Shown here: one piece after another, positions 1 to 64,000 of the stretch
How positions within the stretch are numbered: the first letter of the stretch is position 1
Layout of the letters: each line of letters opens with the position of its first letter
NCBI RefSeq assembly: GCF_012184425.1
Contig: NZ_VTOW01000003.1
Location: 682,001 to 746,000 of the forward strand
Source of the DNA: Candidatus Manganitrophus noduliformans
GTDB lineage: Bacteria; Nitrospirota; Nitrospiria; SBBL01; Manganitrophaceae
Direction of reading: 5' to 3'
Length of the DNA stretch: 64,000 nucleotides
Notes under the pieces: generated by a model
What the model saw: only the letters and a program-made list of their open reading frames with translations
Database searches by the model: none
What the model was told of the DNA's origin: nothing
Program-made: the position numbers and the translations under genes

Positions 1-1115
1 ATGGCGTGGGAGACTTCCATCACCGGGTTTTTCTTGATCAGCTCGAACAGTTTTTTTCTCCGCTGAGCATACCCATGATGGGTATAATCCTCGCCGTTCA
101 AATAAAGAAGATCGAAGACGAAGAACTTGAGCGGGAAAGCTTTCGCCATATCTTCGATCCCATGTTTGCGCTTCCGCTGACTGGTGATCTGAAACGGCAG
201 AAGATCGCCGGTCGCCTCATTGAAAGCCAGCGCCTCTCCCTCGATGATGATCTCTTGTTCGCGGAAGAGATTCCGGCAGGCCTCGGCGATTTCAGGGAAC
301 ATCGGGGTGGTCCGCTCTTGGTTTCGGGAGAAGATGGCGAGATCATTCTTGCTCTTGTGGATCTGGCAACGAAGGCCGTCATATTTCACCTCCACGGAGC
401 AGCGGCCGATCTTCTCGACGATCTCTTCGGCGGAGCTCAGCCGTTCACAGAGGGCCGGGCGGATCGGATAACCCATCCGGACCGACATGGCGCGGATCCC
501 TTCCTCTCCCGCTTGGTAGAGGGTTTTGGCGACGAGGCCGAGATCGGAGGTGATGTTGTAGGCCCGGTCAAGCTCCTTTCGATAGGCCCGATCCCCTTTC
601 GAGAGGGCCAGCGCTTCCAGGATGGTGGCATCTCCCGCGCCGAGCCGCAGCTTTCCCGCCATAAACCGGGCGACATACTTCGCTTCGAGGGGGGAAACCG
701 CGCCGATGAGCTCGCAAACGGCATCGATCTTCCGCTCCACGCTCCCCTCCCCCGACATCGTCGCGATCGCATCAATTCGCTCGTAGACTTCGGCGACCGT
801 GAGCCCCTTCCCTTCGCCGTGAATCACCTTCTCCGCCAATCCGCCGAGGTCTCCGACGATCCGATACTGTTTCGCGATCATCTCCGGATCGACATCGCCC
901 GCCTTCGCCAGGGCGCGAAGGAGATATTTCTCCGACATGCCGATGTTGATTCCATGAAAAGGAGGGAGGAGCTCTCCTTGGGCCAGGTAGATGATCTTGT
1001 CGATCTCTTCCGCGTTCGCCTGCTGGAAGAGATCGGAGAGGATCGCAAACATCTCCAGCCGTTTCGACGTCGCTTCCAGCTTCTCAAAGTAATGGACGAG
1101 GTTCAGGAACTTCAT
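1..1115 (-). CDS. ATP-dependent DNA ligase, C-terminal part beyond the left edge
   Basis: The minus strand is open from an ATG at 1115 to the window edge (371 codons, no stop), so the gene is partial. It reads as an archaeal/LigB-type ATP-dependent DNA ligase: a helical N-terminal DNA-binding region (starting MKFLNLVHYFEKLE), then nucleotidyltransferase motif I EVKYDG with the adenylated lysine at about residue 244, followed by FSRN and IIEGEALAF (motifs III/IIIa region). The family is usually near 580-600 residues, so about 200 residues, including the OB domain, should lie outside. It seals nicks using ATP; such enzymes serve repair beside the NAD-dependent LigA. An ORF of 436 codons on the opposite strand is a shadow. 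Confidence 0.88.
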   Translation of the reverse strand, partial: MKFLNLVHYFEKLEATSKRLEMFAILSDLFQQANAEEIDKIIYLAQGELLPPFHGINIGMSEKYLLRALAKAGDVDPEMIAKQYRIVGDLGGLAEKVIHGEGKGLTVAEVYERIDAIATMSGEGSVERKIDAVCELIGAVSPLEAKYVARFMAGKLRLGAGDATILEALALSKGDRAYRKELDRAYNITSDLGLVAKTLYQAGEEGIRAMSVRMGYPIRPALCERLSSAEEIVEKIGRCSVEVKYDGLRCQIHKSKNDLAIFSRNQERTTPMFPEIAEACRNLFREQEIIIEGEALAFNEATGDLLPFQITSQRKRKHGIEDMAKAFPLKFFVFDLLYLNGEDYTHHGYAQRRKKLFELIKKNPVMEVSHA

Positions 1116-1182
1116 TTCAATCTCAAATTCATCTTTGTCAAAATAACCACCGAGCAATCATACCATACCTCATTGGAGCATT

Positions 1183-1266
1183 GTAGGGGCGACCCGGTGG
1201 GTCGCCCTTCTTTTCACGGCAATCAGACGCACAGCAAAAGCAGGGCGAGGCGGTGCCTCGCCCCTA
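1183..1266. repeat. Pair of inverted REP-like hairpins
   Basis: Two short palindromes lie between the ligase start and the HtrA stop. The first (1183-1207) has arms GGGCGACCC and GGGTCGCCC around GGT. The second (1243-1266) has GGGCGAGGC and GCCTCGCCC around GGT. Each has a GTAG/CTAC flank, and the two face each other. They resemble bacterial REP/BIME-type intergenic elements and could act as a 3' mRNA stabiliser or terminator for the HtrA transcript. Confidence 0.6.
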
Positions 1267-1281
1267 CGAACCCTATTAAAA

Positions 1282-2361
1282 TCATCGACCCCGCCGTGGG
1301 CGTTCGCCCAGCTTGACCTCGACTTCCCTCTTCTCCCGGCCCCGCCAGAGGATCAGCCGGACCTTATCCCCCGGCCGTTTGCTCTTCATCACCTGATGGA
1401 ACGCTTCCGCAGACGCGACCTCTTCCCCGTCGACGGCGACCAGAATGTCCCCGCCGATTACGAGAATCGCGTTCCCGACCTCGACCCGCTGGGTTCCTCC
1501 CCGGATGCCGGCCCGGTGCGCCGGCCCCCCCCGCACCACCCGGGCGACCATCACCCCTTTTCGGACCGGCAGCGAGAGGGCCTCCGCAAATTCGGGAAGA
1601 AGGGTCTGCGTATCGATGCCGATCCAGGCATAGGCGACATAGCCTTTTGTAATCAGCTCGTTCAAAATCCGTTTGGCGGTGTTGATCGGAATGGCGAATC
1701 CGATCCCGACGCTTCCCCCCGACGGGGTAAAGATGGCGGTGTTGATCCCGACCATCTTTCCCTCCGAATTAAGAAGCGGACCGCCCGAATTCCCCGGATT
1801 GATCGCGGCGTCGATCTGGATCACCTCATCCATCTCCAGGTCGCCGGCGCGAATGTTCTTCCGAACGGAGCTGATGATGCCGGCGGTCAGGGTCCGCTCC
1901 AGGCCGAAGGGATTCCCGATCGCCAGGACTTTTTGGCCGGGGCGGAGCCCGTCCGAATTCCCCATCGGGATCGCCGTCAGACGCTCCGGCGGCGCGTTGA
2001 CCTTGATGACGGCGAGATCGGTCTGCGGATCGGACCCGACCAGTTCCCCCGGCCACTTACTCCCGTCGGCCAAGGTGATCTCCAGGCGTTCGGAGTCGCG
2101 GATCACATGGTTGTTGGTGAGGATATATCCTTTCTTATCGATGACGGAGCCGGAGCCGGAGGCTTCGGAAGGAATGGGATTGAGGAAAAAATCGTAAGTG
2201 ACGGCGATGCTGGTGATGTTGACGACGCTGGCGTTGACGCGCTGATAGATCTCGATCGTGTTTTCCTCGTCTCCGACGAAGGCCGAGGGGGTGGAGAAAG
2301 AGAATAAAACGAATAGAAGCGAGAACAAAAGCGCGGCGGTCCAGCATCTCTGGATCGACAT
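1282..2361 (-). CDS. htrA: HtrA/DegP-family periplasmic serine protease with one PDZ domain
   Basis: 359 residues. The first 28 or so form a signal peptide (MSIQRCW then a hydrophobic stretch ending in PSAFVG), which places the enzyme in the periplasm. The trypsin-like domain shows the catalytic His in TNNHVIRD, Asp in TDLAVIKV and Ser in NPGNSGGPL. A single PDZ domain follows from about residue 260 (VRGGPAHRAGIRGG). The reading frame stays open upstream to 2646, but the Met before the signal peptide at 2361 is the sensible start; the upstream part is a shadow of the lipoprotein gene. It degrades misfolded envelope proteins. It lies 22 bp after the cupredoxin-like lipoprotein gene and probably shares its transcript. 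Confidence 0.9.
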   Translation of the reverse strand: MSIQRCWTAALLFSLLFVLFSFSTPSAFVGDEENTIEIYQRVNASVVNITSIAVTYDFFLNPIPSEASGSGSVIDKKGYILTNNHVIRDSERLEITLADGSKWPGELVGSDPQTDLAVIKVNAPPERLTAIPMGNSDGLRPGQKVLAIGNPFGLERTLTAGIISSVRKNIRAGDLEMDEVIQIDAAINPGNSGGPLLNSEGKMVGINTAIFTPSGGSVGIGFAIPINTAKRILNELITKGYVAYAWIGIDTQTLLPEFAEALSLPVRKGVMVARVVRGGPAHRAGIRGGTQRVEVGNAILVIGGDILVAVDGEEVASAEAFHQVMKSKRPGDKVRLILWRGREKREVEVKLGERPRRGR

Positions 2362-2383
2362 CCCGCTCTTCGGGGCTCGGTCT

Positions 2384-2869
2384 TTAGAGAATGAACGGTT
2401 CTGTATCAGGGATTCTCTCCCGGGAAGGCGATTCGGGCTGTTCTCTTTTGTGCGGCGGGCTGGTCGGACGATCCCCCACCACGATCGTTCCGGTGATACG
2501 GCCGAAGGTCTTATCGGTTGAGAAGACAAGGGTATAATCATAGCTCCCCGCCTCCTCGAATTTTTTTTCAACCGTCGTAAAGGGTGAGATGAAGGATGGT
2601 TGATCGGACGCCGGCGAGGCCGGCTCGATCTGGATCCGGAGATCATAGGTCGTAAAATTACTCCAGGAGACGGTTTCTCCCGGTTCGATTTTCAGAATGG
2701 GGGGATTGAGTTCCAAACCCGATCCCATGGCGCCGTTCGAAATCCGAATCTGCGCCTTGTCATTTTGATCGACGGTGAAAGAGGCGCACCCGGTCAAAAA
2801 AACGAGAAGCAGTATGGGGGCGGCGAATCCCCTCATCCGATATAGAAGAAAGGCGGTCCAATGGATCAT
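2384..2869 (-). CDS. Putative lipoprotein with a cupredoxin-like C-terminal domain
   Basis: 161 residues from the ATG at 2869, which overlaps the upstream stop by ATGA. The N-terminus (MIHWTAFLLYRMRGFAAPILL) leads to a lipobox LTGC, predicting a lipid-anchored envelope protein. The mature part has ILKIEPGETVSWSNFTTYDLRI and a later EEAGSYDYTLVFS, a pattern like blue-copper-type beta sandwiches in which such loops precede metal ligands. The usual His/Cys copper ligands are not evident, so metal binding is doubtful. A second possible start is the Met at 2836. It sits between another lipoprotein and htrA. The function is unknown. Confidence 0.7.
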   Translation of the reverse strand: MIHWTAFLLYRMRGFAAPILLLVFLTGCASFTVDQNDKAQIRISNGAMGSGLELNPPILKIEPGETVSWSNFTTYDLRIQIEPASPASDQPSFISPFTTVEKKFEEAGSYDYTLVFSTDKTFGRITGTIVVGDRPTSPPHKREQPESPSRERIPDTEPFIL

Positions 2870-3267
2870 GGTGTGGGTGGAGTCCCTCCTTGTATCCGAT
2901 TGACCAGTTTTTCCCGCTCGCCCGGCAATTCCGGCACGACCATAAATTGGATGAGCGCCCATGAGCGGTCGCGATCTCCGTCGACCTGAATCCGGTAGAG
3001 ACCCCGGTATTGGAGGTTCGGATCTTCAGGGGTGACGTCGATCTCCTTCGGATGCGTTTGAATAAACCCGGCGCGTTCATCGGCGACGGCAACCTCATAA
3101 CCCTCCGCCTCCAGCGCATCAACAATACGACCGAAGGCCGCCGGATAACCGAATTGGAACATGACGGCCTCCTTGGGAAAATCCTCAGGAGCGGCTTCCA
3201 TTCGCTCGGGGCCGGTTGCACAAGCGGTCAACAAGAGGATAAGAATGAACGGAATCGCTTTCTTCAC
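2866..3267 (-). CDS. Small putative lipoprotein
   Basis: 133 residues from a GTG start at 3267, preceded by GGAGGG at a suitable distance. A short hydrophobic signal ends in lipobox LTACATGP, so the protein should be lipid-anchored. The mature domain (about 115 residues) is mixed alpha/beta with no motif I recognise. Its stop overlaps the next gene's ATG by ATGA. This gene, the cupredoxin-like lipoprotein and htrA form an envelope operon. It may be related to uncharacterised small lipoproteins with a NlpC-like or DUF-type fold, but I cannot assign it. Confidence 0.72.
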   Translation of the reverse strand: MKKAIPFILILLLTACATGPERMEAAPEDFPKEAVMFQFGYPAAFGRIVDALEAEGYEVAVADERAGFIQTHPKEIDVTPEDPNLQYRGLYRIQVDGDRDRSWALIQFMVVPELPGEREKLVNRIQGGTPPTP

Positions 3268-3292
3268 AACACCCTCCGCACGATGATCAGCA

Positions 3293-3321
3293 CTCTAATG
3301 GAGTGCCGAATGAGTTGTCAA
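3293..3321 (-). promoter_or_regulatory. Putative sigma70 promoter of the lipoprotein-htrA operon
   Basis: Read on the minus strand: -35 TTGACA, a 17-base spacer and -10 TTAGAG, about 25 bases before the GTG start at 3267. The -35 is a consensus match and the -10 is weaker. Confidence 0.5.
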
Positions 3322-3465
3322 TCGAAATTTAAACCTATCAGGACTCAACACGTCTCTGCTTGCACGAATTGAGGAACGGCTTTCCCATTGCCTTGAGTGT
3401 AATCTCCTCTTCGAGAGGCTGTCAAGGCATGCGGAAAAAGGGGAAAGGGGAAGGGCGATTGGCGG

Positions 3466-5874
3466 TCAGGCGAGCTTTCCGAGATCTTCGATGATTTCGG
3501 TGACTTTCTTATAACGTTTCGATTTGTCCTTCTCGATCGTTTTCATAATCAACCGGTCGAGCTCTTCCGAAAGTTTAGGATTCAAGGTGCGGGGGTGGGC
3601 GGGGCGCGTGTGAAGATGGTGGTAATAAACGTCCCCCTGAACAAACGGAGGGCGACCCGCCACCATCCGGTAGAAAGTACAACCGAGGGAGTAAATATCC
3701 GATTGATGATCGACTTTCTCCCCGAGAATTTGTTCGGGCGCCATATAAAGCGGGGTTCCTTTGACTGAAGTTTTATCCGCCGCCGTTTCACTGACGACCT
3801 TTGCGAGACCGAAATCCATGATCTTGACCCGCAGATCATGCGCCAGCATGACATTCGCCGGCTTTATATCACGGTGGACGACATTTTTGCTGTGCGCGTA
3901 GGAAACACCGACGCAGATCTCTTTCATAATCTCGATCAGTTTTTTTAGCCCGGTTTCGTTTTTTTCCAGGTATTCCTTGAGCGTGATTCCATTGACATAT
4001 TCCATGGTGATAAAAATTTCATCCCCATTTTTGCCTGTGTCGAAAATCGTCACCACGTTGGGATGATTGAGGGCCGCGGCAATCCTTGCCTCTTGCAGGA
4101 AGCTTTGGAGCATCGCTTCGTTTTCACGTATGGCCGACGGCAGGACTTTATAAGCGACGAGCCGTTTCAAGAGGGTATCTTCGGCCTGATAGACTACCCC
4201 CATTCCCCCTTGTCCTATTTTTTTGATGATCTTATATCGGGATGTGGACGGCTGAACCGGCGCGGCGGCCGGCCGGGCGGTGGCTTCCTCGATCCGCGTG
4301 GCATCAAGCACTTTTTTCACCGTGGTGAGCGCTTTTTTGAGGAGGGTGCTGCGGCTCTTGGCGTCCCGATAGCTGTAGTCTTCCGCCAGAATCCGCTCAT
4401 ACAAATTTTGCGCCTCTTCAAACTCCTTCTGCTTTTCATGGAGCAAGGCCAACTGATAATAAAATTCCAAATTCTCCGGGCCGATCGTCTCCTGCGAGAT
4501 AATTTTTTGGTATCTCTCCCGCGCGGCATCGATCATTCCCCTTTCCACGAGGAGCTGTCCGAGCAAGAGCGACGCCGGATGATATTCGGACGACTGAGAA
4601 TCGATTTTCTGAAGATAGGAGATCGACTGATCGACTTTCCCCTGCTGCTTGTACAGAAGGGCCGCGTCGTAATAATTCCCCCCGGACTCTTGCATCCGGG
4701 CCGCTTTATCGAACTGCTCAAGCCGGATATAAAGATCGGCGGCTTCTCTGAATCGGCCCCCTTTCTCCAACGCCTGAGCGGCCGACGCCGTGTCCCCGAC
4801 CGAGAGGAACAGGTCGCTCGCCCGGTGATAGTCTCCATTCTTCATCAACATTTCGCCCGCTTTCGCTTTATCGCCGATCCGTTCGTACAACTCGGCCGCT
4901 TCGACCCACCCCTCTCCCCGCTCGAAGGCCTCCGCCGCGGGAAGGAATTTCCCCTCTTCCTGAAACTTCTTTCCGACCACGCGATTCCCCCGGCGGGTAT
5001 CTCCGATTTGCTCGTAAAGTGAGGCGGCGCGATCAAACGCTTTTGCGGTCAGAAACAATTCCGCGGCCTTCTCCGCCTCTCCTCCTTGAACGGCCGCTTC
5101 CGCCGCCTCCAAGGCGAAGCCTCCGGCGGTGAGGATCTCGACCGCTTTTGGAAACTGTTTCAGTTTCATATAAATTTGCCCGCTCTGGAAAGCGGCCTGA
5201 GCGATTTGATTTGTTTTCTCGGAAGCGGGGCCCGAACGGGCCCGTTTCTCCCTCAAAAAGTACTTTTCGTACATTTCGGCCGCTTTGGGGAGATCGTTGG
5301 CTTGATCGTAAAGAGTCGCCGCCTTAAGCAGGTTTCCGAACTTTTCGTATTGCTTCGCCGCCTCTTTGAACCGCTTTGCCTTTTCGTATGCCTCGGCGGC
5401 CAGCGATATTTTTTTGCAGGTCAGGTAACATTCCGCCGCCCGGACGTACTCTCCTCCCTTTTGGTACATCACGGCCGCCTTCTCGGTATCCCCGGAAAGC
5501 TTATAAAATTGCGCCGATTCCTGCCATTGCTTTTTCAACTCAAAAATTCGACCGACCTGCTGATATGCTTTCCCTTCTTTGTATAAACGGATCGCTTCTT
5601 CATACTCCCCGGCCTGCTCGAAGAGTTCGGCCGCCCGGTAAAGATCGTGCGATTTGGCGGCCTCTTTGGCCTCTTTCAAGGGATTGTATGCATTTGTCGA
5701 AGGACGCATGGAAAAATAGCGCCGGGCAAGGGGAATACCGATGGCGATCAGGAAAAAGAGGGAGGCATAACCGACGAGGGTCGGTTTGGAAACGCCGGAT
5801 ATCCACTGCTCAAGGAAAAGAACCGGATCGTCAAAAAGGCGGGAGAGGTCGAAGCGCCAGGAAGCCTGGTTCAT
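3466..5874 (-). CDS. Membrane-anchored TPR protein with C-terminal Ser/Thr protein kinase
   Basis: 802 residues. One transmembrane segment (about 33-50, GYASLFFLIAIGIPLA) follows a short N-terminal tail. Residues 70-520 are tandem TPR-like helical repeats (patterns such as AAELFEQAGEYEEAIRLYKEG). A Hanks-type kinase follows from about 545: glycine loop IGQGGMGVVY, VAIK-like AYKV lysine, catalytic HRDIKPANVM, DFG and APEQ. This is the reverse of the usual bacterial order, where the kinase comes first. The gene overlaps the upstream FHA gene by ATGA, which suggests that the FHA protein reads out or scaffolds this kinase's phosphothreonine signals. Substrates are unknown. Confidence 0.9.
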   Translation of the reverse strand: MNQASWRFDLSRLFDDPVLFLEQWISGVSKPTLVGYASLFFLIAIGIPLARRYFSMRPSTNAYNPLKEAKEAAKSHDLYRAAELFEQAGEYEEAIRLYKEGKAYQQVGRIFELKKQWQESAQFYKLSGDTEKAAVMYQKGGEYVRAAECYLTCKKISLAAEAYEKAKRFKEAAKQYEKFGNLLKAATLYDQANDLPKAAEMYEKYFLREKRARSGPASEKTNQIAQAAFQSGQIYMKLKQFPKAVEILTAGGFALEAAEAAVQGGEAEKAAELFLTAKAFDRAASLYEQIGDTRRGNRVVGKKFQEEGKFLPAAEAFERGEGWVEAAELYERIGDKAKAGEMLMKNGDYHRASDLFLSVGDTASAAQALEKGGRFREAADLYIRLEQFDKAARMQESGGNYYDAALLYKQQGKVDQSISYLQKIDSQSSEYHPASLLLGQLLVERGMIDAARERYQKIISQETIGPENLEFYYQLALLHEKQKEFEEAQNLYERILAEDYSYRDAKSRSTLLKKALTTVKKVLDATRIEEATARPAAAPVQPSTSRYKIIKKIGQGGMGVVYQAEDTLLKRLVAYKVLPSAIRENEAMLQSFLQEARIAAALNHPNVVTIFDTGKNGDEIFITMEYVNGITLKEYLEKNETGLKKLIEIMKEICVGVSYAHSKNVVHRDIKPANVMLAHDLRVKIMDFGLAKVVSETAADKTSVKGTPLYMAPEQILGEKVDHQSDIYSLGCTFYRMVAGRPPFVQGDVYYHHLHTRPAHPRTLNPKLSEELDRLIMKTIEKDKSKRYKKVTEIIEDLGKLA

Positions 5875-7190
5875 TTCTTACAAACAACCCTCAGGCGGGT
5901 GTCCCCCACTGTAATGACATCCTCTGCGGAGAGGGGTTTTCTGTCGATCTTTTGATCATTCACAAAGATGCCGTTGGTGCTCTTGAGATCGACGAGGATA
6001 AAACCCTTTTCGGACCATTCCAGATCAGCATGATGACGGGAGACTTTCGGATCGTTCACGACGACGTCGGTTTTTCCCCTGCCGATCGAAAGCAGTTTGG
6101 GAGAAAGCTCAAAGAAGCGGCCGACCTCTTTTCCGGAAATCACTTCGAGGGCCCAGGCTCCGAGATTTTCCTGCGGGGCGGACCGAATCGGCTCGGAGGT
6201 CGACGAAGCGGAGATTTCCGAATCGGTCTGTCCTTCTTTTCCGGAGAAGTGAAAGGTCGCCGATCCGATCCGGATCTCATCCTGATCCGAGAGCTTTTTC
6301 CGGAGGACCTTCTCCTTGTTTACGAAGGTCCCGTTTCGGCTCCCCCGATCCTCGATATAAAATCCGTCCTCGTCTTCTTTGATGATCGCATGCTCCCTTG
6401 AGACCATCGGGTCTTTGATCGCCCAATCGCTTCTGAGATCACGGCCCATTGTGAAAATCCCTTTATCGAGGATTTTTTCGATCGGCGCTTCCGTTTTTTC
6501 TTCTTTGAGAATCAAGCGGGGTCGTGAGGCAAGATGGCGCTCCACCCCCTCCCCTAACGCTTCGAGGGCATCATCGACATCGGCCGCCGGCGAGACGTCC
6601 AGATCGTAAAAAAGCTGGATCTCCATCGGCTCGGCGCCGTCCGACGAGTAGGTATAGATTAAAAGCTGCTCGTGAAGGCTCCCCTCTTTCGTCACTTCGC
6701 CCGCGGCCTGGAAATAGGTCTCCGAGAGTTTTCCTCCCCTGAAATAGAAGAGGTTCATCTCTTCCCCCTTCTTCAGCAGGAGAACGGCCTCCTTCTTTTT
6801 TTTCTGCACCTGATTTAAAAGCGCTTCGATATTGAGGATGTCGGTCGTCGCCACGATATTCGGTTTTTTCTGAGCCAAGACGAGAAGCGCTTTGAAAAAG
6901 ATCGGATTGGTAACGTAGAGATGGATGGCCCCTTGGGCCTGGGACATTTCGGTAAAATAATCCGTAAAGGGAAGGGGCAAGAAGGAATTCTCCTTCAGTT
7001 CGACTGCGGCGTAGAGATCATCCTGTAAAATGAAAAGCAGAAGAGAGCGGTCTTTCTCCTCCAACAATAAAACGGCGGTGACCAAATCTCCCTTCGATTT
7101 CAGATCATTGAAGATCGTTTCGATATGGCCCGCGGAGTAAAGATTCTTTGAAAACAGTACTTTCTGATTCGCAATGAGGTCTCTTAACAT
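5871..7190 (-). CDS. Protein with two FHA domains and an uncharacterised N-terminal domain
   Basis: 439 residues from the ATG at 7190 (a GTG just upstream is in frame). Residues 1-215 form a domain I do not recognise. It recalls bacterial DUF4388-like or roadblock-adjacent sensory modules. FHA domains lie at about 240-310 (MGRDLRSD, SREHA, RGSRNGTFVN) and 355-435 (IGRGKTD, VSRHHA, KSTNGIFVN), each keeping the Arg, Ser-Arg-His and Asn positions that bind phosphothreonine. Translational coupling (ATGA) to the downstream Ser/Thr kinase makes a kinase-reader pair the natural reading. A second FHA in one chain suggests bridging of two phosphorylated partners. Confidence 0.87.
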   Translation of the reverse strand: MLRDLIANQKVLFSKNLYSAGHIETIFNDLKSKGDLVTAVLLLEEKDRSLLLFILQDDLYAAVELKENSFLPLPFTDYFTEMSQAQGAIHLYVTNPIFFKALLVLAQKKPNIVATTDILNIEALLNQVQKKKKEAVLLLKKGEEMNLFYFRGGKLSETYFQAAGEVTKEGSLHEQLLIYTYSSDGAEPMEIQLFYDLDVSPAADVDDALEALGEGVERHLASRPRLILKEEKTEAPIEKILDKGIFTMGRDLRSDWAIKDPMVSREHAIIKEDEDGFYIEDRGSRNGTFVNKEKVLRKKLSDQDEIRIGSATFHFSGKEGQTDSEISASSTSEPIRSAPQENLGAWALEVISGKEVGRFFELSPKLLSIGRGKTDVVVNDPKVSRHHADLEWSEKGFILVDLKSTNGIFVNDQKIDRKPLSAEDVITVGDTRLRVVCKK

Positions 7191-7220
7191 CACGCTCTCG
7201 AACAGGATGATTTTAAAAAT

Positions 7221-7249
7221 AGTTTAGTTTATAACCTAATTTCTGTCAA
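7221..7249 (-). promoter_or_regulatory. Putative sigma70 promoter of the FHA-kinase operon
   Basis: Minus-strand -35 TTGACA, 17-base spacer, -10 TAAACT, about 30 bases before the start at 7190. Confidence 0.55.
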
Positions 7250-7374
7250 ACAACGAGAACGTGAATTGACGATGTTTTTAGCAGGTTACCTTTATGCGAA
7301 TCAGGGAGGGCCGCCTCTTAAGGTATAGGGCCGGCGGGCGGGATTTTGTCGCGGGATTAGAATATAGAATACTT

Positions 7375-7409
7375 GGGGGTGAACCTCCTTCGTTAAAGAG
7401 GCCACCCCC
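7375..7409. other. Intergenic hairpin after dksA
   Basis: In the 320-base gap between the dksA stop and the FHA-gene start, GGGGGTG (7375-7381) and CCTC (7384-7387) pair with GAGG (7398-7401) and CACCCCC (7403-7409). This is an 11-bp interrupted stem with a 10-base loop. No clear T-run follows on either strand, so it is not a canonical intrinsic terminator. It could still end or protect the dksA transcript. Apart from the FHA promoter I see nothing else in the gap. Confidence 0.45.
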
Positions 7410-7513
7410 CGTTTCTTGGCGCTTGGCTCCAGTATTTCACTCGCCGAGTGAGTATTCCGGATAGAAATCACGACGTTTTCGCAGCGAGCCGATCAAATCG
7501 GCCGGTCTGCCGC

Positions 7514-7945
7514 TTACGCCTCGGTTCGGGTTTTCTCGATCTTTTCGAAAAGCTCTTGCCGTTCTTTGCAAGCGACACAATATTTTGCAAACGGCATCGC
7601 TTTGAGCCGGCCGGCGCTGATTTCCGCGCCGCACTCCTCGCATATGCCGTATCGGTTTTCCGGCAGCTTGATCAGCGCTTCCTCGATTTCCTTCAAGAGA
7701 CGATTGTTCATTTCGAGAAGGGTCAGATCCACATCGGTTTCATGATTCTTGAGCGATTGATCGCCCGTATCCAAGATGCCGGACGGGGTGTCTTCCTGGG
7801 CCACCATTAAATTCTCGATTTGTTGGACCACCTCTCTTTTCTTGTTCAAAAGTATTTCTTGGAGTGCCTTTCTTCTCTTATCGCCTTGCTCCATCGGTCG
7901 AACCTCCATCAAACTCATCCTCATCTCCTGCGCGTTCGTGCTCAT
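7514..7945 (-). CDS. dksA: DksA/TraR-family zinc-finger protein
   Basis: 143 residues. A long N-terminal coiled coil (about 20-90) is followed by a C4 zinc finger (CEECG and, 18 residues later, CVAC near residues 105-128), the DksA layout. DksA-type proteins enter the RNA polymerase secondary channel and, with ppGpp, retune rRNA and amino-acid promoters. The coiled-coil tip has DTGDQSLKNHETD rather than the classic DxxDxA, so its activity may differ from E. coli DksA. The start codon overlaps the Nudix gene's stop (TAATG), which suggests co-transcription with it. Confidence 0.85.
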   Translation of the reverse strand: MSTNAQEMRMSLMEVRPMEQGDKRRKALQEILLNKKREVVQQIENLMVAQEDTPSGILDTGDQSLKNHETDVDLTLLEMNNRLLKEIEEALIKLPENRYGICEECGAEISAGRLKAMPFAKYCVACKERQELFEKIEKTRTEA

Positions 7946-8460
7946 TAGATCGTGCTTGAATTGTCCGTGTCGTTTGGAAGAATGTTTTCAACCTTCACGG
8001 AAGGAACCGGTATTTTCTGGCCGTATACGGCCGTCAAGTAACGGGTCGCCTTTTCCATAATGGTCCTCTCGCTGCTATGGGTCAACATTCCCATCGCTTC
8101 CTGCAGAGCCACCCACCGGGCTTCATCGACCTCGGAATCATGATCCTTTTCATCACCTCTTAAATATTCCAAAAGATAAAAATGGACCGTCTTAAAGATC
8201 TTCGTCTCTTCCTCTTTGGAATAAAACCAATATTGTATTTGTCCGATTTTTTCCAGAACGCGTCCAAACACGCCGGTCTCTTCCCGCACTTCTCTGATCG
8301 CCGTTTCCTGGAGGCTTTCTCCCTTCTCCACGGAACCTTTCGGAAGACACCAAATCAGTTTTCCCCTTTGGTTGTAATGCGAGATCAGCACGACCTGAAT
8401 GCCGTCTTCTTTCGCTTTATAAATGACCCCGCCCGATGATGTATGCCTTCTTGTTTTCAT
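7945..8460 (-). CDS. Nudix hydrolase
   Basis: 171 residues from the ATG at 8460, preceded by AAGGA. A Nudix box is complete: G-x5-E-x7-REVREETG within the segment beginning GSVEKGESLQ, giving the Mg-binding glutamates. Nudix enzymes cleave nucleoside diphosphates linked to another moiety. The overall look (HTSSGGVIYK, LIWCLPKG) is like the diadenosine-polyphosphate or ADP-sugar hydrolase branch, but the substrate cannot be told. It is coupled to dksA by a one-base stop/start overlap, which would suit a role in nucleotide-signal or nucleotide-pool control. Confidence 0.87.
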   Translation of the reverse strand: MKTRRHTSSGGVIYKAKEDGIQVVLISHYNQRGKLIWCLPKGSVEKGESLQETAIREVREETGVFGRVLEKIGQIQYWFYSKEEETKIFKTVHFYLLEYLRGDEKDHDSEVDEARWVALQEAMGMLTHSSERTIMEKATRYLTAVYGQKIPVPSVKVENILPNDTDNSSTI

Positions 8461-8520
8461 GATTCCTTCATTCAACAGCCGATTAGACCGGTTGAATTCC
8501 CCCTTCGGAAATCTTAAAAA

Positions 8521-8550
8521 ATTTTAGCACTAATAAAATCAAAATGACAA
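8521..8550 (-). promoter_or_regulatory. Putative promoter of the Nudix-dksA operon
   Basis: Minus-strand -35 TTGTCA, 18-base spacer, -10 TAAAAT, about 60 bases before the Nudix start in an AT-rich stretch. Confidence 0.45.
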
Positions 8551-8658
8551 GACCTTTTGACTTAAGATCCGTAAAAACTTTCAAATGCTCAAACAGGGGC
8601 GATGCTTTTTTCATGCTGTGGACGCGGGCGTACGTGATCGGGCGGAGGATGCCCGCTG

Positions 8659-10137
8659 CTACTCTTTTCTGTCTCCGAGTGTAACGGGAAGTTTTTCTTT
8701 TTCCTTGGGGCGGCGGATCTCTTTCAGAACGGTGGAAGCCCTTTCTCTTCCGAGGGTAAACAGATTGAATTTGAATCCGGAGACCGGCCGCATTTGAGCC
8801 ATGGCGACGAAAAAGTCCTTCGCCCCGAACGGTCTGACTTCCCGGACTTCTCTGATCATCGGAAGGAGCTTCATTGAGACGGTGAACCGTAAGAGCGCGG
8901 AGAGCAAGAAGAGAAGCTGCAGATTCGAAACCAGCGACAGCTGAAAAAAGCCGGCGTCGATCTGCTTCGGGAGCCAGCGGCTTAAATTTCCTCCGAGCAG
9001 GGCGCCGAGAAAAATTCCGACGGCATTCGCCGAGTTGTAGATGGCGCTGCACTGGGCGCGCTTCGCAGGAGAGACGGCGTCGAAGACGAAGTTCCCCATG
9101 GAGAGGGAGAATCCGGCCCAGGTGATTCCGCCGAATATCTGGATCGCCAGGATGAGATAAAAATTCGTCGTCGACAGCCAAAAGAGGGGGAGGATCGGAA
9201 GCAAAACACCGGTGATCGTCAAGACTTTTTTGTTCCCGAACTGGTCGCCGAATCGTCCCCACAGATGCAATGTCAGGAACTGGGCCAAAACCGTCGCCGC
9301 AGACGCGCACATAAATTGAAGGTAGCTGAAATTCAGGTCGCGCAGGAGATAAGGGGAGATAAACGGACCGGAAACGTGAACGGAAAAATGGATCAAAGCG
9401 GTAAAGAGAACGAATCGTCCGAAATTCGTTTTTCGTCCGTCCCGAAGAAATTGCCAGACGGAGAAATGGTCTTCCGCGCGCGGCGTATACTTCGGCTCGC
9501 TCATACGGGAGAGATAGTAGGCCGAGATCAGCCGCGCCGTTAATGCAATCAGGAAGAGGAGACCGAAACCGAAGCCGACCCGTCCCAGACCTTCCGCCCG
9601 GTGAAGAAGGAGTCCCGCAAAACAGAGGGAGGCGAAGGCGGCGATGCTCATGACCCCGTTCCTTCTCCCGAAATACCGGCCGCGCCGATTCGAGTGGACA
9701 AGATCCCCCATTAGGCTGTGCCAGGCCGGATTCGCAAAACTGCCCAGAACCGAGTAGAGGATGACCGAAGCGATCAACCAGGAGACGGCGCGTCTTTCGG
9801 AAAAAAGCGGCGTCGAGAGGATAAAGAGCCATGCCAGGGCCTGCCCGATCACGCCATAGAGGATGATCTTCTTGCGGCTTTTGAGATAATTGAGGAGTCG
9901 TACGGAGAGAAATTGGAAAAACGCGCCGACCAGTTGAGGAAGGGCGGCGAGAAGCGCGATTTGAGGATTGCTCGCCTTGAGAAAGATCGCAAAAGCGCCG
10001 AGATAGCTCTCCCCGACTCCCGACATGACCGAAAAGAAGAAACCGTCTCGAACGGCGAATTGAAGGCTTTTTTGGACCTGCGGTTCAGGGGAAGGTTCGT
10101 TCTCTGGGGCAACTGCCTTTTCCAAGGATCTTTCCAA
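8659..10137 (-). CDS. MFS transporter
   Basis: About 490 residues with roughly 12 hydrophobic segments and a central charged loop near residues 210-235. Major-facilitator signs include the short basic loop between segments 2 and 3 (LNYLKSRKK) and GRFGDQFGNKK between 8 and 9. The N-terminus is hydrophilic and the C-terminal 60 residues are a basic tail. No ATG fits before the first membrane segment. Starts are TTG, either 10137 or 10125, the latter with GGAAAG upstream. The substrate is unknown. It stands between the Nudix-dksA unit and the TPR gene, without coupling to either. A 449-codon ORF in another frame here is a shadow. Confidence 0.85.
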   Translation of the reverse strand: MERSLEKAVAPENEPSPEPQVQKSLQFAVRDGFFFSVMSGVGESYLGAFAIFLKASNPQIALLAALPQLVGAFFQFLSVRLLNYLKSRKKIILYGVIGQALAWLFILSTPLFSERRAVSWLIASVILYSVLGSFANPAWHSLMGDLVHSNRRGRYFGRRNGVMSIAAFASLCFAGLLLHRAEGLGRVGFGFGLLFLIALTARLISAYYLSRMSEPKYTPRAEDHFSVWQFLRDGRKTNFGRFVLFTALIHFSVHVSGPFISPYLLRDLNFSYLQFMCASAATVLAQFLTLHLWGRFGDQFGNKKVLTITGVLLPILPLFWLSTTNFYLILAIQIFGGITWAGFSLSMGNFVFDAVSPAKRAQCSAIYNSANAVGIFLGALLGGNLSRWLPKQIDAGFFQLSLVSNLQLLFLLSALLRFTVSMKLLPMIREVREVRPFGAKDFFVAMAQMRPVSGFKFNLFTLGRERASTVLKEIRRPKEKEKLPVTLGDRKE

Positions 10138-10221
10138 ATCAGACGATGCGTTGATCTATTTATACCATACGAATTGGAAAGACGAAGAGGAAAAACGAGG
10201 ATAGGGATTGATTTTCTTTTT

Positions 10222-11010
10222 TTAGGTCGGTTCCCGGAAAGGGTCCGGATCCCTTACGGCGCGCAGCCGGGAGAGTCTCGCTTTATTCTCGGCGAGCTTG
10301 GGAAGACCGTGCTTCTCATCGATGGCGACGACCAGCTCCAAGCAGCGGATCGCCCCCTCCAGATCTCCTTGCTGTTCGGATAAAAAAGCTTGATGATAAA
10401 GGGCCGCCGCGCAGCCCATTTCATTTTTCAGCTCGGTGTAAAGGGCAAGGGCCGATTCGCTGAGACGCCGGGCTTCCTCGATCTCTCCCATCGCCCCCTT
10501 TGCCTTCGACAGCCGATGGGAGGCGTCGGCCAGAAGCGCGGGGCGTTTTAATTTTTTCGCCAACGCCATCCCTTTTTCCGCATACTCCAAGCCGCTCCGG
10601 AACTCCGACTTTCTGACCAAGACCATTGAAAAATTCCCGTAAAGAACGGAGAGGTGATCCCATTGTTCCTCCCGCTCTAAAAGGAGGACCCCCTGCTTAT
10701 AAAAGTGAATCGCCTGATCGAAATTCCCTTCGTCGGCGTAAAGATTGCCGATATTGACGTAGGTGACTCCCAGGCGGGCATATGCTTCCGAGCGTCTTAA
10801 TATCTCGACCGCTTTTTTATAGAAGTCGATCGCCTGTTCAATCTGACCGATGGCGCCGTAGACATTCCCGATGTTGCCGTAAAGATCGGCAAGCTGATCG
10901 GGGTCCCCCCGGATTCCTTCCAGCGCTTTTTGATAATATTGCAACGCCGTCGCGTAATCTCCGGTTGAAAATGCGCGGTTCCCGAGCTGGAGAAAGGAAT
11001 TTGTGATCAT
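10222..11010 (-). CDS. TPR-repeat protein
   Basis: 262 residues made almost entirely of tetratricopeptide repeats (about six; for example ALQYYQKALEG, AIDFYKKAVEIL, AIHFYKQGVLLL). It has no signal peptide or membrane segment, so a cytoplasmic protein-binding role is likely. Its ATG overlaps the stop of the upstream MBL-like gene (ATGA), so the two are translationally coupled and may act together. The specific role is unknown. Confidence 0.85.
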   Translation of the reverse strand: MITNSFLQLGNRAFSTGDYATALQYYQKALEGIRGDPDQLADLYGNIGNVYGAIGQIEQAIDFYKKAVEILRRSEAYARLGVTYVNIGNLYADEGNFDQAIHFYKQGVLLLEREEQWDHLSVLYGNFSMVLVRKSEFRSGLEYAEKGMALAKKLKRPALLADASHRLSKAKGAMGEIEEARRLSESALALYTELKNEMGCAAALYHQAFLSEQQGDLEGAIRCLELVVAIDEKHGLPKLAENKARLSRLRAVRDPDPFREPT

Positions 11011-11606
11011 CCGCGATTCAGAAACGCTTCGACCGCCTTCTTCCCCCCGGAGAGGATCGGTTTCCCGTCGCCGACCAGGACGATCTCGAATTCATAATCG
11101 AGGAGACGGCGAAGGCCCTCTTTCGCTTTGTTGACATCGGTATATTTATCAGGGGAGAGGAGCTTTAATGTTCCTTCCGGCATGCCGACGAGCGCATCCC
11201 CCAAAATAAAAATGCCGCCGTGTTTGTTGAGATAAAGGGCCGATTCCCCCGGCGATTTTCCATTCGGGATGGAGACGGCCTTCAGTCCCGCCGGCAAAAG
11301 GTCTCCATCCTTGTAGGTCTGGTCGATAGTGACCGATCCCATTTCGGGGGCGTCCGCTTCGGGGGCCCAAACTTTGGTGTTCAACAGAAGCCGGCACTCC
11401 ATCGCTTCCCGGATATGATCGCGATTCGTCAAGATCACCGCCTTGGCGCCGTCGATCGAAAGGTCCTGCTTGTCGTCGATGGTCATCTGTGGCGGGTCGA
11501 TGACGACGCGCTCTTTCCCCTGCCCGATCAGGTATCCGTTGAAGCTCATCCCCTTCTCTTCGGAATACCACGACCACATTTCAATGCCTGAAAAAAGTGT
11601 CTCCAT
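11007..11606 (-). CDS. Metallo-beta-lactamase-fold-like protein with a degenerate metal site
   Basis: 199 residues, ATG at 11606 preceded by GAGGAG. Its layout is that of a short MBL-fold hydrolase: GYLIGQGKERVVIDPP, then AVILTNRDHIREA where the HxHxDH signature would sit, then SPGESALYL, GGIFILGDALVG and EIVLVGDGKPIL. The first His pair of the signature is replaced by Asn-Arg, and the last motif has GDGKPIL instead of a His, so a canonical dinuclear zinc site is unlikely. It may be a non-catalytic binder or a mononuclear variant. It is coupled to the downstream TPR gene. Confidence 0.7.
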   Translation of the reverse strand: METLFSGIEMWSWYSEEKGMSFNGYLIGQGKERVVIDPPQMTIDDKQDLSIDGAKAVILTNRDHIREAMECRLLLNTKVWAPEADAPEMGSVTIDQTYKDGDLLPAGLKAVSIPNGKSPGESALYLNKHGGIFILGDALVGMPEGTLKLLSPDKYTDVNKAKEGLRRLLDYEFEIVLVGDGKPILSGGKKAVEAFLNRG

Positions 11607-11827
11607 CCAATTGTCTCCTCATGGTACGCGGGGTCCCCCCTATAAAAAACATCTTTTCGCGCGCAATTATATCACGGAAGAAAACGAAATTGAACTGAAT
11701 CGAACAGATTCCGGAAATCAAATGACGGTGTTCGTGAGGCTTAAAAGTGAGACGGGACCGATCGGATCGATCGGTCCCGCGCCCGAAGGAACCGGGGACA
11801 TATCGTGGGAAGACAAATGAAGTTTTC

Positions 11828-12349
11828 CTATTTGATGCTTACGCGTGACGCTTGCGGTCCCTCATCTCCCTCCTCCGCATCGAACTCGACACGGGTCCCC
11901 GTCTCCAAGTCGTTAAACGGCATCCCTGACACGGAATTTCGATGGAAATAGATATCTTCTTGTCCCTCGGCTTGGATGAATCCATAATTCCGGTCCTTGA
12001 ACAACCGGACAATCACCCCCTGAAGATGGCTGCGCGCCGCGCCTTTTTGTCCGACCTGTTCCCGCTTCTCCTTGTAACGATGCAGCTCTTGCTCAACCGC
12101 GCTGAAGACTTCATTGATCACATCGCCGATCGTCTCGGCGGTTTTGTTGGCGGTGAGCGTTTTTCCAGGAACGGACAGAACAACCGTCGCCTCATCGGCT
12201 CCGTTGAGATGGTGTTGGCTTTTCCGGAGGGTGACCCGGGCATGCGTAATTTTCTGCCGCCCGGTTTTAAGGCGGTTAATATGGTCTTGAATGATATCGT
12301 TCCAATAAGGTGACGGTTTTGAATTCTGCCATTCGATTTTGATATCCAT
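11828..12349 (-). CDS. Fusion of an HPF/RaiA-like domain with a cold-shock domain
   Basis: 173 residues. Positions 1-98 look like the ribosome-hibernation factor fold (MDIKIEWQN, ARVTLRKSQHHLNGADEATVVLSVPGKTLTANKTAETIGDVINEVFSAVEQELHRYKEK). Positions 108-173 are a cold-shock-like OB domain (GVIVRLFKDRNYGFIQAEGQEDIYFHRNSV), with the RNA-binding aromatic/GFI motif KDRNYGFI in place of KGFGFI. The pairing suggests a protein that docks at the ribosome decoding region and also touches RNA, probably under stress. Similar fusions occur in other bacteria. It is a single gene with no coupled neighbours. Confidence 0.85.
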   Translation of the reverse strand: MDIKIEWQNSKPSPYWNDIIQDHINRLKTGRQKITHARVTLRKSQHHLNGADEATVVLSVPGKTLTANKTAETIGDVINEVFSAVEQELHRYKEKREQVGQKGAARSHLQGVIVRLFKDRNYGFIQAEGQEDIYFHRNSVSGMPFNDLETGTRVEFDAEEGDEGPQASRVSIK

Positions 12350-12567
12350 AAGCGAGCTCCCATTCTATCGTTTAACTTCATTCTATTCGATTTTAACAGG
12401 AAGCTCAATCTTTCTGGATCAATGCGGGCGGATCATTGAAGGTGTGATCTTGCAAACTCCCAGGATTGCTCAGCTTTTCCGTCGGCTCGGTTTGTCTATT
12501 GAGTCAATCTCATGCAGGTTCCGATCGGAGGAGACGAGCAAATCGAATGGGATGAAGATTCGTCCTC

Positions 12568-12912
12568 CTATTTTGCCCCTGCATTGAGGCGTTCTTTGGT
12601 GCAGGTTTCGCATGGACAAATTTCCTTCAGGAAATCAAAGGCGTAAATTCCGGTGTCATGGCCGTCGCTCCAATGAATCGAAATCGCATAGTGTCCCACC
12701 GCCTCAATCTGCGTCGGAGCGATATTTTCCGGAATGCTTCCGGGAGGAATCAATTTCTCACCGCTCCATTCATGAATGCAGGACGCGCAACGGCAACTCT
12801 CCCGAAGGTAAGCGTAGGGGTAGACCGCCTGATGCTGGTCGCTCCAGGTGACTCGAATTCCCTCCCCCTTCGCATTTTCTATTTTGATCGGCACGGCATT
12901 TCTGGATATCAT
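12568..12912 (-). CDS. DUF971-family protein
   Basis: 114 residues from the ATG at 12912, chosen because AAAGGAG precedes it by a few bases; the frame is open to 12981. The sequence shows the DUF971 pattern: VTWSDQHQAVYPYAYLRESCRCASC near the middle and SIHWSDGHDTGIYAFDFLKEICPC near the end. It carries two CxC/CxxC clusters (CRCASC, CPCETC), so metal binding is plausible. DUF971 occurs as a stand-alone protein near Fe-S scaffold or ATPase genes and as the N-terminus of gamma-butyrobetaine hydroxylase-like enzymes. It is divergent from the pterin dehydratase gene. Confidence 0.85.
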   Translation of the reverse strand: MISRNAVPIKIENAKGEGIRVTWSDQHQAVYPYAYLRESCRCASCIHEWSGEKLIPPGSIPENIAPTQIEAVGHYAISIHWSDGHDTGIYAFDFLKEICPCETCTKERLNAGAK

Positions 12913-13039
12913 GATGGCTCCTTTGCTGAGGAATGATTGTTTCGGCCGTCCCGGCCGGATTGACCTCTTCTCCTTCGACATGATACGCTGTCAACAAGTT
13001 GTTTATGATCGCTTCATTTGCGTTTTAGGAGAATCGGTG

Positions 13040-13333
13040 ATGGGACTCCTTTCGATGGAAGAAGTTCGCCGGAAGATCCACGACCTCAAAGGTTGGGAAC
13101 TCTACGACAACATGCTTCAAAAAAAATATTCCTTCAGAACGTTCAAGTCGGCCATGCAATTTGTAAATCGGGTGGCGGAGCTGGCCGACTCCGTCGATCA
13201 TCACCCCGACATGATGATCAACTATAACCGGGTCCTCCTCAAGTTGATGACGCACAGTCAAGGAGGAATCACGGATAGAGATTTTAACCTAGCGCAAATG
13301 ATCGATCAAGTCGAAAAGCCGACGACGATCTAG
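13040..13333 (+). CDS. phhB: 4a-hydroxytetrahydrobiopterin dehydratase (PCD/DCoH)
   Basis: 97 residues. The ATG at 13040 (GTG just upstream) has AGGAG eight bases before it. The family signature is clear: W-ELYDNMLQKKYSF-RTFKSAMQFVNRVAELADSVDHHPDMMINYNRV, including the HHP motif and the Asn-Tyr pair, then LTHSQGGITDRDFNLAQMID. The enzyme dehydrates 4a-hydroxy-tetrahydropterin during aromatic hydroxylation. In bacteria without a nearby hydroxylase it may serve pterin (for example molybdopterin) metabolism. No phenylalanine hydroxylase is in the window. Confidence 0.93.
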   Translation: MGLLSMEEVRRKIHDLKGWELYDNMLQKKYSFRTFKSAMQFVNRVAELADSVDHHPDMMINYNRVLLKLMTHSQGGITDRDFNLAQMIDQVEKPTTI

Positions 13334-13507
13334 TTTTCCGGGCGGAATGACTTCGCGGTCTTTTTGGCCGGTCCGTGTTTGTCTGTAAACCGGTTTCTTT
13401 CCAGTCATACAAAAATGGGATAACCCTTCCTCCCCGATTCTTCCATAATTTTGGTATACTTCTTTTTAAATCTCTCAACGACAGCTTAGTAAAACGGATC
13501 CTGGCGC

Positions 13508-15415
13508 ATGCTTCTTCTCGCAATCGATCTTTACGGAATCGAGCCTTTCCATAAACCGACCCGAATCTCCCTGAAACCGGGCCTGAATCTGGTGTTCGGA
13601 GCCAACGGCGCCGGCAAGACAACCGTCCGCCGGGTTCTCTCTTCCCTGCTTTTGGGAAATGACCTCAAGGGAATTCGGTTCGTCGAGAATCAGCCGGCGC
13701 AAGCCGCCGTCATTTTACAAGGAAGAGACAAAGGAACCTATCGGATCACCGCCGATTACCAAAAGGGGCTCTTCAATCTCTCCAAGCTCGATGCGTCGGG
13801 ACAAAAATCGCTCCTCGAAAAAGACCGGAGAAAGATTACCGCCTGGGTCTGCGAACAGGCCGGGGGAATGCAGGAGGAAGATCTCTCCTCCCTTTTCCTG
13901 ATCGACCGGCTTCAGTTCCCCTCCGCCGCTTCACATGGAAATGGACCGGGGACGCAGAGATCCGGTCTGTCTTCCGGTGCACCGGGTCCTGTCCCAAAAA
14001 AAACAGAATTTCCTTCTTTCCAAATTCCAGACAATGAACAACCGGTCCTCACCCCTGAACAACGCGCGGAAAGACAAAACCAGATTAAAGAGATCCAGCG
14101 GAAGCTGGATGAGATGGCCAAGGTCGAAGAAACGCTGCTGAATGCCCGAGATCGAATCTCCGTGTCCAAGCGGAGATTAAATCAATCGCGCGAGCTCGAT
14201 AGTGAAGCCGCTCAAATTCAGGACGCCGAAACCAAAAAGTACGCCGCTTTTGCCGGGATCGAAACCGTTCGACCCGATCTGATCAAACAATATGAAGCAG
14301 CCGCGCAGAATAAGCAAACGGAATTAACCCAGCTTGAAGAACAGAAGGAGGAGATTCAAGCCAACCTGGCGAACATGGGTGAAACCGACCTCTTTCAAGA
14401 TCAAAAACTGCGTATCGGCATCGTAGTCACGGTCTGCTCCTTTTTGCTCCCCCTTTTTGTGACCCTCCAGGGTCCTTTCCGTTATCTCTTCCCGATCGGT
14501 GTCCTTGCGGGAATCGGTCTTTCTCTCTTCGCTTATCTCCAATCGACCGGACGCGCCGCCGCGAAGAAGGCCCTCGAGAAGAAAATGACCGGCTTCAATG
14601 AAAAAGCCAACTCGCTGCAGAGGAAATTCGACAAAGAGCACAAGGAAATCACCGAGCTTCTCGCAAAAACCGGCTGTAAAGAGATCCAGGAGTTCAAAGA
14701 TCGCCAACGCGCGTATCAGCAACATCTTCAGAGGAAGCGAGAGGTCACGGAGAAAAGAGAGGCTCTCTTAAAGGGTGAAACGGTCGAGGAGATCGCCCTG
14801 ACGATTCAAGAGGACGAGAAAGAGGCAAAGATCCTGGAGGAAAAATTTCAGGGCTATAGCGGTTTAACCGAAGAACTCTACCGTCTTGAAGAGTCCCTTC
14901 GCCACTCGGAGCCGGCCAAAGAGCCTCCGGCGATCGAGATGCCCGATTTGGGTCCGGTGCCGGCCGCCGTGAACACGCACGCCCCTTTTTCGTTTATTCC
15001 GACCGCGCTCTCCATCGGAAAACAAAAAAATCCTCCCTTCGCTTTGCAGCAGGTCGAACAACAAACGAACATCCTGTACGCCCTCTTCAAGCAAACCCAA
15101 AACGGAAAACTCCATCTAAAAGAGGACGGCGAGATCGAGGTGAGCGGTGTCGGAATCGATCAGGTCAGTTCCGGAACGGCCGATCAGATCTTTCTCTCTT
15201 TTCTCCTGGCCGCCCTTGATCAGTTTTCGAATGTGACCTTCCCCCTTGTTTTGGATGAACCCTTCAGCATTTTGGCCCCCGCGTCGCAAGAAACGGCCCT
15301 CGAGCTGCTTCGCGGAGCTTCCAAGCGCCGGCAAATTATTCTCTTCACCGTTTATCCCTTCTCTCCCAAGGCCGCCGATCAAGCGGTGACATTGAGCGCG
15401 TCCCAGTCCAACTGA
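13508..15415 (+). CDS. SMC/RecF-like ATPase with a membrane hairpin between its coiled coils
   Basis: 635 residues. The Walker A motif GANGAGKTT lies at about residues 32-40, and the C-terminal half-domain carries a signature-like QVSSGTADQ and Walker B LVLDEPF near 580. The head halves are separated by coiled coil (about 180-290 and 360-480). In place of an SMC hinge there are two adjacent hydrophobic segments (about 303-345, IGIVVTVCSFLLPLFVTL and YLFPIGVLAGIGLSLFAYL), which predicts a membrane-tethered coiled-coil ATPase. This is the YhaN/AAA_23-like layout, whose functions are poorly known; some relatives act with an SbcD-like nuclease, but none is adjacent here. A TATACT -10-like sequence lies at about 13454. 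Confidence 0.8.
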   Translation: MLLLAIDLYGIEPFHKPTRISLKPGLNLVFGANGAGKTTVRRVLSSLLLGNDLKGIRFVENQPAQAAVILQGRDKGTYRITADYQKGLFNLSKLDASGQKSLLEKDRRKITAWVCEQAGGMQEEDLSSLFLIDRLQFPSAASHGNGPGTQRSGLSSGAPGPVPKKTEFPSFQIPDNEQPVLTPEQRAERQNQIKEIQRKLDEMAKVEETLLNARDRISVSKRRLNQSRELDSEAAQIQDAETKKYAAFAGIETVRPDLIKQYEAAAQNKQTELTQLEEQKEEIQANLANMGETDLFQDQKLRIGIVVTVCSFLLPLFVTLQGPFRYLFPIGVLAGIGLSLFAYLQSTGRAAAKKALEKKMTGFNEKANSLQRKFDKEHKEITELLAKTGCKEIQEFKDRQRAYQQHLQRKREVTEKREALLKGETVEEIALTIQEDEKEAKILEEKFQGYSGLTEELYRLEESLRHSEPAKEPPAIEMPDLGPVPAAVNTHAPFSFIPTALSIGKQKNPPFALQQVEQQTNILYALFKQTQNGKLHLKEDGEIEVSGVGIDQVSSGTADQIFLSFLLAALDQFSNVTFPLVLDEPFSILAPASQETALELLRGASKRRQIILFTVYPFSPKAADQAVTLSASQSN

Positions 15416-15497
15416 CGGCCGGCTTCTTCTTATCTGTTTTACTCGATCTGCAGCTATGGTATATTCTCCTGCTCACTACATCAGGAGGAGAAATCCG

Positions 15498-15773
15498 ATG
15501 GCGTTTTATCATCAAAAATATCGAAGGGAAGCGGTGAAGCTAAAGCCGGAGATCAAGGCCGCGGTGGTTTATGACTTTCTGGAAAAGGTCCAGATCTATT
15601 CTGAAAAGATGATTGATGAAAAGTGGAAGGGGCTGAAAAAGAAAAAAGGGAGAGATCTGGAGGCGATGCAGAAATTGGCCCACTGGATTCAATACCATCG
15701 TTTTAACCAAATTGCCCTCGAAGAAATCAAAGAGGGAACACTCGATTCTTGGTTTAAACGCTCACGAAAATAG
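15498..15773 (+). CDS. Small conserved-looking protein of unknown function
   Basis: 91 residues. The ATG at 15498 has a strong AGGAGGAG nine or so bases upstream, so it is preferred to the in-frame start at 15456. The protein is basic, mostly helical by composition, with no signal peptide, cysteines or known motif (MAFYHQKYRREAVKLKPE, DEKWKGLKKKKGRD). It follows the SMC-like ATPase gene in the same direction, 82 bp downstream. Its last 12 bp overlap the end of convergent mutY. Confidence 0.68.
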   Translation: MAFYHQKYRREAVKLKPEIKAAVVYDFLEKVQIYSEKMIDEKWKGLKKKKGRDLEAMQKLAHWIQYHRFNQIALEEIKEGTLDSWFKRSRK

Positions 15774-16874
15774 CCGTGGCTGTTCATCAGGCTGTTTTAA
15801 TTTCGACAAGATTTTTTGATGAGCGGAAGAAAAGGGATAGTTCGATAATTCTTCCACAGCGACCCATTTTTGCGCGTCGGTGTTTTTGCCTTTTCGCTCC
15901 TCGATCCGTCCGGAAAAAACATGGAGGGTCATTTTAAAATGGGTGAAGGTATGTTTTATTTTTCCCCAGGGAGCCCATTGATCGACCGTCCATGGAATTT
16001 CTTTCTGAAGCGTTCCTTTTATCTTTTTCTCGAATCCCCCCGCCCTTCCATCTAAATCGACCCGTCCTCCGGGAAATTCCCACAACCCTCCAAGAAGGCC
16101 TTTCGCGGGGCGCCGGCGAATCAACACCTTCTCTTTCCGAAACACAACCCCGGCCACATAGTCCCTCTCGGGTATGATTTTCCCCGCTCCTTTGATCGGC
16201 AGTTTTTCCTGGATCCCCTTTTCCCGGGCCTTGCATTGATTGCGCACAGGACACAAGGGGCAGCGAGGCTCCGCCGGCGTGCAGAGGGTCGCCCCCAGGT
16301 CCATGACGGCTTGCGTGTAGTCGTCGGCTCCTTTGCGGGGGAGAAGTTTTTCGGAATAGTCCCAGAGTTGTTCCTCGATCTCCTTTTTCTTGGGATCTTC
16401 TTCAATACAGAAATAGCGGCAGAGAACACGCTTCACATTGCCGTCCAAGATCGGATATCTTTGGCCCAGGGCGATCGTCGCAATCGCCCCCGCCGTCGAT
16501 CGGCCGATTCCCGGAAGGGAGAGAATCTCCTCGAACCGGGAGGGAAATTTTCCGCCGAAGCGGATCATGATCTCGTTTGCCGCCCGATGCAGATGTCTCG
16601 CCCGCGCGTAATATCCGAGCCCCTCCCACGCTTTTAAAACTTTGTCCGGAGAGGCCGAGGCAAGATCGCGGATCGCGGGAAAACTCGAAAGAAACCGCTC
16701 GTAATAGGGAAGGACCGTTGCGACCTGGGTCTGCTGCAGCATGATCTCGGAAACCCAGATCGCATAGGGATCGGTCGTTCGCCGCCAGGGGAGATCGCGG
16801 CCATGAGCGCGATACCATTTCAAAAGATTTCGCGTGAAAAAAGCAAATTCGTCTTGATCAATAACGTCGGACAT
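15762..16874 (-). CDS. mutY: A/G-specific adenine glycosylase MutY
   Basis: 370 residues from the Met at 16874 (MSDVIDQDEF); longer starts would run into the response-regulator gene. It removes adenine mispaired with 8-oxoguanine. It shows SEIMLQQTQVATVLPYYERF, the helix-hairpin-helix LPGIGRSTAGAI, catalytic Asp region ILDGNVKRVLCR, and the Fe-S cluster spacing C-x6-C-x2-C-x5-C (CTPAEPRCPLCPVRNQC). A Nudix-like C-terminal domain (VVFRKEKVLIRRRPAKGLLGGLWEFPGG) recognises 8-oxoG. It comes 64 bp after the receiver-domain gene. Confidence 0.95.
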   Translation of the reverse strand: MSDVIDQDEFAFFTRNLLKWYRAHGRDLPWRRTTDPYAIWVSEIMLQQTQVATVLPYYERFLSSFPAIRDLASASPDKVLKAWEGLGYYARARHLHRAANEIMIRFGGKFPSRFEEILSLPGIGRSTAGAIATIALGQRYPILDGNVKRVLCRYFCIEEDPKKKEIEEQLWDYSEKLLPRKGADDYTQAVMDLGATLCTPAEPRCPLCPVRNQCKAREKGIQEKLPIKGAGKIIPERDYVAGVVFRKEKVLIRRRPAKGLLGGLWEFPGGRVDLDGRAGGFEKKIKGTLQKEIPWTVDQWAPWGKIKHTFTHFKMTLHVFSGRIEERKGKNTDAQKWVAVEELSNYPFSSAHQKILSKLKQPDEQPRLFS

Positions 16875-16938
16875 CAATCGTTTTGAAGTAAATAAAGGTG
16901 GGTTATTGCCGAGGACAGAAAGATAAAAACCGTTCTCT

Positions 16939-17310
16939 TTATTTTTGGAGAACCGCTTTGATTTTCTCAACGACTTTATTCGGAGTGGTGGTCGCTTTTA
17001 CCAGAAAGTCGCTTGCCCCCGCTTGAAGCGCCTTGCTGATCTCTTCGCTGGCACCCTTGGCGGAAAAAACAATCACCGGGATACTTTGAAGATTAGGATT
17101 GGCTTTGACCGTCTGGAGCACTTTAAATCCATCCATGATCGGCATCATCAGATCAAGAAGGATCAGGTCGGGTTTATCGGTCGTGAGAGCCTTCAATGCC
17201 TCCACCCCGTTATTTGCGACGGAGGTGATGTATCCGGCCGAGAGGAGTTTGTTCTGGTAGGCCTTCTGATAGAACTCGGTGTCGTCCACAATCAGAACTT
17301 TCTCCTTCAT
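16939..17310 (-). CDS. Single-domain response regulator
   Basis: 123 residues, one receiver domain only: VLIVDDTEF (acidic pair), phospho-acceptor Asp in [13 protein letters not shown] at about 53, Ser in VIVFSAKG and the conserved Lys in FLVKATTTP. CheY/PilH-like proteins act by binding a partner when phosphorylated. There is no output domain and no cognate kinase next to it. Its ATG overlaps the stop of cysE (ATGA). Confidence 0.92.
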
Positions 17311-17960
17311 CCGGAAAATCCTCCCATCGTGTGTGAAACCCGCTGTTGGATCTCATGCTTCAGCTCTTGAATTTCCCTCTCGAGCCGTTCCAACCTTTCC
17401 GCAATCGGGTCGGGCAGGTTCGTATGATCGAGCACCCCCTCTTCCTTCTGGCGATGGATGATCTTTCCGGGAATGCCGACAACCGTCGCATGGTCTGGAA
17501 CCGACTTCAGTACAACCGAGTTCGCGCCGACCCGGACGTGATTCCCGAGGACGATCGCCCCTAAAACTTTCGCCCCGGCGCCGACAATGACATTGTTTCC
17601 CAGCGTCGGGTGGCGCTTCCCCGGCTCCTGGCCGGTCCCCCCGAGGGTGACCCCTTGATAGAGGGTGACGTTGTCGCCGATTTCCGCCGTCTCACCGATG
17701 ACGACCCCCATCCCATGATCGATGAAAAAAGCGCGTCCGATGGTGGCGCCCGGGTGGATTTCGATACCGGTGATGAATCGAGAAAAGTGAGAGACCAGCC
17801 GCGGAAACACCGGCACGTTTTTCCGCCAGAGAAAATGGGCGATTCGATGAAGGAGTGTCGCATGAAAGCCGGAATACGTCAATAAGATTTCGGCGATGTT
17901 CCGGGCGGCAGGATCCCTCTCGAAAATAGTTTGAATATCTTCTTTAATTTCTTTCAACAT
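17307..17960 (-). CDS. cysE: Serine O-acetyltransferase
   Basis: 217 residues. It acetylates serine with acetyl-CoA, the first step of cysteine synthesis. It has an N-terminal helical region followed by left-handed beta-helix hexapeptides ([43 protein letters not shown]), with the catalytic His/Asp in [10 protein letters not shown] and the CoA-binding [20 protein letters not shown]. It is of the shorter, EpsC/CysE2-like class. The C-terminal tail is a predicted coiled coil ([16 protein letters not shown]). It is the first gene of a run with the receiver gene and probably mutY. Confidence 0.94.
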
Positions 17961-17997
17961 TCTTTAAACCCGTTTCCTTTACTTTCAATTGTCATCG

Positions 17998-18477
17998 TCA
18001 CCCACGCCGTTCGATGAGGCAAACCGCTTGCGCGGCGATTCCTTCTCCCCGCCCGATGAAACCGATTTTTTCATTGGTCGTCGCCTTGATGCTCACCGCG
18101 GCCGGATCGATTGAAAGGGGGCGGCTGATGTTCACCTTCATCGGATCGACAAAAGGAGCAACCTTCGGTTTTTCGGCAATGATGACGGAGTCAATATTGA
18201 CGACCTGATAACCCTTTTGTAACAGAATCATTGCCACCTCTTCTAAAAGCCGAAGGCTCGAGACCCCCTTCCACTTCGGGTCGCCTTCCGGAAAGTGCCG
18301 GCCCAGGTCTCCTTCTCCAACAGCCCCGAGGAGAGCGTCGCAGATCGCATGGAGCAGGACATCGGCATCCGAATAGCCTTTGAGCCCTTTCTCGAAAGGA
18401 ATTTCGACCCCTCCTAAAACGCAGGGATATCCTTCCACAAGTCGGTGAACATCATACCCGATGCCGATTCGGATCAT
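17998..18477 (-). CDS. ispF: 2-C-methyl-D-erythritol 2,4-cyclodiphosphate synthase
   Basis: 159 residues, full length for the family. The MEP isoprenoid pathway enzyme that closes the cyclodiphosphate ring. Metal ligands are in GYDVHRL and ADVLLHAICDALLGA; GDLGRHFPEGDPKWKG and the KATTNEKIGFIGRGEGIAAQAVCL tail are typical. It overlaps ispD by ATGA, the common ispDF arrangement. Confidence 0.96.
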   Translation of the reverse strand: MIRIGIGYDVHRLVEGYPCVLGGVEIPFEKGLKGYSDADVLLHAICDALLGAVGEGDLGRHFPEGDPKWKGVSSLRLLEEVAMILLQKGYQVVNIDSVIIAEKPKVAPFVDPMKVNISRPLSIDPAAVSIKATTNEKIGFIGRGEGIAAQAVCLIERRG

Positions 18478-19181
18478 CGATGGAGCCTACTTCCGCGCGC
18501 CCGAAGGAAGATTTCGGCCGTCTCCAGATCGGGAGGGAGGGTGATCTTGATGTTCTCGATCGATCCTTCCACACAGCGAATCGGCGCCCCCAGCCTTTCA
18601 ACCAGCATCGCCTCGTCGGTCGCTTCGAACCCCTCCCGCGCCGCGCTCCGGTACGCCTCCAGCAGGATTCCCAATCGGAAGACCTGCGGCGTCTGCATCG
18701 CCCAGACATTTTCCCTCGGAAGGCTCCTTAGGATCATTTTATCAGAAGAAACCTCTTTCAGCGAGTCGGTGACCCGAATTGCCGCAACCGCGCCTCCCTC
18801 CGCTTTGGCCGCCTCGATCACCTTTTCGATTAATTGCGGGGTGACCAGCGGCCGGACACCGTCATGAACCACGACCAGGTCGTTCTGATCACGCCGTTCT
18901 TCCAGATAGGAGATTCCCGCCCAAACAGAATCTTGGCGCCGCTCCCCTCCCGGAAGGATTTTCGTCACCTTTGTCAGCGAATGATCCGAAACGAGACGCT
19001 CGAAGAAGGAGAGATCTTCTTTAGAAGTAATGCAGACAATCTCATCTATGAGGGAAGCATCTTGAAAAGCGGTGAGGGTGTGGACGGCCACAGGGAGACC
19101 CTGGAGCGCCAGAAACTGTTTCTTTATTTTGCCTCCCAGCCGCGTTCCCCGACCGGCGGCAGGAATCACCGCATGGATCAT
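18474..19181 (-). CDS. ispD: 2-C-methyl-D-erythritol 4-phosphate cytidylyltransferase
   Basis: 235 residues. It transfers CMP to methylerythritol phosphate in the MEP pathway. The nucleotide-binding PAAGRGTRLGGKIKKQF, VVHDGVRPLVT and VWAMQTPQVFRLGILLEAY motifs are all present. Its start touches the stop of the PIN-TRAM gene by one base, and its stop overlaps the ispF start, so PIN-TRAM, ispD and ispF form a coupled trio, as also seen in Firmicutes (yacL-ispD-ispF). Confidence 0.96.
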   Translation of the reverse strand: MIHAVIPAAGRGTRLGGKIKKQFLALQGLPVAVHTLTAFQDASLIDEIVCITSKEDLSFFERLVSDHSLTKVTKILPGGERRQDSVWAGISYLEERRDQNDLVVVHDGVRPLVTPQLIEKVIEAAKAEGGAVAAIRVTDSLKEVSSDKMILRSLPRENVWAMQTPQVFRLGILLEAYRSAAREGFEATDEAMLVERLGAPIRCVEGSIENIKITLPPDLETAEIFLRARGSRLHR

Positions 19182-20218
19182 CAGTTGGCTCTCACCGCCT
19201 GGTACTCCTCGCGCTCCGGTTCCTCACGGACGCGGGTAAAGATCATCCTCCCGGCCGTGGTTTGTAACACGCTGGTGACGACGACATCAATGTTTTTCCC
19301 AATCCATTTCTTCGCTTCATCCACGACAATCATCGTGCCGTCGTCCAGGTAGGCAATCCCCTGTCCCGATTCCTTTCCCTCCTTTAAAACGAAAACCCGC
19401 ATCGTCTCGCCCGGCAGCACCACCGGCTTTAAGGCGTTGCAGAGCTGGTTGATGTTCAAAACCCGGACCCCTTGAAGCTCCGCGACTTTGTTCAGATTGA
19501 GGTCATTGGTCACTACCTTCGCCGACATCCGTTTTCCGAGGGCGACGATTTTCGAATCGACATCTTTGATGGACGGGAAATCGTCATCGACGATCCGAAC
19601 GTCGATATCGACCATTTTTTGGATGCGATGGAGGATATCGAGTCCACGGCGGCCCCGGGCCCGTTTTAAAGAGTCGGATGAATCGGCAATATGCTGAAGC
19701 TCATGCAGAATGAACTGGGGAATGATGTAAGTTCCCTCCAGAAAACCGGTTTCGCAAAGATCGGCAATCCGGCCGTCGATAATGACGCTGGTATCCAAGA
19801 TCTTGCTGTTCGATGCGGCGGGGGGGTCGACCTGGCGTTTTGCAGGAAACAGCAAACCCGGATCTTTTTCAACTTTGAGCGCGAGCACCAGCCCCATATA
19901 GGAAAAAAGGAGAAGAGAAAATCCTTTCCAGAGCAAGAATAAAGAGGGGTTGGGAGAGAAAACCGGATCGAGCATGAGGTTGAGAAGACCGCTTGCAAGA
20001 ACCCCGATGATCAACCCGAAACATCCCCAGAAAAGTTTTTTAACCGCGGCCTTCTCCAAATAGAGGCCGAAAGCGACCAATCCCCCTCCGAGGGTCAGCC
20101 CGATCAGCGCGCCCCAGTATGCATCCCCTTCTTCAATGAGTCGAGAGGCGACCGAATAACCGGTAAGGGTACTGAGCAGAATAAAAAAGGCATGTATCGC
20201 GTAATTTCCCACCATCAT
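19181..20218 (-). CDS. Membrane PIN-TRAM protein, YacL-like putative RNase
   Basis: 345 residues from the ATG at 20218, picked for its GGAGGAG ribosome site. About four membrane segments occupy residues 1-115. A PIN domain (about 135-250) has acidic metal ligands in ILDTSVIIDGRIADL, ELQHIADSSDSLKRARGRRGLD and VDSKIVALG plus VVTNDLNLNKVAELQG. A TRAM domain follows (about 275-335, KEGKESGQGIAYLDDGTMIVVDEAKKWIGKNIDVVVTSV). The family (PilT N-terminus/YacL) is thought to process RNA at the membrane. Confidence 0.92.
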   Translation of the reverse strand: MMVGNYAIHAFFILLSTLTGYSVASRLIEEGDAYWGALIGLTLGGGLVAFGLYLEKAAVKKLFWGCFGLIIGVLASGLLNLMLDPVFSPNPSLFLLWKGFSLLLFSYMGLVLALKVEKDPGLLFPAKRQVDPPAASNSKILDTSVIIDGRIADLCETGFLEGTYIIPQFILHELQHIADSSDSLKRARGRRGLDILHRIQKMVDIDVRIVDDDFPSIKDVDSKIVALGKRMSAKVVTNDLNLNKVAELQGVRVLNINQLCNALKPVVLPGETMRVFVLKEGKESGQGIAYLDDGTMIVVDEAKKWIGKNIDVVVTSVLQTTAGRMIFTRVREEPEREEYQAVRAN

Positions 20219-20374
20219 AGCCGCTCCTCCACCCGTTTGGTGAAACAAGAGTCGATTGCGCCATCCTCATTATTCGAATGAGTTCTCCTCCTAAAAACGG
20301 CACACTGAAATTTCTTTCATTCAATCCGGTTGAATGGTCTTCGTGAAAATGTTCGCCGCCGATAATTTAAGCGC

Positions 20375-21874
20375 TTAAGGCGCAATGGTGACGAACATTG
20401 TTCTCCCTTGTCGATTAATGAGAAGCAAGACCGCTTCGTCCTTCCCGATTTTTGAGATCAGTTCGTCATAATCATCGGTGTCGCGGACAGGCTTGCGATT
20501 GACCTCCATGATCAGATCGCCCCGTTGCAGCCCGACCTCGTCCGCAACGCTTCCCGGATCGACCCGGGTGATGACCACCCCTTTGTCGTTTCGATTCAAG
20601 CCGAGTTGTCTCGCCGCCTCCGGGGTCAGGTTCCTGACCTCGATTCCGGCAAGGGCCGTGCTGGTCGCTTCCGGGTCCGGCTCCACGTCGCCCCTTCCGG
20701 CGATGTCTTTCGGCTGCTCTTCGATCGTGACCTCCAACTCTTTCTCTTTTTTATCGCGGACCACGCGCACTTTGGCCTTGGTCCCGACGCCGGTCTTTGC
20801 CACCAGATTTCTAAGCTGCGTCGAATTCTCGACCGCCTGGCCGTTGAACTGAACGATCACATCCCCTCGACGGAATCCGGCCTTCTCTGCGGGGCTGTCG
20901 GGAAGGACATCGCTGACAAGGGCTCCATTCGGCTCTTTGAGACCGAACTCCTTGGCGAGCTGCTGCGTCACCTCCTGGATCGAAACCCCCAGCCAGCCGC
21001 GGACCACCTTCCCCTCTTTCGCCAAGCTCTCCATGATCGATCTCGCCATGTTGCTCGGAACGGCGAAGCCGATCCCCATGTAGCCGCCGCTCTGGGTGAA
21101 AATGGCCGTATTGATCCCGACCAATTCTCCATGCGTGTTGACCATCGCTCCCCCCGAATTGCCGGGATTGATGGCGGCGTCGGTTTGGATGAAGTCTTCA
21201 TAATCGGCGATGCCGACATTGGCGCGGCCGACCGCCGAGACGATTCCCATGGTGACCGTCTGGTTCAGACCGAACGGATTGCCGATCGCCAGAACATACT
21301 CTCCCACCTGCAACTTGTCCGAATCTCCCCAGGAAACAGTGGGAAGGTCTTTTGCATCGATCCGGATCACGGCAAGGTCGGTCTTCGGATCGCTCCCGAT
21401 CAGTTTGCCCTTGAACTCCCGCTTGTCTCCCAGCACCACTTTGATTTCATCCGCCTTCTCCACGACATGATTGTTCGTGAGGATCAGGCCGTCCGGATCG
21501 ACGATCACCCCCGATCCCAAGCCTTGCGCGCGCCGCTCGCGCGGCGGGCCGCGGCGGGAAGGCTCATCGCCGAAGAATCGCCTGAAGAAGGGATCGTCAA
21601 AGGGGAAACCGGGCGCCTCTTCCCCGCGATTGACCACCCGTGTGGTCGCGATATTGACCACCGCCGGCGTCACCGCTTTGGAGATTTCAACAAAGGTCTG
21701 TTCGGCTTGGCTGATGGCAGGGGGTTTCGATTTCTGAGGATCGTTGACCGCCGCCCCGAAAGGGAGAAGACGAAACTCGGAGACAAGCGTAATCCCGATG
21801 ACCATTCCAAGAATAATTAAAAAGACGGAGAATACAAGCCGTTTTGGCCGTATTTCATGATGAACATCTGACAT
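20375..21874 (-). CDS. degP: Do/DegQ-type HtrA protease with two PDZ domains
   Basis: 499 residues; the ATG at 21874 follows GGGGGA. An N-terminal membrane anchor or uncleaved signal (LVFSVFLIILGMVIGITLVS) is followed by the protease domain with His in TNNHVVEKADE, Asp in TDLAVIRID and Ser in GNSGGAMVN. Two PDZ domains lie at about 290-380 and 400-495. It is larger than the one-PDZ paralogue at 1282-2361 and is probably the main envelope quality-control protease/chaperone. It is monocistronic, with bioA divergent. Confidence 0.94.
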   Translation of the reverse strand: MSDVHHEIRPKRLVFSVFLIILGMVIGITLVSEFRLLPFGAAVNDPQKSKPPAISQAEQTFVEISKAVTPAVVNIATTRVVNRGEEAPGFPFDDPFFRRFFGDEPSRRGPPRERRAQGLGSGVIVDPDGLILTNNHVVEKADEIKVVLGDKREFKGKLIGSDPKTDLAVIRIDAKDLPTVSWGDSDKLQVGEYVLAIGNPFGLNQTVTMGIVSAVGRANVGIADYEDFIQTDAAINPGNSGGAMVNTHGELVGINTAIFTQSGGYMGIGFAVPSNMARSIMESLAKEGKVVRGWLGVSIQEVTQQLAKEFGLKEPNGALVSDVLPDSPAEKAGFRRGDVIVQFNGQAVENSTQLRNLVAKTGVGTKAKVRVVRDKKEKELEVTIEEQPKDIAGRGDVEPDPEATSTALAGIEVRNLTPEAARQLGLNRNDKGVVITRVDPGSVADEVGLQRGDLIMEVNRKPVRDTDDYDELISKIGKDEAVLLLINRQGRTMFVTIAP

Positions 21875-22106
21875 TCATTTCCCCCGGTGTGCGCTGCAGA
21901 TTAAAGAAAGGGCGATTGAAAGATCCGCTGACGCCCCTTCGACGAAGATGGAAGAAGGTGAATTATTTTTGCATTTGGTGTATGTTGGCGCATTATACTA
22001 TAGCTGTCTTCGGAAAGTAAAGTTATTGAACTATCAATGGGATAAAGAGACTGAGGGGCGATTGAAGAGATCAGGCAAAGAGCGCGATGTCCGAGGGGGA
22101 CCTACG

Positions 22107-23519
22107 TTGGAATATCCAAGGGGAAAACGGACCTCTCGGAAGGGAGAAGAGAGGCATGAGATTTCCGCCGATTGGATCGAAAAGGGACGGCGGTTGATTT
22201 GGCACCCCTTCACCCAGATGAAGGAATGGGAAAAAGAGGTCCCGACGATTATTGACCGTGGAAAAGGGGTCACTCTGATCGACGCCGAGGGAAAGCGATA
22301 CCTCGACGGCGTCTCTTCCCTTTGGGTCAACATCCACGGCCATCGCAAAAAAGAGATCGATGAAGCGCTGATCGATCAAATTAAACGGATTTCCCATTCG
22401 ACCCTTCTCGGTCTCACCAACTTCCCGGCGATCGAATTGGCTGAAAGGCTTCTAAAAGTCGCCCCGCCCGGCCTGACCAAGGTCTTTTACTCCGACAACG
22501 GATCGACCGCCGTCGAGGTGGCGATCAAGCTTGCCTACGGCTTCTGGCAACGACGCGGAGGGCGCTATCGAAAAAAGAGCAAATTCGTCTCGTTCAAAAG
22601 CGCCTACCATGGGGATACGATCGGGGCGGTCAGCGTCGGAGGGATCGATCTCTTCCACCGGGCGTACGCGCCCCTTCTGTTTGAAACGATCAAGGTCCCC
22701 TCCCCCACCTGCTACCGATGCCCTCTCTCTTTGACCGCTCCCTCCTGCGGCATGGCTTGTATTGAAGCGGTCGAAAAAACGATCAAGCGCCGTCGTCATG
22801 AGCTTGCCGGCCTCATCATCGAGCCGCTCGTTCAAGCGGCGGCGGGGATCTTGACCTCCCCTCCCGGTTATCTGAAGCGGATCAGGGAGCTCTGCAACAA
22901 ATACGACCTGTTGATGATTGCCGACGAGGTGGCGACCGGGTTTGGCCGGACCGGCCGGATGTTCGCGTGCGAGCAGGAGGGGGTCACCCCCGACCTGATG
23001 GCGCTCTCCAAGGGGATCACGGGAGGGTACCTCCCCTTGGCGGCCACCCTGGCGACGCAACCGATTTACGAGGCCTACCTGGGAGAATATGCCGAATTCA
23101 AGACCTTCTTCCACGGACACAGCTACACGGGAAACCCGCTCGGCTGCGCCGCGGCGATCGCCAATCTGAAAATATTCGAAAAAGAGAAAGTGCTCGATCG
23201 GCTCCGGCCGAAAATTGCATTCGTCAAAAAACGGCTCGATCCCTGGAAGCGCTGGGCGCATGTCGGGGAGATTCGCCAGACCGGCCTGATCGTCGGGATC
23301 GAATTGGTTGCGGATAAAAAGAAAAAGACCCCTTACCCGATTGAATGGCGGGTCGGCGCGCAGGTCTGCCGCCGCGCAAAGGAAAGGGGGGTGCTTCTCC
23401 GGCCGCTCGGAAACGTGATCGTCCTGATGCCCCCCTTGTCGATTTCGATTCGGGAGCTGGAAAGATTGATTCGAATCGTCGGCGAGGAGATCAAGCGGGT
23501 GACGTCGGAGATCAAGTAG
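22107..23519 (+). CDS. bioA: Adenosylmethionine-8-amino-7-oxononanoate aminotransferase
   Basis: About 470 residues from a TTG at 22107 preceded by GAGGGGGA; the frame runs open to an ATG at 21948, but that stretch contains promoter-like sequence (TTGCAT, 19 bases, TATACT near 21970-22000) and would add unusual residues. It makes 7,8-diaminopelargonate for biotin using SAM as amino donor and PLP. Motifs: IWHPFTQMKEW, YLDGVSSLWVNIHGH, YSDNGSTAVEVAIKLA, AYHGDTIGAVSVGG, IADEVATGFGRTG and the PLP lysine in ALSKGITGGYLPLAATL. No other bio genes are in the window. Confidence 0.93.
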   Translation: MEYPRGKRTSRKGEERHEISADWIEKGRRLIWHPFTQMKEWEKEVPTIIDRGKGVTLIDAEGKRYLDGVSSLWVNIHGHRKKEIDEALIDQIKRISHSTLLGLTNFPAIELAERLLKVAPPGLTKVFYSDNGSTAVEVAIKLAYGFWQRRGGRYRKKSKFVSFKSAYHGDTIGAVSVGGIDLFHRAYAPLLFETIKVPSPTCYRCPLSLTAPSCGMACIEAVEKTIKRRRHELAGLIIEPLVQAAAGILTSPPGYLKRIRELCNKYDLLMIADEVATGFGRTGRMFACEQEGVTPDLMALSKGITGGYLPLAATLATQPIYEAYLGEYAEFKTFFHGHSYTGNPLGCAAAIANLKIFEKEKVLDRLRPKIAFVKKRLDPWKRWAHVGEIRQTGLIVGIELVADKKKKTPYPIEWRVGAQVCRRAKERGVLLRPLGNVIVLMPPLSISIRELERLIRIVGEEIKRVTSEIK

Positions 23520-24096
23520 AGGAGGGTTTTTCTTTTTGCCAGCGTTGGTATGTTTTTAAATAACCTTCGAGGATCTTGTTCGAATCCCACTGGAGCATTT
23601 TGGCATATTGGTGAATGTAGCTGCGGAGGTAGACCTCGGCGGGAAGGGTCCGGAAATTATCCTCCTCGATGCTGAGGAGATAGGTGAGATTGATCCGGGT
23701 TCGGTCGGCGATTTCCTGAAGAGAGACCCCCTGCCGCTCCCGCATCCCCTTGAGCGTCTTTCCGGTGATCTCCCCGGAAAGGGCTTCCGCCGGGGGAGGG
23801 GCGGCGGGCGCCTCTTGGGCGGAGGAGGCGAGCCGCTGCGCAACCTCCTCCACAACCTCCGCCAGCGCTTCATCATATTTTCTTCTTTTTTCTTGATCGA
23901 TGAGTGTCTGGTAGGCTTCCTCGATTTTCTTGAAAATCAGAGCGCGGTCGCCTTGATCGAACAGCGAGTAAGATGCAATGGAATCGCTCCCATAGGTCTT
24001 CTTCGCTAATTCGTACGCCTTCTGAATCTCTCCCCAGGTCGCCCCATACGGTATCTCAAGAATCTCGTAGTAATTCTGATCAGAAAATCTCTTCAT
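23512..24096 (-). CDS. J-like domain fused to a RodZ-type helix-turn-helix
   Basis: 194 residues from the ATG at 24096 (a TTG at 24102 is in frame). Residues 8-85 resemble a DnaJ J-domain (NYYEILEIPYGATWGEIQKAYELAKKTYGSDS, then KIEEAYQTLIDQEKRRKYDEAL), but the HPD tripeptide needed to stimulate DnaK is absent. Residues 110-190 are an HTH_25 domain (GKTLKGMRERQGVSLQEIADRTRINLTYLLSIEEDNFRTLPAEVYLRSYIHQYAKML) like the cytoplasmic part of RodZ. There is no membrane segment. It likely regulates transcription or anchors another factor, and follows the MinD-like ATPase gene by 10 bp. Its end overlaps convergent bioA by 8 bp. Confidence 0.82.
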   Translation of the reverse strand: MKRFSDQNYYEILEIPYGATWGEIQKAYELAKKTYGSDSIASYSLFDQGDRALIFKKIEEAYQTLIDQEKRRKYDEALAEVVEEVAQRLASSAQEAPAAPPPAEALSGEITGKTLKGMRERQGVSLQEIADRTRINLTYLLSIEEDNFRTLPAEVYLRSYIHQYAKMLQWDSNKILEGYLKTYQRWQKEKPSST

Positions 24097-24106
24097 TCTC
24101 AACTGG

Positions 24107-25168
24107 TTACTGGTTGACGATTGAGTTTAGCTTTAACTCTTCATTTTTAATCAGATTTGAAACGGTTCGCTCCAAACAACGGGCGGCGCTCGAATAGGGA
24201 AATTCAAGCAGCAAGGGACGCTTCTTTTTGGTCGCCTGCCAGACATGGTCATCGTATTCGATGTACCCCGCATAGTCTACCTTAATCCCGAAATATTTTC
24301 CGCAAGAACTCCGCATCGAAAAACCGAGGGTCATGTCGTCCTTGGAGCGAACTTGATTGACGACGATCTTCGGGGCAAAGGTATAAACCGCCTCTTTCAG
24401 TTTCTGGCCCGCTTTTTCATTCATCGATGCGACCTGGTCGATCAGATCGTGCGGCGTTCGGATCCCCCGCTGATTTTTCTCGTCCATGGCAAGGGTAATC
24501 ATCTCTTTCACATCGGGATCTCGGGCGATTTTCTTGAATCGGCGGTAGAAAGCGCTCTTGATAAACCGATAGACATTTTCGATGGAAGTCGGCTCGGGGA
24601 TGACGCTGAGGATCCCCGTATCGGCGCTCAAGAAAAAATCGAGGTTCGTAAAGGAGGTTCCCGCCCCCAAATCAAGGATGATATAGTCGAAGCTCAATTC
24701 ATGAATTTGCCGGATCAACCGCATCTTCTGGCTGTGCTTCGGATTGGCGATCTCCAGATAATCCTGGGCGCCGGAGATCAGGGCCAGATTCGGGGTTTCC
24801 GTCTGCGTCAGGACGCTTTCGATATTTCTGATTTTTCCCTGGATAAAGTCGGAAAGGGTCGCCGCGGGGGTGACGCCGAGGCAGGTGTGAAGATTGGCGC
24901 ATCCCAGGTCGGCATCGACGAGAAGCACCCGCTTTCCCATCCTGGTCAGGGCGATCCCTAGGTTCGCGGACAAGAAGCTCTTTCCGGTCCCCCCCTTTCC
25001 TCCTCCGACCGCCCAGATTTCCTTTTTGGGGGTTTGGAGACCGCTGAATAAACCGATATTTTCCGTCATGGCCGTCACAGATTCCCGTTCGCTTGCGCCC
25101 GATTCGGAGTCAGTAAGTGCAGATCCATGATTCTCGGTAGATTGCCCTTTGACAACAGTTGTTATCAT
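24107..25168 (-). CDS. MinD/ParA-family ATPase
   Basis: 353 residues if the ATG at 25168 is used; an inner ATG at 25069 (MTENIGLFSG) would give 320. Neither has a good ribosome site. The deviant Walker A GGGKGGTGKSFLSANLG, switch VDADLGCANLHTCLGV and YIILDLGAGTS mark a MinD/FlhG-like ATPase. The length and the insert with YRRFKKIARDPDVKEM are those of the MinD-like proteins paired with HTH_25 proteins in deltaproteobacteria and Nitrospirota rather than true MinD. It probably positions or regulates a cellular structure. It is co-directional with the J-like/HTH gene. Confidence 0.85.
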   Translation of the reverse strand: MITTVVKGQSTENHGSALTDSESGASERESVTAMTENIGLFSGLQTPKKEIWAVGGGKGGTGKSFLSANLGIALTRMGKRVLLVDADLGCANLHTCLGVTPAATLSDFIQGKIRNIESVLTQTETPNLALISGAQDYLEIANPKHSQKMRLIRQIHELSFDYIILDLGAGTSFTNLDFFLSADTGILSVIPEPTSIENVYRFIKSAFYRRFKKIARDPDVKEMITLAMDEKNQRGIRTPHDLIDQVASMNEKAGQKLKEAVYTFAPKIVVNQVRSKDDMTLGFSMRSSCGKYFGIKVDYAGYIEYDDHVWQATKKKRPLLLEFPYSSAARCLERTVSNLIKNEELKLNSIVNQ

Positions 25169-25176
25169 TATATCAA
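25149..25176 (+). promoter_or_regulatory. Putative promoter of the DUF3047 gene
   Basis: TTGACA, 16-base spacer, TATCAA, about 60 bases upstream of the start at 25238. It overlaps the 5' end of the divergent MinD-like gene if that gene uses its longer start. Confidence 0.4.
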
Positions 25177-25237
25177 ACCGGTTCTGTTTTCAACTAAAAT
25201 TATGGTATTATTTCTAAAATTCGGAGTCGAGTTGGAG

Positions 25238-25918
25238 ATGATTATTCAAAGAAATAGATTGTTTCGTCTGGGTGTCATGATCATCCTGCTGGTATTCCCC
25301 CTCACCCTTCTTGCAGCGGATCTGTTTCAAGAGGACTTTTCCGGGGGTCTCGATAAAGAGGGGCTCCCGAAGGGGTGGGAGCTCAAGCAATGGTTCGGCA
25401 ACACGCGAAAGATCGAGACGGTCGAAGAAGAGGGGGTCACGGCGCTTCGCCTGGTCAGCGACGGCAACAGCTTCGGCGTCTACCGGGAGAAAGAGCTCAA
25501 TCCAAAGAAGACCCCTATTCTCTCCTGGCGGTGGAAAGTGACCCGGCTGCCGGAAGGGGCCGATGTCCGGGACAAGAAAAAAGACGACCAAGCCGCCCAG
25601 ATGTATGTGATGTTCCCCCGATTCCCCAAGATGGTCAATACCCGGCTCGTCGGTTATCTCTGGGAGAGCAGCGCTCCCAAGATGGCCGAAATCACCAGTC
25701 GGAAATCGTCGAACACCCGCTACATCGTTCTCCAAAGCGGTCCCGAAAATCTGGGCAAATGGGTGACGGAGACGAGAAATGTCTACGAGGATTATAAAAC
25801 CCTCTTCGGAGAAGAGCCTCCGGAGATCGGGGGGATCACCATCATGATCGATTCGGACGACACCGACTCTTCCGCCGAAAGTTACTTTACCGATATCCGA
25901 ATTGGAAAAGAAGAATAA
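25238..25918 (+). CDS. DUF3047-family exported protein
   Basis: 226 residues from the ATG at 25238. A signal peptide (MIIQRNRLFRLGVMIILLVFPLTLLAADLF) predicts export. The mature part is a DUF3047-like beta-rich domain (SWRWKVTRLPEGADVRDKKKDDQAAQMYVMFP, NTRYIVLQSG, IGGITIMIDSDDTDSSAESYFTDIRIGKE), a family resembling carbohydrate-binding jelly rolls but with no established function. The last 17 bases overlap the lipid-kinase gene, indicating a shared transcript. Confidence 0.86.
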   Translation: MIIQRNRLFRLGVMIILLVFPLTLLAADLFQEDFSGGLDKEGLPKGWELKQWFGNTRKIETVEEEGVTALRLVSDGNSFGVYREKELNPKKTPILSWRWKVTRLPEGADVRDKKKDDQAAQMYVMFPRFPKMVNTRLVGYLWESSAPKMAEITSRKSSNTRYIVLQSGPENLGKWVTETRNVYEDYKTLFGEEPPEIGGITIMIDSDDTDSSAESYFTDIRIGKEE

Positions 25919-26885
25919 CCCCGCCGGAGCAGCCATCCCCTCCCTTTCGCTCGCCAAGGTTCTGTTGATCGTCAATCCGGCGGCCGGATCTCGCTTGAAG
26001 AGAAAAAAACTCGGCCGGATCATCGAACATCTCCGCCGGGCGGCCTCCTCTCTCGAGATTATCTACACCACCGCCGTCCGGGACGCCACGCGGCTCGTCA
26101 AGGAGAAACGGAAGGATGGATGGACCCTTTTCCTCTGCGCGGGAGGAGACGGCACGATCAACGAGATCGTGAACGGGATGATCGATGAAGACGATCCCGC
26201 ATCGGATCAAACGCCTTCTCCCCCGCTCGGAATTCTACCGACCGGAACCGGAAACGGCCTGGCGCGCGAGATCGGCCTTCCGCTCGATCCCTGGAAGGCG
26301 TACCAGGCCCTTCTGAGCGGAACGGCCAAACCGATTTTTCTCGGTAGAGTGACCCGGCAGGAAAATCCTTCGGGAGCCAAGGCGCATCGTTACTTTGTTC
26401 TCCTGGCCGGCGCCGGGTTCGACGGGTATGTCAGCGGGTGGGTCGAGCGGCGCAGCGCCCTGCTTCGAAAAATCCCGAAGCTCTGGGTCTATTTCATCCT
26501 CGGTTTTATCGGCCTCTTCGTCTATCGCTATCCGATCCTGCATTTTACAGCCGACGGCGCTTCTTATACCGGCTCGACGGGGGTCGTCGCACGGGCAAGG
26601 CTGATCGCGGGTCCGTTCATCTTTTCACCCTTGTCGGATCTCCGGGCCCGTTCGCTCATCCTCTGTCTCGTCAAACCGGCGGGTCCGCTCGGATATTTCG
26701 GCATGCTTCTTCCCCTTCTGTTCCGGAGGAAGCCGGGGAAAGAAGTTCAATATGTTGAGGGAAAGGTGATTGAAGCGGCGGGAGAAGGAATCATTCATGC
26801 AGACGGGGAAACGATCGGACCCCTTCCGGCGAGGTTTACTCTCTCGGAGAAACCGATTTATCTGGTTTATCCCAAACCTGAATAG
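25902..26885 (+). CDS. Diacylglycerol kinase-family lipid kinase
   Basis: 327 residues from a TTG at 25902; no ATG precedes the conserved core, so this is the best start although no clear ribosome site is visible. The DAGK catalytic domain shows VLLIVNPAAGS, the ATP-binding CAGGDGTINEIVNGM and GILPTGTGNGLAREIGLP. The C-terminal beta-sandwich (from about 150) completes the YegS/LCB5 fold. It phosphorylates a membrane lipid, perhaps diacylglycerol or a sphingoid-like base. Translational overlap with the DUF3047 exported protein hints at a linked envelope-lipid role. Confidence 0.9.
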   Translation: MEKKNNPAGAAIPSLSLAKVLLIVNPAAGSRLKRKKLGRIIEHLRRAASSLEIIYTTAVRDATRLVKEKRKDGWTLFLCAGGDGTINEIVNGMIDEDDPASDQTPSPPLGILPTGTGNGLAREIGLPLDPWKAYQALLSGTAKPIFLGRVTRQENPSGAKAHRYFVLLAGAGFDGYVSGWVERRSALLRKIPKLWVYFILGFIGLFVYRYPILHFTADGASYTGSTGVVARARLIAGPFIFSPLSDLRARSLILCLVKPAGPLGYFGMLLPLLFRRKPGKEVQYVEGKVIEAAGEGIIHADGETIGPLPARFTLSEKPIYLVYPKPE

Positions 26886-26917
26886 AGAGAAGAGAACACC
26901 TTCGAGGAAGAACGTCA

Positions 26918-27502
26918 TTAACCTGGAGGATCGATCTGATCGATCGTCGCAACGGAAGCCCCCCTCTTTTTCATCTCTTCGACCGCTTTTTCGCTGTCGC
27001 CGGGCTGGACCTCCACGCCGCGCGAGGCGTCTTCCAAAAGGACCGTCTCGAACCCCGCATTGAGCGCATCCAGGACGGTGTTCTTCACGCAATAATCGGT
27101 GGCGAGGCCTCCGACGAAGAGCCGTTCGATCCGCTGCCGCTTGAGCCGTTCCGTCAGGTCCGTCCCTTGAAAGCCGGAGTAAGCTTCCCTGTCGGGATCG
27201 GTTCCCTTCGAGATGATCGTCGCGTTTTTCGGGAGGGTCAGACGGGGGTGAAATTCGGCCCCTTCCGTTCCTTGCACGCAATGCGGCGGCCAGGGGCCGC
27301 CCCGCTCCTTAAAAGAGAGATGATTTTCCGGGTGCCAATCGCGCGTCGCATAAATCGGCGCATTCGATCTTACAAAAAGATCGGCATACCGGTTTAGGAT
27401 GGATACGACCGAATCTCCCGCGGAGACCGGCAGAGCCCCTCCCGGACAAAAGTCGTTCTGAACGTCCACCACGATCAATGCCGTTTTGTCGGTGATCTTC
27501 AT
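26918..27502 (-). CDS. pncA: Nicotinamidase
   Basis: 194 residues of the isochorismatase-fold family. The triad is visible: Asp in VVDVQNDFCPGG, Lys in IISKGTDPDREAYSGF and Cys in GLATDYCVKNT. Metal ligands lie in TRDWHPENHLSF. The enzyme converts nicotinamide to nicotinate for NAD salvage. It is monocistronic and convergent with the lipid-kinase gene. Confidence 0.93.
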   Translation of the reverse strand: MKITDKTALIVVDVQNDFCPGGALPVSAGDSVVSILNRYADLFVRSNAPIYATRDWHPENHLSFKERGGPWPPHCVQGTEGAEFHPRLTLPKNATIISKGTDPDREAYSGFQGTDLTERLKRQRIERLFVGGLATDYCVKNTVLDALNAGFETVLLEDASRGVEVQPGDSEKAVEEMKKRGASVATIDQIDPPG

Positions 27503-27568
27503 TCGCTTTCCCCATCACTCAAAATTATATAAAATCAAAGAGAGAAGGGGCAACAGATTTTCAAAGCC

Positions 27569-27596
27569 TTGATTTTTCGGAAAGTGTCGATATAAT
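27569..27596 (+). promoter_or_regulatory. Putative promoter of the first hybrid histidine kinase
   Basis: TTGATT, 16-base spacer, TATAAT, about 45 bases before the start at 27642. Confidence 0.55.
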
Positions 27597-27641
27597 GAAT
27601 TATCTGTTAAAATTATACTCAAACAGGGCTATCAGAAATAA

Positions 27642-30569
27642 ATGTTCGGGAAACATCATCGACTCCTGTTGAGGTACGGCCTCGGCCCGCTGGTCTTGCT
27701 TATCGCACTCTTCCTTAAAGAATGGGCGGGTGCCGTCTTCAGTGCGCAAGGGCCTTTCCTCCTTCTTTTTGTCCCGATCCTCATCAGCGCCTGGCGCGGC
27801 GGACCGGGACCCGCCCTCGTAACGACTTTCCTCGCCGCCGCCGCGTCCGATTATTTTTTCCTCCCTCCCCTCCACTCCTTTGGACGATTCGACCGGAGCA
27901 CTCTGATCCAGTTCAGCCTCTTCATTCTCGAAGGGATCGCGATCAGCGCTTTCGCCGCGGTCGTGCATGCGTCCAAGCGGCGCGTCGATCGGACGGCTCC
28001 GCCGGAAACAGCGAATCCGGAACTGCAGGACCAGATCGCCGAAAAGAACCGGACGGAAGAGCAGCTCCGAAAAAGCGAGCATCAGCTCGCCATGGCGCAG
28101 GAAATCGCCTCCCTCGGAAGTTGGGAGTGGGATATTCGAGAAAACAAAGTGACCTGGTCGGATGAGCTCTACCGAATCTACGGCCTCACCCCCCAGTTTT
28201 CAGAAATGACTTATGAAATATTCCTCGATCGTGTGCACCCGGACGACCGCTTCCGCACGCAGGAAATGATCAGACGGGCGCTCTCCGACCAACCGTCGTT
28301 CAGCTTTTCCCACCGGATTGTTCGTCCCGACGGCGCCGTCCGGACGCTTCAAGCGCGGGGGGAGGTGGATCGCGGCCCGGACGGCCAACCGATAAAAATG
28401 ATCGGCACCGGGCAGGACATTACGGAGCGGAGCGAGGCGGAAGAGGAGTTGCGACGCGCGGAAGACTTTCTCAACTCCATCGTCGAAAACCTTCCCAACA
28501 TGATTTTCGTGAAGGAGGCGCAGGAGCTTCGGTTCGTGCGATTCAACAAAGCCGGCGAAGCGCTGTTGGGCTACCCCAGAGAGGATTTGATCGGAAAAAA
28601 CGACTATGATTTTTTTCCGAAAGAACAGGCCGATTTTTTCGTCTCTAAAGACCGCCAGGTGCTCAACGAGGGCCGACTGGTCGATATTCCGGAAGAGCCG
28701 ATCCAGACCCGGCGCCTCGGCATGAGGATCCTGCATACCAAGAAGATCCCCCTCTACGACAAAGAAGGAAAACCGCTCTACCTCTTGGGCATCTCCGAAG
28801 ATATCACCGAGCGGAAGAAGGCCGAGGAAGAGCGGGAGCAACTGGTCCGAGAGCAGACGGCGCGCATCGAAGCCGAAGCGGCCCAAGAGCGGCTGACCTT
28901 TCTTTCCGAGGCCGGGGCGCTTCTGACCTCCTCCCTCGAATACGAGGCGATCCTCACCCGCCTGGCCGAGTTGGCCGTTCCCCGCCTGGCCGACGGGTGC
29001 ACCGTCAGCATCGTCGAGAAGGATGGATCGATCCATCCCGTCGCGTTGTCTCATGTCGATCCGGAAAAGGCGAAACGGCTCCAGGAGATCCAGGAACGTT
29101 ATCCGATCGATCCGAATCAGGCCGAGGGGGTGCCGCAGGTGCTGCGGTCGGGCCGTCCTGAGATCTACACGGAAATTTCCGACGCAAATCTGGCCGGATC
29201 CGCCCGGGATGAAGCCCATCTTCGACTGCTGCGGGAGATCGGGCCTCGATCGATGATGACCGTTCCGCTCATCCTTCAGGGCCGTCCGATCGGAGCGATG
29301 ACCTTCCTTTCCGCCGAGTCCGGCCGCATATACAGCCCCAAGGATCTCGCCCTGGCGCAGGACCTTGCCCGGCGGGCCGCTCTCGCCATCGAGAATGCGC
29401 GCCTTTACCGGCAGGCCCAGGAGGCAAACCACGCCAAGGACGAATTTCTGGCGGTGGTCTCCCATGAGCTTCGAACCCCCCTCAATGCTATATTGGGATG
29501 GTCCCACATTATGCAAGGAGAGGATCTCGACGCGGAGACGAAGCGGCGCGCCCTGGAATCGATCTCAAGGAACGCCACGTCGCAAGCGCAACTGATCGAG
29601 GACCTTCTGGACGTCTCCCGGATCATTACCGGAAAACTCCACATGGAGACCCGCCAAATGGAGGTCGCCCCGGTTCTCCGCGCGGCCATCGATTCGGTTC
29701 AGCCGGCCGCCGACGCGAAAGGAATTTCCATCACATCGCGCCTCTCCGATCCGTCGATCTCCGTCTTGGGAGATCCCGATCGGCTTCAACAGGTCATTTG
29801 GAATCTGATCTCCAACGCAATCAAATTCACCCCCCGGCAAGGGAGCGTTTCCATTGAGGCGGATCAAATCGATTCCGACGTTCAAATCCGCGTTCGCGAC
29901 ACCGGAATAGGGATCGCTCCCGATTTTCTTCCCTATGTGTTCGACCGGTTCCGGCAGGCCGACTCCTCAAGCACCCGCACGCATAGCGGCCTCGGCCTGG
30001 GTCTGGCGATTGTCCGCCATCTTGTCGAACTTCATGGAGGAACCGTCTCCGCGGAGAGTCCCGGAAAAGGAAAAGGGGCGACCTTCACCGTTAAATTACC
30101 CGGCCGATCGGTCCGGATGAAGGAGGAGACGCGGCGTCTTTCGACCGTGATCCAACACGTCGATTCGGAGAAGCGTCCGATCCTGCTTCATGGTTTGCGG
30201 GTGCTGGTGGTGGATGATGAAGCGGATGCGCGGGATGTTGTGATGACGACCCTCAGACAATGTCAGGCGGAGGTCACAGCGGTCGGATCGGTGAAAGAAG
30301 CGATGAGAGTCTTTGCGGAAGCGCGCCCCGATATCTTGGTAAGCGATATCGCCATGCCCGAAGAAGACGGATATGACCTGATTCGGAAAATCCGGGCGCT
30401 GGCGCCGGAGCAAGGGGGAAACATTCCCGCCTTGGCCCTGACGGCCTATTCGAGAACGGAAGACGGCAAGAAAATTCTTTCGGCAGGCTTCCAGACCCAT
30501 CTTTCGAAGCCGGTCCAACCGGCGCAGCTTGCGGCCGCCGTCGCCCGGCTCGACGGAAAAGAAAGATGA
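27642..30569 (+). CDS. DUF4118/PAS/PAS/GAF hybrid sensor histidine kinase
   Basis: 975 residues. A KdpD-like four-helix membrane domain (DUF4118, about 10-110) is followed by PAS at about 140-265, PAS at about 275-405, GAF at about 425-590, HisKA with the phospho-His in VVSHELRTPLNAI near 605, HATPase (NLISNAIKF, DTGIGIAP, GLGLGLAIVRHLVELHGG) to about 825 and a receiver domain from about 852 with its Asp in LVSDIAMPEEDGY. A membrane-bound, multi-input phosphorelay start. It is strongly related to the kinase at 37717-39687. No DNA-binding partner is adjacent. Confidence 0.95.
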   Translation: MFGKHHRLLLRYGLGPLVLLIALFLKEWAGAVFSAQGPFLLLFVPILISAWRGGPGPALVTTFLAAAASDYFFLPPLHSFGRFDRSTLIQFSLFILEGIAISAFAAVVHASKRRVDRTAPPETANPELQDQIAEKNRTEEQLRKSEHQLAMAQEIASLGSWEWDIRENKVTWSDELYRIYGLTPQFSEMTYEIFLDRVHPDDRFRTQEMIRRALSDQPSFSFSHRIVRPDGAVRTLQARGEVDRGPDGQPIKMIGTGQDITERSEAEEELRRAEDFLNSIVENLPNMIFVKEAQELRFVRFNKAGEALLGYPREDLIGKNDYDFFPKEQADFFVSKDRQVLNEGRLVDIPEEPIQTRRLGMRILHTKKIPLYDKEGKPLYLLGISEDITERKKAEEEREQLVREQTARIEAEAAQERLTFLSEAGALLTSSLEYEAILTRLAELAVPRLADGCTVSIVEKDGSIHPVALSHVDPEKAKRLQEIQERYPIDPNQAEGVPQVLRSGRPEIYTEISDANLAGSARDEAHLRLLREIGPRSMMTVPLILQGRPIGAMTFLSAESGRIYSPKDLALAQDLARRAALAIENARLYRQAQEANHAKDEFLAVVSHELRTPLNAILGWSHIMQGEDLDAETKRRALESISRNATSQAQLIEDLLDVSRIITGKLHMETRQMEVAPVLRAAIDSVQPAADAKGISITSRLSDPSISVLGDPDRLQQVIWNLISNAIKFTPRQGSVSIEADQIDSDVQIRVRDTGIGIAPDFLPYVFDRFRQADSSSTRTHSGLGLGLAIVRHLVELHGGTVSAESPGKGKGATFTVKLPGRSVRMKEETRRLSTVIQHVDSEKRPILLHGLRVLVVDDEADARDVVMTTLRQCQAEVTAVGSVKEAMRVFAEARPDILVSDIAMPEEDGYDLIRKIRALAPEQGGNIPALALTAYSRTEDGKKILSAGFQTHLSKPVQPAQLAAAVARLDGKER

Positions 30570-30627
30570 GCGCTCTCCGCCTCTGTCGAACCGACCGCGA
30601 TGATTTTTACCTGACATGGGGCCGGAG

Positions 30628-33396
30628 CTAGAGACGTTTTCCCTCGGCTAGTACTTTCGTCGCTTCTTCGGCGGGAAGGGGTTTGCTGAAGAGATATCCC
30701 TGCACCTCGTCACATCCGATGGAACGCAAAAAATCGAGCTGTTCCTGCGTCTCCACCCCTTCTGCAATCGTTTTCAGCTGCAAGGTGTGACCGAGAACCA
30801 CAATGGCATTGGTGATGGCGGCATCGTCCGGATCTTTCACGACATCGCGGACAAACGATTGATCGATCTTCAGCTTATTCACCGGGAACCGTTTCAGATA
30901 GTTGAGGGAGGAGTAACCGGTGCCGAAATCGTCGATTGAAATGGCGATTCCAAGTTGGTGGAATTCATCCAACGCCGTGATCGTCACGTCGGTGCTTTTC
31001 ATGATCGTCCCTTCCGTCAGCTCGAGCTCCAGGTAATGCGGCTCGAGTCCGGTCTCTCGAAGGGTGGCGACGACCCCCTTTCGAAAATCTTTCTCGTAAA
31101 ACTGGCGCGCCGAGAGGTTGACCGCCATCCGGATCGGCCTCAACCCCAGTTCCTGCCACGTTTTATTTTGTCGGCACGCTGTTTTCAACACCCATTCGCT
31201 GATTGGAACGATGAGGCCGGTCTCCTCGGCGAGCGGAATAAATTGAGCGGGGGAGACCATTCCAAGGTCGGGGTGTCGCCAACGGATCAACGCCTCCATT
31301 CCGACGATTTCTCCGGTGGCCAAGGAGACGAAAGGTTGAAAATGAAGCAAAAATTCATTCCGTTCCAACGCATGCCTCAAATTGGTCTCAAGGGCGAGTC
31401 GCTCTAGGGCCTTCACATTCATGTTCGGGGAAAAGTGTTGATAGTTATTACGCCCCTGTTCTTTGGCTTTGTACATGGCGGTGTCGGCATTTTTGAGAAG
31501 GGTCTCGGCGTCTCGACCGTCGTTGGGAAAGAGGCTGATCCCGATGCTGACGGTGATGAAGAGCTCATGCTCTTTAAGTAAAAAGGGTTTTGAGAGGCTC
31601 TCCAAGATCTTTTGACAGACTTTCGCGACATCTTCGGCCTTGGCCACGTCATCCAGAATAATCACGAACTCGTCTCCGCCGAGGCGAGCCACGGTGTCTC
31701 CGCTGCGGAGAAGGAGCCCGAGCCGTTTCGAGACCTCTTGGAGAAGCAGATCGCCGACGGCATGGCCCAAGGTGTCGTTAATCACTTTGAATCGATCGAG
31801 ATCGAGGAAGAGGACCGCCACGAGCCGATTCCGCCATGCCACCCGGGAGATCGCCTGACCGAGCCGGTCGTAAAAAAGGGTTCGGTTCGGCAGATTCGTC
31901 AGCGCGTCATGGCTGGCGAGATAGTTCAGACGCTCGACCGACTTTTTCCGCTCCGTAATGTCTTGCGCGACACAGATGATTCCTTCTATTTTTCCCTGAT
32001 GGTTTTTCATGGCGGAGCCGGAGAAGAAGACCGGGATTGATTGCCCCGACTTCTCAAAATAAGTCGTTTCAATATTGTTGAGGAACCCTTTTTCCGTCGG
32101 CGATTTCAGCGCCATCGCCATCGTAAGCAGGTCGTCCGGGAAGATCCGGCTGACCTTCCGGTTGATGAGTTCTTCCTCGGTAAATCCAAGCAGATCGAGC
32201 GTGGCTTTATTGACCCTTTCGATCAACCCTTCCGTATTGATCACGATCAAGCTGTTGATCATGTTCCCGATGATGGAATCGACGTAGTTTTTATCGACCA
32301 GTTGGTCTCGTTGCTTTTTCAGGTCCTCGATCATCTGGTTGAAGGTCAGGGTAAACGATCCAATCTCGTCTTTCGAAAGCGGTTTTGCTTTGCCTTCGAA
32401 GTCTCCCTGTGCGACGCGGCTTGCGATTTGAGAGATCTCCAGAATTGGATCGGTCAATGTTCGCGTGACGAAGACCGAAACGATCAGGACGAGGATGGCG
32501 ACGCCGAACACAACGGTCACGATCGCCCACTTCAGTCGTTGTATCGGTTCGAAAGCGGCCTTAAGATCCCTGACGACCAGGACGCTCCAACCGAGCCCCT
32601 GAAAATCGCGATAACCTTTTGAATAGTCATAGCCGATGAGAGACGCTCTCCCCTCTTCGTCATTCTCGATCAAATATCCCCTTCCCTTTCGGATGGCCGA
32701 CGCGGCCGATTGCAACTTGAACTCGACCAGGTTTCGTTTAAAGAGAATCTCCTGCTCGGCCTCGGGAGCGGAAATGACCAAGCCGTCTCCGCGAATGAGC
32801 AGCAGACGCGGCGATCCCGTTTCCCCTTGGACCACCTGGGTCATCTTGGCGAGCTCATCCGCCTTCCATCTTCCGGTGAGGACGCCGATCACCTTCTCTT
32901 TTTCCGATTTCGATCGGATCGGGAAGGCGAAGGTCACCCCCCATCCCTTCTCGGTGTCCTCCTCACGGACATCTTGAATGGCCCCCTCCCCTCGGATCGC
33001 TTTCATGAAGAGATTTTCTTGGTTGAATTCCGACCCGATCCGATCCGGACGGCTGGAGGCGATGATGGTTCCATCCGTATTGAGAACATGGATCGAGGAG
33101 AAAGAGCCGTACTCTTCAGACAATCGGATCAGGAAGGAGGAGATCCTTCCATCCAGGTCGCCCGTGATCACCTCTTCCATGAGCTCCAGTTCGGCCCACG
33201 TTTTTACATTGCGATGGACATCGTAGAGGCTGCGGTCCACCTTGTCGATCGTTTGATTCGCAATCTGCTGGAAGCTTCCCCCGAGGCTTTGCATGATGGC
33301 GGTTTGACCGGTTTTGTAAGCGAAGGCGCCGATGAGGACCAATGGGATCAGGGAGAAGGTGAGAAAAATAAGGGTCGTCTTTGTCCGAATCTTCAT
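30628..33396 (-). CDS. Membrane Cache-HAMP-PAS-GGDEF-EAL cyclic-di-GMP protein
   Basis: 922 residues. Two membrane segments (about 8-28 and 285-305) bracket a periplasmic Cache-type sensor. HAMP (about 305-360), PAS (about 375-490), GGDEF (about 500-660, intact RLGGDEFVIIL) and EAL (about 670-920, EALIRWRHPDLG and DDFGTGYSSLNYLKRFP) follow. Both catalytic signatures look intact, so it may make or degrade c-di-GMP. It is the last gene after the porin and the phosphate-binding-like protein, so the Cache domain may sense what they handle. Confidence 0.94.
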   Translation of the reverse strand: MKIRTKTTLIFLTFSLIPLVLIGAFAYKTGQTAIMQSLGGSFQQIANQTIDKVDRSLYDVHRNVKTWAELELMEEVITGDLDGRISSFLIRLSEEYGSFSSIHVLNTDGTIIASSRPDRIGSEFNQENLFMKAIRGEGAIQDVREEDTEKGWGVTFAFPIRSKSEKEKVIGVLTGRWKADELAKMTQVVQGETGSPRLLLIRGDGLVISAPEAEQEILFKRNLVEFKLQSAASAIRKGRGYLIENDEEGRASLIGYDYSKGYRDFQGLGWSVLVVRDLKAAFEPIQRLKWAIVTVVFGVAILVLIVSVFVTRTLTDPILEISQIASRVAQGDFEGKAKPLSKDEIGSFTLTFNQMIEDLKKQRDQLVDKNYVDSIIGNMINSLIVINTEGLIERVNKATLDLLGFTEEELINRKVSRIFPDDLLTMAMALKSPTEKGFLNNIETTYFEKSGQSIPVFFSGSAMKNHQGKIEGIICVAQDITERKKSVERLNYLASHDALTNLPNRTLFYDRLGQAISRVAWRNRLVAVLFLDLDRFKVINDTLGHAVGDLLLQEVSKRLGLLLRSGDTVARLGGDEFVIILDDVAKAEDVAKVCQKILESLSKPFLLKEHELFITVSIGISLFPNDGRDAETLLKNADTAMYKAKEQGRNNYQHFSPNMNVKALERLALETNLRHALERNEFLLHFQPFVSLATGEIVGMEALIRWRHPDLGMVSPAQFIPLAEETGLIVPISEWVLKTACRQNKTWQELGLRPIRMAVNLSARQFYEKDFRKGVVATLRETGLEPHYLELELTEGTIMKSTDVTITALDEFHQLGIAISIDDFGTGYSSLNYLKRFPVNKLKIDQSFVRDVVKDPDDAAITNAIVVLGHTLQLKTIAEGVETQEQLDFLRSIGCDEVQGYLFSKPLPAEEATKVLAEGKRL

Positions 33397-33411
33397 AACG
33401 CCTTTCAGCGG

Positions 33412-33888
33412 CTACCGATCGGCGAGAGAGTAGCCCGGTTCCCCCGGCCGTTTTCCGTCGATAGAAAGCGTCTTGACGCTGTCATCCGTTTCCGCGGCAT
33501 CAATGTACCCGATCGACATCGGAGAACGGCTGATGAAACGCTTCACCGCACCGTTGGATCTGAGCGTTTTGGGAAACGAGGAGATCTCTCCCCTGAACAT
33601 CTTGGCCAGCCAAAATTTCTTCAGCGCTTCAGGGTCCATTTTGTAGATTTTCCGGAGGACGATTTCTTTTTCAACGCTCCCGGTTTCCTGCATCAGGAAA
33701 TAAATTTTCTTCCGCTGATCCCAATATTGTTTTTCCTGCTTGAAAATCCGGATCAACTCTTCCGACGACAGATCATCGATCGGATTCTCTTTGTTCACGA
33801 TGACGGCCAGCTCTAAACCATACGCGCCGGCACACAGGGTGAAGGTCAATAGGATTACCAGGATGGTGAGCGATAAGCTTTTCAACAC
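33412..33888 (-). CDS. Truncated PstS-like periplasmic binding protein
   Basis: 158 residues from a GTG at 33888. A signal peptide (LSLTILVILLTFTLCAGAYG) is followed by a single lobe of the PBP-like_2/PstS fold (LAVIVNKENPIDDLSSEELIRIFKQEKQYWDQRKKI and SPMSIGYIDAAETDDSVKTLSIDG). Such half-size proteins, about half of PstS, are frequent beside GGDEF/EAL or HAMP sensor genes and are thought to act as ligand-presenting partners. It sits 15 bp upstream of the c-di-GMP gene and 10 bp after the porin. Confidence 0.83.
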   Translation of the reverse strand: MLKSLSLTILVILLTFTLCAGAYGLELAVIVNKENPIDDLSSEELIRIFKQEKQYWDQRKKIYFLMQETGSVEKEIVLRKIYKMDPEALKKFWLAKMFRGEISSFPKTLRSNGAVKRFISRSPMSIGYIDAAETDDSVKTLSIDGKRPGEPGYSLADR

Positions 33889-33898
33889 CGACCGTTGG

Positions 33899-35170
33899 CT
33901 AAAAAGTGGCGGAAGAGTTCAGGTTGATGAATTGAGACCGTTCATCACCGGGATTGCGAGCAAACCCGTATTCCATTTTCAGAGCGTTCCAGGAAAACAG
34001 ATCCCACCGGAGTCCGAAGGTATGTTTCGTGATATCGATCTGCTTGGAAGTCAGATAAGGATCCCCTTCCCCGAAATTCACCCGATCGAACCGATAATAC
34101 GGGGTCCACTCGTCCGTCTTATACCCCCCCTGCAGATAAAATCCGATCGTGTCGAAATCTTTTCCCGATGTTTGATCGTGATGATCGATCTTAAAAATCT
34201 CTCCGAGGAGCTCGGCCTGATGACGGAAATAGACCGCATAGGCTCCCATAATCCGCTCGTCGATCGGCTCTACTCTCGTCGGGTTGGTCGGATCGGCGGG
34301 TATTTTGTCGAGATAAAGGCTTCCCCCCACCTGAAGCCCTTCGATCAGCCGCGGCGTGAGGCCGAGCAAGAAGTTGAAGGCCTTTGAATCATTGTCGTCT
34401 CTGAGGTTTTGAATCGCATCGGCCGCATTCGTCGTTTTGCCCCGACCGTTGGTCACCCCGAGATGGTATTCCAAATGAAGAGGGCGCAACGCCTTTGTCC
34501 CGAAGAATTCAACCCCGACGGAATGCACCGGCAAGAGGCCGTGATCATATTCATCGAAGCGGTAGATTTCGGGTCTCAGAACGGTGGTTTGAAGCCATGT
34601 TCCATGATGGTAGGTATGATTCCAGTATCCCAAAGCCGTGTGCATTCGGCCGATCTGCAGATTGACAAGATCGGAGAATGAATATTTCAGAATGACCCGC
34701 TGCATCTCGAAAACGAGTCGGTTTTGGACCGCCACCGGATAAAAGACCATCTCCGTCAAAAAGCTGACCTTTTCCGAAATTTCAGCGGTGAGGAACAAAT
34801 CGAGCTCCCCTGTTGTAAACGACTTGCTGTGTTCGTCTTCGCCGATGTTGGCATTGAAACCAAAATCCCAAAATCCCGTTATTTTCAGCGCCGAAATTCC
34901 GCCGTCCTGACCTTCCGATTCTCCGTCGTAAAGATGGAGCGTCTCATCCCCCTCGGGTAAATTGTTTCGCCCCAACGCATCTGTTATTGGGGATAAAGAA
35001 TCGATCGTTTCTCTTTGTTTTCCGATTTCCTTTTCCAGTCGTTTGTTTTTTTCTTCGATCTTCTCGACCCTTTCGCTCAACTCAGAGAAGGACTCCGGCG
35101 CTGCAAAGGCGAGCGGTGTGAAGAAAGTAGATAGGACGAGCCATGACGACATGATGATGGATCGACGCAT
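33899..35170 (-). CDS. Porin-like outer-membrane beta-barrel protein
   Basis: 423 residues. A signal peptide (MRRSIIMSSWLVLSTFFTPLAFA) precedes a coiled coil (about 28-65, ELSERVEKIEEKNKRLEKEIG) and a long region of alternating polar/hydrophobic strands ending in Phe (LNLNSSATF), as in beta-barrels inserted by BAM. It resembles phosphate-selective porin O/P-like proteins that pair with PstS-like genes. It is the first gene of the porin, binding-protein, GGDEF-EAL operon. Confidence 0.82.
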   Translation of the reverse strand: MRRSIIMSSWLVLSTFFTPLAFAAPESFSELSERVEKIEEKNKRLEKEIGKQRETIDSLSPITDALGRNNLPEGDETLHLYDGESEGQDGGISALKITGFWDFGFNANIGEDEHSKSFTTGELDLFLTAEISEKVSFLTEMVFYPVAVQNRLVFEMQRVILKYSFSDLVNLQIGRMHTALGYWNHTYHHGTWLQTTVLRPEIYRFDEYDHGLLPVHSVGVEFFGTKALRPLHLEYHLGVTNGRGKTTNAADAIQNLRDDNDSKAFNFLLGLTPRLIEGLQVGGSLYLDKIPADPTNPTRVEPIDERIMGAYAVYFRHQAELLGEIFKIDHHDQTSGKDFDTIGFYLQGGYKTDEWTPYYRFDRVNFGEGDPYLTSKQIDITKHTFGLRWDLFSWNALKMEYGFARNPGDERSQFINLNSSATF

Positions 35171-35242
35171 CTTGATCTCCGTTCGTTTTTGGGATAAACC
35201 GAGTTGGAGTGCGAAAGGTTTCCTTCCGCAGTCGCCTTTACA

Positions 35243-35270
35243 AATCTAACAGAGGGATTCGGATTGTCAA
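35243..35270 (-). promoter_or_regulatory. Putative promoter of the porin operon
   Basis: Minus-strand TTGACA, 16-base spacer, TAGATT, about 75 bases before the porin start at 35170. I see nothing else in the rest of the 240-base gap to the M23 gene. Confidence 0.5.
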
Positions 35271-35410
35271 ATCGGAAAGGAGAATAAACGTGAAAATAGG
35301 TGGGGTTAGAGAAAGCAGCGCAGAGCGGTCCGCGCTGCCGGTGTTCAATGCGGTAAACGGTTTACGAAAAATAAGATGCGTCGATCTGTCGTCGAACAAG
35401 ATGAAGCGGT

Positions 35411-36703
35411 TTAGATCCGGCCGTTTCCAGGCGATCCAGAATCGAGGTGGCGGTTCATCTCCTCGACCGTTTCTTTGAAGGGAGCTTCCCACGCTTTCGG
35501 AAGCGGCTCCCCCCGAACGACGTCGGCGTTTTTCGGGTTGATCGGTTTGCCGTGCCGCATGAGGGTGTAGTGAAGGTGCGGTCCGGTGCTCAGTCCGGTC
35601 GAGCCGACCCGTCCGATCATCTCTCCCTGCTCGACTTTTTTTCCCTTCCGCATCCCCTTTCCGTAACTTGAGAGATGTCCGTAAAGGGTGCTGTATCCGT
35701 TTCGATGCTGGATAATGACCGTTTTCCCGTGTCCTCCGTTCCAGCCGACGAACTTCACTGTCCCATTGCTGGCGGCCATGACCGGCGTGCCGCGGGGAGC
35801 GGCATAATCGACCCCCAAATGAGGCCGATTCACCTTGAGAACCGGATGAAAGCGCTTGGTCGTAAATCCGGAGCTGATGTAGCGGTAACGCAGAGGCGAT
35901 TTCAAGAAGGCCTTCTTCAGCGACCTTCCGTTTCCATCGTAGTAGTCCCCTTTTCCGTCGTCATTCGAGAAATGGTAAGCGCGATAGGCGCTCCCTTGGT
36001 TGATCAGCTCGGCCGCCAGCACCCGGCCGGTCCGGAGGATCTTTTCCTCGTTTTTAAACACCTCATAAACGACGCGGAAGTGATCGCCCGATTGAATCTC
36101 GGTGCTGAAGTCGACGTCCCAGGCGAAAATATCGGAGAGATCGAGAATGACTTCCGCCGGCACCCCGGAGCGCCGCGCCGATTCATAGAGGGTGTCCGAG
36201 ATGACTCCGTTGTGACTGACGAGGTCCCGTTCGAGAGGGGTTTTCTCTTCCACGACGTGGAACCCGTTTTCGGAACGCTCCACCTTCAGGGAGCGGAACG
36301 GATCGATCTGATACAACATCTTACCGACCGCCTGGGGGGCCTCTTCCAAGAAGACGATGATCTTTTGCCCGGGGATGATCTTCCTTAGATCGTACACTTT
36401 TTTGGCCGCTTTCATGATATCGAAAATCTCCGCATCGGAAATCCCCAAGACGGAGAGAACCGCAAAAAGCGAATCGCCCGATTTGAACGTATGCTCCTTT
36501 ACGATTTCTTTTACGATTTCTTCGGGGCTCTCCGGGGCCAGGGCGGAGAGGATATCGGGGGCGATCTCGGAGGACGATCCCTCGGCCGATTCTTCATTCA
36601 CCGAGCCGGTTTCCCCCTCGGGGGAATCCTCCTCTGGCAGCCAATGCGACACGAGGTAGAGCGATAAGAAAAAAAGGGTTAATCCGAATCCGACTTTTCG
36701 CAT
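35411..36703 (-). CDS. M23 murein endopeptidase, MepM-like
   Basis: 430 residues. An N-terminal membrane anchor (VGFGLTLFFLSLYLVSHWL) is followed by an OapA/LysM-like domain (about 60-130, HTFKSGDSLFAVLSVLGISDAEI), a second all-beta domain and the lasso-type M23 zinc peptidase (about 290-400). Zn ligands are in FHPVLKVNRPHLGVDYAAP and in GPHLHYTL near the end. It cleaves peptidoglycan cross-links in the periplasm, as MepM/YebA does. A TATAAT on the minus strand near 36740 could be its -10. Confidence 0.92.
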   Translation of the reverse strand: MRKVGFGLTLFFLSLYLVSHWLPEEDSPEGETGSVNEESAEGSSSEIAPDILSALAPESPEEIVKEIVKEHTFKSGDSLFAVLSVLGISDAEIFDIMKAAKKVYDLRKIIPGQKIIVFLEEAPQAVGKMLYQIDPFRSLKVERSENGFHVVEEKTPLERDLVSHNGVISDTLYESARRSGVPAEVILDLSDIFAWDVDFSTEIQSGDHFRVVYEVFKNEEKILRTGRVLAAELINQGSAYRAYHFSNDDGKGDYYDGNGRSLKKAFLKSPLRYRYISSGFTTKRFHPVLKVNRPHLGVDYAAPRGTPVMAASNGTVKFVGWNGGHGKTVIIQHRNGYSTLYGHLSSYGKGMRKGKKVEQGEMIGRVGSTGLSTGPHLHYTLMRHGKPINPKNADVVRGEPLPKAWEAPFKETVEEMNRHLDSGSPGNGRI

Positions 36704-36930
36704 AGAACCTCAAACCGATACAGAGAAGTTGATATTATTATATCCGATGCGAGGATTTTAAAACGAGAAAAAAATGAAAAGGCCGCTGCATTGTAACACA
36801 AAAAAAGCCGGATCGATCCATTTTTATTTAAATTTTCTAAAGAAAGTGACGTAGATCATCAAAACGGCGGGGACTCGGACAGTGTTTCTTTACCGCCGAC
36901 TGTGTTATGCTCGGCGCAACGGAGGGATCG

Positions 36931-37647
36931 ATGTTGATCGGGCAACAGCAGCCTTTTTCGACTGTTTTCAAAAATCACCTCGGCGCTCCCGCCGTCTTTT
37001 GTCATGAAGCGTATCTTACATTCGGGAGCTGTCAAGCCGTCTCCCCTTCTCTTCTCCTCGGCGGCGGCGATTCTTCTTCCCACCAACTTCATATCTCTCG
37101 GGAAGACCTTGCCGCAACGCCGGTTGAAACACGCCAGCAGAGGAGCCTCTCCCGAGAGTTCGGGATCGAGCCCTTCTCCTGCGGATACGGCATCGAGCAG
37201 GTTGGAACCGGGATCGGGATGGGGAATGTCCTCCGGTATGACGCCTACCTCTGTATTTACGAGCGGACCCCCTTGGAATGGCTCTCATTAACCGAGCAGG
37301 CCACCTCCGATCCGGCCTCCGCCGCCCCCTTCGAATGGGAAAAACTGGCCTGGGCCGATCATCACCGCGCCGCGCTGTTGATTCCTTATGGATATCTCAT
37401 CGGTGTTCTGCGGATCGATTCAACGCGCGGGCGTCTCTTGCTGACCGGCGGGGCCGACTCCTCTCCCTCTTTCACCGTCATCCGGGACCGGATCTCGTTC
37501 AAACCGGCCTCCTCCAAAGGGTTTCCCGCGGTCATCCAAGAAAAGATGAAGGATTCTCCTCTCGCCGCTTATGAGCTCAGCCGTTTCTCGGAATGGAAAG
37601 AATACACCGAGTCGATCGGCCGGCTCTTTATCTTCGAGCAGAAGTAA
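36931..37647 (+). CDS. Hypothetical protein
   Basis: 238 residues; the ATG at 36931 follows GGAGGG, and the in-frame ATG at 36907 has no such site. No domain is recognised. The sequence has no signal peptide or membrane segment and has a Gly-rich patch (SPSLLLGGGDSSSH). Several Trp/Tyr/Phe-rich strands (YDAYLCIYERTPLEW, LLIPYGYLIGVLRID) suggest a soluble globular alpha/beta protein. It is divergent from the M23 gene and 69 bp before the second hybrid kinase in the same direction, which may share its transcript. An Arg-rich minus-strand ORF here is a shadow. Confidence 0.6.
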   Translation: MLIGQQQPFSTVFKNHLGAPAVFCHEAYLTFGSCQAVSPSLLLGGGDSSSHQLHISREDLAATPVETRQQRSLSREFGIEPFSCGYGIEQVGTGIGMGNVLRYDAYLCIYERTPLEWLSLTEQATSDPASAAPFEWEKLAWADHHRAALLIPYGYLIGVLRIDSTRGRLLLTGGADSSPSFTVIRDRISFKPASSKGFPAVIQEKMKDSPLAAYELSRFSEWKEYTESIGRLFIFEQK

Positions 37648-37716
37648 CCCGCGCCCGCTGTTACTTGCATTCACTTTCATAATTTGATATCGATAATGAT
37701 TAAAAGAGGTCGATCG

Positions 37717-39687
37717 ATGTCACTGACGCTCAACGGCAAATTCACCAAGCCGCCCCGCCACCCGCTGCTTCGCTATGGAGTGGGGGTGTTTTCGGTCGCG
37801 CTCATTTTCCTGTTACGACTCCTCATCAACCCCTTCGTGACCGAGACGACCCCCTTTCTTCTTTTCCTCATCGCGGTCATGGTCAGCGCCTGGTACGGCG
37901 GCATGGGGCCCGGGCTGATGGCGACGGTTTTATCGACCTTGATCAGCGATTTCGTTTTTCTCTCTCCTTATTACGGTTTTCTCCGTTACACGCCGGGCCA
38001 GACCGTTCAGCTCAGTCTCTTTATATTAGAAGGATCGGTCATCACCGCGTTGACGGTCGCGCTGCACTCCGCCAAGCGTCAAGCCGAGGCCAATATGGAG
38101 GCGGCGCGGCGCAGCGAAGAAACCCGCCGCCAGAGCGAGGAGCGCTTCCGCCTCCTGATCGACGGGGCGAGAGACTATGCGATTTTTATGCTCGATGCAT
38201 CGGGACAGGTGATCAGTTGGAACGCGGGGACCGAGCGCCTCCAGGGATATCAAGCGGAAGAGATCCTCGGAAAGCCGATCTCCCATTTTTATCTTCCCGA
38301 ACAAATCAGGCAAGGAAGACCGGACAAAGCGCTCCGCATCGCCGCGACGGAGGGACGCTTCGAGGAAGAAGATTGGCGGATGCGGAAGGACGGGTCGATC
38401 TTTTGGGCGCTTATGGTTGTCACGGCGCTTCGCGATGCCTCCGGAGGCCTGAGCGGCTACTCCGTCGTGATGCGCGATATCACCGAGCGGAAGCGGGCGG
38501 AGGAGGAACGGAACGATCTTTTGATCCGAGAGCAGAAGGCCCGCCTCGAAGCGGAAGAGGCCAACCGCTCGAAGGATGAATTCCTTGCGATGGTTTCCCA
38601 TGAGCTTCGGACCCCGTTGAATGCGATCCTCGGTTATTCGCAACTGCTCGGCTCCGGCATGTTCGACGAGGCGCAGGCCGCGCGGGCGATCGAATCGATC
38701 GAGCGGAATGCGAAAATACAGGTCCAACTGATCGAAGATCTGCTCGATGTCTCCCGGATTATTACCGGCAAACTTCGCCTTCATCCCAGGCCGATCGATC
38801 TCATTGAAGTGATCGAGGCCGCCGTCGATACCGTTCGGCCGGCGGCGGATGCAAAGGGGATCCGGCTGGAATCGGACCTGGATCCCTCCGCCGCTCCCTT
38901 CGTGGGTGATCCCGATCGGCTCCAGCAAGTGACATGGAATCTCATTTCAAATGCCGTCAAGTTTACCCCTGAAGGAGGGGAAGTTCGCGTCGGACTCAAA
39001 CGGATTCCCCCCTATGTCGCGCTGACGGTCAGCGACACCGGAATCGGCATCCCTCCCGACTTTCTTCCTTTTGTGTTCGAGCGGTTCCGGCAAGGAGCGT
39101 CTTCCCCGGACCGGTCTCACACCGGCCTCGGTTTGGGCTTGTCGATCGTCCGCCACCTCGCGGAGCTGCACGGCGGGAGTGTCCAGGCGACCAGTGAAGG
39201 AGCGGGTCGAGGGGCGACGTTTACCGTGAAGCTCCCCGTCCGGGCGATCCGGACGGGAGGGGGAAATCTTCCGCGCTCCGAGGAAGCGCCTTCGACGATG
39301 TTGGAGGGGATCAAAGTGCTCGTGGTGGACGATGAGGCCGATGCCCGGGATCTTGTCACGTTGGTATTGAAGCAGCGCAAGGCCGAGGTCGCCGCGGTCG
39401 GATCGGCGGAAGAGGCGCGCCGCGCCCTTGATTCTCTAAAGCCGGATGTTTTGGTCAGCGATATTGCCATGCCGGGTATAGATGGATATGTCCTGATCGG
39501 GCGGTTACGGCAGGAGGAATCGGAGGGACGGCGGCATATTCCGGCCGTTGCGTTGACCGCCTACGGCGGCTTCGAAGATCGACAACAGGCGTTGATGGCC
39601 GGTTTTGATACTTATCTCGTCAAACCGGTCGATCCCGAACGGCTGGCTAAAGCGCTCTCCGCGCTCGCCCGATCGATCCCGTCTTGA
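37717..39687 (+). CDS. DUF4118/PAS hybrid sensor histidine kinase
   Basis: 656 residues from the ATG at 37717 (AGAGG upstream; earlier in-frame starts are less likely). Order: DUF4118 membrane domain (about 15-115), PAS (about 145-265, DYAIFMLDASGQVISWNAGTERLQGY), HisKA with MVSHELRTPLNAI near 295, HATPase to about 510 (GLGLGLSIVRHLAELHGG), receiver from about 535 with Asp in LVSDIAMPGIDGY. It has the same architecture and very similar kinase and receiver sequences as the kinase at 27642, minus one PAS and the GAF, so the two are paralogues. Confidence 0.94.
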   Translation: MSLTLNGKFTKPPRHPLLRYGVGVFSVALIFLLRLLINPFVTETTPFLLFLIAVMVSAWYGGMGPGLMATVLSTLISDFVFLSPYYGFLRYTPGQTVQLSLFILEGSVITALTVALHSAKRQAEANMEAARRSEETRRQSEERFRLLIDGARDYAIFMLDASGQVISWNAGTERLQGYQAEEILGKPISHFYLPEQIRQGRPDKALRIAATEGRFEEEDWRMRKDGSIFWALMVVTALRDASGGLSGYSVVMRDITERKRAEEERNDLLIREQKARLEAEEANRSKDEFLAMVSHELRTPLNAILGYSQLLGSGMFDEAQAARAIESIERNAKIQVQLIEDLLDVSRIITGKLRLHPRPIDLIEVIEAAVDTVRPAADAKGIRLESDLDPSAAPFVGDPDRLQQVTWNLISNAVKFTPEGGEVRVGLKRIPPYVALTVSDTGIGIPPDFLPFVFERFRQGASSPDRSHTGLGLGLSIVRHLAELHGGSVQATSEGAGRGATFTVKLPVRAIRTGGGNLPRSEEAPSTMLEGIKVLVVDDEADARDLVTLVLKQRKAEVAAVGSAEEARRALDSLKPDVLVSDIAMPGIDGYVLIGRLRQEESEGRRHIPAVALTAYGGFEDRQQALMAGFDTYLVKPVDPERLAKALSALARSIPS

Positions 39688-39735
39688 ACGTCACCTTTTT
39701 TCTTTGTTTAAGTTCAAATTAGATTGGATTGGAAT

Positions 39736-39960
39736 GGGGCTTTGCCCCAAGCCCCACCCGCGAGGATCAAAGTCGTGGGGCTCTTCGCCCCACACCCCAC
39801 CGCGGGGGTTGCTTGCCCAACCCCCTTCGGCTTCCCAAGGGGCACCAGAGGGAGGCAAGCCCCCCCCTTGGATTCCCCCCATACGGTCGAACTCGGCGCA
39901 TCCACGCAAAAACAGCGCGGCTGCCCCTCAGACAGGGCGACCTAAAGCGGTAGATGGAAC
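39736..39960 (+). repeat. Multi-hairpin GC-rich repeat, copy 1
   Basis: About 225 bases that recur, inverted and diverged, at 40153-40375. Shared landmarks in order: GGGGCTTTGCCCC hairpin; GAGGATCAAAGTCGTGGGG; a hairpin with arms GTGGGGC and GCCCCAC; a hairpin with arms GGGGGTTG and CAACCCCC; an ACGGTC-GAACTCG block; TCAGACAG; and GGTAGATG-AAC at the end. Loops differ between copies while stems are kept. It has no coding signal. The family is not one I recognise. Confidence 0.75.
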
Positions 39961-40070
39961 GTCTGACAGAAGTAACGCAGGAAGATAGGGGGCACAGGAC
40001 GCCCATGACGCGCCGGGTCTTTCTATTTTGTTTTTATTTTGATTTTGAATTTGAAATTGATTTATCTTCT

Positions 40071-40139
40071 GTGGGCCTCTGCGCCCGCAGCGAAAGGGAC
40101 CCACTGGGGGATGGGTGGAGCGAGGACGTAGAGGCCCAC
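40071..40139. other. Stem-loop in the spacer between the inverted repeats
   Basis: GTGGGCCTCT (40071-40080) is the exact inverse complement of AGAGGCCCAC (40130-40139), enclosing 49 bases that can pair further. It could be a structured RNA or a central part of the larger repeat. No T-run follows. Confidence 0.5.
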
Positions 40140-40152
40140 TACAAATCAAGAT

Positions 40153-40375
40153 GTTTCATCTACCTTACAAGGTCAGCTGTCTGAAGCACAATCCATCGGT
40201 GTCCTTCCGTGGTTGAGCGAGTTCTGACCGTAAAACGGGGGGAGCTGGGGGGGTACTTTCCCCCCGGCTGCCCTGGGAATCCAAAGGGGGTTGGGCACGC
40301 AACCCCCGTGGCGGGGGGTGGGGCGAGCAGCCCCACGACTTTGATCCTCACAGGTGGGGTCCGGGGCAAAGCCCC
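40153..40375 (-). repeat. Multi-hairpin GC-rich repeat, copy 2 (inverted)
   Basis: Inverted partner of 39736-39960; the reading order on the minus strand matches copy 1 block for block, from GGGGCTTTGCCCC (40363-40375 as complement) to GGTAGATGAAAC (40153-40164). The two copies point toward each other with a spacer of about 190 bases. Confidence 0.75.
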
Positions 40376-40452
40376 GTCCGTTCAATTTCCGCTTTACGCG
40401 TCCGGCTTTCTGATGTAAAGTGAAGCGGTCATTTCGTCTATCAGAGAGAATC

Positions 40453-40842
40453 ATGCCGACGGGAAGAAAAACAAAGGGGCAGGTCGAGGCGGAGATCAGC
40501 AACGCGATCATTCAGTTCGAAAAAGATTACATGGGCCGCGGCCCCAAGGAAACGCAGGCCTACATCATCAACGACATGATCCTGCTCCGCCTCAAGGGGG
40601 TGCTCACCCCCGCCGAGCAGCAGCTGGCGAAGAACCCGGAAGGAACCAACCTCATCAAACAAGTCCGCTCCAACCTCCTGGAGCAAGGCCGCGGGCTCCT
40701 CTCGGAGCTGATCGAAAAGATGACCGGCCTCAAAGTGATCAGCCTTCATACCGACATCAGCACGAAGAGCGGAGAACGGGTGATTATTTTTTCTCTATCG
40801 GAAAATCTTGAAAAGCGATTTGAAGTAGACTCTGGCAGGTAA
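40453..40842 (+). CDS. DUF2294-family protein
   Basis: 129 residues from the ATG at 40453 (AGAGAG upstream). The start MPTGRKTKGQVEAEISNAI and the core QFEKDYMGRGPKETQAYIINDMILLRLKGVLTPAEQQLA match the DUF2294 family, small soluble proteins of unknown function often annotated with Na-dependent bicarbonate transport or stress islands. VRSNLLEQGRGLLSELIEKMTGLKV and DISTKSGERVIIFSLSE follow. It is the last core-like gene before the cassette region. Confidence 0.85.
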   Translation: MPTGRKTKGQVEAEISNAIIQFEKDYMGRGPKETQAYIINDMILLRLKGVLTPAEQQLAKNPEGTNLIKQVRSNLLEQGRGLLSELIEKMTGLKVISLHTDISTKSGERVIIFSLSENLEKRFEVDSGR

Positions 40843-41079
40843 GGTTGCCATCGAGGTCGCTCTCGCCAAACAAAATGTGTCTGGGCCGTTCCGAAATCTC
40901 GCCGCTCAAGATTCTCCAATTATGAAAAAATAAGATTAATCTTCCTTCCTGAAAAAGTGATTTGTGAATCCCAGACCAGAATACATTATTAAAGTCGCAA
41001 TCCTCGATCGCGATGTCGTCGTAAAATAATCGCTACCTTCGGAATACATTCGGCCGGAATCATTATGGATAGGAATTTG

Positions 41080-41108
41080 TTGACACCCACCTTAGAAAAA
41101 GCTAAGAT
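41080..41108 (+). promoter_or_regulatory. Strong putative sigma70 promoter upstream of the cassette array
   Basis: Perfect -35 TTGACA (41080-41085), 17-base spacer, -10 TAAGAT (41103-41108). Transcription would start near 41115 and run toward the first cassette about 310 bases away, so it could serve as the array's Pc-like promoter. The upstream stretch 40843-41079 is AT-richer than the core genome and shows no gene. Confidence 0.6.
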
Positions 41109-41146
41109 GCTGGTGGTCCTACCTACCTATCCATCCAGAGCGAGTC

Positions 41147-41284
41147 ATGAAAAGCCGTGCGGCCTCTTGGGAACCTGGATTTTATCCCGAAAAGATTTTC
41201 CGAGAGGACGAGCGGTTCTCATCGCGCAGAGGGTGTTGCGGTAGATACCCCCCTTCCAAAGCCAACAGGCCCGATTCAAATTAG
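41147..41284 (+). CDS. Possible 45-residue leader peptide
   Basis: ATG at 41147 to TAG at 41284, beginning about 32 bases after the predicted transcription start. The product is basic (MKSRAASWEPGFYPEKIFRE at the start) and has a Cys pair (GCC). The ribosome site is weak (GAGCGAG). It may be a real small protein, or the region may be an untranslated leader or small RNA. It resembles no family I know. Confidence 0.3.
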   Translation: MKSRAASWEPGFYPEKIFREDERFSSRRGCCGRYPPSKANRPDSN

Positions 41285-41438
41285 GCCGGCGAACACGCGG
41301 GCAGGGTGGCCCAGCCGAAGGCACCGTCGATTCAACCGCTTGTGACATTATTTGCCCTCCGTAAGGTCTGAGTAGGCGGCAGTTTTAGCAGAGTTGGCGG
41401 AAATGATTGGGACGTCGAATTATAGTTATGCCTCATGA

Positions 41439-42254
41439 ATGGCCGCTGCGATGACTGACCGATTTTCAAAGAGACACGGGTACCACGAGTCACATGAGAA
41501 GGAAATCTCTGTGCGGCAGGACGCGCCGCACGAACTGCGCGGCGTCCTTGTTCAACTGGCCTACGAGTGCGGGTTTGGTCCGCACAGCCTTCGAGAAGTG
41601 GTTTGTCGCCTACTCCGCAAACGTCCAGACGAAAACAATTGGTCCCCATACCCCAACATTGATCGTGAAGTACACAATCTCGTTGACGACTGCGCCTGGT
41701 ACCGCGTGTACGACATTATTGAGGGGCTCGCCGCTGCGATGCGCGAAGCACCATATACCTACAATGCTGCGAAATTCGAGAGCGAGTTGAACGATTACTG
41801 CCTTGAAAACGGCATCGGCTGGAAGCTGTCTGGGGGCGTCATCGAAATGCGCGGTCCCGAGGTGTTCGAGGAAGTGGTTGTCACCGCTGAACGCGCATTG
41901 GAGACGCGAAATCTTAGTACCGCGCGAAATGAACTACATGAGGCGCTTCGTGACTTGTCTCGCCGTCCCTCGCCGGATGTAACCGGGGCTATTCAACATT
42001 CAATGGCGGCTCTTGAGTGCGTCGCCCGCGAGGCATGTGGTGACGGAAAGGCCAATCTCGGCGACATCATGAAACGTTACGGAAATATCGTGCCTCGCCC
42101 TCTCGATGAGGCAATTTCAAAGGCTTGGGGGTACGCATCAGAAAATGCGCGCCATATTCGCGAAGGGAGGGAGCCAACCTTTGAGGAAGCTGAGTTGGTT
42201 GTCGGTATCGTTTCTGCGCTCTCTACATACTTGGCGAGAAAACATGAGGCATAA
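41439..42254 (+). CDS. Cassette 1: AbiJ-NTD4/HEPN abortive-infection protein
   Basis: 271 residues (start 41439, or 41451). The N-terminal half has the AbiJ_NTD4 pattern FSKRHGY, EISVRQDAPHELRGVLVQLAYECG, LREVVCRLLRKRPDENNWS, YPNIDREVHNLVDDCAWYRV-YDIIE. The C-terminal half (about 165-268) is helical and HEPN-like (AIQHSMAALECVAREACG and a later ARHIREGREPTFEEAELVVG). HEPN domains are often RNases in toxin or abortive-infection systems. The classical R-x4-6-H is only loosely matched, so activity is inferred. The stop codon lies inside the attC R'' box. Confidence 0.8.
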   Translation: MAAAMTDRFSKRHGYHESHEKEISVRQDAPHELRGVLVQLAYECGFGPHSLREVVCRLLRKRPDENNWSPYPNIDREVHNLVDDCAWYRVYDIIEGLAAAMREAPYTYNAAKFESELNDYCLENGIGWKLSGGVIEMRGPEVFEEVVVTAERALETRNLSTARNELHEALRDLSRRPSPDVTGAIQHSMAALECVAREACGDGKANLGDIMKRYGNIVPRPLDEAISKAWGYASENARHIREGREPTFEEAELVVGIVSALSTYLARKHEA

Positions 42255-42317
42255 CCCTGCGGTCCACCGGACGATGCGCGATAAAGCCGCGCAGTGCCGG
42301 TGACCTTCACGTTAGCG
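42249..42317 (+). other. attC site 1
   Basis: R'' GCATAAC (42249-42255), GGTCCACCGG (42261-42270) pairing with CCGGTGACC (42297-42305) with one unpaired C, like an attC extrahelical base, and the border G/TTAGCG at 42311/42312. Confidence 0.8.
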
Positions 42318-42320
42318 GTC

Positions 42321-42716
42321 ATGAAATCGAAATACGAGATTATCGAAGAACTTCATCGTAGAGCGCGCGAAACCGGCGACGCGGAAGTTTTGAAAGCTAT
42401 CCCAGGCCTACTAGTGTCCTGGTGTATTAAGCTTCGCAAAAATGACGGAGAGCTTTATCAAGTCAATTTGTCCAAACCAGAGCAAGGAATTTTGGTTATT
42501 GGGTTGCGGTACAAAAAGAAAGATGGGTCGTTAACAGAAGACATTTTTGAATTTGACGCTTCATCTCCGAACGAGATTTCAAAATACTATAAAGGTCGAT
42601 ACGAACGTGAAAGAAAGGAGTACGGAGGTACTCACAAGCAACAAAATGTTTCGTTATCCCCCTTTACAAGTGTTAACACGTGCAGTCTTTATATTGGAAT
42701 GAGAAATGATATCTAA
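42321..42716 (+). CDS. Cassette 2: hypothetical protein
   Basis: 131 residues; the ATG at 42321 is 9 bases inside the cassette border. No family is recognised. The sequence starts with a helix (KSKYEIIEELHRRARETGD), then beta-like stretches (WCIKLRKNDGELYQVNLSKP, LVIGLRYKKKDGSLTEDIFEFDA) and ends in a Ser/Thr-rich tail. It has no signal peptide. AT content is higher than in the neighbours, suggesting a separate origin. The TAA lies in the R'' box of attC 2. Its function is unknown. Confidence 0.65.
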   Translation: MKSKYEIIEELHRRARETGDAEVLKAIPGLLVSWCIKLRKNDGELYQVNLSKPEQGILVIGLRYKKKDGSLTEDIFEFDASSPNEISKYYKGRYERERKEYGGTHKQQNVSLSPFTSVNTCSLYIGMRNDI

Positions 42717-42794
42717 TAAGGCAAATTCACTCGGACAGACAAAAGCGTCGCTTCGCGCCGCTTCTTGGCCAGCCCCTGATGCAACACGTTAGAC
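42712..42794 (+). other. attC site 2 (imperfect)
   Basis: R'' region TCTAATA with the TAA stop, and the border CACG/TTAGAC at 42788/42789. An inner AAGCG/CGCTT hairpin exists, but the long L boxes fold poorly by eye, so this is the least typical of the sites between two cassettes. Confidence 0.55.
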
Positions 42795-42815
42795 CCTCCG
42801 GTGTCCTGAGGGCCT

Positions 42816-43505
42816 GTGAAGAAGAAACTCGATGCATACCGAAGTAGGTTGACACCCGGTCAGATCGCGGACGGGATGAATGCTGCCGCAAGAAATGCGC
42901 GTCGTCTATCGGAAGACGCGGAGTCGCTTGTCAGCATTGGGCGTTTCCCAACAGCTGCGTCTGTTGCCGCGCTCTCTATTGAGGAAGCCGGAAAAGTCTC
43001 AATACTTAGGGAACTTGCTCTTGCGCGAACCGATGCGGATGCTTTGGAGGTTTGGAAGCGATACCGGTCTCACACTTCTAAGAACATCGCCTGGCTGCTA
43101 CCGCAGCTTGCCGCCGCAGGCGCGCGAAGGCTGGATGACTTGAGGCCTCTGTTCGACGAGACGTCCGATCATCCGTTCGTCCTCGACAACCTCAAGCAGT
43201 TGGGCTTCTATACGGATTGCCTCGGTAACGCCCACTGGGCACTGCCGTGGGAAGTCATTGATGAAGGACTCGCGCGGATGCTCGTTCAGATCGCAAAGGC
43301 GTTAGCGGGGAAGGACCAGCACACCGCGCGCGAAATTGCACTCTGGATGGAACACATTGGTCCAGTCTGGAAGAAAGACCCCGCATGGATGAAGCAGGCG
43401 CTTGTGAATTGGTATGGCGCAATGCAGGCTGAGGGGCTCGCTACCGACGGCCCGAACGCGATGGAGCAGTTTATCCGCTATGGTGTACAGGAAAAAGGGG
43501 TCTAA
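42816..43505 (+). CDS. Cassette 3: AbiV-family abortive-infection protein
   Basis: 229 residues from a GTG at 42816 with GAGG upstream. The AbiV hallmark stretch is present: ARNARRLSEDAESLVSIGRF-PTAASVAALSIEEAGKVSIL, with the E-E-x-GK helix end, then KRYRSHTSKNIAWL. The rest is helical. AbiV in Lactococcus interferes with phage translation by binding a phage protein; the family is widespread in defence islands. The TAA is inside the R'' GGGTCTAAC, which is complementary to this cassette's own 5' TTAGACCC. Confidence 0.82.
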   Translation: MKKKLDAYRSRLTPGQIADGMNAAARNARRLSEDAESLVSIGRFPTAASVAALSIEEAGKVSILRELALARTDADALEVWKRYRSHTSKNIAWLLPQLAAAGARRLDDLRPLFDETSDHPFVLDNLKQLGFYTDCLGNAHWALPWEVIDEGLARMLVQIAKALAGKDQHTAREIALWMEHIGPVWKKDPAWMKQALVNWYGAMQAEGLATDGPNAMEQFIRYGVQEKGV

Positions 43506-43578
43506 CTTCGGCATCCAGCGGACGCCCAACAGCGGCGCTGTGCTTGCTGTTGGGCGCCGTTGATGCCGGGCGTTAGGT
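43499..43578 (+). other. attC site 3 (textbook form)
   Basis: R'' GTCTAAC, GGCATC pairing with GATGCC, GCGG-A-CGCCCAACAGC pairing with GCTGTTGGGCG-CCGT (one extrahelical A), and the border G/TTAGG at 43572/43573. About 75 bases long with a nearly complete stem. Confidence 0.92.
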
Positions 43579-43585
43579 TTCACGG

Positions 43586-44440
43586 ATGCCAACCGTCACC
43601 GCCCAGTTCTTGCGAGATCTCGTGAGCGAAGGCATTGCCGCGTCGATCTCAATGCATCGCGCATCTCGCGAGGCAAACGCCGACGACTACGTACGGCCGG
43701 AAGACGAGGAGCCGACTGATGACGAGATTGACGACTTTCTTTTTAGCAATCCGTTGCTGGACGGTGAAACTGTCTCCCACCTAACCGACCCTGGACTGTT
43801 GGGCTTCTTCGCTAGTACCGCCGTCGCCTCTGATGATTGGTTGTTCGAATTCCGCGAGCACATCGCTTCCTGGGCCGACACTCAAGAATGGCAAGCCGCC
43901 GACCTCGTCTTCTATCACGCCATCGACCACGTTAACCCGCCAACACCAGACCGGGAGGTCTGGACACCCAATAGTGCGCTTGTGCCTGCGGCAGTCTTTC
44001 TCGCCAACTCGCCAAGCCACCTTCTGCTTGCAGACAAGCTTCTACGCGAAGGCAAGCTACTTTCGGAGCTGGGTTGGCGTCAATTCGAGCACCTCATCGC
44101 CGAACTTCTGGAAACCCACGGGTGGAATGTCACCCTGATGCAGGGATCGAGAGATGGCGGCATTGACGTGCTCGCAGAACGAGTAGACCCCATCCTCGGC
44201 GCTCTTAAAGCCATTTGGCAAGCCAAGAAGTACTCGACGAATCGGAAGGTACAGCTTAGTCACCTGCGAGAACTCTCAGCGGTTGTCGAACGTGATCGTG
44301 TTACCAAGGGCATCATCGTTACCACCAGTACTTTCACGCGGGGGGCCATTGAATGGGTCCAGCGCGACACCTATCGCCTCGATGCAAAGGATGGCCAATA
44401 TGTTGAGCGCTGGGTCAGGAGGCGCCTGTATGAAACCTAA
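43586..44440 (+). CDS. Cassette 4: Mrr-like restriction endonuclease
   Basis: 284 residues, ATG 13 bases inside the border. Residues 1-145 are an acidic, uncharacterised N-terminal region. Residues 155-275 are a PD-(D/E)XK Mrr_cat nuclease domain: LGWRQFEHLIAELLETHGWN, the metal-binding SRDGGIDVLA and WQAKKYS (D...QxK), then IIVTTSTFTRGAIEWV. Mrr-type enzymes cut modified or foreign DNA without a paired methylase. The stop sits in R'' TGAAACCTAAC, the exact complement of this cassette's first bases. Confidence 0.88.
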   Translation: MPTVTAQFLRDLVSEGIAASISMHRASREANADDYVRPEDEEPTDDEIDDFLFSNPLLDGETVSHLTDPGLLGFFASTAVASDDWLFEFREHIASWADTQEWQAADLVFYHAIDHVNPPTPDREVWTPNSALVPAAVFLANSPSHLLLADKLLREGKLLSELGWRQFEHLIAELLETHGWNVTLMQGSRDGGIDVLAERVDPILGALKAIWQAKKYSTNRKVQLSHLRELSAVVERDRVTKGIIVTTSTFTRGAIEWVQRDTYRLDAKDGQYVERWVRRRLYET

Positions 44441-44512
44441 CCCTTCCATCGAGGCGACGTGTTCCAGCAAGCTTCGCTTGCTTCCACAAGCCCCTCATGT
44501 CAAACATTGTGC
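44433..44512 (+). other. attC site 4 with variant 3' border
   Basis: R'' GAAACCTAAC, an inner AGCAAGC/GCTTGCT hairpin, then CATGTCAAAC before the border A/TTGTGCC (44506/44507), which replaces the usual G/TTRRRY. Confidence 0.7.
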
Positions 44513-44519
44513 CCCAAAA

Positions 44520-45101
44520 ATGAAAATGCTCGCCAAGACTTCAGCTCTGCTGATAACGGTCCTAGTGGCCGGTAGCGTTTTCGCCGCAGATTCACTCATC
44601 CTTAGCCCAACGGCTCTAGGTCCGTTGCCGCTGACAGGCAGGCCCGCCAAGGTGTCAGAGACAAAGCTTAAGAAGCTCTTCCCCAACCTAGTCGTTAAAT
44701 ACGACATAGGTCAGGGAGACTCCCCTGACTTTCACTACTTCGAGGTTTCGAAACCCAACGGAGAAGTCCTCTTTACGATTAAGTCTTTTATTGAAGAATC
44801 GGCTGAAAGCAAAAAAACGACATCGGAGGTCTCCATCTCTATTCTTCAAGTCCGAAGCCCAGAGATAAAGGACGTCCATGGCCTGCGTGTCGGTGATCGG
44901 GTCAAAGACATTATCACGAAGCGTGGCAAGGACATGGAATTTGGGGCTGCGCACCACGATGTCGTAATGGGTGCCGGCAACATTTACTACAGCATTGCCA
45001 CAGGCAGCGATCTTAGCCCTGAACGGCTCACAATGGAAGATGCGGTAAAGGGTAATTGGAAAATCAGAGTTATCTCATGGCCCGAAGCCGCATGGGAGTA
45101 G
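44520..45101 (+). CDS. Cassette 5: exported protein, possibly DUF1131/YfeY-like
   Basis: 193 residues from the ATG at 44520, 13 bases inside the cassette. A clear signal peptide (MKMLAKTSALLITVLVAGSVFA) predicts export. The mature domain (LSPTALGPLPLTGRPAKVSE, LKKLFPNLVVKYD, DFHYFEVSKPNGEVLFTIKS, and a closing KGNWKIRVISWP) recalls the outline of the DUF1131 RpoE-regulated lipoprotein family, though the lipobox Cys is absent here. Similarity is by eye only. It is the only cassette without a defence link and uses a variant border (TTGTGCC). Confidence 0.65.
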   Translation: MKMLAKTSALLITVLVAGSVFAADSLILSPTALGPLPLTGRPAKVSETKLKKLFPNLVVKYDIGQGDSPDFHYFEVSKPNGEVLFTIKSFIEESAESKKTTSEVSISILQVRSPEIKDVHGLRVGDRVKDIITKRGKDMEFGAAHHDVVMGAGNIYYSIATGSDLSPERLTMEDAVKGNWKIRVISWPEAAWE

Positions 45102-45106
45102 CCTCT

Positions 45107-45190
45107 GGGGCACAACATGTCGTTCGTGCAGTCCAAACTACCGCTTCCCCGATCATCCACACTCAAAGAGAGCATCATTATTTTCATCCC
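45107..45190 (+). other. Remnant attC site 5
   Basis: R''-like GGGGCACAAC (45107-45116) is the exact complement of cassette 5's 5' end, but no L boxes or 3' GTT border can be seen downstream, so the site looks decayed. Confidence 0.5.
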
Positions 45191-45229
45191 AACTTGGCAA
45201 CTCTAAGCCCCTCTCCCCGTTAATTTCCC

Positions 45230-45259
45230 TTGACTTGGAACACCCACCTGGTTTTTAAT
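45230..45259 (+). promoter_or_regulatory. Putative promoter of the dab operon
   Basis: TTGACT, 18-base spacer, TTTAAT. A transcript starting near 45266 would carry the structured leader and terminator upstream of dabB. Confidence 0.5.
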
Positions 45260-45265
45260 TTCCAT

Positions 45266-45357
45266 ACGCGGGAGATAGCCCGAAGGATCCTGAAAAGTTA
45301 GGATCGGTCAGGCTATAAGCCGACTCAAATACTTGAAGGGTTGGGTCGGCTTTTTTT
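45266..45357 (+). promoter_or_regulatory. Structured leader RNA of the dab operon, riboswitch-like
   Basis: Outer stem ATAGCC (45275-45280) with GGCTAT (45311-45316), internal loop CGAAG/GGTCA, inner stem GATCCT (45286-45291) with AGGATC (45300-45305), loop GAAAAGTT. The 3' arm GGCTAT can instead pair with the AGCC that begins the following terminator stem, so two exclusive folds exist. I do not recognise it as a known riboswitch class. A protein-binding or attenuator leader is an alternative. Confidence 0.45.
45317..45357 (+). terminator. Intrinsic terminator/attenuator before dabB
   Basis: AAGCCGAC pairs with GTCGGCTT across a 20-base loop and is followed by seven T. It lies 67 bases before the dabB start, so it may attenuate dab transcription or stop read-through from the cassette array. 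Confidence 0.8.
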
Positions 45358-45423
45358 GTTATCCGCGTTTTACCGACGCTTTTTCCCCGCATTGACGATA
45401 GAAATCACAAACCACGGAGGAAG

Positions 45424-48210
45424 ATGACGGTTTCGTACTACCCATTGCTGATCCTTCTGGGGCCGCTTACCGCGGCCGTGGCGATCGGCCTCTTCGAAAG
45501 GCAGATCGGCCGGAAGGCCTATCGGATCGGCACCGCCGCGCAGATCGCGTCGCTCGCGATCTCCCTTCTCGTCCTCTACCAGGCCGGCGCGAGCACCGAG
45601 CCAATCCATGTCCCCCTCTCCCCCGCCGAAGGGGGCCTCTTCCAATTCGGCCTCTATATCGACCGCCTCGCCGCCGTCATGATGGTGCTCGTCAGCGCCA
45701 TCGGCTTCCTGATCTTCCGCTTCGCCATCCGCTACATGGAGCAGGAGACCGGCCGCGCCCGCTTCCACGGCCTGCTCAACCTGATGACCGTGATCCTCCT
45801 CTGCATGGTTTCCAGCCGCAACCTTCTGATGCTCTTTGTCTTCTGGCAGCTCATCAGCTGGATGCTCTACCTCCTCGTCCACAACTACTCCCACCCCGCG
45901 TCGGTGCAAGCGGCCGGGAAAACCTATATCATCCTCCGGATCGGAGACGTCGCCTTTTTGGCCGGGGTCGTCCTCGCCTATCGGACCTACGGCACCCTCG
46001 AATTCCCGCAGCTCTTCATCAAAGCGGCCGAAATGCAAGAGAGCTTTTCGCTCGGCGGATTTTCAATCGGCGCGCCGACGGTCATCACCCTGCTGATCTT
46101 CATCGGCGCCATGAGCAAGTCGGTCCAGTTTCCGATGCACACCTGGCTGGCCGGAAACCTCTACGCCCCGACGCCGGTGACCGCCCTGCTGCACGCCGGG
46201 ATCATCAACGCCGGCGGCTTCCTCATGAACCGGCTCGCCCCGCTCTACGGCCTCAGCCCCGTCACGCTCCATTTCGCCCTGCTGATCGGCGCGGTGACCA
46301 CGCTCGTCGGGGCGACGATGATGCTGACGCAGAACGACATCAAAAAGACGCTGGCCCACTCCACCGTCGGGCAGATGGGCTACATGATCATGGAGTGCGG
46401 GCTGGGGGGCTTCGCCCTCGCGATCTTCCACCTCATCGCCCACGGCCTCTTCAAAGCGACCGTCTTCCTCAACAGCGGCCACATCATCCATGCGGCCCGA
46501 CACGAGCCGAGACATCCGCCGCTGCACGACAAACACGATCAGGTGGAGCTCGCCCTGGAGAAGGGGGATTTCTCCCGCCTCACCTGGGGGGCCGGATTCC
46601 TCATGACCCTCATCCTCCCGTTGATCCTCGTCCTCACGGCGCACGGCGTGCTCCAAATCCCCCTGATCGATTCGCAAGGGGTGGTGATCTTTCTCTTCTT
46701 CATCTGGGTCACCTCCTCCCAGGCGATCCTGACCCTCTACCGCTTGCAGGCGGTGTCGTCGTGGAAGGTGGCGGCGCTCATGCTCTTCACGATGCTCCTG
46801 GTGGTATTGACCTATCTCTTCGCGGCGGAGGGGCTGACCCACTTTCTCTATCCCGCGCCGGGAGAGGCGGCCGGCTATTTCCAGGCGGCCGCGTTGAACG
46901 GATGGCTCTTCGACTTTTTGATCGCGGTGACGGCGCTGCTGATCCTCTCCGGCTGGGTGGTGATCTACGCGAGGAGCCACGGCTTCGCGATCCGGATGCC
47001 GGAGCGGACCAACGCGCTGATGACCCACCTCTACGTTTTCTTCCTGAACCGGACGTATCTGGAAGCCTTCTACGCGCGGCTCGGACGAAGATGGGAGCGA
47101 TGGACCCGCCGGCTCGACCAGAGCATGCCGTTTAAAATCGCCGTCGGCCTGATCGCGTTCGGCGTCGCCCTCGAGCGGCTCCTCCCCGCCGCCGCACGGG
47201 TGAACGATCTCTCCGCCGGAAACCTCGCGATCTTCTTGGTCGCCGTCCTCTTCCTTCCCCTCTTTCCGCTGCACGGGCTCTATGTGGCGGCGCTGACCCG
47301 GCTGCCGGGGGTTTTCCCGGCGCTGCTCGCCCTGCTTCTCCCGTTGTCGGGATTCTACGCGATCGGGGGGCTGCTTCCGGAGATCCCGACGGAGATCCGC
47401 GGGGCGATCAGCCTGCTCGCCCTCTTCGGCGCGTTCTACGGAATGGTCAAGGCGATCGCCCAGTTCCGGGTGGAGCGGCTGCTCGCCTACGGCGGGGTCG
47501 CCCTCTTCTCGATTCTCTGGTGGTATCTCGCCGGCGCGGCCGGCGGCGCGCCGCGGGGGGCGCTCTACGCCGTCGCCGCGGCGCTGATCACGGGGGGGCT
47601 CCTCTTCGCCTGGCGGACGGTGCGGACGCGATACGGCGATTTGGATCTCGACCGGATCGGCGGGCTCGCGAAGCCGATGCCCCGCTTCGCCCTCTTGCTC
47701 GCCCTCCTGGTGACCGCCGCGATGGGGCTTCCGCCGTTCGGCCTCTTTTCTGGATTGATGGAAATGCTGACGAACCGGTCGCTCCCGGTGTCGTGGGATC
47801 TCGCCGTGATCGTGCTGGCCTGGCTGGGGGCGTCGTGGCTTTTCGTCAATTTGATGCGGCGCCTCCTCTTCGGCCCCCCCCGCGCCGACATCCGATACAC
47901 CGACCTGCGCGGCGGCGAAACCGCCCCCCTGGCGATCGCGCTCTTGATCCTCCTGATCATCGGCATCGCCCCAAACGCATTTTTCCAAACAGACCCGGCG
48001 ACGACGGGACTTCCTCCACCCAGCGCGCAAAGCGCGCGTGAGGGGGAGGCTCCGGCGGCTTCGCCGACGGAGGGGGCGACGCGAGCCCCTATGATGAATC
48101 CCCAGCGAGCGAAAGCGAGCGTTGAGGGGGAGGCTCATCCAGCTTGGCTGGATGAGGGGGCGACGCAAGCCCCTATAATTAGACTCCAGCGAGCCCCTAT
48201 AATAAACTAA
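45424..48210 (+). CDS. dabB: DabB-type proton-channelling subunit (NuoL family) with a palindromic-repeat tail
   Basis: 928 residues, ATG after GGAGGAAG. The family is the antiporter-like NuoL/MrpA group: many membrane segments, FWQLISWMLYLLVHNY, MSKSVQFPMHTWLAGNLYAPTPVTALLHAG and the Lys-bearing QNDIKKTLAHSTVGQMGYM. With DabA it takes up dissolved inorganic carbon using the ion gradient. It is longer than the usual 500-600 residues, with a second membrane region (about 560-860). Residues about 866-918 are encoded by a palindromic repeat that also occurs in dabA, so the native C-terminus has been extended or replaced. Confidence 0.9.
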   Translation: MTVSYYPLLILLGPLTAAVAIGLFERQIGRKAYRIGTAAQIASLAISLLVLYQAGASTEPIHVPLSPAEGGLFQFGLYIDRLAAVMMVLVSAIGFLIFRFAIRYMEQETGRARFHGLLNLMTVILLCMVSSRNLLMLFVFWQLISWMLYLLVHNYSHPASVQAAGKTYIILRIGDVAFLAGVVLAYRTYGTLEFPQLFIKAAEMQESFSLGGFSIGAPTVITLLIFIGAMSKSVQFPMHTWLAGNLYAPTPVTALLHAGIINAGGFLMNRLAPLYGLSPVTLHFALLIGAVTTLVGATMMLTQNDIKKTLAHSTVGQMGYMIMECGLGGFALAIFHLIAHGLFKATVFLNSGHIIHAARHEPRHPPLHDKHDQVELALEKGDFSRLTWGAGFLMTLILPLILVLTAHGVLQIPLIDSQGVVIFLFFIWVTSSQAILTLYRLQAVSSWKVAALMLFTMLLVVLTYLFAAEGLTHFLYPAPGEAAGYFQAAALNGWLFDFLIAVTALLILSGWVVIYARSHGFAIRMPERTNALMTHLYVFFLNRTYLEAFYARLGRRWERWTRRLDQSMPFKIAVGLIAFGVALERLLPAAARVNDLSAGNLAIFLVAVLFLPLFPLHGLYVAALTRLPGVFPALLALLLPLSGFYAIGGLLPEIPTEIRGAISLLALFGAFYGMVKAIAQFRVERLLAYGGVALFSILWWYLAGAAGGAPRGALYAVAAALITGGLLFAWRTVRTRYGDLDLDRIGGLAKPMPRFALLLALLVTAAMGLPPFGLFSGLMEMLTNRSLPVSWDLAVIVLAWLGASWLFVNLMRRLLFGPPRADIRYTDLRGGETAPLAIALLILLIIGIAPNAFFQTDPATTGLPPPSAQSAREGEAPAASPTEGATRAPMMNPQRAKASVEGEAHPAWLDEGATQAPIIRLQRAPIIN
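48022..48177 (+). repeat. In-frame palindromic coding repeat, copy 1 (3' end of dabB)
   Basis: About 156 bases: GCGCGC-AAA-GCGCGC, a CTCCGGCGG/GCCGACGGAG-type hairpin, GGGGGCGACGCGAGCCCC, then CTCATCCAGC/GCTGGATGAG around TTG, with GAGGGGGAGGCT repeated. It is read through in the dabB frame (SAQSAREGEAPAASPTEGAT and on). A partial third unit, CCAGCGAGCCCCTAT, follows at 48186. Confidence 0.85.
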
Positions 48211-48214
48211 ACTT

Positions 48215-51200
48215 ATGCAAATAACCCGAATCCCATACAGCGAAACCGAGCGGCTGCGGCTCAGAGGGGTGGTCCGGCTGGCCGGCGAGATCATCGCCAA
48301 CTACTGGCCGATGCGGAACTTTATTACCCGCAACCCGTTGCACGGCCTGGAGCATCTCCCTTTCGAGGAGGCGGTGAGGCAGGGGGAGCGGCTCCTCGGG
48401 GCGAACGGGTATCTCTCCGGCGCGATTTACCGGGAATATCTCCGCTCCGGGAGAATTCTCCCCGAACAGATCGACGCCGCCCTCCGGCCGCTGGCGTGCG
48501 ACAAGTACGTGACGGCGGGAGAAGAGCGGGTCACCCGCCTCGCCGTCCTTCGCGCCTGCATGCTGGCGGGGCTCGGCGGCCCCGTCGACCCGGACGAGGC
48601 GGTCATCCAGGCCGCGCTCGACGCCGCTCCCGATCGGACCTTTCTGGAGGCGTTGGCGGGCCGCCTCGGCCCCGCGTCGAAACCGCTCGACCTTCGGAAA
48701 CAGATGCGGGCCGACGCCGAGGCGGCGCGGGGGGCGCTGGTCCGGCGGGTGACGCCGTCGGCCTGGTGCGACCAGGTCCTCGGAACCAACATCACCGAGC
48801 AGGTCAACGGGGAGATGATCAAATGGTGCGGCGCCTTTTTGGACGAGGGGCAGGCCCCCTGGCCGATGCCGGAACGGGAAAAAGGATTTTATCTCGCCTG
48901 GAAATCGCTCGCCGCGCTCGAATGGTCCCCCTGCGGCATCCCCCTGAGCCGCCGGAAGATCGCCGCCCTTCCGGAGGAGCCGGAAGCGGCGCTCTTCGAA
49001 AGCCTCACCGCCCTCGATATTCCCCACGATACGTGGCAGGAATATCTCTCCCTCCACCTGGCGGCCCTCCCCGGCTGGACCGGCTTCATCAAATGGCGCT
49101 CCGATCAGAGCGAATATGAATGGCAGCAGGCGTACCCCGCCGATCTGATCCAGTACCTCGCCGTCCGGATCTGGTATGTGCGGGAGCTGGTCGAGAAAGC
49201 GTGCCAGGAACATCTTGGAATCGCCGGAAGCGTCGACGCCATCTCGGCCTACCTGCAACGCCACCCGCTGGAATATTATCTGCGGCGCGCCCGGCTCGCC
49301 GGGCGGCTGCCGGCCGATTACGCCGCGCAGGTCGATCGGCTCCGCGAGCGAAGCGCCTCCTCGGTCGGACAAAAAGACGCCTGGGAGAAACTCGCCGAGC
49401 GTTATGCGGCGCAGATCGGGCCGCGGCGGGAGGAGGCGGTCCGGCGCGCCGCCGCCTTGCGGCTGCGCGCCCTCGCCGAAGCGCTCGCGATCGATCCGGC
49501 CCTTTTCCTGGAAACCCCGCCGGAGGATCTGAAGACCCTCCTCGACTGGGTCGATGCCTTTCCGGAATCGGAGCAAGGTCCGATCTGGCTAAAGGCGCTC
49601 GAAACGGGCTACCAGGGACAGCTGATCGAAAAACTGAAGTCCAATCTCAGCGCGCAAAGCGCGCATGAGGGGGAGGCTCCAGCAGCTTCATTGCTGGAGG
49701 GGGCGACGCGAGCCCCTATGATGAATCCCCAGCGAGCAAACGCGAGCGTTGAGGGGGAGGCTCATGCAGCGAAGCTGCATGAGGGGGTGACGCAAACCCC
49801 TCTATTAATCCGCCCGCAGGCGCAAGCGGTTTTTTGCATCGACGTTCGCTCCGAGCCGTTCCGGCGGCATCTGGAGGCGGTCGGCGATTACGAGACGTTC
49901 GGCTTCGCCGGCTTCTTCACCGTCTTCATCCGCTATCAAGGGCTCGGCGATCATCACGAGACCGATCAGTATCCGGTGATCATGAAGGCGAAGAACCTGG
50001 TGCGGGAGCTCCCCCGCCCCTATCAGGGCCGGCTCCTCTCCCGGCATCTCTCTGGGACGCAGCTGCTGCACATGGGGCATGAGCTGTTGTATTCCCTGAA
50101 GGAGAATGTGATCACCCCGTATGTGATGGTCGAGTCGGTCGGCTGGTTCTACGCGCTTCCGCTGATCGGCAAGACGGTTTTCACCAACGGGTATCGGAAT
50201 CTGACCGCCTGGTTCCGCCGGCTCTTCGCCCCCCCGGTCTCCACCTCGCTCACGATCGACAAGCTCTCCCGGAAAGAGGTCGAGGAGATGCTCGCCTCCG
50301 AGCAGCGGGCGGTCATCCGGCGGGCGCTGCAGCAGGAGTTCGGCGACCGGAACCTGAACCTCTCTCTGGAGCGGCTGGAGTTCTTTCGCCGGCGGGCGAT
50401 GGACGACATCGATCCGGCGCCGTTGGTCAAGGGTTCGACCCGTCCCAATGCCCTCTCCGCGGAGGAGGAGGCCGCCTTTATCGAAGATCTCCGCGCACGC
50501 TACCAGATCAACCGTCGCTGGTCGTTCGCCCGGATGGAGAAGATCACCCGGACCGGCTTCACCCTTCAGGAGCAGCTCTTCACCGTGGAGACGGCGCTCC
50601 GGATGATGGGGCTGACCAAAAACTTCGCCCGGTTGGTCCTCTTCTGCGGGCACGGCAGCGCTTCGGAGAACAACCCGTACGAGGCGGCGCTCGACTGCGG
50701 CGCCTGCGGCGGAAACTCCGGCAAGCCGAACGCGCGGGTGCTGGCGGCGATGGCGAACAAGCCGCTCGTCCGGGAGGGGCTGGCGAAGAACGGCATCGTG
50801 GTTCCCGCCGACACCTATTTCATCGCCGGCGAGCACAACACCACCACCGACGCGGTGGCCTTCTTCGATCTGGAGGAGCTTCCCCAGACCCACCGGATGG
50901 ATCTGCACCGGCTGATGGACGATCTGGAGGAGGCCGGCCTTCAGACCAGCCGGGAGCGCTGCGCGCGGTTCCCGGAGATCGAATCGGCCCCGACCCCCGC
51001 TCAGGCGGCGCAGGAGGTGCGGCGGCGCAGCGGCGACTGGAGCCAGGTCCGGCCGGAGTGGGGGCTGTCGGGGAACGCGGCCTTCGTCATCGGCGGCCGG
51101 CGGATGACCCGGCGGGTTGATTTGGAAGGGAGGGTTTTCTTACAATCGTATGATCCTCAGGAAGATCCGACCGGCCGGCTGCTGGAGATTCTGATGACCG

Positions 51201-51628
51201 GCCCCCAGGTGGTCGGCCAGTGGATCAACATGGAGTACTATTTTTCGACGGTCGACAACGGGGTCTACGGGAGCGGGAGCAAGATTTACCACAACGTCGT
51301 CGGCCGGTTCGGGGTCATGTCGGGGCCGCAGAGCGATTTGCGCGTGGGGCTCCCCGCGCAGACGGTGATGAAGGGGGAGCGGCCGTATCATGAGCCGATG
51401 CGGCTGCTGAGCGTGATCGAAGCGCCGCGGGAGCGGATCGGAGCGATCATCCGCCGTCATAAAGTGCTTCAGGAATATTACCACAACGAATGGGTCCACT
51501 TGATCGCGCTCGACCCGGGGGATAAAATCTTCTATCGCTATCTTCCAAGCCGGGAGTGGGTTCCCTTGAGGGAGGCGCGGGCGATTCCGCAGGACGAAAT
51601 GTTTTTAGAGAAGGAGCAGAACGTATGA
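48215..51628 (+). CDS. dabA: DabA (DUF2309) inorganic-carbon transporter subunit with an in-frame repeat insertion
   Basis: 1137 residues. Beta-carbonic-anhydrase-like zinc ligands can be placed: C541 and D543 in VFCIDVRSEPFRRHLE, H813 in CGHGS and C828 in CGACGGNSGKPNARV. The 15-residue His-to-Cys spacing equals that of the studied Halothiobacillus DabA. DabA is thought to trap CO2 as bicarbonate on the cytoplasmic face, driven through DabB. Residues about 478-531 derive from a palindromic repeat inserted without breaking the frame, only about 10 residues before C541. It starts 4 bp after dabB ends and overlaps the PII-like gene by ATGA. Confidence 0.94.
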   Translation: MQITRIPYSETERLRLRGVVRLAGEIIANYWPMRNFITRNPLHGLEHLPFEEAVRQGERLLGANGYLSGAIYREYLRSGRILPEQIDAALRPLACDKYVTAGEERVTRLAVLRACMLAGLGGPVDPDEAVIQAALDAAPDRTFLEALAGRLGPASKPLDLRKQMRADAEAARGALVRRVTPSAWCDQVLGTNITEQVNGEMIKWCGAFLDEGQAPWPMPEREKGFYLAWKSLAALEWSPCGIPLSRRKIAALPEEPEAALFESLTALDIPHDTWQEYLSLHLAALPGWTGFIKWRSDQSEYEWQQAYPADLIQYLAVRIWYVRELVEKACQEHLGIAGSVDAISAYLQRHPLEYYLRRARLAGRLPADYAAQVDRLRERSASSVGQKDAWEKLAERYAAQIGPRREEAVRRAAALRLRALAEALAIDPALFLETPPEDLKTLLDWVDAFPESEQGPIWLKALETGYQGQLIEKLKSNLSAQSAHEGEAPAASLLEGATRAPMMNPQRANASVEGEAHAAKLHEGVTQTPLLIRPQAQAVFCIDVRSEPFRRHLEAVGDYETFGFAGFFTVFIRYQGLGDHHETDQYPVIMKAKNLVRELPRPYQGRLLSRHLSGTQLLHMGHELLYSLKENVITPYVMVESVGWFYALPLIGKTVFTNGYRNLTAWFRRLFAPPVSTSLTIDKLSRKEVEEMLASEQRAVIRRALQQEFGDRNLNLSLERLEFFRRRAMDDIDPAPLVKGSTRPNALSAEEEAAFIEDLRARYQINRRWSFARMEKITRTGFTLQEQLFTVETALRMMGLTKNFARLVLFCGHGSASENNPYEAALDCGACGGNSGKPNARVLAAMANKPLVREGLAKNGIVVPADTYFIAGEHNTTTDAVAFFDLEELPQTHRMDLHRLMDDLEEAGLQTSRERCARFPEIESAPTPAQAAQEVRRRSGDWSQVRPEWGLSGNAAFVIGGRRMTRRVDLEGRVFLQSYDPQEDPTGRLLEILMTGPQVVGQWINMEYYFSTVDNGVYGSGSKIYHNVVGRFGVMSGPQSDLRVGLPAQTVMKGERPYHEPMRLLSVIEAPRERIGAIIRRHKVLQEYYHNEWVHLIALDPGDKIFYRYLPSREWVPLREARAIPQDEMFLEKEQNV
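49648..49808 (+). repeat. In-frame palindromic coding repeat, copy 2 (inside dabA)
   Basis: Same block order as 48022-48177. The hairpin CTCCAGCAG/TGCTGGAG and the hairpin CTCATGCAGC/GCTGCATGAG differ from copy 1 at positions that change together on both arms, so stem pairing is conserved. It encodes SAQSAHEGEAPAASLLEGAT and on, about 53 residues. Confidence 0.88.
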
Positions 51629-51966
51629 ACAGCCTTACCCTTCACCCGATGAAGGAGATTCGAATCATCATTCAGGGCGAGCACGTGAAGTTCGCGACCG
51701 ATCTGCTCGACAGCGTCAAGGCGACCGGCTACACGATCATCCACAACATTTCGGGAAAAGGGACCCACGGGCTTCACTCGGCCCATCCGATGTTCAATGA
51801 GATGGACAGTCTGGTGATGTTGATGACGATCGTTCCGCCCGACAAGGTGAAGCCGATTCTCGCCGGCTTACAGCCGCTCTTCGACCGCCATACCGGGGTG
51901 ATGTTCGTCTCGGACGTCTCGGTCAGCCGCGTGGACCACTTCGCCTCCCCGTCCGGAGACCGCTGA
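51625..51966 (+). CDS. PII-like protein of the dab operon
   Basis: 113 residues; the ATG at 51625 overlaps the dabA stop (ATGA). It has a PII-like ferredoxin fold outline: MKEIRIIIQGEHVKFATDLLDSVKATGYTIIHNISGKG, a T-loop-like GTHGLHSAHPMFNEMDS and LVMLMTIVPPDKVKPILAGLQPLF, ending in TGVMFVSDVSVSRVDHF. The uridylylated Tyr of GlnB is absent. PII-like proteins accompany bicarbonate transporters (SbtB, DUF2309 clusters) and are thought to sense nucleotides and gate transport. Here regulation of DabAB is the natural inference. Confidence 0.85.
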   Translation: MNSLTLHPMKEIRIIIQGEHVKFATDLLDSVKATGYTIIHNISGKGTHGLHSAHPMFNEMDSLVMLMTIVPPDKVKPILAGLQPLFDRHTGVMFVSDVSVSRVDHFASPSGDR

Positions 51967-52059
51967 CGAAACCCGCCGATCCGACCGTCGCCGTAAACCA
52001 TGCGCCCGACTTGTCTTGTCGTCCTGAGCGAAGCATGTGGAGGGAATTTATTGCGGAAT

Positions 52060-53406
52060 TTAATTTCCGGCGACGGTCATCCGGGAGATTTTAAGGGTTG
52101 GGGCGGCGGTCTTTCGCCAGGGGTCGAGATCGTTGCCGACCATCTCGATCTGCCGGAACATCTCTTTCAGATTTCCGGCGATCGTGATCTCTTCGACCGG
52201 ATAGGCCAGCTCTCCGTTTTCAATCCAAAGGCCGACGGCGCCGCGGGAGTAATCTCCGGTGACCAGGTTGACCCCGAACCCGATCAGCTCCGTTACATAA
52301 AGCCCCGACTTGACCGACCGGATGATCTCCTCCGGCGTATACGGCCCCGGCTTCATGTGGAAGTTGGACGACCCGACCGAGGGGGGATCGCCGATCCCGC
52401 GCACGGCGTTTCCGGTGGAGGGAAGCCCGAGCTTCTTGCCGGAGTAGGTGTCGAGCAGATAGGTTTTCAGAACGCCGTTTTCGACGACGGTCTTTCGATA
52501 CGAGGGAAGCCCTTCGCCGTCGAAAGGACGGGAGCCGAGACCGGAGCAAAGGGTCGGATCGTCGTAAACCGTCACCCCGCTCGACGCGATCGGATTCCCC
52601 ACCTGATCGATCAGAAACGACGCCCCCTTGTAGATCGAATAGCCCGACACCGCGGAGGAGAGGTGTCCTAAGAGGGAGGCGGCCAGCTGCGGATCGAAGA
52701 CGACCGGGACCTGCTGTGTCGTGACTTTTCGGGCCCCCAACCGCCGCAACGTCCGGATCGCCGCCGTTCGGCCGATCGATTCCGGCGACTCGAGGTCTTT
52801 CAGTTTGCGCCGGGAGGAATACCAATAATCGCGCTGCATCTGACCGTCCTGAACGGCGATCGGCATCGCCGACAAGGAAGCGCCGGTCGTTTCATAATGA
52901 CCCTGGAACCCGTTGCTCGCGGCATAGAGGACGAAGGTATGATAGTGGCCGAAGTCGGCCCCTTCCGAATTCGTCAGCCGGGGGTCCTGCTCCAACGCCG
53001 CCTGCTCGGCCCGGCGGGCGAGGTCGATTTTCTGCTCGATGGGAATTTTCTCCACCTCGGTATCGACCAGATCGAGCTCGGGAAAGCTCTTGGCCAAAAG
53101 CTCCGGCGCGGGAAGACCGGCGAAGGTGTCCTCCGCGGCGATCTGGGCCAGGGTGCAGGTGTCGTCGAGAAGGCGGTCGAGCGAGGCGGGGCTCAGATCG
53201 GAGGTGGAGGTGATCGCCGACCGGTTCCCGAAAAAGAGCCGCAGCCCGAGGCTTTTTCCGCGGGCATTGCTGATCTTTTCCACCTCTTTGAGGCGGACCT
53301 GCGCCGAGAAAGAGTCCCCCTCCACGACGATGAGATCCCCTCCGGTGGCTCCCCGTTTTTCCGCTCTCTTCAGTAACTCTTTGGCTCGATTCAGGTCGAA
53401 TTGCAT
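52060..53406 (-). CDS. pmbA: PmbA/TldE metalloprotease subunit
   Basis: 448 residues from the ATG at 53406; the frame continues upstream only as a shadow of tldD. TldE-type, without its own HExxxH. Typical stretches: LGLRLFFGNRSAITSTSDLS, LGARKVTTQQVPVVFDPQLAASLLG, DGEGLPSYRKTVVENGVLKTYLLDTYSGKKLG and SSNFHMKPG. With TldD it forms the peptidase that trims small proteins and peptides, for example CcdA and microcins. 14 bp separate it from tldD. Confidence 0.94.
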   Translation of the reverse strand: MQFDLNRAKELLKRAEKRGATGGDLIVVEGDSFSAQVRLKEVEKISNARGKSLGLRLFFGNRSAITSTSDLSPASLDRLLDDTCTLAQIAAEDTFAGLPAPELLAKSFPELDLVDTEVEKIPIEQKIDLARRAEQAALEQDPRLTNSEGADFGHYHTFVLYAASNGFQGHYETTGASLSAMPIAVQDGQMQRDYWYSSRRKLKDLESPESIGRTAAIRTLRRLGARKVTTQQVPVVFDPQLAASLLGHLSSAVSGYSIYKGASFLIDQVGNPIASSGVTVYDDPTLCSGLGSRPFDGEGLPSYRKTVVENGVLKTYLLDTYSGKKLGLPSTGNAVRGIGDPPSVGSSNFHMKPGPYTPEEIIRSVKSGLYVTELIGFGVNLVTGDYSRGAVGLWIENGELAYPVEEITIAGNLKEMFRQIEMVGNDLDPWRKTAAPTLKISRMTVAGN

Positions 53407-53420
53407 TTTTTCTCCGAAGT

Positions 53421-54866
<1,446 letters not shown>

Positions 54867-54938
54867 TCGATTCCTTTCTTATTTTCGTTAAACGAATAAC
54901 GATTTTTTCTTGATTTTACAGGAGTTCGACCTCTTCTT

Positions 54939-55433
54939 TCAAGCGCGATCTCTTCCCAGTCTTTCCAGTCTTCTCTGCTTGCGCTCGAGCGCCTCCTGAG
55001 AACGTCGGCGCTCCTCATCGGTCGTTAAGACCAGTTTTGGAACCGGAACCGGCTTGCCGTTGAAATCGATTGCGACATAGGTCAGAATCGCGCTGCTGGT
55101 GTGGACCCGCTCCCCGGTCAGGCCGTTCTCGGAGTAGACCTCGACGCCGACTTCCATGGAGCTTTTCCCCGCATAGTTCATGCGGGCCTTCAAGATGACC
55201 AGAAATCCGAGCTTCACCGGAACAAGAAACTCGAGCCCCTCCATCGCGGCGGTCACGATCGGCTTCCGGCTGTGCCGGTTGGCGGCGATCGCCCCGACGA
55301 TGTCGATCCAATGCATCAGCGTTCCCCCGAGGAGATTGCCGAGCATGTTGGTGTCGTTCGGCAGGACGATCTGAACCATCTCCGTCGCCGACTCGGCGAC
55401 TGTCTTTCCCTCTTCCGGCATCTGCTTCTCCAT
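54939..55433 (-). CDS. Hotdog-fold acyl-CoA thioesterase, YciA-like
   Basis: 164 residues. The hotdog motif LPNDTNMLGNLLGGTLMHWIDIVGAIAANRHS has the conserved Asn/Asp region and the helix. EFLVPVKLGFLVILKARMNYAGKSSMEVGVEVYSEN follows. YciA/BFIT-type enzymes hydrolyse acyl-CoAs to keep free CoA. The basic tail (RRRSQEALERKQRRLERLGR) is longer than usual. It is upstream of tldD, with 72 bp between. Confidence 0.9.
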   Translation of the reverse strand: MEKQMPEEGKTVAESATEMVQIVLPNDTNMLGNLLGGTLMHWIDIVGAIAANRHSRKPIVTAAMEGLEFLVPVKLGFLVILKARMNYAGKSSMEVGVEVYSENGLTGERVHTSSAILTYVAIDFNGKPVPVPKLVLTTDEERRRSQEALERKQRRLERLGRDRA

Positions 55434-55466
55434 TCTTTTTGATCTCCCCGGCCCCCGCCCCCACTC

Positions 55467-56243
55467 TTACGACATGGTCGCGCCGCCGCAAATATTGAGC
55501 GCCTGTCCGGTCATCGCCTGGGAGGCGTCTGAAGCGAGATAGACGGCCAATTCGGCGACTTCGGTCCCTTCGGTGAACCGCTTCATCGGAATCGCCGCCA
55601 CCGCCTGGCGCCGGACCTCTTCTTCCGACAACCCCGCCGCCTCGGACCACTCTCTTAATCCAAGACGCGCCATCTCCGTTTCAACCCATCCCGGACAAAG
55701 GGCGTTGACCGTGATGCCGCGGGAGACCACTTCGAGCGCCAAGGCGCGGGTAAAGCCGATGATCCCATGTTTCGTGGCGCAGTAGGCGGTATAACCGGCG
55801 ACGCCGAACCGGCCGAGAACCGAGGAGAGGTTGATGATCCGCCCGTGGGCTTGATCCTTCATCTCCGGAAGGACCCGCTTCGTGACGTAATAAACGCCGG
55901 TTAAATTGGTCTCCAAGATGCGCATCCACCGATCGTCTCCTTCTTGATCGATCGGATTCTGCCCGGACGTCCCCGCGTTGTTCACCAAGATCGTGATCGG
56001 CCCGAACGCCTCGACCGTCTTCGTCACGAATCGATCGACCGACTGTTTGTCGGTCACGTCGACTTCCCATCCGACAATCGGCCACCCTTTTGCCCGGAGC
56101 CCTTCCGCAAAGGTTTTATAATGGTCCGGCCGGCGGGAGCCGATCACCACCCGGGCCCCTTCTTTCAAGAAAGCCTCGGTGACCGCGGCGCCGATCCCGG
56201 TCCCGCCCCCCGTCACCACGGCGACTTTATCTTTAAGGCGCAT
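55467..56243 (-). CDS. Short-chain dehydrogenase/reductase
   Basis: 258 residues from the ATG at 56243 (GGGGAGG upstream). Classical SDR: NAD(P)-binding TGGGTGIG, NNAG, catalytic Ser in NLSSVLG and the YCATKHG Tyr-x3-Lys, then CPGWVETEMA. The Arg after the first glycine motif (IGSRRP) suggests NADP preference. It resembles 3-hydroxybutyrate or 3-oxoacyl-ACP reductase types. The substrate is unknown. Separated by 33 bp from the thioesterase gene, so co-transcription with it is plausible. Confidence 0.92.
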   Translation of the reverse strand: MRLKDKVAVVTGGGTGIGAAVTEAFLKEGARVVIGSRRPDHYKTFAEGLRAKGWPIVGWEVDVTDKQSVDRFVTKTVEAFGPITILVNNAGTSGQNPIDQEGDDRWMRILETNLTGVYYVTKRVLPEMKDQAHGRIINLSSVLGRFGVAGYTAYCATKHGIIGFTRALALEVVSRGITVNALCPGWVETEMARLGLREWSEAAGLSEEEVRRQAVAAIPMKRFTEGTEVAELAVYLASDASQAMTGQALNICGGATMS

Positions 56244-56456
56244 CAAATCCTCCCCGCTGCAGATCAAATAACCGAAATGGTGTAGAGATTATACGAATTC
56301 GGTTAATACGGTCATCCTATTTTTGAATGTGATCGACATCCTAATTGTATCTTGCTGATTTTAAAAATAAAATATATTATATCCTCTTAAGGAAGACGGC
56401 ACAGGCATTGCAAAATTTCCACCCGTTATAAAAATCACCCAAACAGGAGGAATAGA

Positions 56457-56723
56457 ATGAAAAAATTGATTATGTTCTTTGTTGCTGCAATGGTTGCCTT
56501 CAGCTTCGCCACAGCCGGCTTTGCCGGCGGAGATCACAAAATCTCCGGCGAGATCACAAAGGTCGAAGGAGACATGGTCACGATTAAAGATGAAAAAGGC
56601 AAAGAGCATATGGTTCACACCGACAAGAGCACCAAAATGTCGGGCGAAGTGAAGCAAGGGGCGAAAGTCGAAGCGCAAACGACCGAAAAAGGTCACGCCA
56701 CCATGATTTCGGTAAAGAAATAG
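56457..56723 (+). CDS. Small exported protein
   Basis: 88 residues, with a strong AGGAGG before the ATG. A signal peptide (MKKLIMFFVAAMVAFSFATAGFAGG) leaves about 63 residues, acidic and Lys-rich, with beta-strand pattern (KISGEITKVEGDMVTIKDEKGKEHMVHTD). It looks like a small OB/SH3-like periplasmic domain of the BOF or DUF5666 style. The role is unknown. An intrinsic terminator follows 25 bases later. Confidence 0.85.
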   Translation: MKKLIMFFVAAMVAFSFATAGFAGGDHKISGEITKVEGDMVTIKDEKGKEHMVHTDKSTKMSGEVKQGAKVEAQTTEKGHATMISVKK

Positions 56724-56748
56724 TCTGAACCGGGTCGGCTTTATCTGG

Positions 56749-56788
56749 AACGCCTCTTCATCTCAGCCCGGTGGAGAGGCGTTTTTTT
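56749..56788 (+). terminator. Intrinsic terminator shared with the HAD gene's 3' end
   Basis: AACGCCTCT pairs with AGAGGCGTT, 17-base loop, T-run on the plus strand. The 3' half lies inside the last codons of the convergent HAD gene, so that gene's C-terminus is partly dictated by the terminator. Confidence 0.85.
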
Positions 56789-57488
56789 CCAGCGCGTCTA
56801 AAAGATCGCTCAGGGAAGAGAGGCGCGGGACGGAGCGCTCCTTCGTGTAGCGTCCCGAACGATCGAGCAAGAAGACGCGCATTCCAATTTCCCTGGCCCC
56901 TTCAATATCGTGATGCGGACTGTCTCCCACATAAACCGATTCTTCAGGTGAAAGGGCCGCTTTCTTCAAGGCCTTCCTGAAGATTTCCGGAGCGGGTTTG
57001 GCGACCCCTTCGAGACTGGAGATCGTCACCGTCCGGAAATAGTGACCGATGCCGAGCGATCTGCAGACCTCGCCGATTCGAGAATCAAAGTTGGAGATGA
57101 TTCCAAGATGATACCCCTCCCGGTGCAGCCGATCGAGGATCTCTTTCGTCTCCGGAAATAACGACCACCCCTCCGGCCCCTTGAAAAAAACAAAGAGCTC
57201 TTCGAAGAGGGCATCGAACTCCGGGAAGCGAATCTCGTCGAACACTTCACGAACGATCTTGTACCACCACTCCTTCTCTCGTCTTTTCAGCTCCGGGCCG
57301 CTGACGCCCGGGAAGGTCAGCGGCGGACTTTGCTTAAACACCTCCTTGAATCGTTGATTCAAAAGCGCCGGATCGACCTCAATGCCATACTTCTTTGCAA
57401 ATCGACTATATTGAGCGCCGACACTCCCTTTGACTTCGAATAAGGTATCTCCCGCGTCGAAGAAAACCCCTTTGATTTTAGCCGGCAT
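56763..57488 (-). CDS. HAD-IA phosphatase, phosphoglycolate-phosphatase-like
   Basis: 241 residues. HAD motifs: VFFDAGDTLFEV (I, second Asp replaced by the D-x-G-D form), IISNFDSRI (II), KPAPEIFRKALK (III) and YVGDSPHHDIEGAREIGM (IV). A helical cap is inserted at about 20-100. It dephosphorylates a small metabolite; the sequence does not say which. The last residues overlap the convergent terminator. Confidence 0.9.
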   Translation of the reverse strand: MPAKIKGVFFDAGDTLFEVKGSVGAQYSRFAKKYGIEVDPALLNQRFKEVFKQSPPLTFPGVSGPELKRREKEWWYKIVREVFDEIRFPEFDALFEELFVFFKGPEGWSLFPETKEILDRLHREGYHLGIISNFDSRIGEVCRSLGIGHYFRTVTISSLEGVAKPAPEIFRKALKKAALSPEESVYVGDSPHHDIEGAREIGMRVFLLDRSGRYTKERSVPRLSSLSDLLDALEKNASPPG

Positions 57489-57518
57489 GGCCCTCCCATT
57501 CTCCAGAGTGTGCGTGAC

Positions 57519-58475
57519 TCACTCGGGTTTCCCTCCCGCTCGCTTCATTTCAAGGCCCTTCACCAGTCCATAAAGCGCGCGGTGCGTCGGAACCGGAATT
57601 CCCCTTTTCTCTCCCCGCCGGATCAGATCGCCGTTGAGATGCTCGATCTCCGTCGGCTTCCCGTTTTTGAAATCCTCGTACATCGAGGTGTGATACTCGC
57701 GGAACTGGTTGGAGGCCGTGATCGTCTCTTCAATGATATTCGTCTTCAACGCGATCCCTTCGGCCGCCGCGACCGCGATGATCTCGATGATTCCCTGCCG
57801 GACGATTTCAAGGAGCGGCGCCGAATCGAGAATCAACGAAATGGGATGATCGAGGATGACGGAAAGAGGATTAAACGTCGCGTTCCAGCAGAGTTTCTCC
57901 CATTTGGCTTTCATGATCTGGCCGGTCAGGTAAGCGGTGATCCCGGCATTTGAAAGAAGCTGATGAATTTGCGCGGCGCGATCGCTCTTCTCTCCCGAAA
58001 GCGCTCCGAGGGAGATGATTCCTCTTCGATAATGCTCGATCAGACCGGGCGCCGCCAACCGCGAGGTGATATAGGCGACCCCGGCGACCAGGCAATCTCT
58101 TTTGAAGTAGGAAAGAATTCTTTCTTCGGAGTCGACGCCGTTCTGAAGGGTGAGAAGGGTTGCTCCCCTCTCCACCAGCGGGGCGATTTCCTCTAGGAGA
58201 GACGGAATGTCATACGCTTTGACCGCGAGGATGATCAGATCGACCGAGTCGATTTGAGAGACGCTTTGAATCAGCGGCGGATGAACCGTAAAGTCGCCAT
58301 TGACACTCTTGATCTGAAGTCCGTCCCCCGCGATCGCCCGGTAGCTCTTCGGACGGACCAGAAAAGTGACATCGATTCCCGATCTGCAAAGGAGGGCGCC
58401 GAAATAACCGCCGACGGCGCCCGCTCCGATCACGAGCACTTTCTTCAATTGTTTTTGCGGATTGTCTATCGACAT
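57519..58475 (-). CDS. panE: 2-dehydropantoate 2-reductase
   Basis: 318 residues. Rossmann motif VLVIGAGAVGGYFGALL, TLLTLQNGVDSEERI and the catalytic Lys in KAKWEKLCWNATFNPLSVI. EIEHLNGDLIRRGEKRGIPVPTHRALYGLVKGLE is the C-terminal substrate signature. It reduces ketopantoate with NADPH in pantothenate and CoA synthesis. Single gene, 30 bp from the HAD gene. Confidence 0.93.
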   Translation of the reverse strand: MSIDNPQKQLKKVLVIGAGAVGGYFGALLCRSGIDVTFLVRPKSYRAIAGDGLQIKSVNGDFTVHPPLIQSVSQIDSVDLIILAVKAYDIPSLLEEIAPLVERGATLLTLQNGVDSEERILSYFKRDCLVAGVAYITSRLAAPGLIEHYRRGIISLGALSGEKSDRAAQIHQLLSNAGITAYLTGQIMKAKWEKLCWNATFNPLSVILDHPISLILDSAPLLEIVRQGIIEIIAVAAAEGIALKTNIIEETITASNQFREYHTSMYEDFKNGKPTEIEHLNGDLIRRGEKRGIPVPTHRALYGLVKGLEMKRAGGKPE

Positions 58476-58497
58476 CGACTCCAGAAAATGATCTCAC

Positions 58498-58839
58498 CTA
58501 AACGAGAAGGTACTGATCAATGCGACGGATCAGTTCATCATACTCTAATTTTTCGTCGGCCGTATGGACCAAAACACCGTTCTTATAGAAATGAGAGGTC
58601 GGAAAGGTCTCGAAGGAGTATTGTTTTTTAATTTCGCGACAGGCCCCGGGAACATGCATCTGCGCTTTTCCGAACTTTACGGACCCCCCATATTTCTCCG
58701 CCGCTTGTTTGAGAATCGGATCAAACTCATTGCACGGAACACAGGAGGCGATTCCAAAAACAACCACCGCGGCGGGAACGGCCAGGTAGGAGGGATAGTT
58801 TTCGTCATCGACCCTCGGGATCTCAATTGAATCACCCAT
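58498..58839 (-). CDS. Thioredoxin-like protein with a CVPC motif
   Basis: 113 residues from the ATG at 58839; an upstream in-frame start at 58863 would fall on the terminator. Thioredoxin fold with ASCVPCNEF instead of WCGPC and the cis-Pro in SFETFPTSHFYKNG. A cytoplasmic dithiol reductase or co-chaperone of unknown partner. Close to panE (22 bp) and just past the peroxiredoxin terminator. Confidence 0.86.
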   Translation of the reverse strand: MGDSIEIPRVDDENYPSYLAVPAAVVVFGIASCVPCNEFDPILKQAAEKYGGSVKFGKAQMHVPGACREIKKQYSFETFPTSHFYKNGVLVHTADEKLEYDELIRRIDQYLLV

Positions 58840-58862
58840 TTCTCTTCTTCTCTCTTCTTCCA

Positions 58863-58896
58863 TATAAAAATGGCCGGAAGGGGTCCCCTTCCGGCC
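58863..58896 (-). terminator. Intrinsic terminator of the peroxiredoxin gene
   Basis: Perfect 12-bp palindrome with a single central base (GGCCGGAAGGGG at 58872-58883, CCCCTTCCGGCC at 58885-58896), followed on the minus strand by ATTTTTAT. Confidence 0.85.
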
Positions 58897-58910
58897 GGGA
58901 GTTGAACCGC

Positions 58911-59378
58911 TTATCCGTTCTTCACTGTTTCGAGGGCCTTCAAGATGTCGTTATTGTCTCTGGCCGTTAAGATCTCCTGGACCTTCTTGTAGCGGACTTT
59001 CCCGTTTTTATCGACGATGACCGTCGCCCGTTTTCCGATATTGGCGTCTTCCAGGTAGAGCCCGTAATTTTTCACCGCATCGCGCTTCATATCGGAGAGG
59101 AGCCGATGCTTCAGACCGAGCGCGTCGGCCCACGCCTTGTGCGACCAGGTGGAGTCGATGCTGATCCCGAAGACTTCCGTATCGGTGTCCTGAAACTTGG
59201 GAAGATCGTTCGTAAAGCATTTATTCTCATTGGTGCAGACGGGGCTCCAGTCCAACGGATAAAACGCGAGGACGACATTTTTCTTGCCGCGAAAATCGCT
59301 GAGCTTCACTTCTTTTTGATCTTGGTCTTTCAAAATAAAATCGGGGGCTTCGTCACCCACCTCAATTTCTTTCGCCAT
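58911..59378 (-). CDS. Peroxiredoxin (AhpC/TSA family)
   Basis: 155 residues. Peroxidatic Cys in [17 protein letters not shown], with T/S and the Arg in [16 protein letters not shown]. There is no distinct C-terminal resolving Cys; a second Cys lies six residues after the first. AhpE/1-Cys-like or a Bcp/PrxQ variant. It reduces peroxides in the cytoplasm, perhaps recharged by the neighbouring CVPC thioredoxin-like protein. Confidence 0.93.
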
Positions 59379-59472
59379 GAATTTTCTCCTCTATTCGAAT
59401 GGATGATGATTGAGCAGACGCTATCTTTAACACAGCGATTGGAAGGGTGTCAACCGGATTATCAGGAAAAGG

Positions 59473-59552
59473 ACAGGGGCCTGGGGCCGGGGACCGGCGA
59501 AATGAATTCAAAATTTTTTATCCACCCCTGGCCCCCGACACCCGGCCCCTGT
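59473..59552. repeat. Imperfect GC-rich inverted repeat
   Basis: ACAGGGGCC (59473-59481) and GGCCCCTGT (59544-59552) bracket a stretch with further GGGGCC/GGCCCC pairing and an AT-rich centre. It lies between the peroxiredoxin start and the fbp stop and could end fbp transcription. Confidence 0.5.
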
Positions 59553-59561
59553 TTTAAGATC

Positions 59562-60545
59562 TTATTGTCCTCGGAGGGAAGCTTCGGCCTGTTTGACATC
59601 TTCCGCGCTTCCGATGATCAGGGGGACCTTTTGATGAAGCTTTTCAGGTTTGATATCGAGGATCGGATGATTCCCGGTCGTCGCCTTCCCTTGGGCCTGT
59701 TCGATGATAAAGGCGAGCGGGGCCGCCTCATAGAGCAGTCGAAGTTTGCCTTGCGGGTTTTTGCTGTCGCCGGGGTAGAGGAAAATCCCTCCCTTGAGAA
59801 GGTTTCTGTGAAAATCGGCCACAAGGGAGCCGACATACCGCGCGGTGGCGCCCGTTTTTTTCATCCCTTCGATATACCGCTTGATCCCGTCGCTCCAGAG
59901 GTTGGCGTTTCCTTCGTTGATGCTGAAGATATTTCCTTTCGGTGGAATCCGGAGGTTTTCATGGGAGAGAAGAAACTCTCCGATGCTCGGATCGAGGGTA
60001 AATCCGTGAACGCCGAAACCGGTGCTGTAGACCATCATCGTCGAGGAGCCGTAGATGATGTAGCCGGCGCCGATCTGATCGCGTCCCGGCTGGAGAAAGT
60101 CTTCCATCGTCGCTTCCGGGCCGGTGCTTTTTCTCCGGTGGATGGAGAAGATCGAGCCGATGCTGATGTTGACGTCGATATTCGATGAGCCGTCGAGCGG
60201 ATCGACCAAAAGAACATATTTCCCTTTGGGATAGGTGTCCGGAACCTGGTAGATCCCCTCCAGCTCTTCGGAGGCGATGCCGATGAGATGGCCGGTGTGG
60301 CAGAGCATCTTGATGAAGGTTTCATTGGCGAAGTCGTCCAGCTTCTGGACCCGCTCGCCGTGTATATTCTGCCTCCCCTTGTAACCAAGGAGGTCGATCA
60401 GTCCGGCCTGGTTCACCTCCCGCGAAATGATCTTGGCCGCGGTGGCGATTTCCGCCAGAAGGCCGGTGAAATCTCCCGTCGCTTTCGGATAATGTTTTCG
60501 TTGCTGTTCGATCAGAAATCGGGTGAGGGTGGTCCCCAGCTCCAT
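59562..60545 (-). CDS. fbp: Class I fructose-1,6-bisphosphatase
   Basis: 327 residues. The metal motif LVDPLDGSSNIDVNISIGSIFSI, substrate-binding YIIYGSSTMMVYSTG, RYVGSLVADFHRNLLKGGIFLYP and the late LLYEAAPLAFIIEQAQGKATTG are all present. The enzyme dephosphorylates FBP in gluconeogenesis or the Calvin cycle. Together with DIC uptake by DabAB it would suit autotrophic growth, although no Calvin or reductive-TCA marker is in the window. Confidence 0.96.
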   Translation of the reverse strand: MELGTTLTRFLIEQQRKHYPKATGDFTGLLAEIATAAKIISREVNQAGLIDLLGYKGRQNIHGERVQKLDDFANETFIKMLCHTGHLIGIASEELEGIYQVPDTYPKGKYVLLVDPLDGSSNIDVNISIGSIFSIHRRKSTGPEATMEDFLQPGRDQIGAGYIIYGSSTMMVYSTGFGVHGFTLDPSIGEFLLSHENLRIPPKGNIFSINEGNANLWSDGIKRYIEGMKKTGATARYVGSLVADFHRNLLKGGIFLYPGDSKNPQGKLRLLYEAAPLAFIIEQAQGKATTGNHPILDIKPEKLHQKVPLIIGSAEDVKQAEASLRGQ

Positions 60546-60577
60546 CGCGCGCTCCTATTCTGAGTAGTAAAAATAAT

Positions 60578-61501
60578 TTACTTGATCATCCGTGCACCCA
60601 GACGGTCCATCCGGGTGATCCGAATTTCTGAAACTACCTGGTGCCCTTGAAACGCTTTTTCCATTGCCCTTCCGATCTTTTCGGCCCGCTTCGGATCGTC
60701 GGTGACCGCAAAGATCGAGGCCCCGGCGCCGGAAATCGAACAGCCGAGCGCTCCCGCCGAAAGGGCCCCCTTCTTCACATCTTCGAACCCTTTGATAAGG
60801 GGCGCCCGGGCCGCCTCGGCGACGCGATCCTGAATCGACCGGCCGAAACGCGCGGCGTCTTTCTTGGCGACCGCCCATGCAATCATCGAGGCGTAGGCCA
60901 TGTTCGAGATGAAGTGCTCCATCGGAATCATTCCCGGAAGAACGCGCCGGGATTCCTTCGTCAGAAGCGGAAAATCGGGGATGGCGACGACGATGATCGC
61001 TTTTTCAATCCGTCCCAGCGAAACCACCTCCTTCGTGAAGGGGTTATTCCAGGTCACCCCTCCCATCATCGAGGGGCCGATATTATCGAGGAAAAAACCG
61101 CGGCTCACCTGAGATTCCGCCACCGCCGCCAGGGGAACCAGATCCGCCTTCGATAATTTCTCTCCGAAGAGAAGGTTGACCGCATAGGCCGCCGCAACGG
61201 CGCTGGCCGCGCTGCTTCCAAGGCCGGTTCCGGGAACCCCCTTATGGAGGGTCAGACTGACCCCCTCCCTGCAGACGAGGTGATCCAGAACCGCTTGAGC
61301 GGAGATCCCCGCGGTGTTTTCCTCGGCCTTGTATGACAGCCGGCCCCGATCTCCGGTGATCTCGGTGATGGAGACGCCCGGCTCGGGCCGGCGGACCGCC
61401 GCCACCGTATCCCCCATTCCGGCGAGGGCCATTCCCAGCACATCAAATCCCGGCCCGATATTTCCGACGGAGGCGGGGGCGAACACACGAACCGATTTCA
61501 T
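60578..61501 (-). CDS. thrB: Homoserine kinase
   Basis: 307 residues, GHMP kinase family. APASVGNIGPGFDVLGMAL, the ATP loop VPGTGLGSSAASAVAAAYAVN and IGPSMMGG near residue 145 are typical. It phosphorylates homoserine on the way to threonine. It is 32 bp upstream of fbp and could share its transcript. Confidence 0.95.
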   Translation of the reverse strand: MKSVRVFAPASVGNIGPGFDVLGMALAGMGDTVAAVRRPEPGVSITEITGDRGRLSYKAEENTAGISAQAVLDHLVCREGVSLTLHKGVPGTGLGSSAASAVAAAYAVNLLFGEKLSKADLVPLAAVAESQVSRGFFLDNIGPSMMGGVTWNNPFTKEVVSLGRIEKAIIVVAIPDFPLLTKESRRVLPGMIPMEHFISNMAYASMIAWAVAKKDAARFGRSIQDRVAEAARAPLIKGFEDVKKGALSAGALGCSISGAGASIFAVTDDPKRAEKIGRAMEKAFQGHQVVSEIRITRMDRLGARMIK

Positions 61502-61541
61502 TCGGAACTCCTCTTGAAGATAATGGATTGTCGTGCTTGAA

Positions 61542-62555
61542 TCAATATTGATTAATGATGTTGATCATCTGGCGCAGGCGGCCGAAATCTCTTCGATTGA
61601 AATGAAACACGATACGGGGAAGCGGAAGGAACTTCGGTTCGTTCGCCTCATCGGCCAGCGCTTTGGTCTCTTCGAATTTTCCGCCGACGAGAATATCGGA
61701 GAAAGAGGCGTTGAGATGATCGAGCATTTTCAGATCGACCGGATGGTTGAGCCGAATCACCAGTTGGTCGCGAACGAACCGGAGGGAATGATAGTTTTTG
61801 TAAAACTTCACCACCTCTTCCACGGCATGATCGACATTATCGGTCACTTTAAATAGATTGAGATCCTCCTCCGAAATGAGCCCCCGGGAGAGAAGCTCGT
61901 CTTCTACGTAGGCGCGCCATGCCTTCCAATAGGTTCCGCCGGGGGAATCGACGAAGACCACCGGCAGCGGGTTGGTCTTTCCGGTTTGCAAAAGGGTGAG
62001 CGCTTCGAATCCCTCGTCATGCGTCCCGAACCCTCCCGGAAAAAGGGCGATGGCGCTTGCTTCTTTGATAAAGAAGAGCTTCCGCGTGAAGAAATATTTG
62101 AAGGTCATCAGCTTGGGGTCGTTTTCGATGAATTCATTGGCAGCCTGCTCAAAAGGCAGGAGGATGTTCATCCCAAAGCTGTTGCCCCGGCCCGCCCCTC
62201 CCTGGACCGCCCGCATGATCCCCTCGCCTGCCCCGGTGATCACCATGAATCCGGCCGCCGCAATTTTACGCGCAAACTCCTCGGCGTACGCATAGATCGG
62301 CTCGGTCGCGCGGGTCCGGGCCGAACCGAAAACACTGATCTTTCGCCGGTCCTTATAAGGGGCATACAGCTTGAAGGCATACCGCATCTCCTTTAAGGCG
62401 GCATGGATGATTTTAAGATCCCCCCGGGTGGCATGGTTTTTTGAGAGGGTGAGGGCGGTGATAATGATCTCCCGGACCAAATCTTCATTTTCCGAAGGAC
62501 CGGAGACAAGTTCGATGAGTTCGGCGATTCGTGCTTGAAGCTCCTTTGCGTCCAT
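61542..62555 (-). CDS. LOG-family (lysine-decarboxylase-like) Rossmann protein
   Basis: 337 residues. The TIGR00730/LOG signature PGGFGTHDEGFEAL is intact, with the nucleotide fold (ISVFGSARTRATEPIY, GFMVITGAGEGIMRAVQGGAG) before it. LOG proteins release nucleobases from nucleoside monophosphates (cytokinin activation, PpnN). The N- and C-terminal extensions (about 70 and 90 residues) are longer than in small LOGs and recall PpnN. Upstream of thrB by 40 bp. Confidence 0.88.
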   Translation of the reverse strand: MDAKELQARIAELIELVSGPSENEDLVREIIITALTLSKNHATRGDLKIIHAALKEMRYAFKLYAPYKDRRKISVFGSARTRATEPIYAYAEEFARKIAAAGFMVITGAGEGIMRAVQGGAGRGNSFGMNILLPFEQAANEFIENDPKLMTFKYFFTRKLFFIKEASAIALFPGGFGTHDEGFEALTLLQTGKTNPLPVVFVDSPGGTYWKAWRAYVEDELLSRGLISEEDLNLFKVTDNVDHAVEEVVKFYKNYHSLRFVRDQLVIRLNHPVDLKMLDHLNASFSDILVGGKFEETKALADEANEPKFLPLPRIVFHFNRRDFGRLRQMINIINQY

Positions 62556-62723
62556 CTATTTCCTTCTTCCCAATCAATAAGTCCATTTGTATGAATCATA
62601 AATAGTATGAATCATAAACTGCATTGATATTATTTCCGAATAAGGTTCTACTGTCAATATAAATTCCCCTTTTCGGCTTCCGCGAGACGGCAACATTGAC
62701 TCGGTCGGCTTCATTTTCTTACG

Positions 62724-63338
62724 ATGGATCATATGGATATCAAAGAGCGTCGAAAAGCGCTGGAGCAACTCAACCGGGAGATTCGAACGACCGAGCACTG
62801 TCCCCTTTGCCCTTACCGGACGAGTGCGGTTCCGGGAGAAGGCCCGATCGATGCGCGCCTCTTCATGATCGGAGAAGCCCCCGGCGCGGAAGAAGATAAA
62901 ATCGGGCGGCCCTTTGTCGGAAGGGCAGGGATGTTTCTCGACAAAGCGCTGGCCGAAGCCGGACTCGACCGGGAGAAAATTTTTATCACCAATGCCGTCA
63001 AATGCCGGCCCCCGCAAAATCGAAAACCGAAAACCGATGAACTGCTGGCCTGCCGCCCTTTTCTTGACCGCCAACTCGAGCTGGTTCAGCCCGAATGGAT
63101 CTGTACGTTGGGAGCCGTCGCAACCGGTCTCTTCTTAAAGGAATCCCTCACAAAAATTCATGGAAAGCTTTATCCGGTCGACCACAACGGCAGGAAATAC
63201 CAACTCTTTCCAACGTATCATCCTGCGGCCGTATTTAGGGTTCCGGTTTTGGGGGAGGAGATTCGGAAAGACTTCAAGCAATTGAGGGAACGGATGGTTA
63301 AATCCGCGCCTCATTCCGGGAAAGGGCCGCCTCAATGA
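62724..63338 (+). CDS. Type-4 (Fe-S) uracil-DNA glycosylase
   Basis: 204 residues (ATG 62724, or 62733). Four Cys ligands for a 4Fe-4S cluster appear at EHCPLCPY and at KCRPP and ACRPF. The catalytic GEAPGAEEDKIGRPFVGRAG and the HPAAVFR motif identify family 4. It removes uracil from DNA. Its last 41 bases overlap the convergent response-regulator gene. Confidence 0.93.
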   Translation: MDHMDIKERRKALEQLNREIRTTEHCPLCPYRTSAVPGEGPIDARLFMIGEAPGAEEDKIGRPFVGRAGMFLDKALAEAGLDREKIFITNAVKCRPPQNRKPKTDELLACRPFLDRQLELVQPEWICTLGAVATGLFLKESLTKIHGKLYPVDHNGRKYQLFPTYHPAAVFRVPVLGEEIRKDFKQLRERMVKSAPHSGKGPPQ

Positions 63339-63717
63339 CCGATTCAAGCTCGGACAATCGAAAAGGTTTATTCAAGAAATAGTCGACCCTTTTCGCCTCG
63401 ATGTCGCTGGTTGCATCGATATAGGAAGCGCTCGTTAAAATGACGGGGAGCTGATGGGAAGAAGCCTTGATTCTTTCCGCCACTTCCAGACCCGACATGT
63501 GGGGCATGATGTAATCGACCAAAACAGCCCGGATATCTTTCTCGCGGCAGAGGGCCAAGCCTTCGTCCCCTCCCTCCGCCAAGAGGGGGGTATATCCCAT
63601 ACAGGTCAATGCTTCACCGATAAAATCGAGTGTCGACTCATGATCATCAATCACCAGGATCTTCCCTCTTGTCAGCGATCTCGATTTTGTATTCATTGGT
63701 TTACATTGGCTGGCCAT
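63298..63717 (-). CDS. Receiver-domain response regulator
   Basis: 139 residues from the ATG at 63717, which follows GGAGG; the longer frame to 63858 is unlikely. One receiver domain: ILVIDDHESTLDFIGEAL, phospho-Asp in AVLVDYIMPHMSG, ILTSAS and Lys in FLNKPFRLSELE. No output domain. Its kinase is not adjacent. The remaining bases to the window end (63718-64000) show no gene. Confidence 0.9.
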   Translation of the reverse strand: MASQCKPMNTKSRSLTRGKILVIDDHESTLDFIGEALTCMGYTPLLAEGGDEGLALCREKDIRAVLVDYIMPHMSGLEVAERIKASSHQLPVILTSASYIDATSDIEAKRVDYFLNKPFRLSELESVIEAALSRNEARI

Positions 63718-64000
63718 GGTTCTTACCTCCCCGTTGCCGGAGGTAATGAGCATAAAGCATGCCTGTCGCCGGAATGAACGGTTGCTTTCTAACTGGTTGA
63801 TTTTAGGGGTGTATAAAAAAATGAGAGGGTGAACAGTCTTATTTTTTCGCCAATTCACGCCAAGCGGTATGTAAATGATTACCCAGCCATCCGGATTGAT
63901 CTACAGGGATTAACGGATCACCCTGGATAAAATAAAATTGACTCCACCGAGCGGCCTATGCCATAATCCGAAACAAATCCAGGGGTGCCGCCACGGCTGA

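Follow-up and report, generated by a model that had tools for sequence, protein, structure and literature searches.

A structured palindromic repeat in frame in the dabB and dabA genes of Candidatus Manganitrophus noduliformans, probably one of a cross-phylum family of mobile elements

The genes for the two subunits of the DAB inorganic-carbon system of Candidatus Manganitrophus noduliformans share a long repeat, which raises the question of what this sequence is and how it came to lie within two open reading frames. The window analysed here is a stretch of 64,000 bp (contig NZ_VTOW01000003.1) from the 5.17-Mb genome under study (G000), and five congeners (G001 to G005) were used for comparison. 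A preliminary description had reported two copies of about 155 bp (48022–48177 and 49648–49808); both are real, and they extend to a 170-bp pair (48021–48190 and 49648–49817) that is 86% identical and is the top direct repeat of the window in a repeat search. Each copy lies within an open reading frame and comprises a tandem pair of units, each about 82 bp long, which we refer to as type A. The features of the locus are as follows.

45424–48210, plus strand: dabB, 928 aa, NuoL/Mrp-like membrane subunit of the DAB inorganic-carbon system (Pfam PF00361/PF00662, Proton_antipo_M).
48021–48190, plus strand: element copy 1, two tandem type-A units at the 3' end of dabB.
48020–48099, plus strand: type-A unit B1 with three hairpins (covariance model R1, 91.4 bits; G000:C3:730020-730099).
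48102–48183, plus strand: type-A unit B2 (R1, 102.4 bits), with its variable stem at 48134–48143/48147–48156.
48184–48207, plus strand: truncated third unit, CTCCAGCGAGC then CCCTATAATAAA, which supplies the final codons of dabB.
48215–51628, plus strand: dabA, 1137 aa including the insert, beta-carbonic-anhydrase-like subunit (Pfam PF10070, DabA, 903 bits; homologue DabA2, PDB 9rd0).
49648–49817, plus strand: element copy 2, two tandem type-A units in frame inside dabA, at the junction of DabA domains II and I.
49647–49726, plus strand: type-A unit A1 (R1, 85.9 bits).
49729–49810, plus strand: type-A unit A2 (R1, 99.7 bits), with its variable stem at 49761–49770/49774–49783.
49835–49837, plus strand: codon of DabA Cys541, equivalent to zinc ligand Cys351 of DabA2 (alignment with 9rd0; ligands per PMC13144422).

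A type-A unit is composed, in order, of hairpin 1, GAGGGGGAGG, hairpin 2, hairpin 3 (GGGGCGACGCRAGCCCC) and a TATAAT-like tail. Hairpin 1 is either GCGAGC..GCGAGC with tandem G.A mismatches or GCGCGC..GCGCGC, and because of these mismatches an automatic search for perfect stems missed it in most copies. Hairpin 2 has the form CTC-variable stem-GAG, and two of the three hairpins have covarying stems while the third (GGGGCGACGCRAGCCCC) is nearly fixed. The conserved stretch ends about 8–9 nt past the last CCCC, its left side fades about 20–24 nt before GGGGAGG, and there are few stop codons in most frames.

Compensatory stem changes between the two copies had been claimed previously and are exactly as described, with CTCATCCAGC/GCTGGATGAG (48134–48143/48147–48156) in dabB replaced by CTCATGCAGC/GCTGCATGAG (49761–49770/49774–49783) in dabA. 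Among the 15 units from six species with which covariance model R1 was built, eight pairs show changes in both partners, with a covariation score of 0.259 as opposed to 0.122 for shuffled alignments and at most 0.048 when the partners are slid. An alignment of 117 copies from other genomes, which was fitted to R1 and hence is biased towards it, has 14 pairs changed on both sides and a score of 0.216 against 0.061; in both sets no shuffle or slid control scored as high. As DNA and as RNA alike, three of the four dab units fold better than all, or all but one, of 200 shuffled sequences; B1 reaches this level as DNA (z-score -2.9) but only a moderate z-score of -1.85 as RNA, and B2 has -4.1 as RNA. 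The covariation, together with the copies in other genomes, rules out a chance likeness between two GC-rich stretches. Quasipalindrome correction during replication can also yield compensatory changes in DNA hairpins, and the covariation thus demonstrates that the fold is kept but is not in itself proof of the selection proposed earlier.

All four type-A units in G000 are at dab, and the expectation of further copies is borne out in other genomes, where they are abundant, but not beyond dab in G000 itself. Within the order, 11 of 18 genomes carry type A, including the congener G004, which has four apparently intergenic copies on four other contigs and in which DabA was not found (the genome is 72% complete). 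A pattern scan of 84,980 species genomes matched at least 120 stretches, and the matches listed are from Nitrospirota, 'Deltaproteobacteria' (including Syntrophus, Syntrophorhabdales and Syntrophobacterales), an Acidobacteria genome, Bdellovibrionales and Candidatus Peribacteria, with carriers that are mostly groundwater, sediment and peat metagenome assemblies. One match in Actinomycetes (L158), without the rest of the unit, looks like chance, and the loci L003 and L021 are coding-sequence look-alikes. Copy numbers range from 2 to at least 144 per genome, the latter in a genome of 2.0 Mb, with others at 116 or more, 73, 53, 49, 48 and 20; 150 candidates were scored per genome, and the high counts are lower bounds. 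The best inter-phylum identities are 0.72–0.90 over about 80 nt, with the top value in a Nitrospirota/'Deltaproteobacteria' pair. The exact pattern is present in only seven of 198 Nitrospirota genomes. This patchy presence combined with cross-phylum identity leads us to infer that type A has spread horizontally between phyla. Carriage by phages, plasmids or viruses was considered, and there were no matches in IMG/VR (exact pattern) or in phage or plasmid collections. Nor does a known structured RNA family account for the element, as no Rfam 15 family came near its gathering score with the dab copies and three copy-rich loci. Neither the DNA motif nor the peptide is described in the openly accessible literature searched, and we provisionally regard type A as a previously unrecorded repeat family.

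Many copies are intergenic, but same-strand, in-frame copies are present in about 15 unrelated conserved genes, across many carriers, as judged by Pfam matches flanking the insert on both sides or by one domain spanning it. The hosts are QueA, LeuRS, MetRS, a zinc alcohol dehydrogenase, a LigT-type phosphoesterase, a molybdopterin oxidoreductase, a GlpC-like Fe-S protein, a UvrD-type helicase, an Fe-S/NAD-binding oxidoreductase, NrdJ, RlmN, a YegS-like kinase, CinA, PBP1A and RimP; in IF-2, MoaA, an ammonium transporter and others the element is near the gene end. Among the copies with enough flank, 18 distinct ones are spanned in frame with at least 100 codons on each side. The usual added peptide, xSEQxEREGEAPxALPxEGATRAPxIx, has no stop and shares its reading frame with the EGEAP...EGATRAP stretches of DabA and DabB, and a 26-residue consensus of it matches 14 of the 15 carriers tested. 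A second phase, SERGRLHPA.PVEGATRAP, is seen in copies with a hairpin 2 of another length. No conserved gene was found to be broken by an out-of-frame copy, and 14 other long-frame cases looked like boundaries between different genes. Because no such split was seen, neither translational bypass nor splicing of out-of-frame inserts is needed, and it appears from these sequences that genes tolerate in-frame copies only.

The reading that best accommodates these observations, to which we assign a probability of roughly 0.85, is that type A is a non-autonomous mobile element, selfish and constrained by its structure, which behaves like the Rickettsia palindromic elements (RPEs; Ogata et al. 2000, 2002) but belongs to a separate, cross-phylum family. 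The element of about 80 bp would keep its three-hairpin fold while two of the stems vary, and a putative enzyme recognising the fold and the invariant motifs would mobilise it in trans. With few stops, a copy landing in the right phase in a linker or loop would become harmless translated filler of about 27 residues per unit and survive selection, and the remaining insertions would persist between genes. The copies, their fold and covariation, the empty sites, the in-frame positions, the dispersal across phyla and, in most comparisons, the lack of amino-acid constraint are all directly observed; mobility in trans, horizontal spread and tolerance of the peptide are inferred. Counting against this reading are the restriction of type A in G000 to dab, such that recent movement there is not shown, the low pN/pS value of one dabA comparison (0.17, discussed below), the lack of a linked transposase and the failure to detect a fixed short target duplication. 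Most of the genomes compared are metagenome assemblies.

A rather improbable alternative is that the element is a functional nucleic acid, acting as RNA or single-stranded DNA in mRNA stability, translation or chromosome structure, with the in-gene copies being tolerated by-products. The invariant motifs and covarying stems, a stable predicted fold (RNA z-scores of about -1.9 to -4.1 over the dab units) and the many intergenic copies fit such a role. Against this, its distribution is patchy, with the exact pattern in seven of 198 Nitrospirota genomes, and its copy number varies from 2 to at least 144 per genome; it also has no fixed class of neighbouring gene, lies in unrelated genes and is not in Rfam.

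The dab proteins themselves bear on whether the insert could instead have been recruited. In DabA, residues 479–531 or thereabouts are element-derived, including the peptide stretch around EGEAPAASLLEGATR. Ile532 aligns with Glu342 of DabA2 (PDB 9rd0), and Cys541 thus corresponds to Cys351, which together with His524 and Cys539 ligates zinc in DabA2 (PMC13144422); Cys541 is 10 residues beyond the insert end, in agreement with what the preliminary description had stated. Residues 281–336 of DabA2 form the first part of the beta-carbonic-anhydrase-like domain II and residues 341–655 form domain I (PMC13144422), and the alignment with these borders therefore places the insert at the junction of the two carbonic-anhydrase-like domains. 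In DabB, residues of about 866–922 of 928 are element-derived, and since homologues in the order align only to about residue 855, the dabB copy is an end extension. The earlier claim of an in-frame insertion in both genes thus applies to dabA, where the copy is internal, while in dabB it constitutes a C-terminal tail.

The comparison of relatives for empty sites, which had been suggested earlier, showed that the insert is missing from DabA2, from the DabA of seven genomes from elsewhere in the order and from that of the congener G005; in these seven genomes and G005 the site is a variable linker of some 10–25 residues. None of the conditions named earlier as refuting the proposal was found to hold. 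The element is present at both dabA and dabB in G001, G002 and G003, but at dabB only in G005. Judged by DabA identity, G000 has a closer relative in G005 than in G002 or G003, and the vacant dabA site of G005 is therefore best interpreted as loss or replacement. The dabA frame through the insert is open in G000 to G003. Values of pN/pS are 1.08 for the dabA insert between G000 and G002 and 0.85 for the dabB insert against both G001 and G002, compared with 0.26–0.29 outside the inserts in the dab genes; the dabA insert between G000 and G001 gives 0.17, on three changes only. In three of four comparisons, therefore, the insert looks close to neutral at the amino-acid level, in keeping with tolerated filler. 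The order of units also varies among species, with the stem types of G000 dabB at other positions in G002, and the truncated unit at 48184–48207 is present in G000 and missing in G001, G002 and G005, and is probably the remnant of a deletion. The differing unit order and the truncated unit fit a process in which units are presumably gained and lost through recombination between repeats.

Recruitment of the insert for a function of the DAB complex, for example in regulation or in contact between DabA and DabB, would explain its dab-only persistence in the genus, and there is some evidence in its favour: the frame is retained at both sites in G000 to G003, the element is dab-restricted in the genus except in G004, and both subunits of one complex carry it. 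However, the near-neutral pN/pS ratios of about 0.85–1.08, the G005 dabA without an insert, the variable sequence and length (with disruption by a nested second element in G003, see below), and the near-identical peptide in unrelated enzymes elsewhere make recruitment unlikely. On the favoured reading of a selfish element, the probable history is that it landed in the DabA interdomain linker and at the dabB 3' end in an ancestor of the genus, and would then have been inherited, with partial homogenisation between dabA and dabB, shortening and lengthening by whole units, and loss from dabA in one species.

Flanking sequences were compared for traces of movement. Strong direct flank duplications of about 17–97 bp are present at 14 of 121 copies (0.3 expected), often at the 3' ends of tRNA or protein genes; most begin 7–13 nt after the CCCC of the last hairpin, with the upstream end at a variable distance. 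In several of the protein-gene duplications, the differences between the two copies outside an identical core are nearly all synonymous, which simple target duplication is insufficient to account for. No consistent pair of edge offsets showed an excess of duplicated k-mers of 4–8 nt over expectation, and a fixed short target duplication was thus not detected. A MITE of a DDE transposon was rejected, as neither terminal inverted repeats nor a fixed-length target duplication was found. A more specific form of the selfish reading, which is tentative and in our estimate somewhat less probable than its negation, is that type A is a coding-compatible, cross-phylum nucleic-acid parasite that spreads horizontally and moves via its conserved unpaired motifs and a folded single strand (ssDNA or RNA), by a mechanism unlike those of known bacterial transposons; the defined 3' end, variable 5' side, long and variable duplications of flanking gene ends, and absence of a partner gene of known kind would all be in keeping with this.

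We also considered whether type A could be a repeat of the REP/REPIN type, mobilised by a RAYT (Y1) transposase, since it is a high-copy hairpin repeat and most carrier genomes contain Y1_Tnp genes. This is disfavoured and seems quite improbable, because only one of 20 Y1_Tnp loci has an element nearby (about 1 kb away, in an element-dense genome), Y1_Tnp genes are also found in G041, G050 and G059, which lack the exact pattern, and are absent from the carrier G001, and the unit of about 80 bp has three hairpins. The notion that DabA and DabB ordinarily contain these segments as conserved sequence, or that the segments are an assembly artefact, is refuted by the empty sites in relatives and by the same repeats in independent assemblies, including the single-contig G001, and no point in its support was found.

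A related module, type B (AAGCGAG-hairpin-CAAGCGCGGGGTGTGGGGGCATCGGAGGA...CCGCACGGGCCCCCACA), is a sister element. It is dispersed in Nitrospirota carriers, with 11 matches in G000, 28 in G018 and 42 in G163, and there were none in the three 'Deltaproteobacteria' searched. One type-B copy in G000 is in frame near the C-terminus of TrmFO. Type-B modules are also nested inside hairpin 2 of several type-A copies, including one in frame within DabA of G003 and those in dabB of G003 and G005. Such nesting of palindromic elements would be a further parallel with RPE-like elements.

Rickettsia and Wolbachia are the best-known sources of protein-coding palindromic repeats, and reports from other microbes are few. 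Type A is one family, findable by a single exact pattern, that lies in frame in conserved enzymes of several phyla, among them aminoacyl-tRNA synthetases, rRNA and tRNA modification enzymes, a penicillin-binding protein, ribonucleotide reductase and DAB. Many natural insertions in well-studied proteins would allow direct tests of movement, of the tolerance of a 27-residue insert and of the recruitment of filler. Type A would also account for odd insertions in annotated proteins, for which an Rfam- or Pfam-style mask would be useful.

Among known systems, the closest kind is the protein-coding palindromic repeat (PMC10969869, PMC2229807). The likeness to RPEs in another lineage, as first proposed, is one of behaviour and holds for in-frame copies, empty sites and dispersal. 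Like type A, the RPEs and the Wolbachia palindromic elements are short palindromes dispersed between and inside genes, and RPEs are in frame in unrelated conserved genes with the fold kept; an RPE insert in gmk is near neutral for function (PMC2229807). Dispersal between and inside the genes of one genome is seen for type A in other carriers and for type B in G000, and in-frame insertion with empty sites is seen in DabA and the Pfam-flanked hosts. An RPE, at 105–146 bp, has terminal inverted repeats and folds as one long stem-loop (PMC2229807), whereas the predicted folds of type A contain no single long hairpin of this kind, but a unit of about 80 bp with three consecutive hairpins whose ends are not mutually paired. 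Type A also differs in its highly conserved unpaired motifs, in the long flank duplications at some sites, and in its hosts, which are several free-living phyla and not intracellular alphaproteobacteria. Bacterial MITEs with coding potential, such as ERIC, the 107-bp form of Correia and QMITE1 of C. burnetii (PMC10969869, PMC2229807), are likewise small, non-autonomous, structured and sometimes fused in frame to genes, but type A has no end-joining terminal inverted repeats, no fixed target duplication and no parent insertion sequence that we could find. REP/REPIN sequences with RAYT transposases, of the GTAG/CGTC families (PMC3733652), are also high-copy hairpin repeats of several phyla and are in some cases intragenic; type A is larger, has three hairpins and has no Y1_Tnp association. 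Finally, PARCELs (PMC2996958) and the coding palindromes of M. jannaschii (Suyama et al. 2005, as cited in PMC2996958) share palindromic DNA with coding potential, and PARCELs have spread horizontally. PARCELs, however, occur as tandem arrays of 75-nt repeats in dedicated proteins, where they encode amphipathic domains, whereas type A provides single filler inserts in housekeeping enzymes.

Type B, a second dispersed palindromic element that is related in style to type A, gives 11 matches in this genome; one of them is an in-frame copy close to the C-terminal end of TrmFO. In several type-A copies, type B is nested within hairpin 2, the hairpin with the variable stem, and in DabA of a congener (G003) the nested pair is translated, giving the peptide GARGVGASEDSPKANRAGHPIESPATQAP.

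Type-B copies
L344 (G000:C1:1374432-1374511), L345-L347, L349: this genome
L109:7118, L124:2589, L098:614: other genomes
L027: within type-A hairpin 2, dabA and dabB of G003
L026: within type-A hairpin 2, dabB of congener G005
L077, L092, L125, L138, L168: within type-A hairpin 2

In the window, dabA is directly followed by a P-II-family regulator (51556-51966; Pfam P-II).

Tandem type-A units with a spacing of about 77 bp are present at a contig end in a Syntrophorhabdaceae MAG (L185, minus strand, about 6181-6304). In a Deltaproteobacteria MAG, a single open frame for ribonucleotide reductase (L150:1567-6624) contains a type-A element as well as an intein-like LAGLIDADG region.

Some type-A copies lie between long direct repeats formed by a duplicated 3' end of a tRNA or protein gene.

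Type-A copies with duplicated 3' ends
L054, L059, L097, L107, L155: tRNA genes
L086, L118, L146, L172, L181: protein genes

In the protein-gene cases, the two duplicated ends diverge almost exclusively synonymously outside an identical core, and they resemble the recoded ends that integrative elements leave behind.
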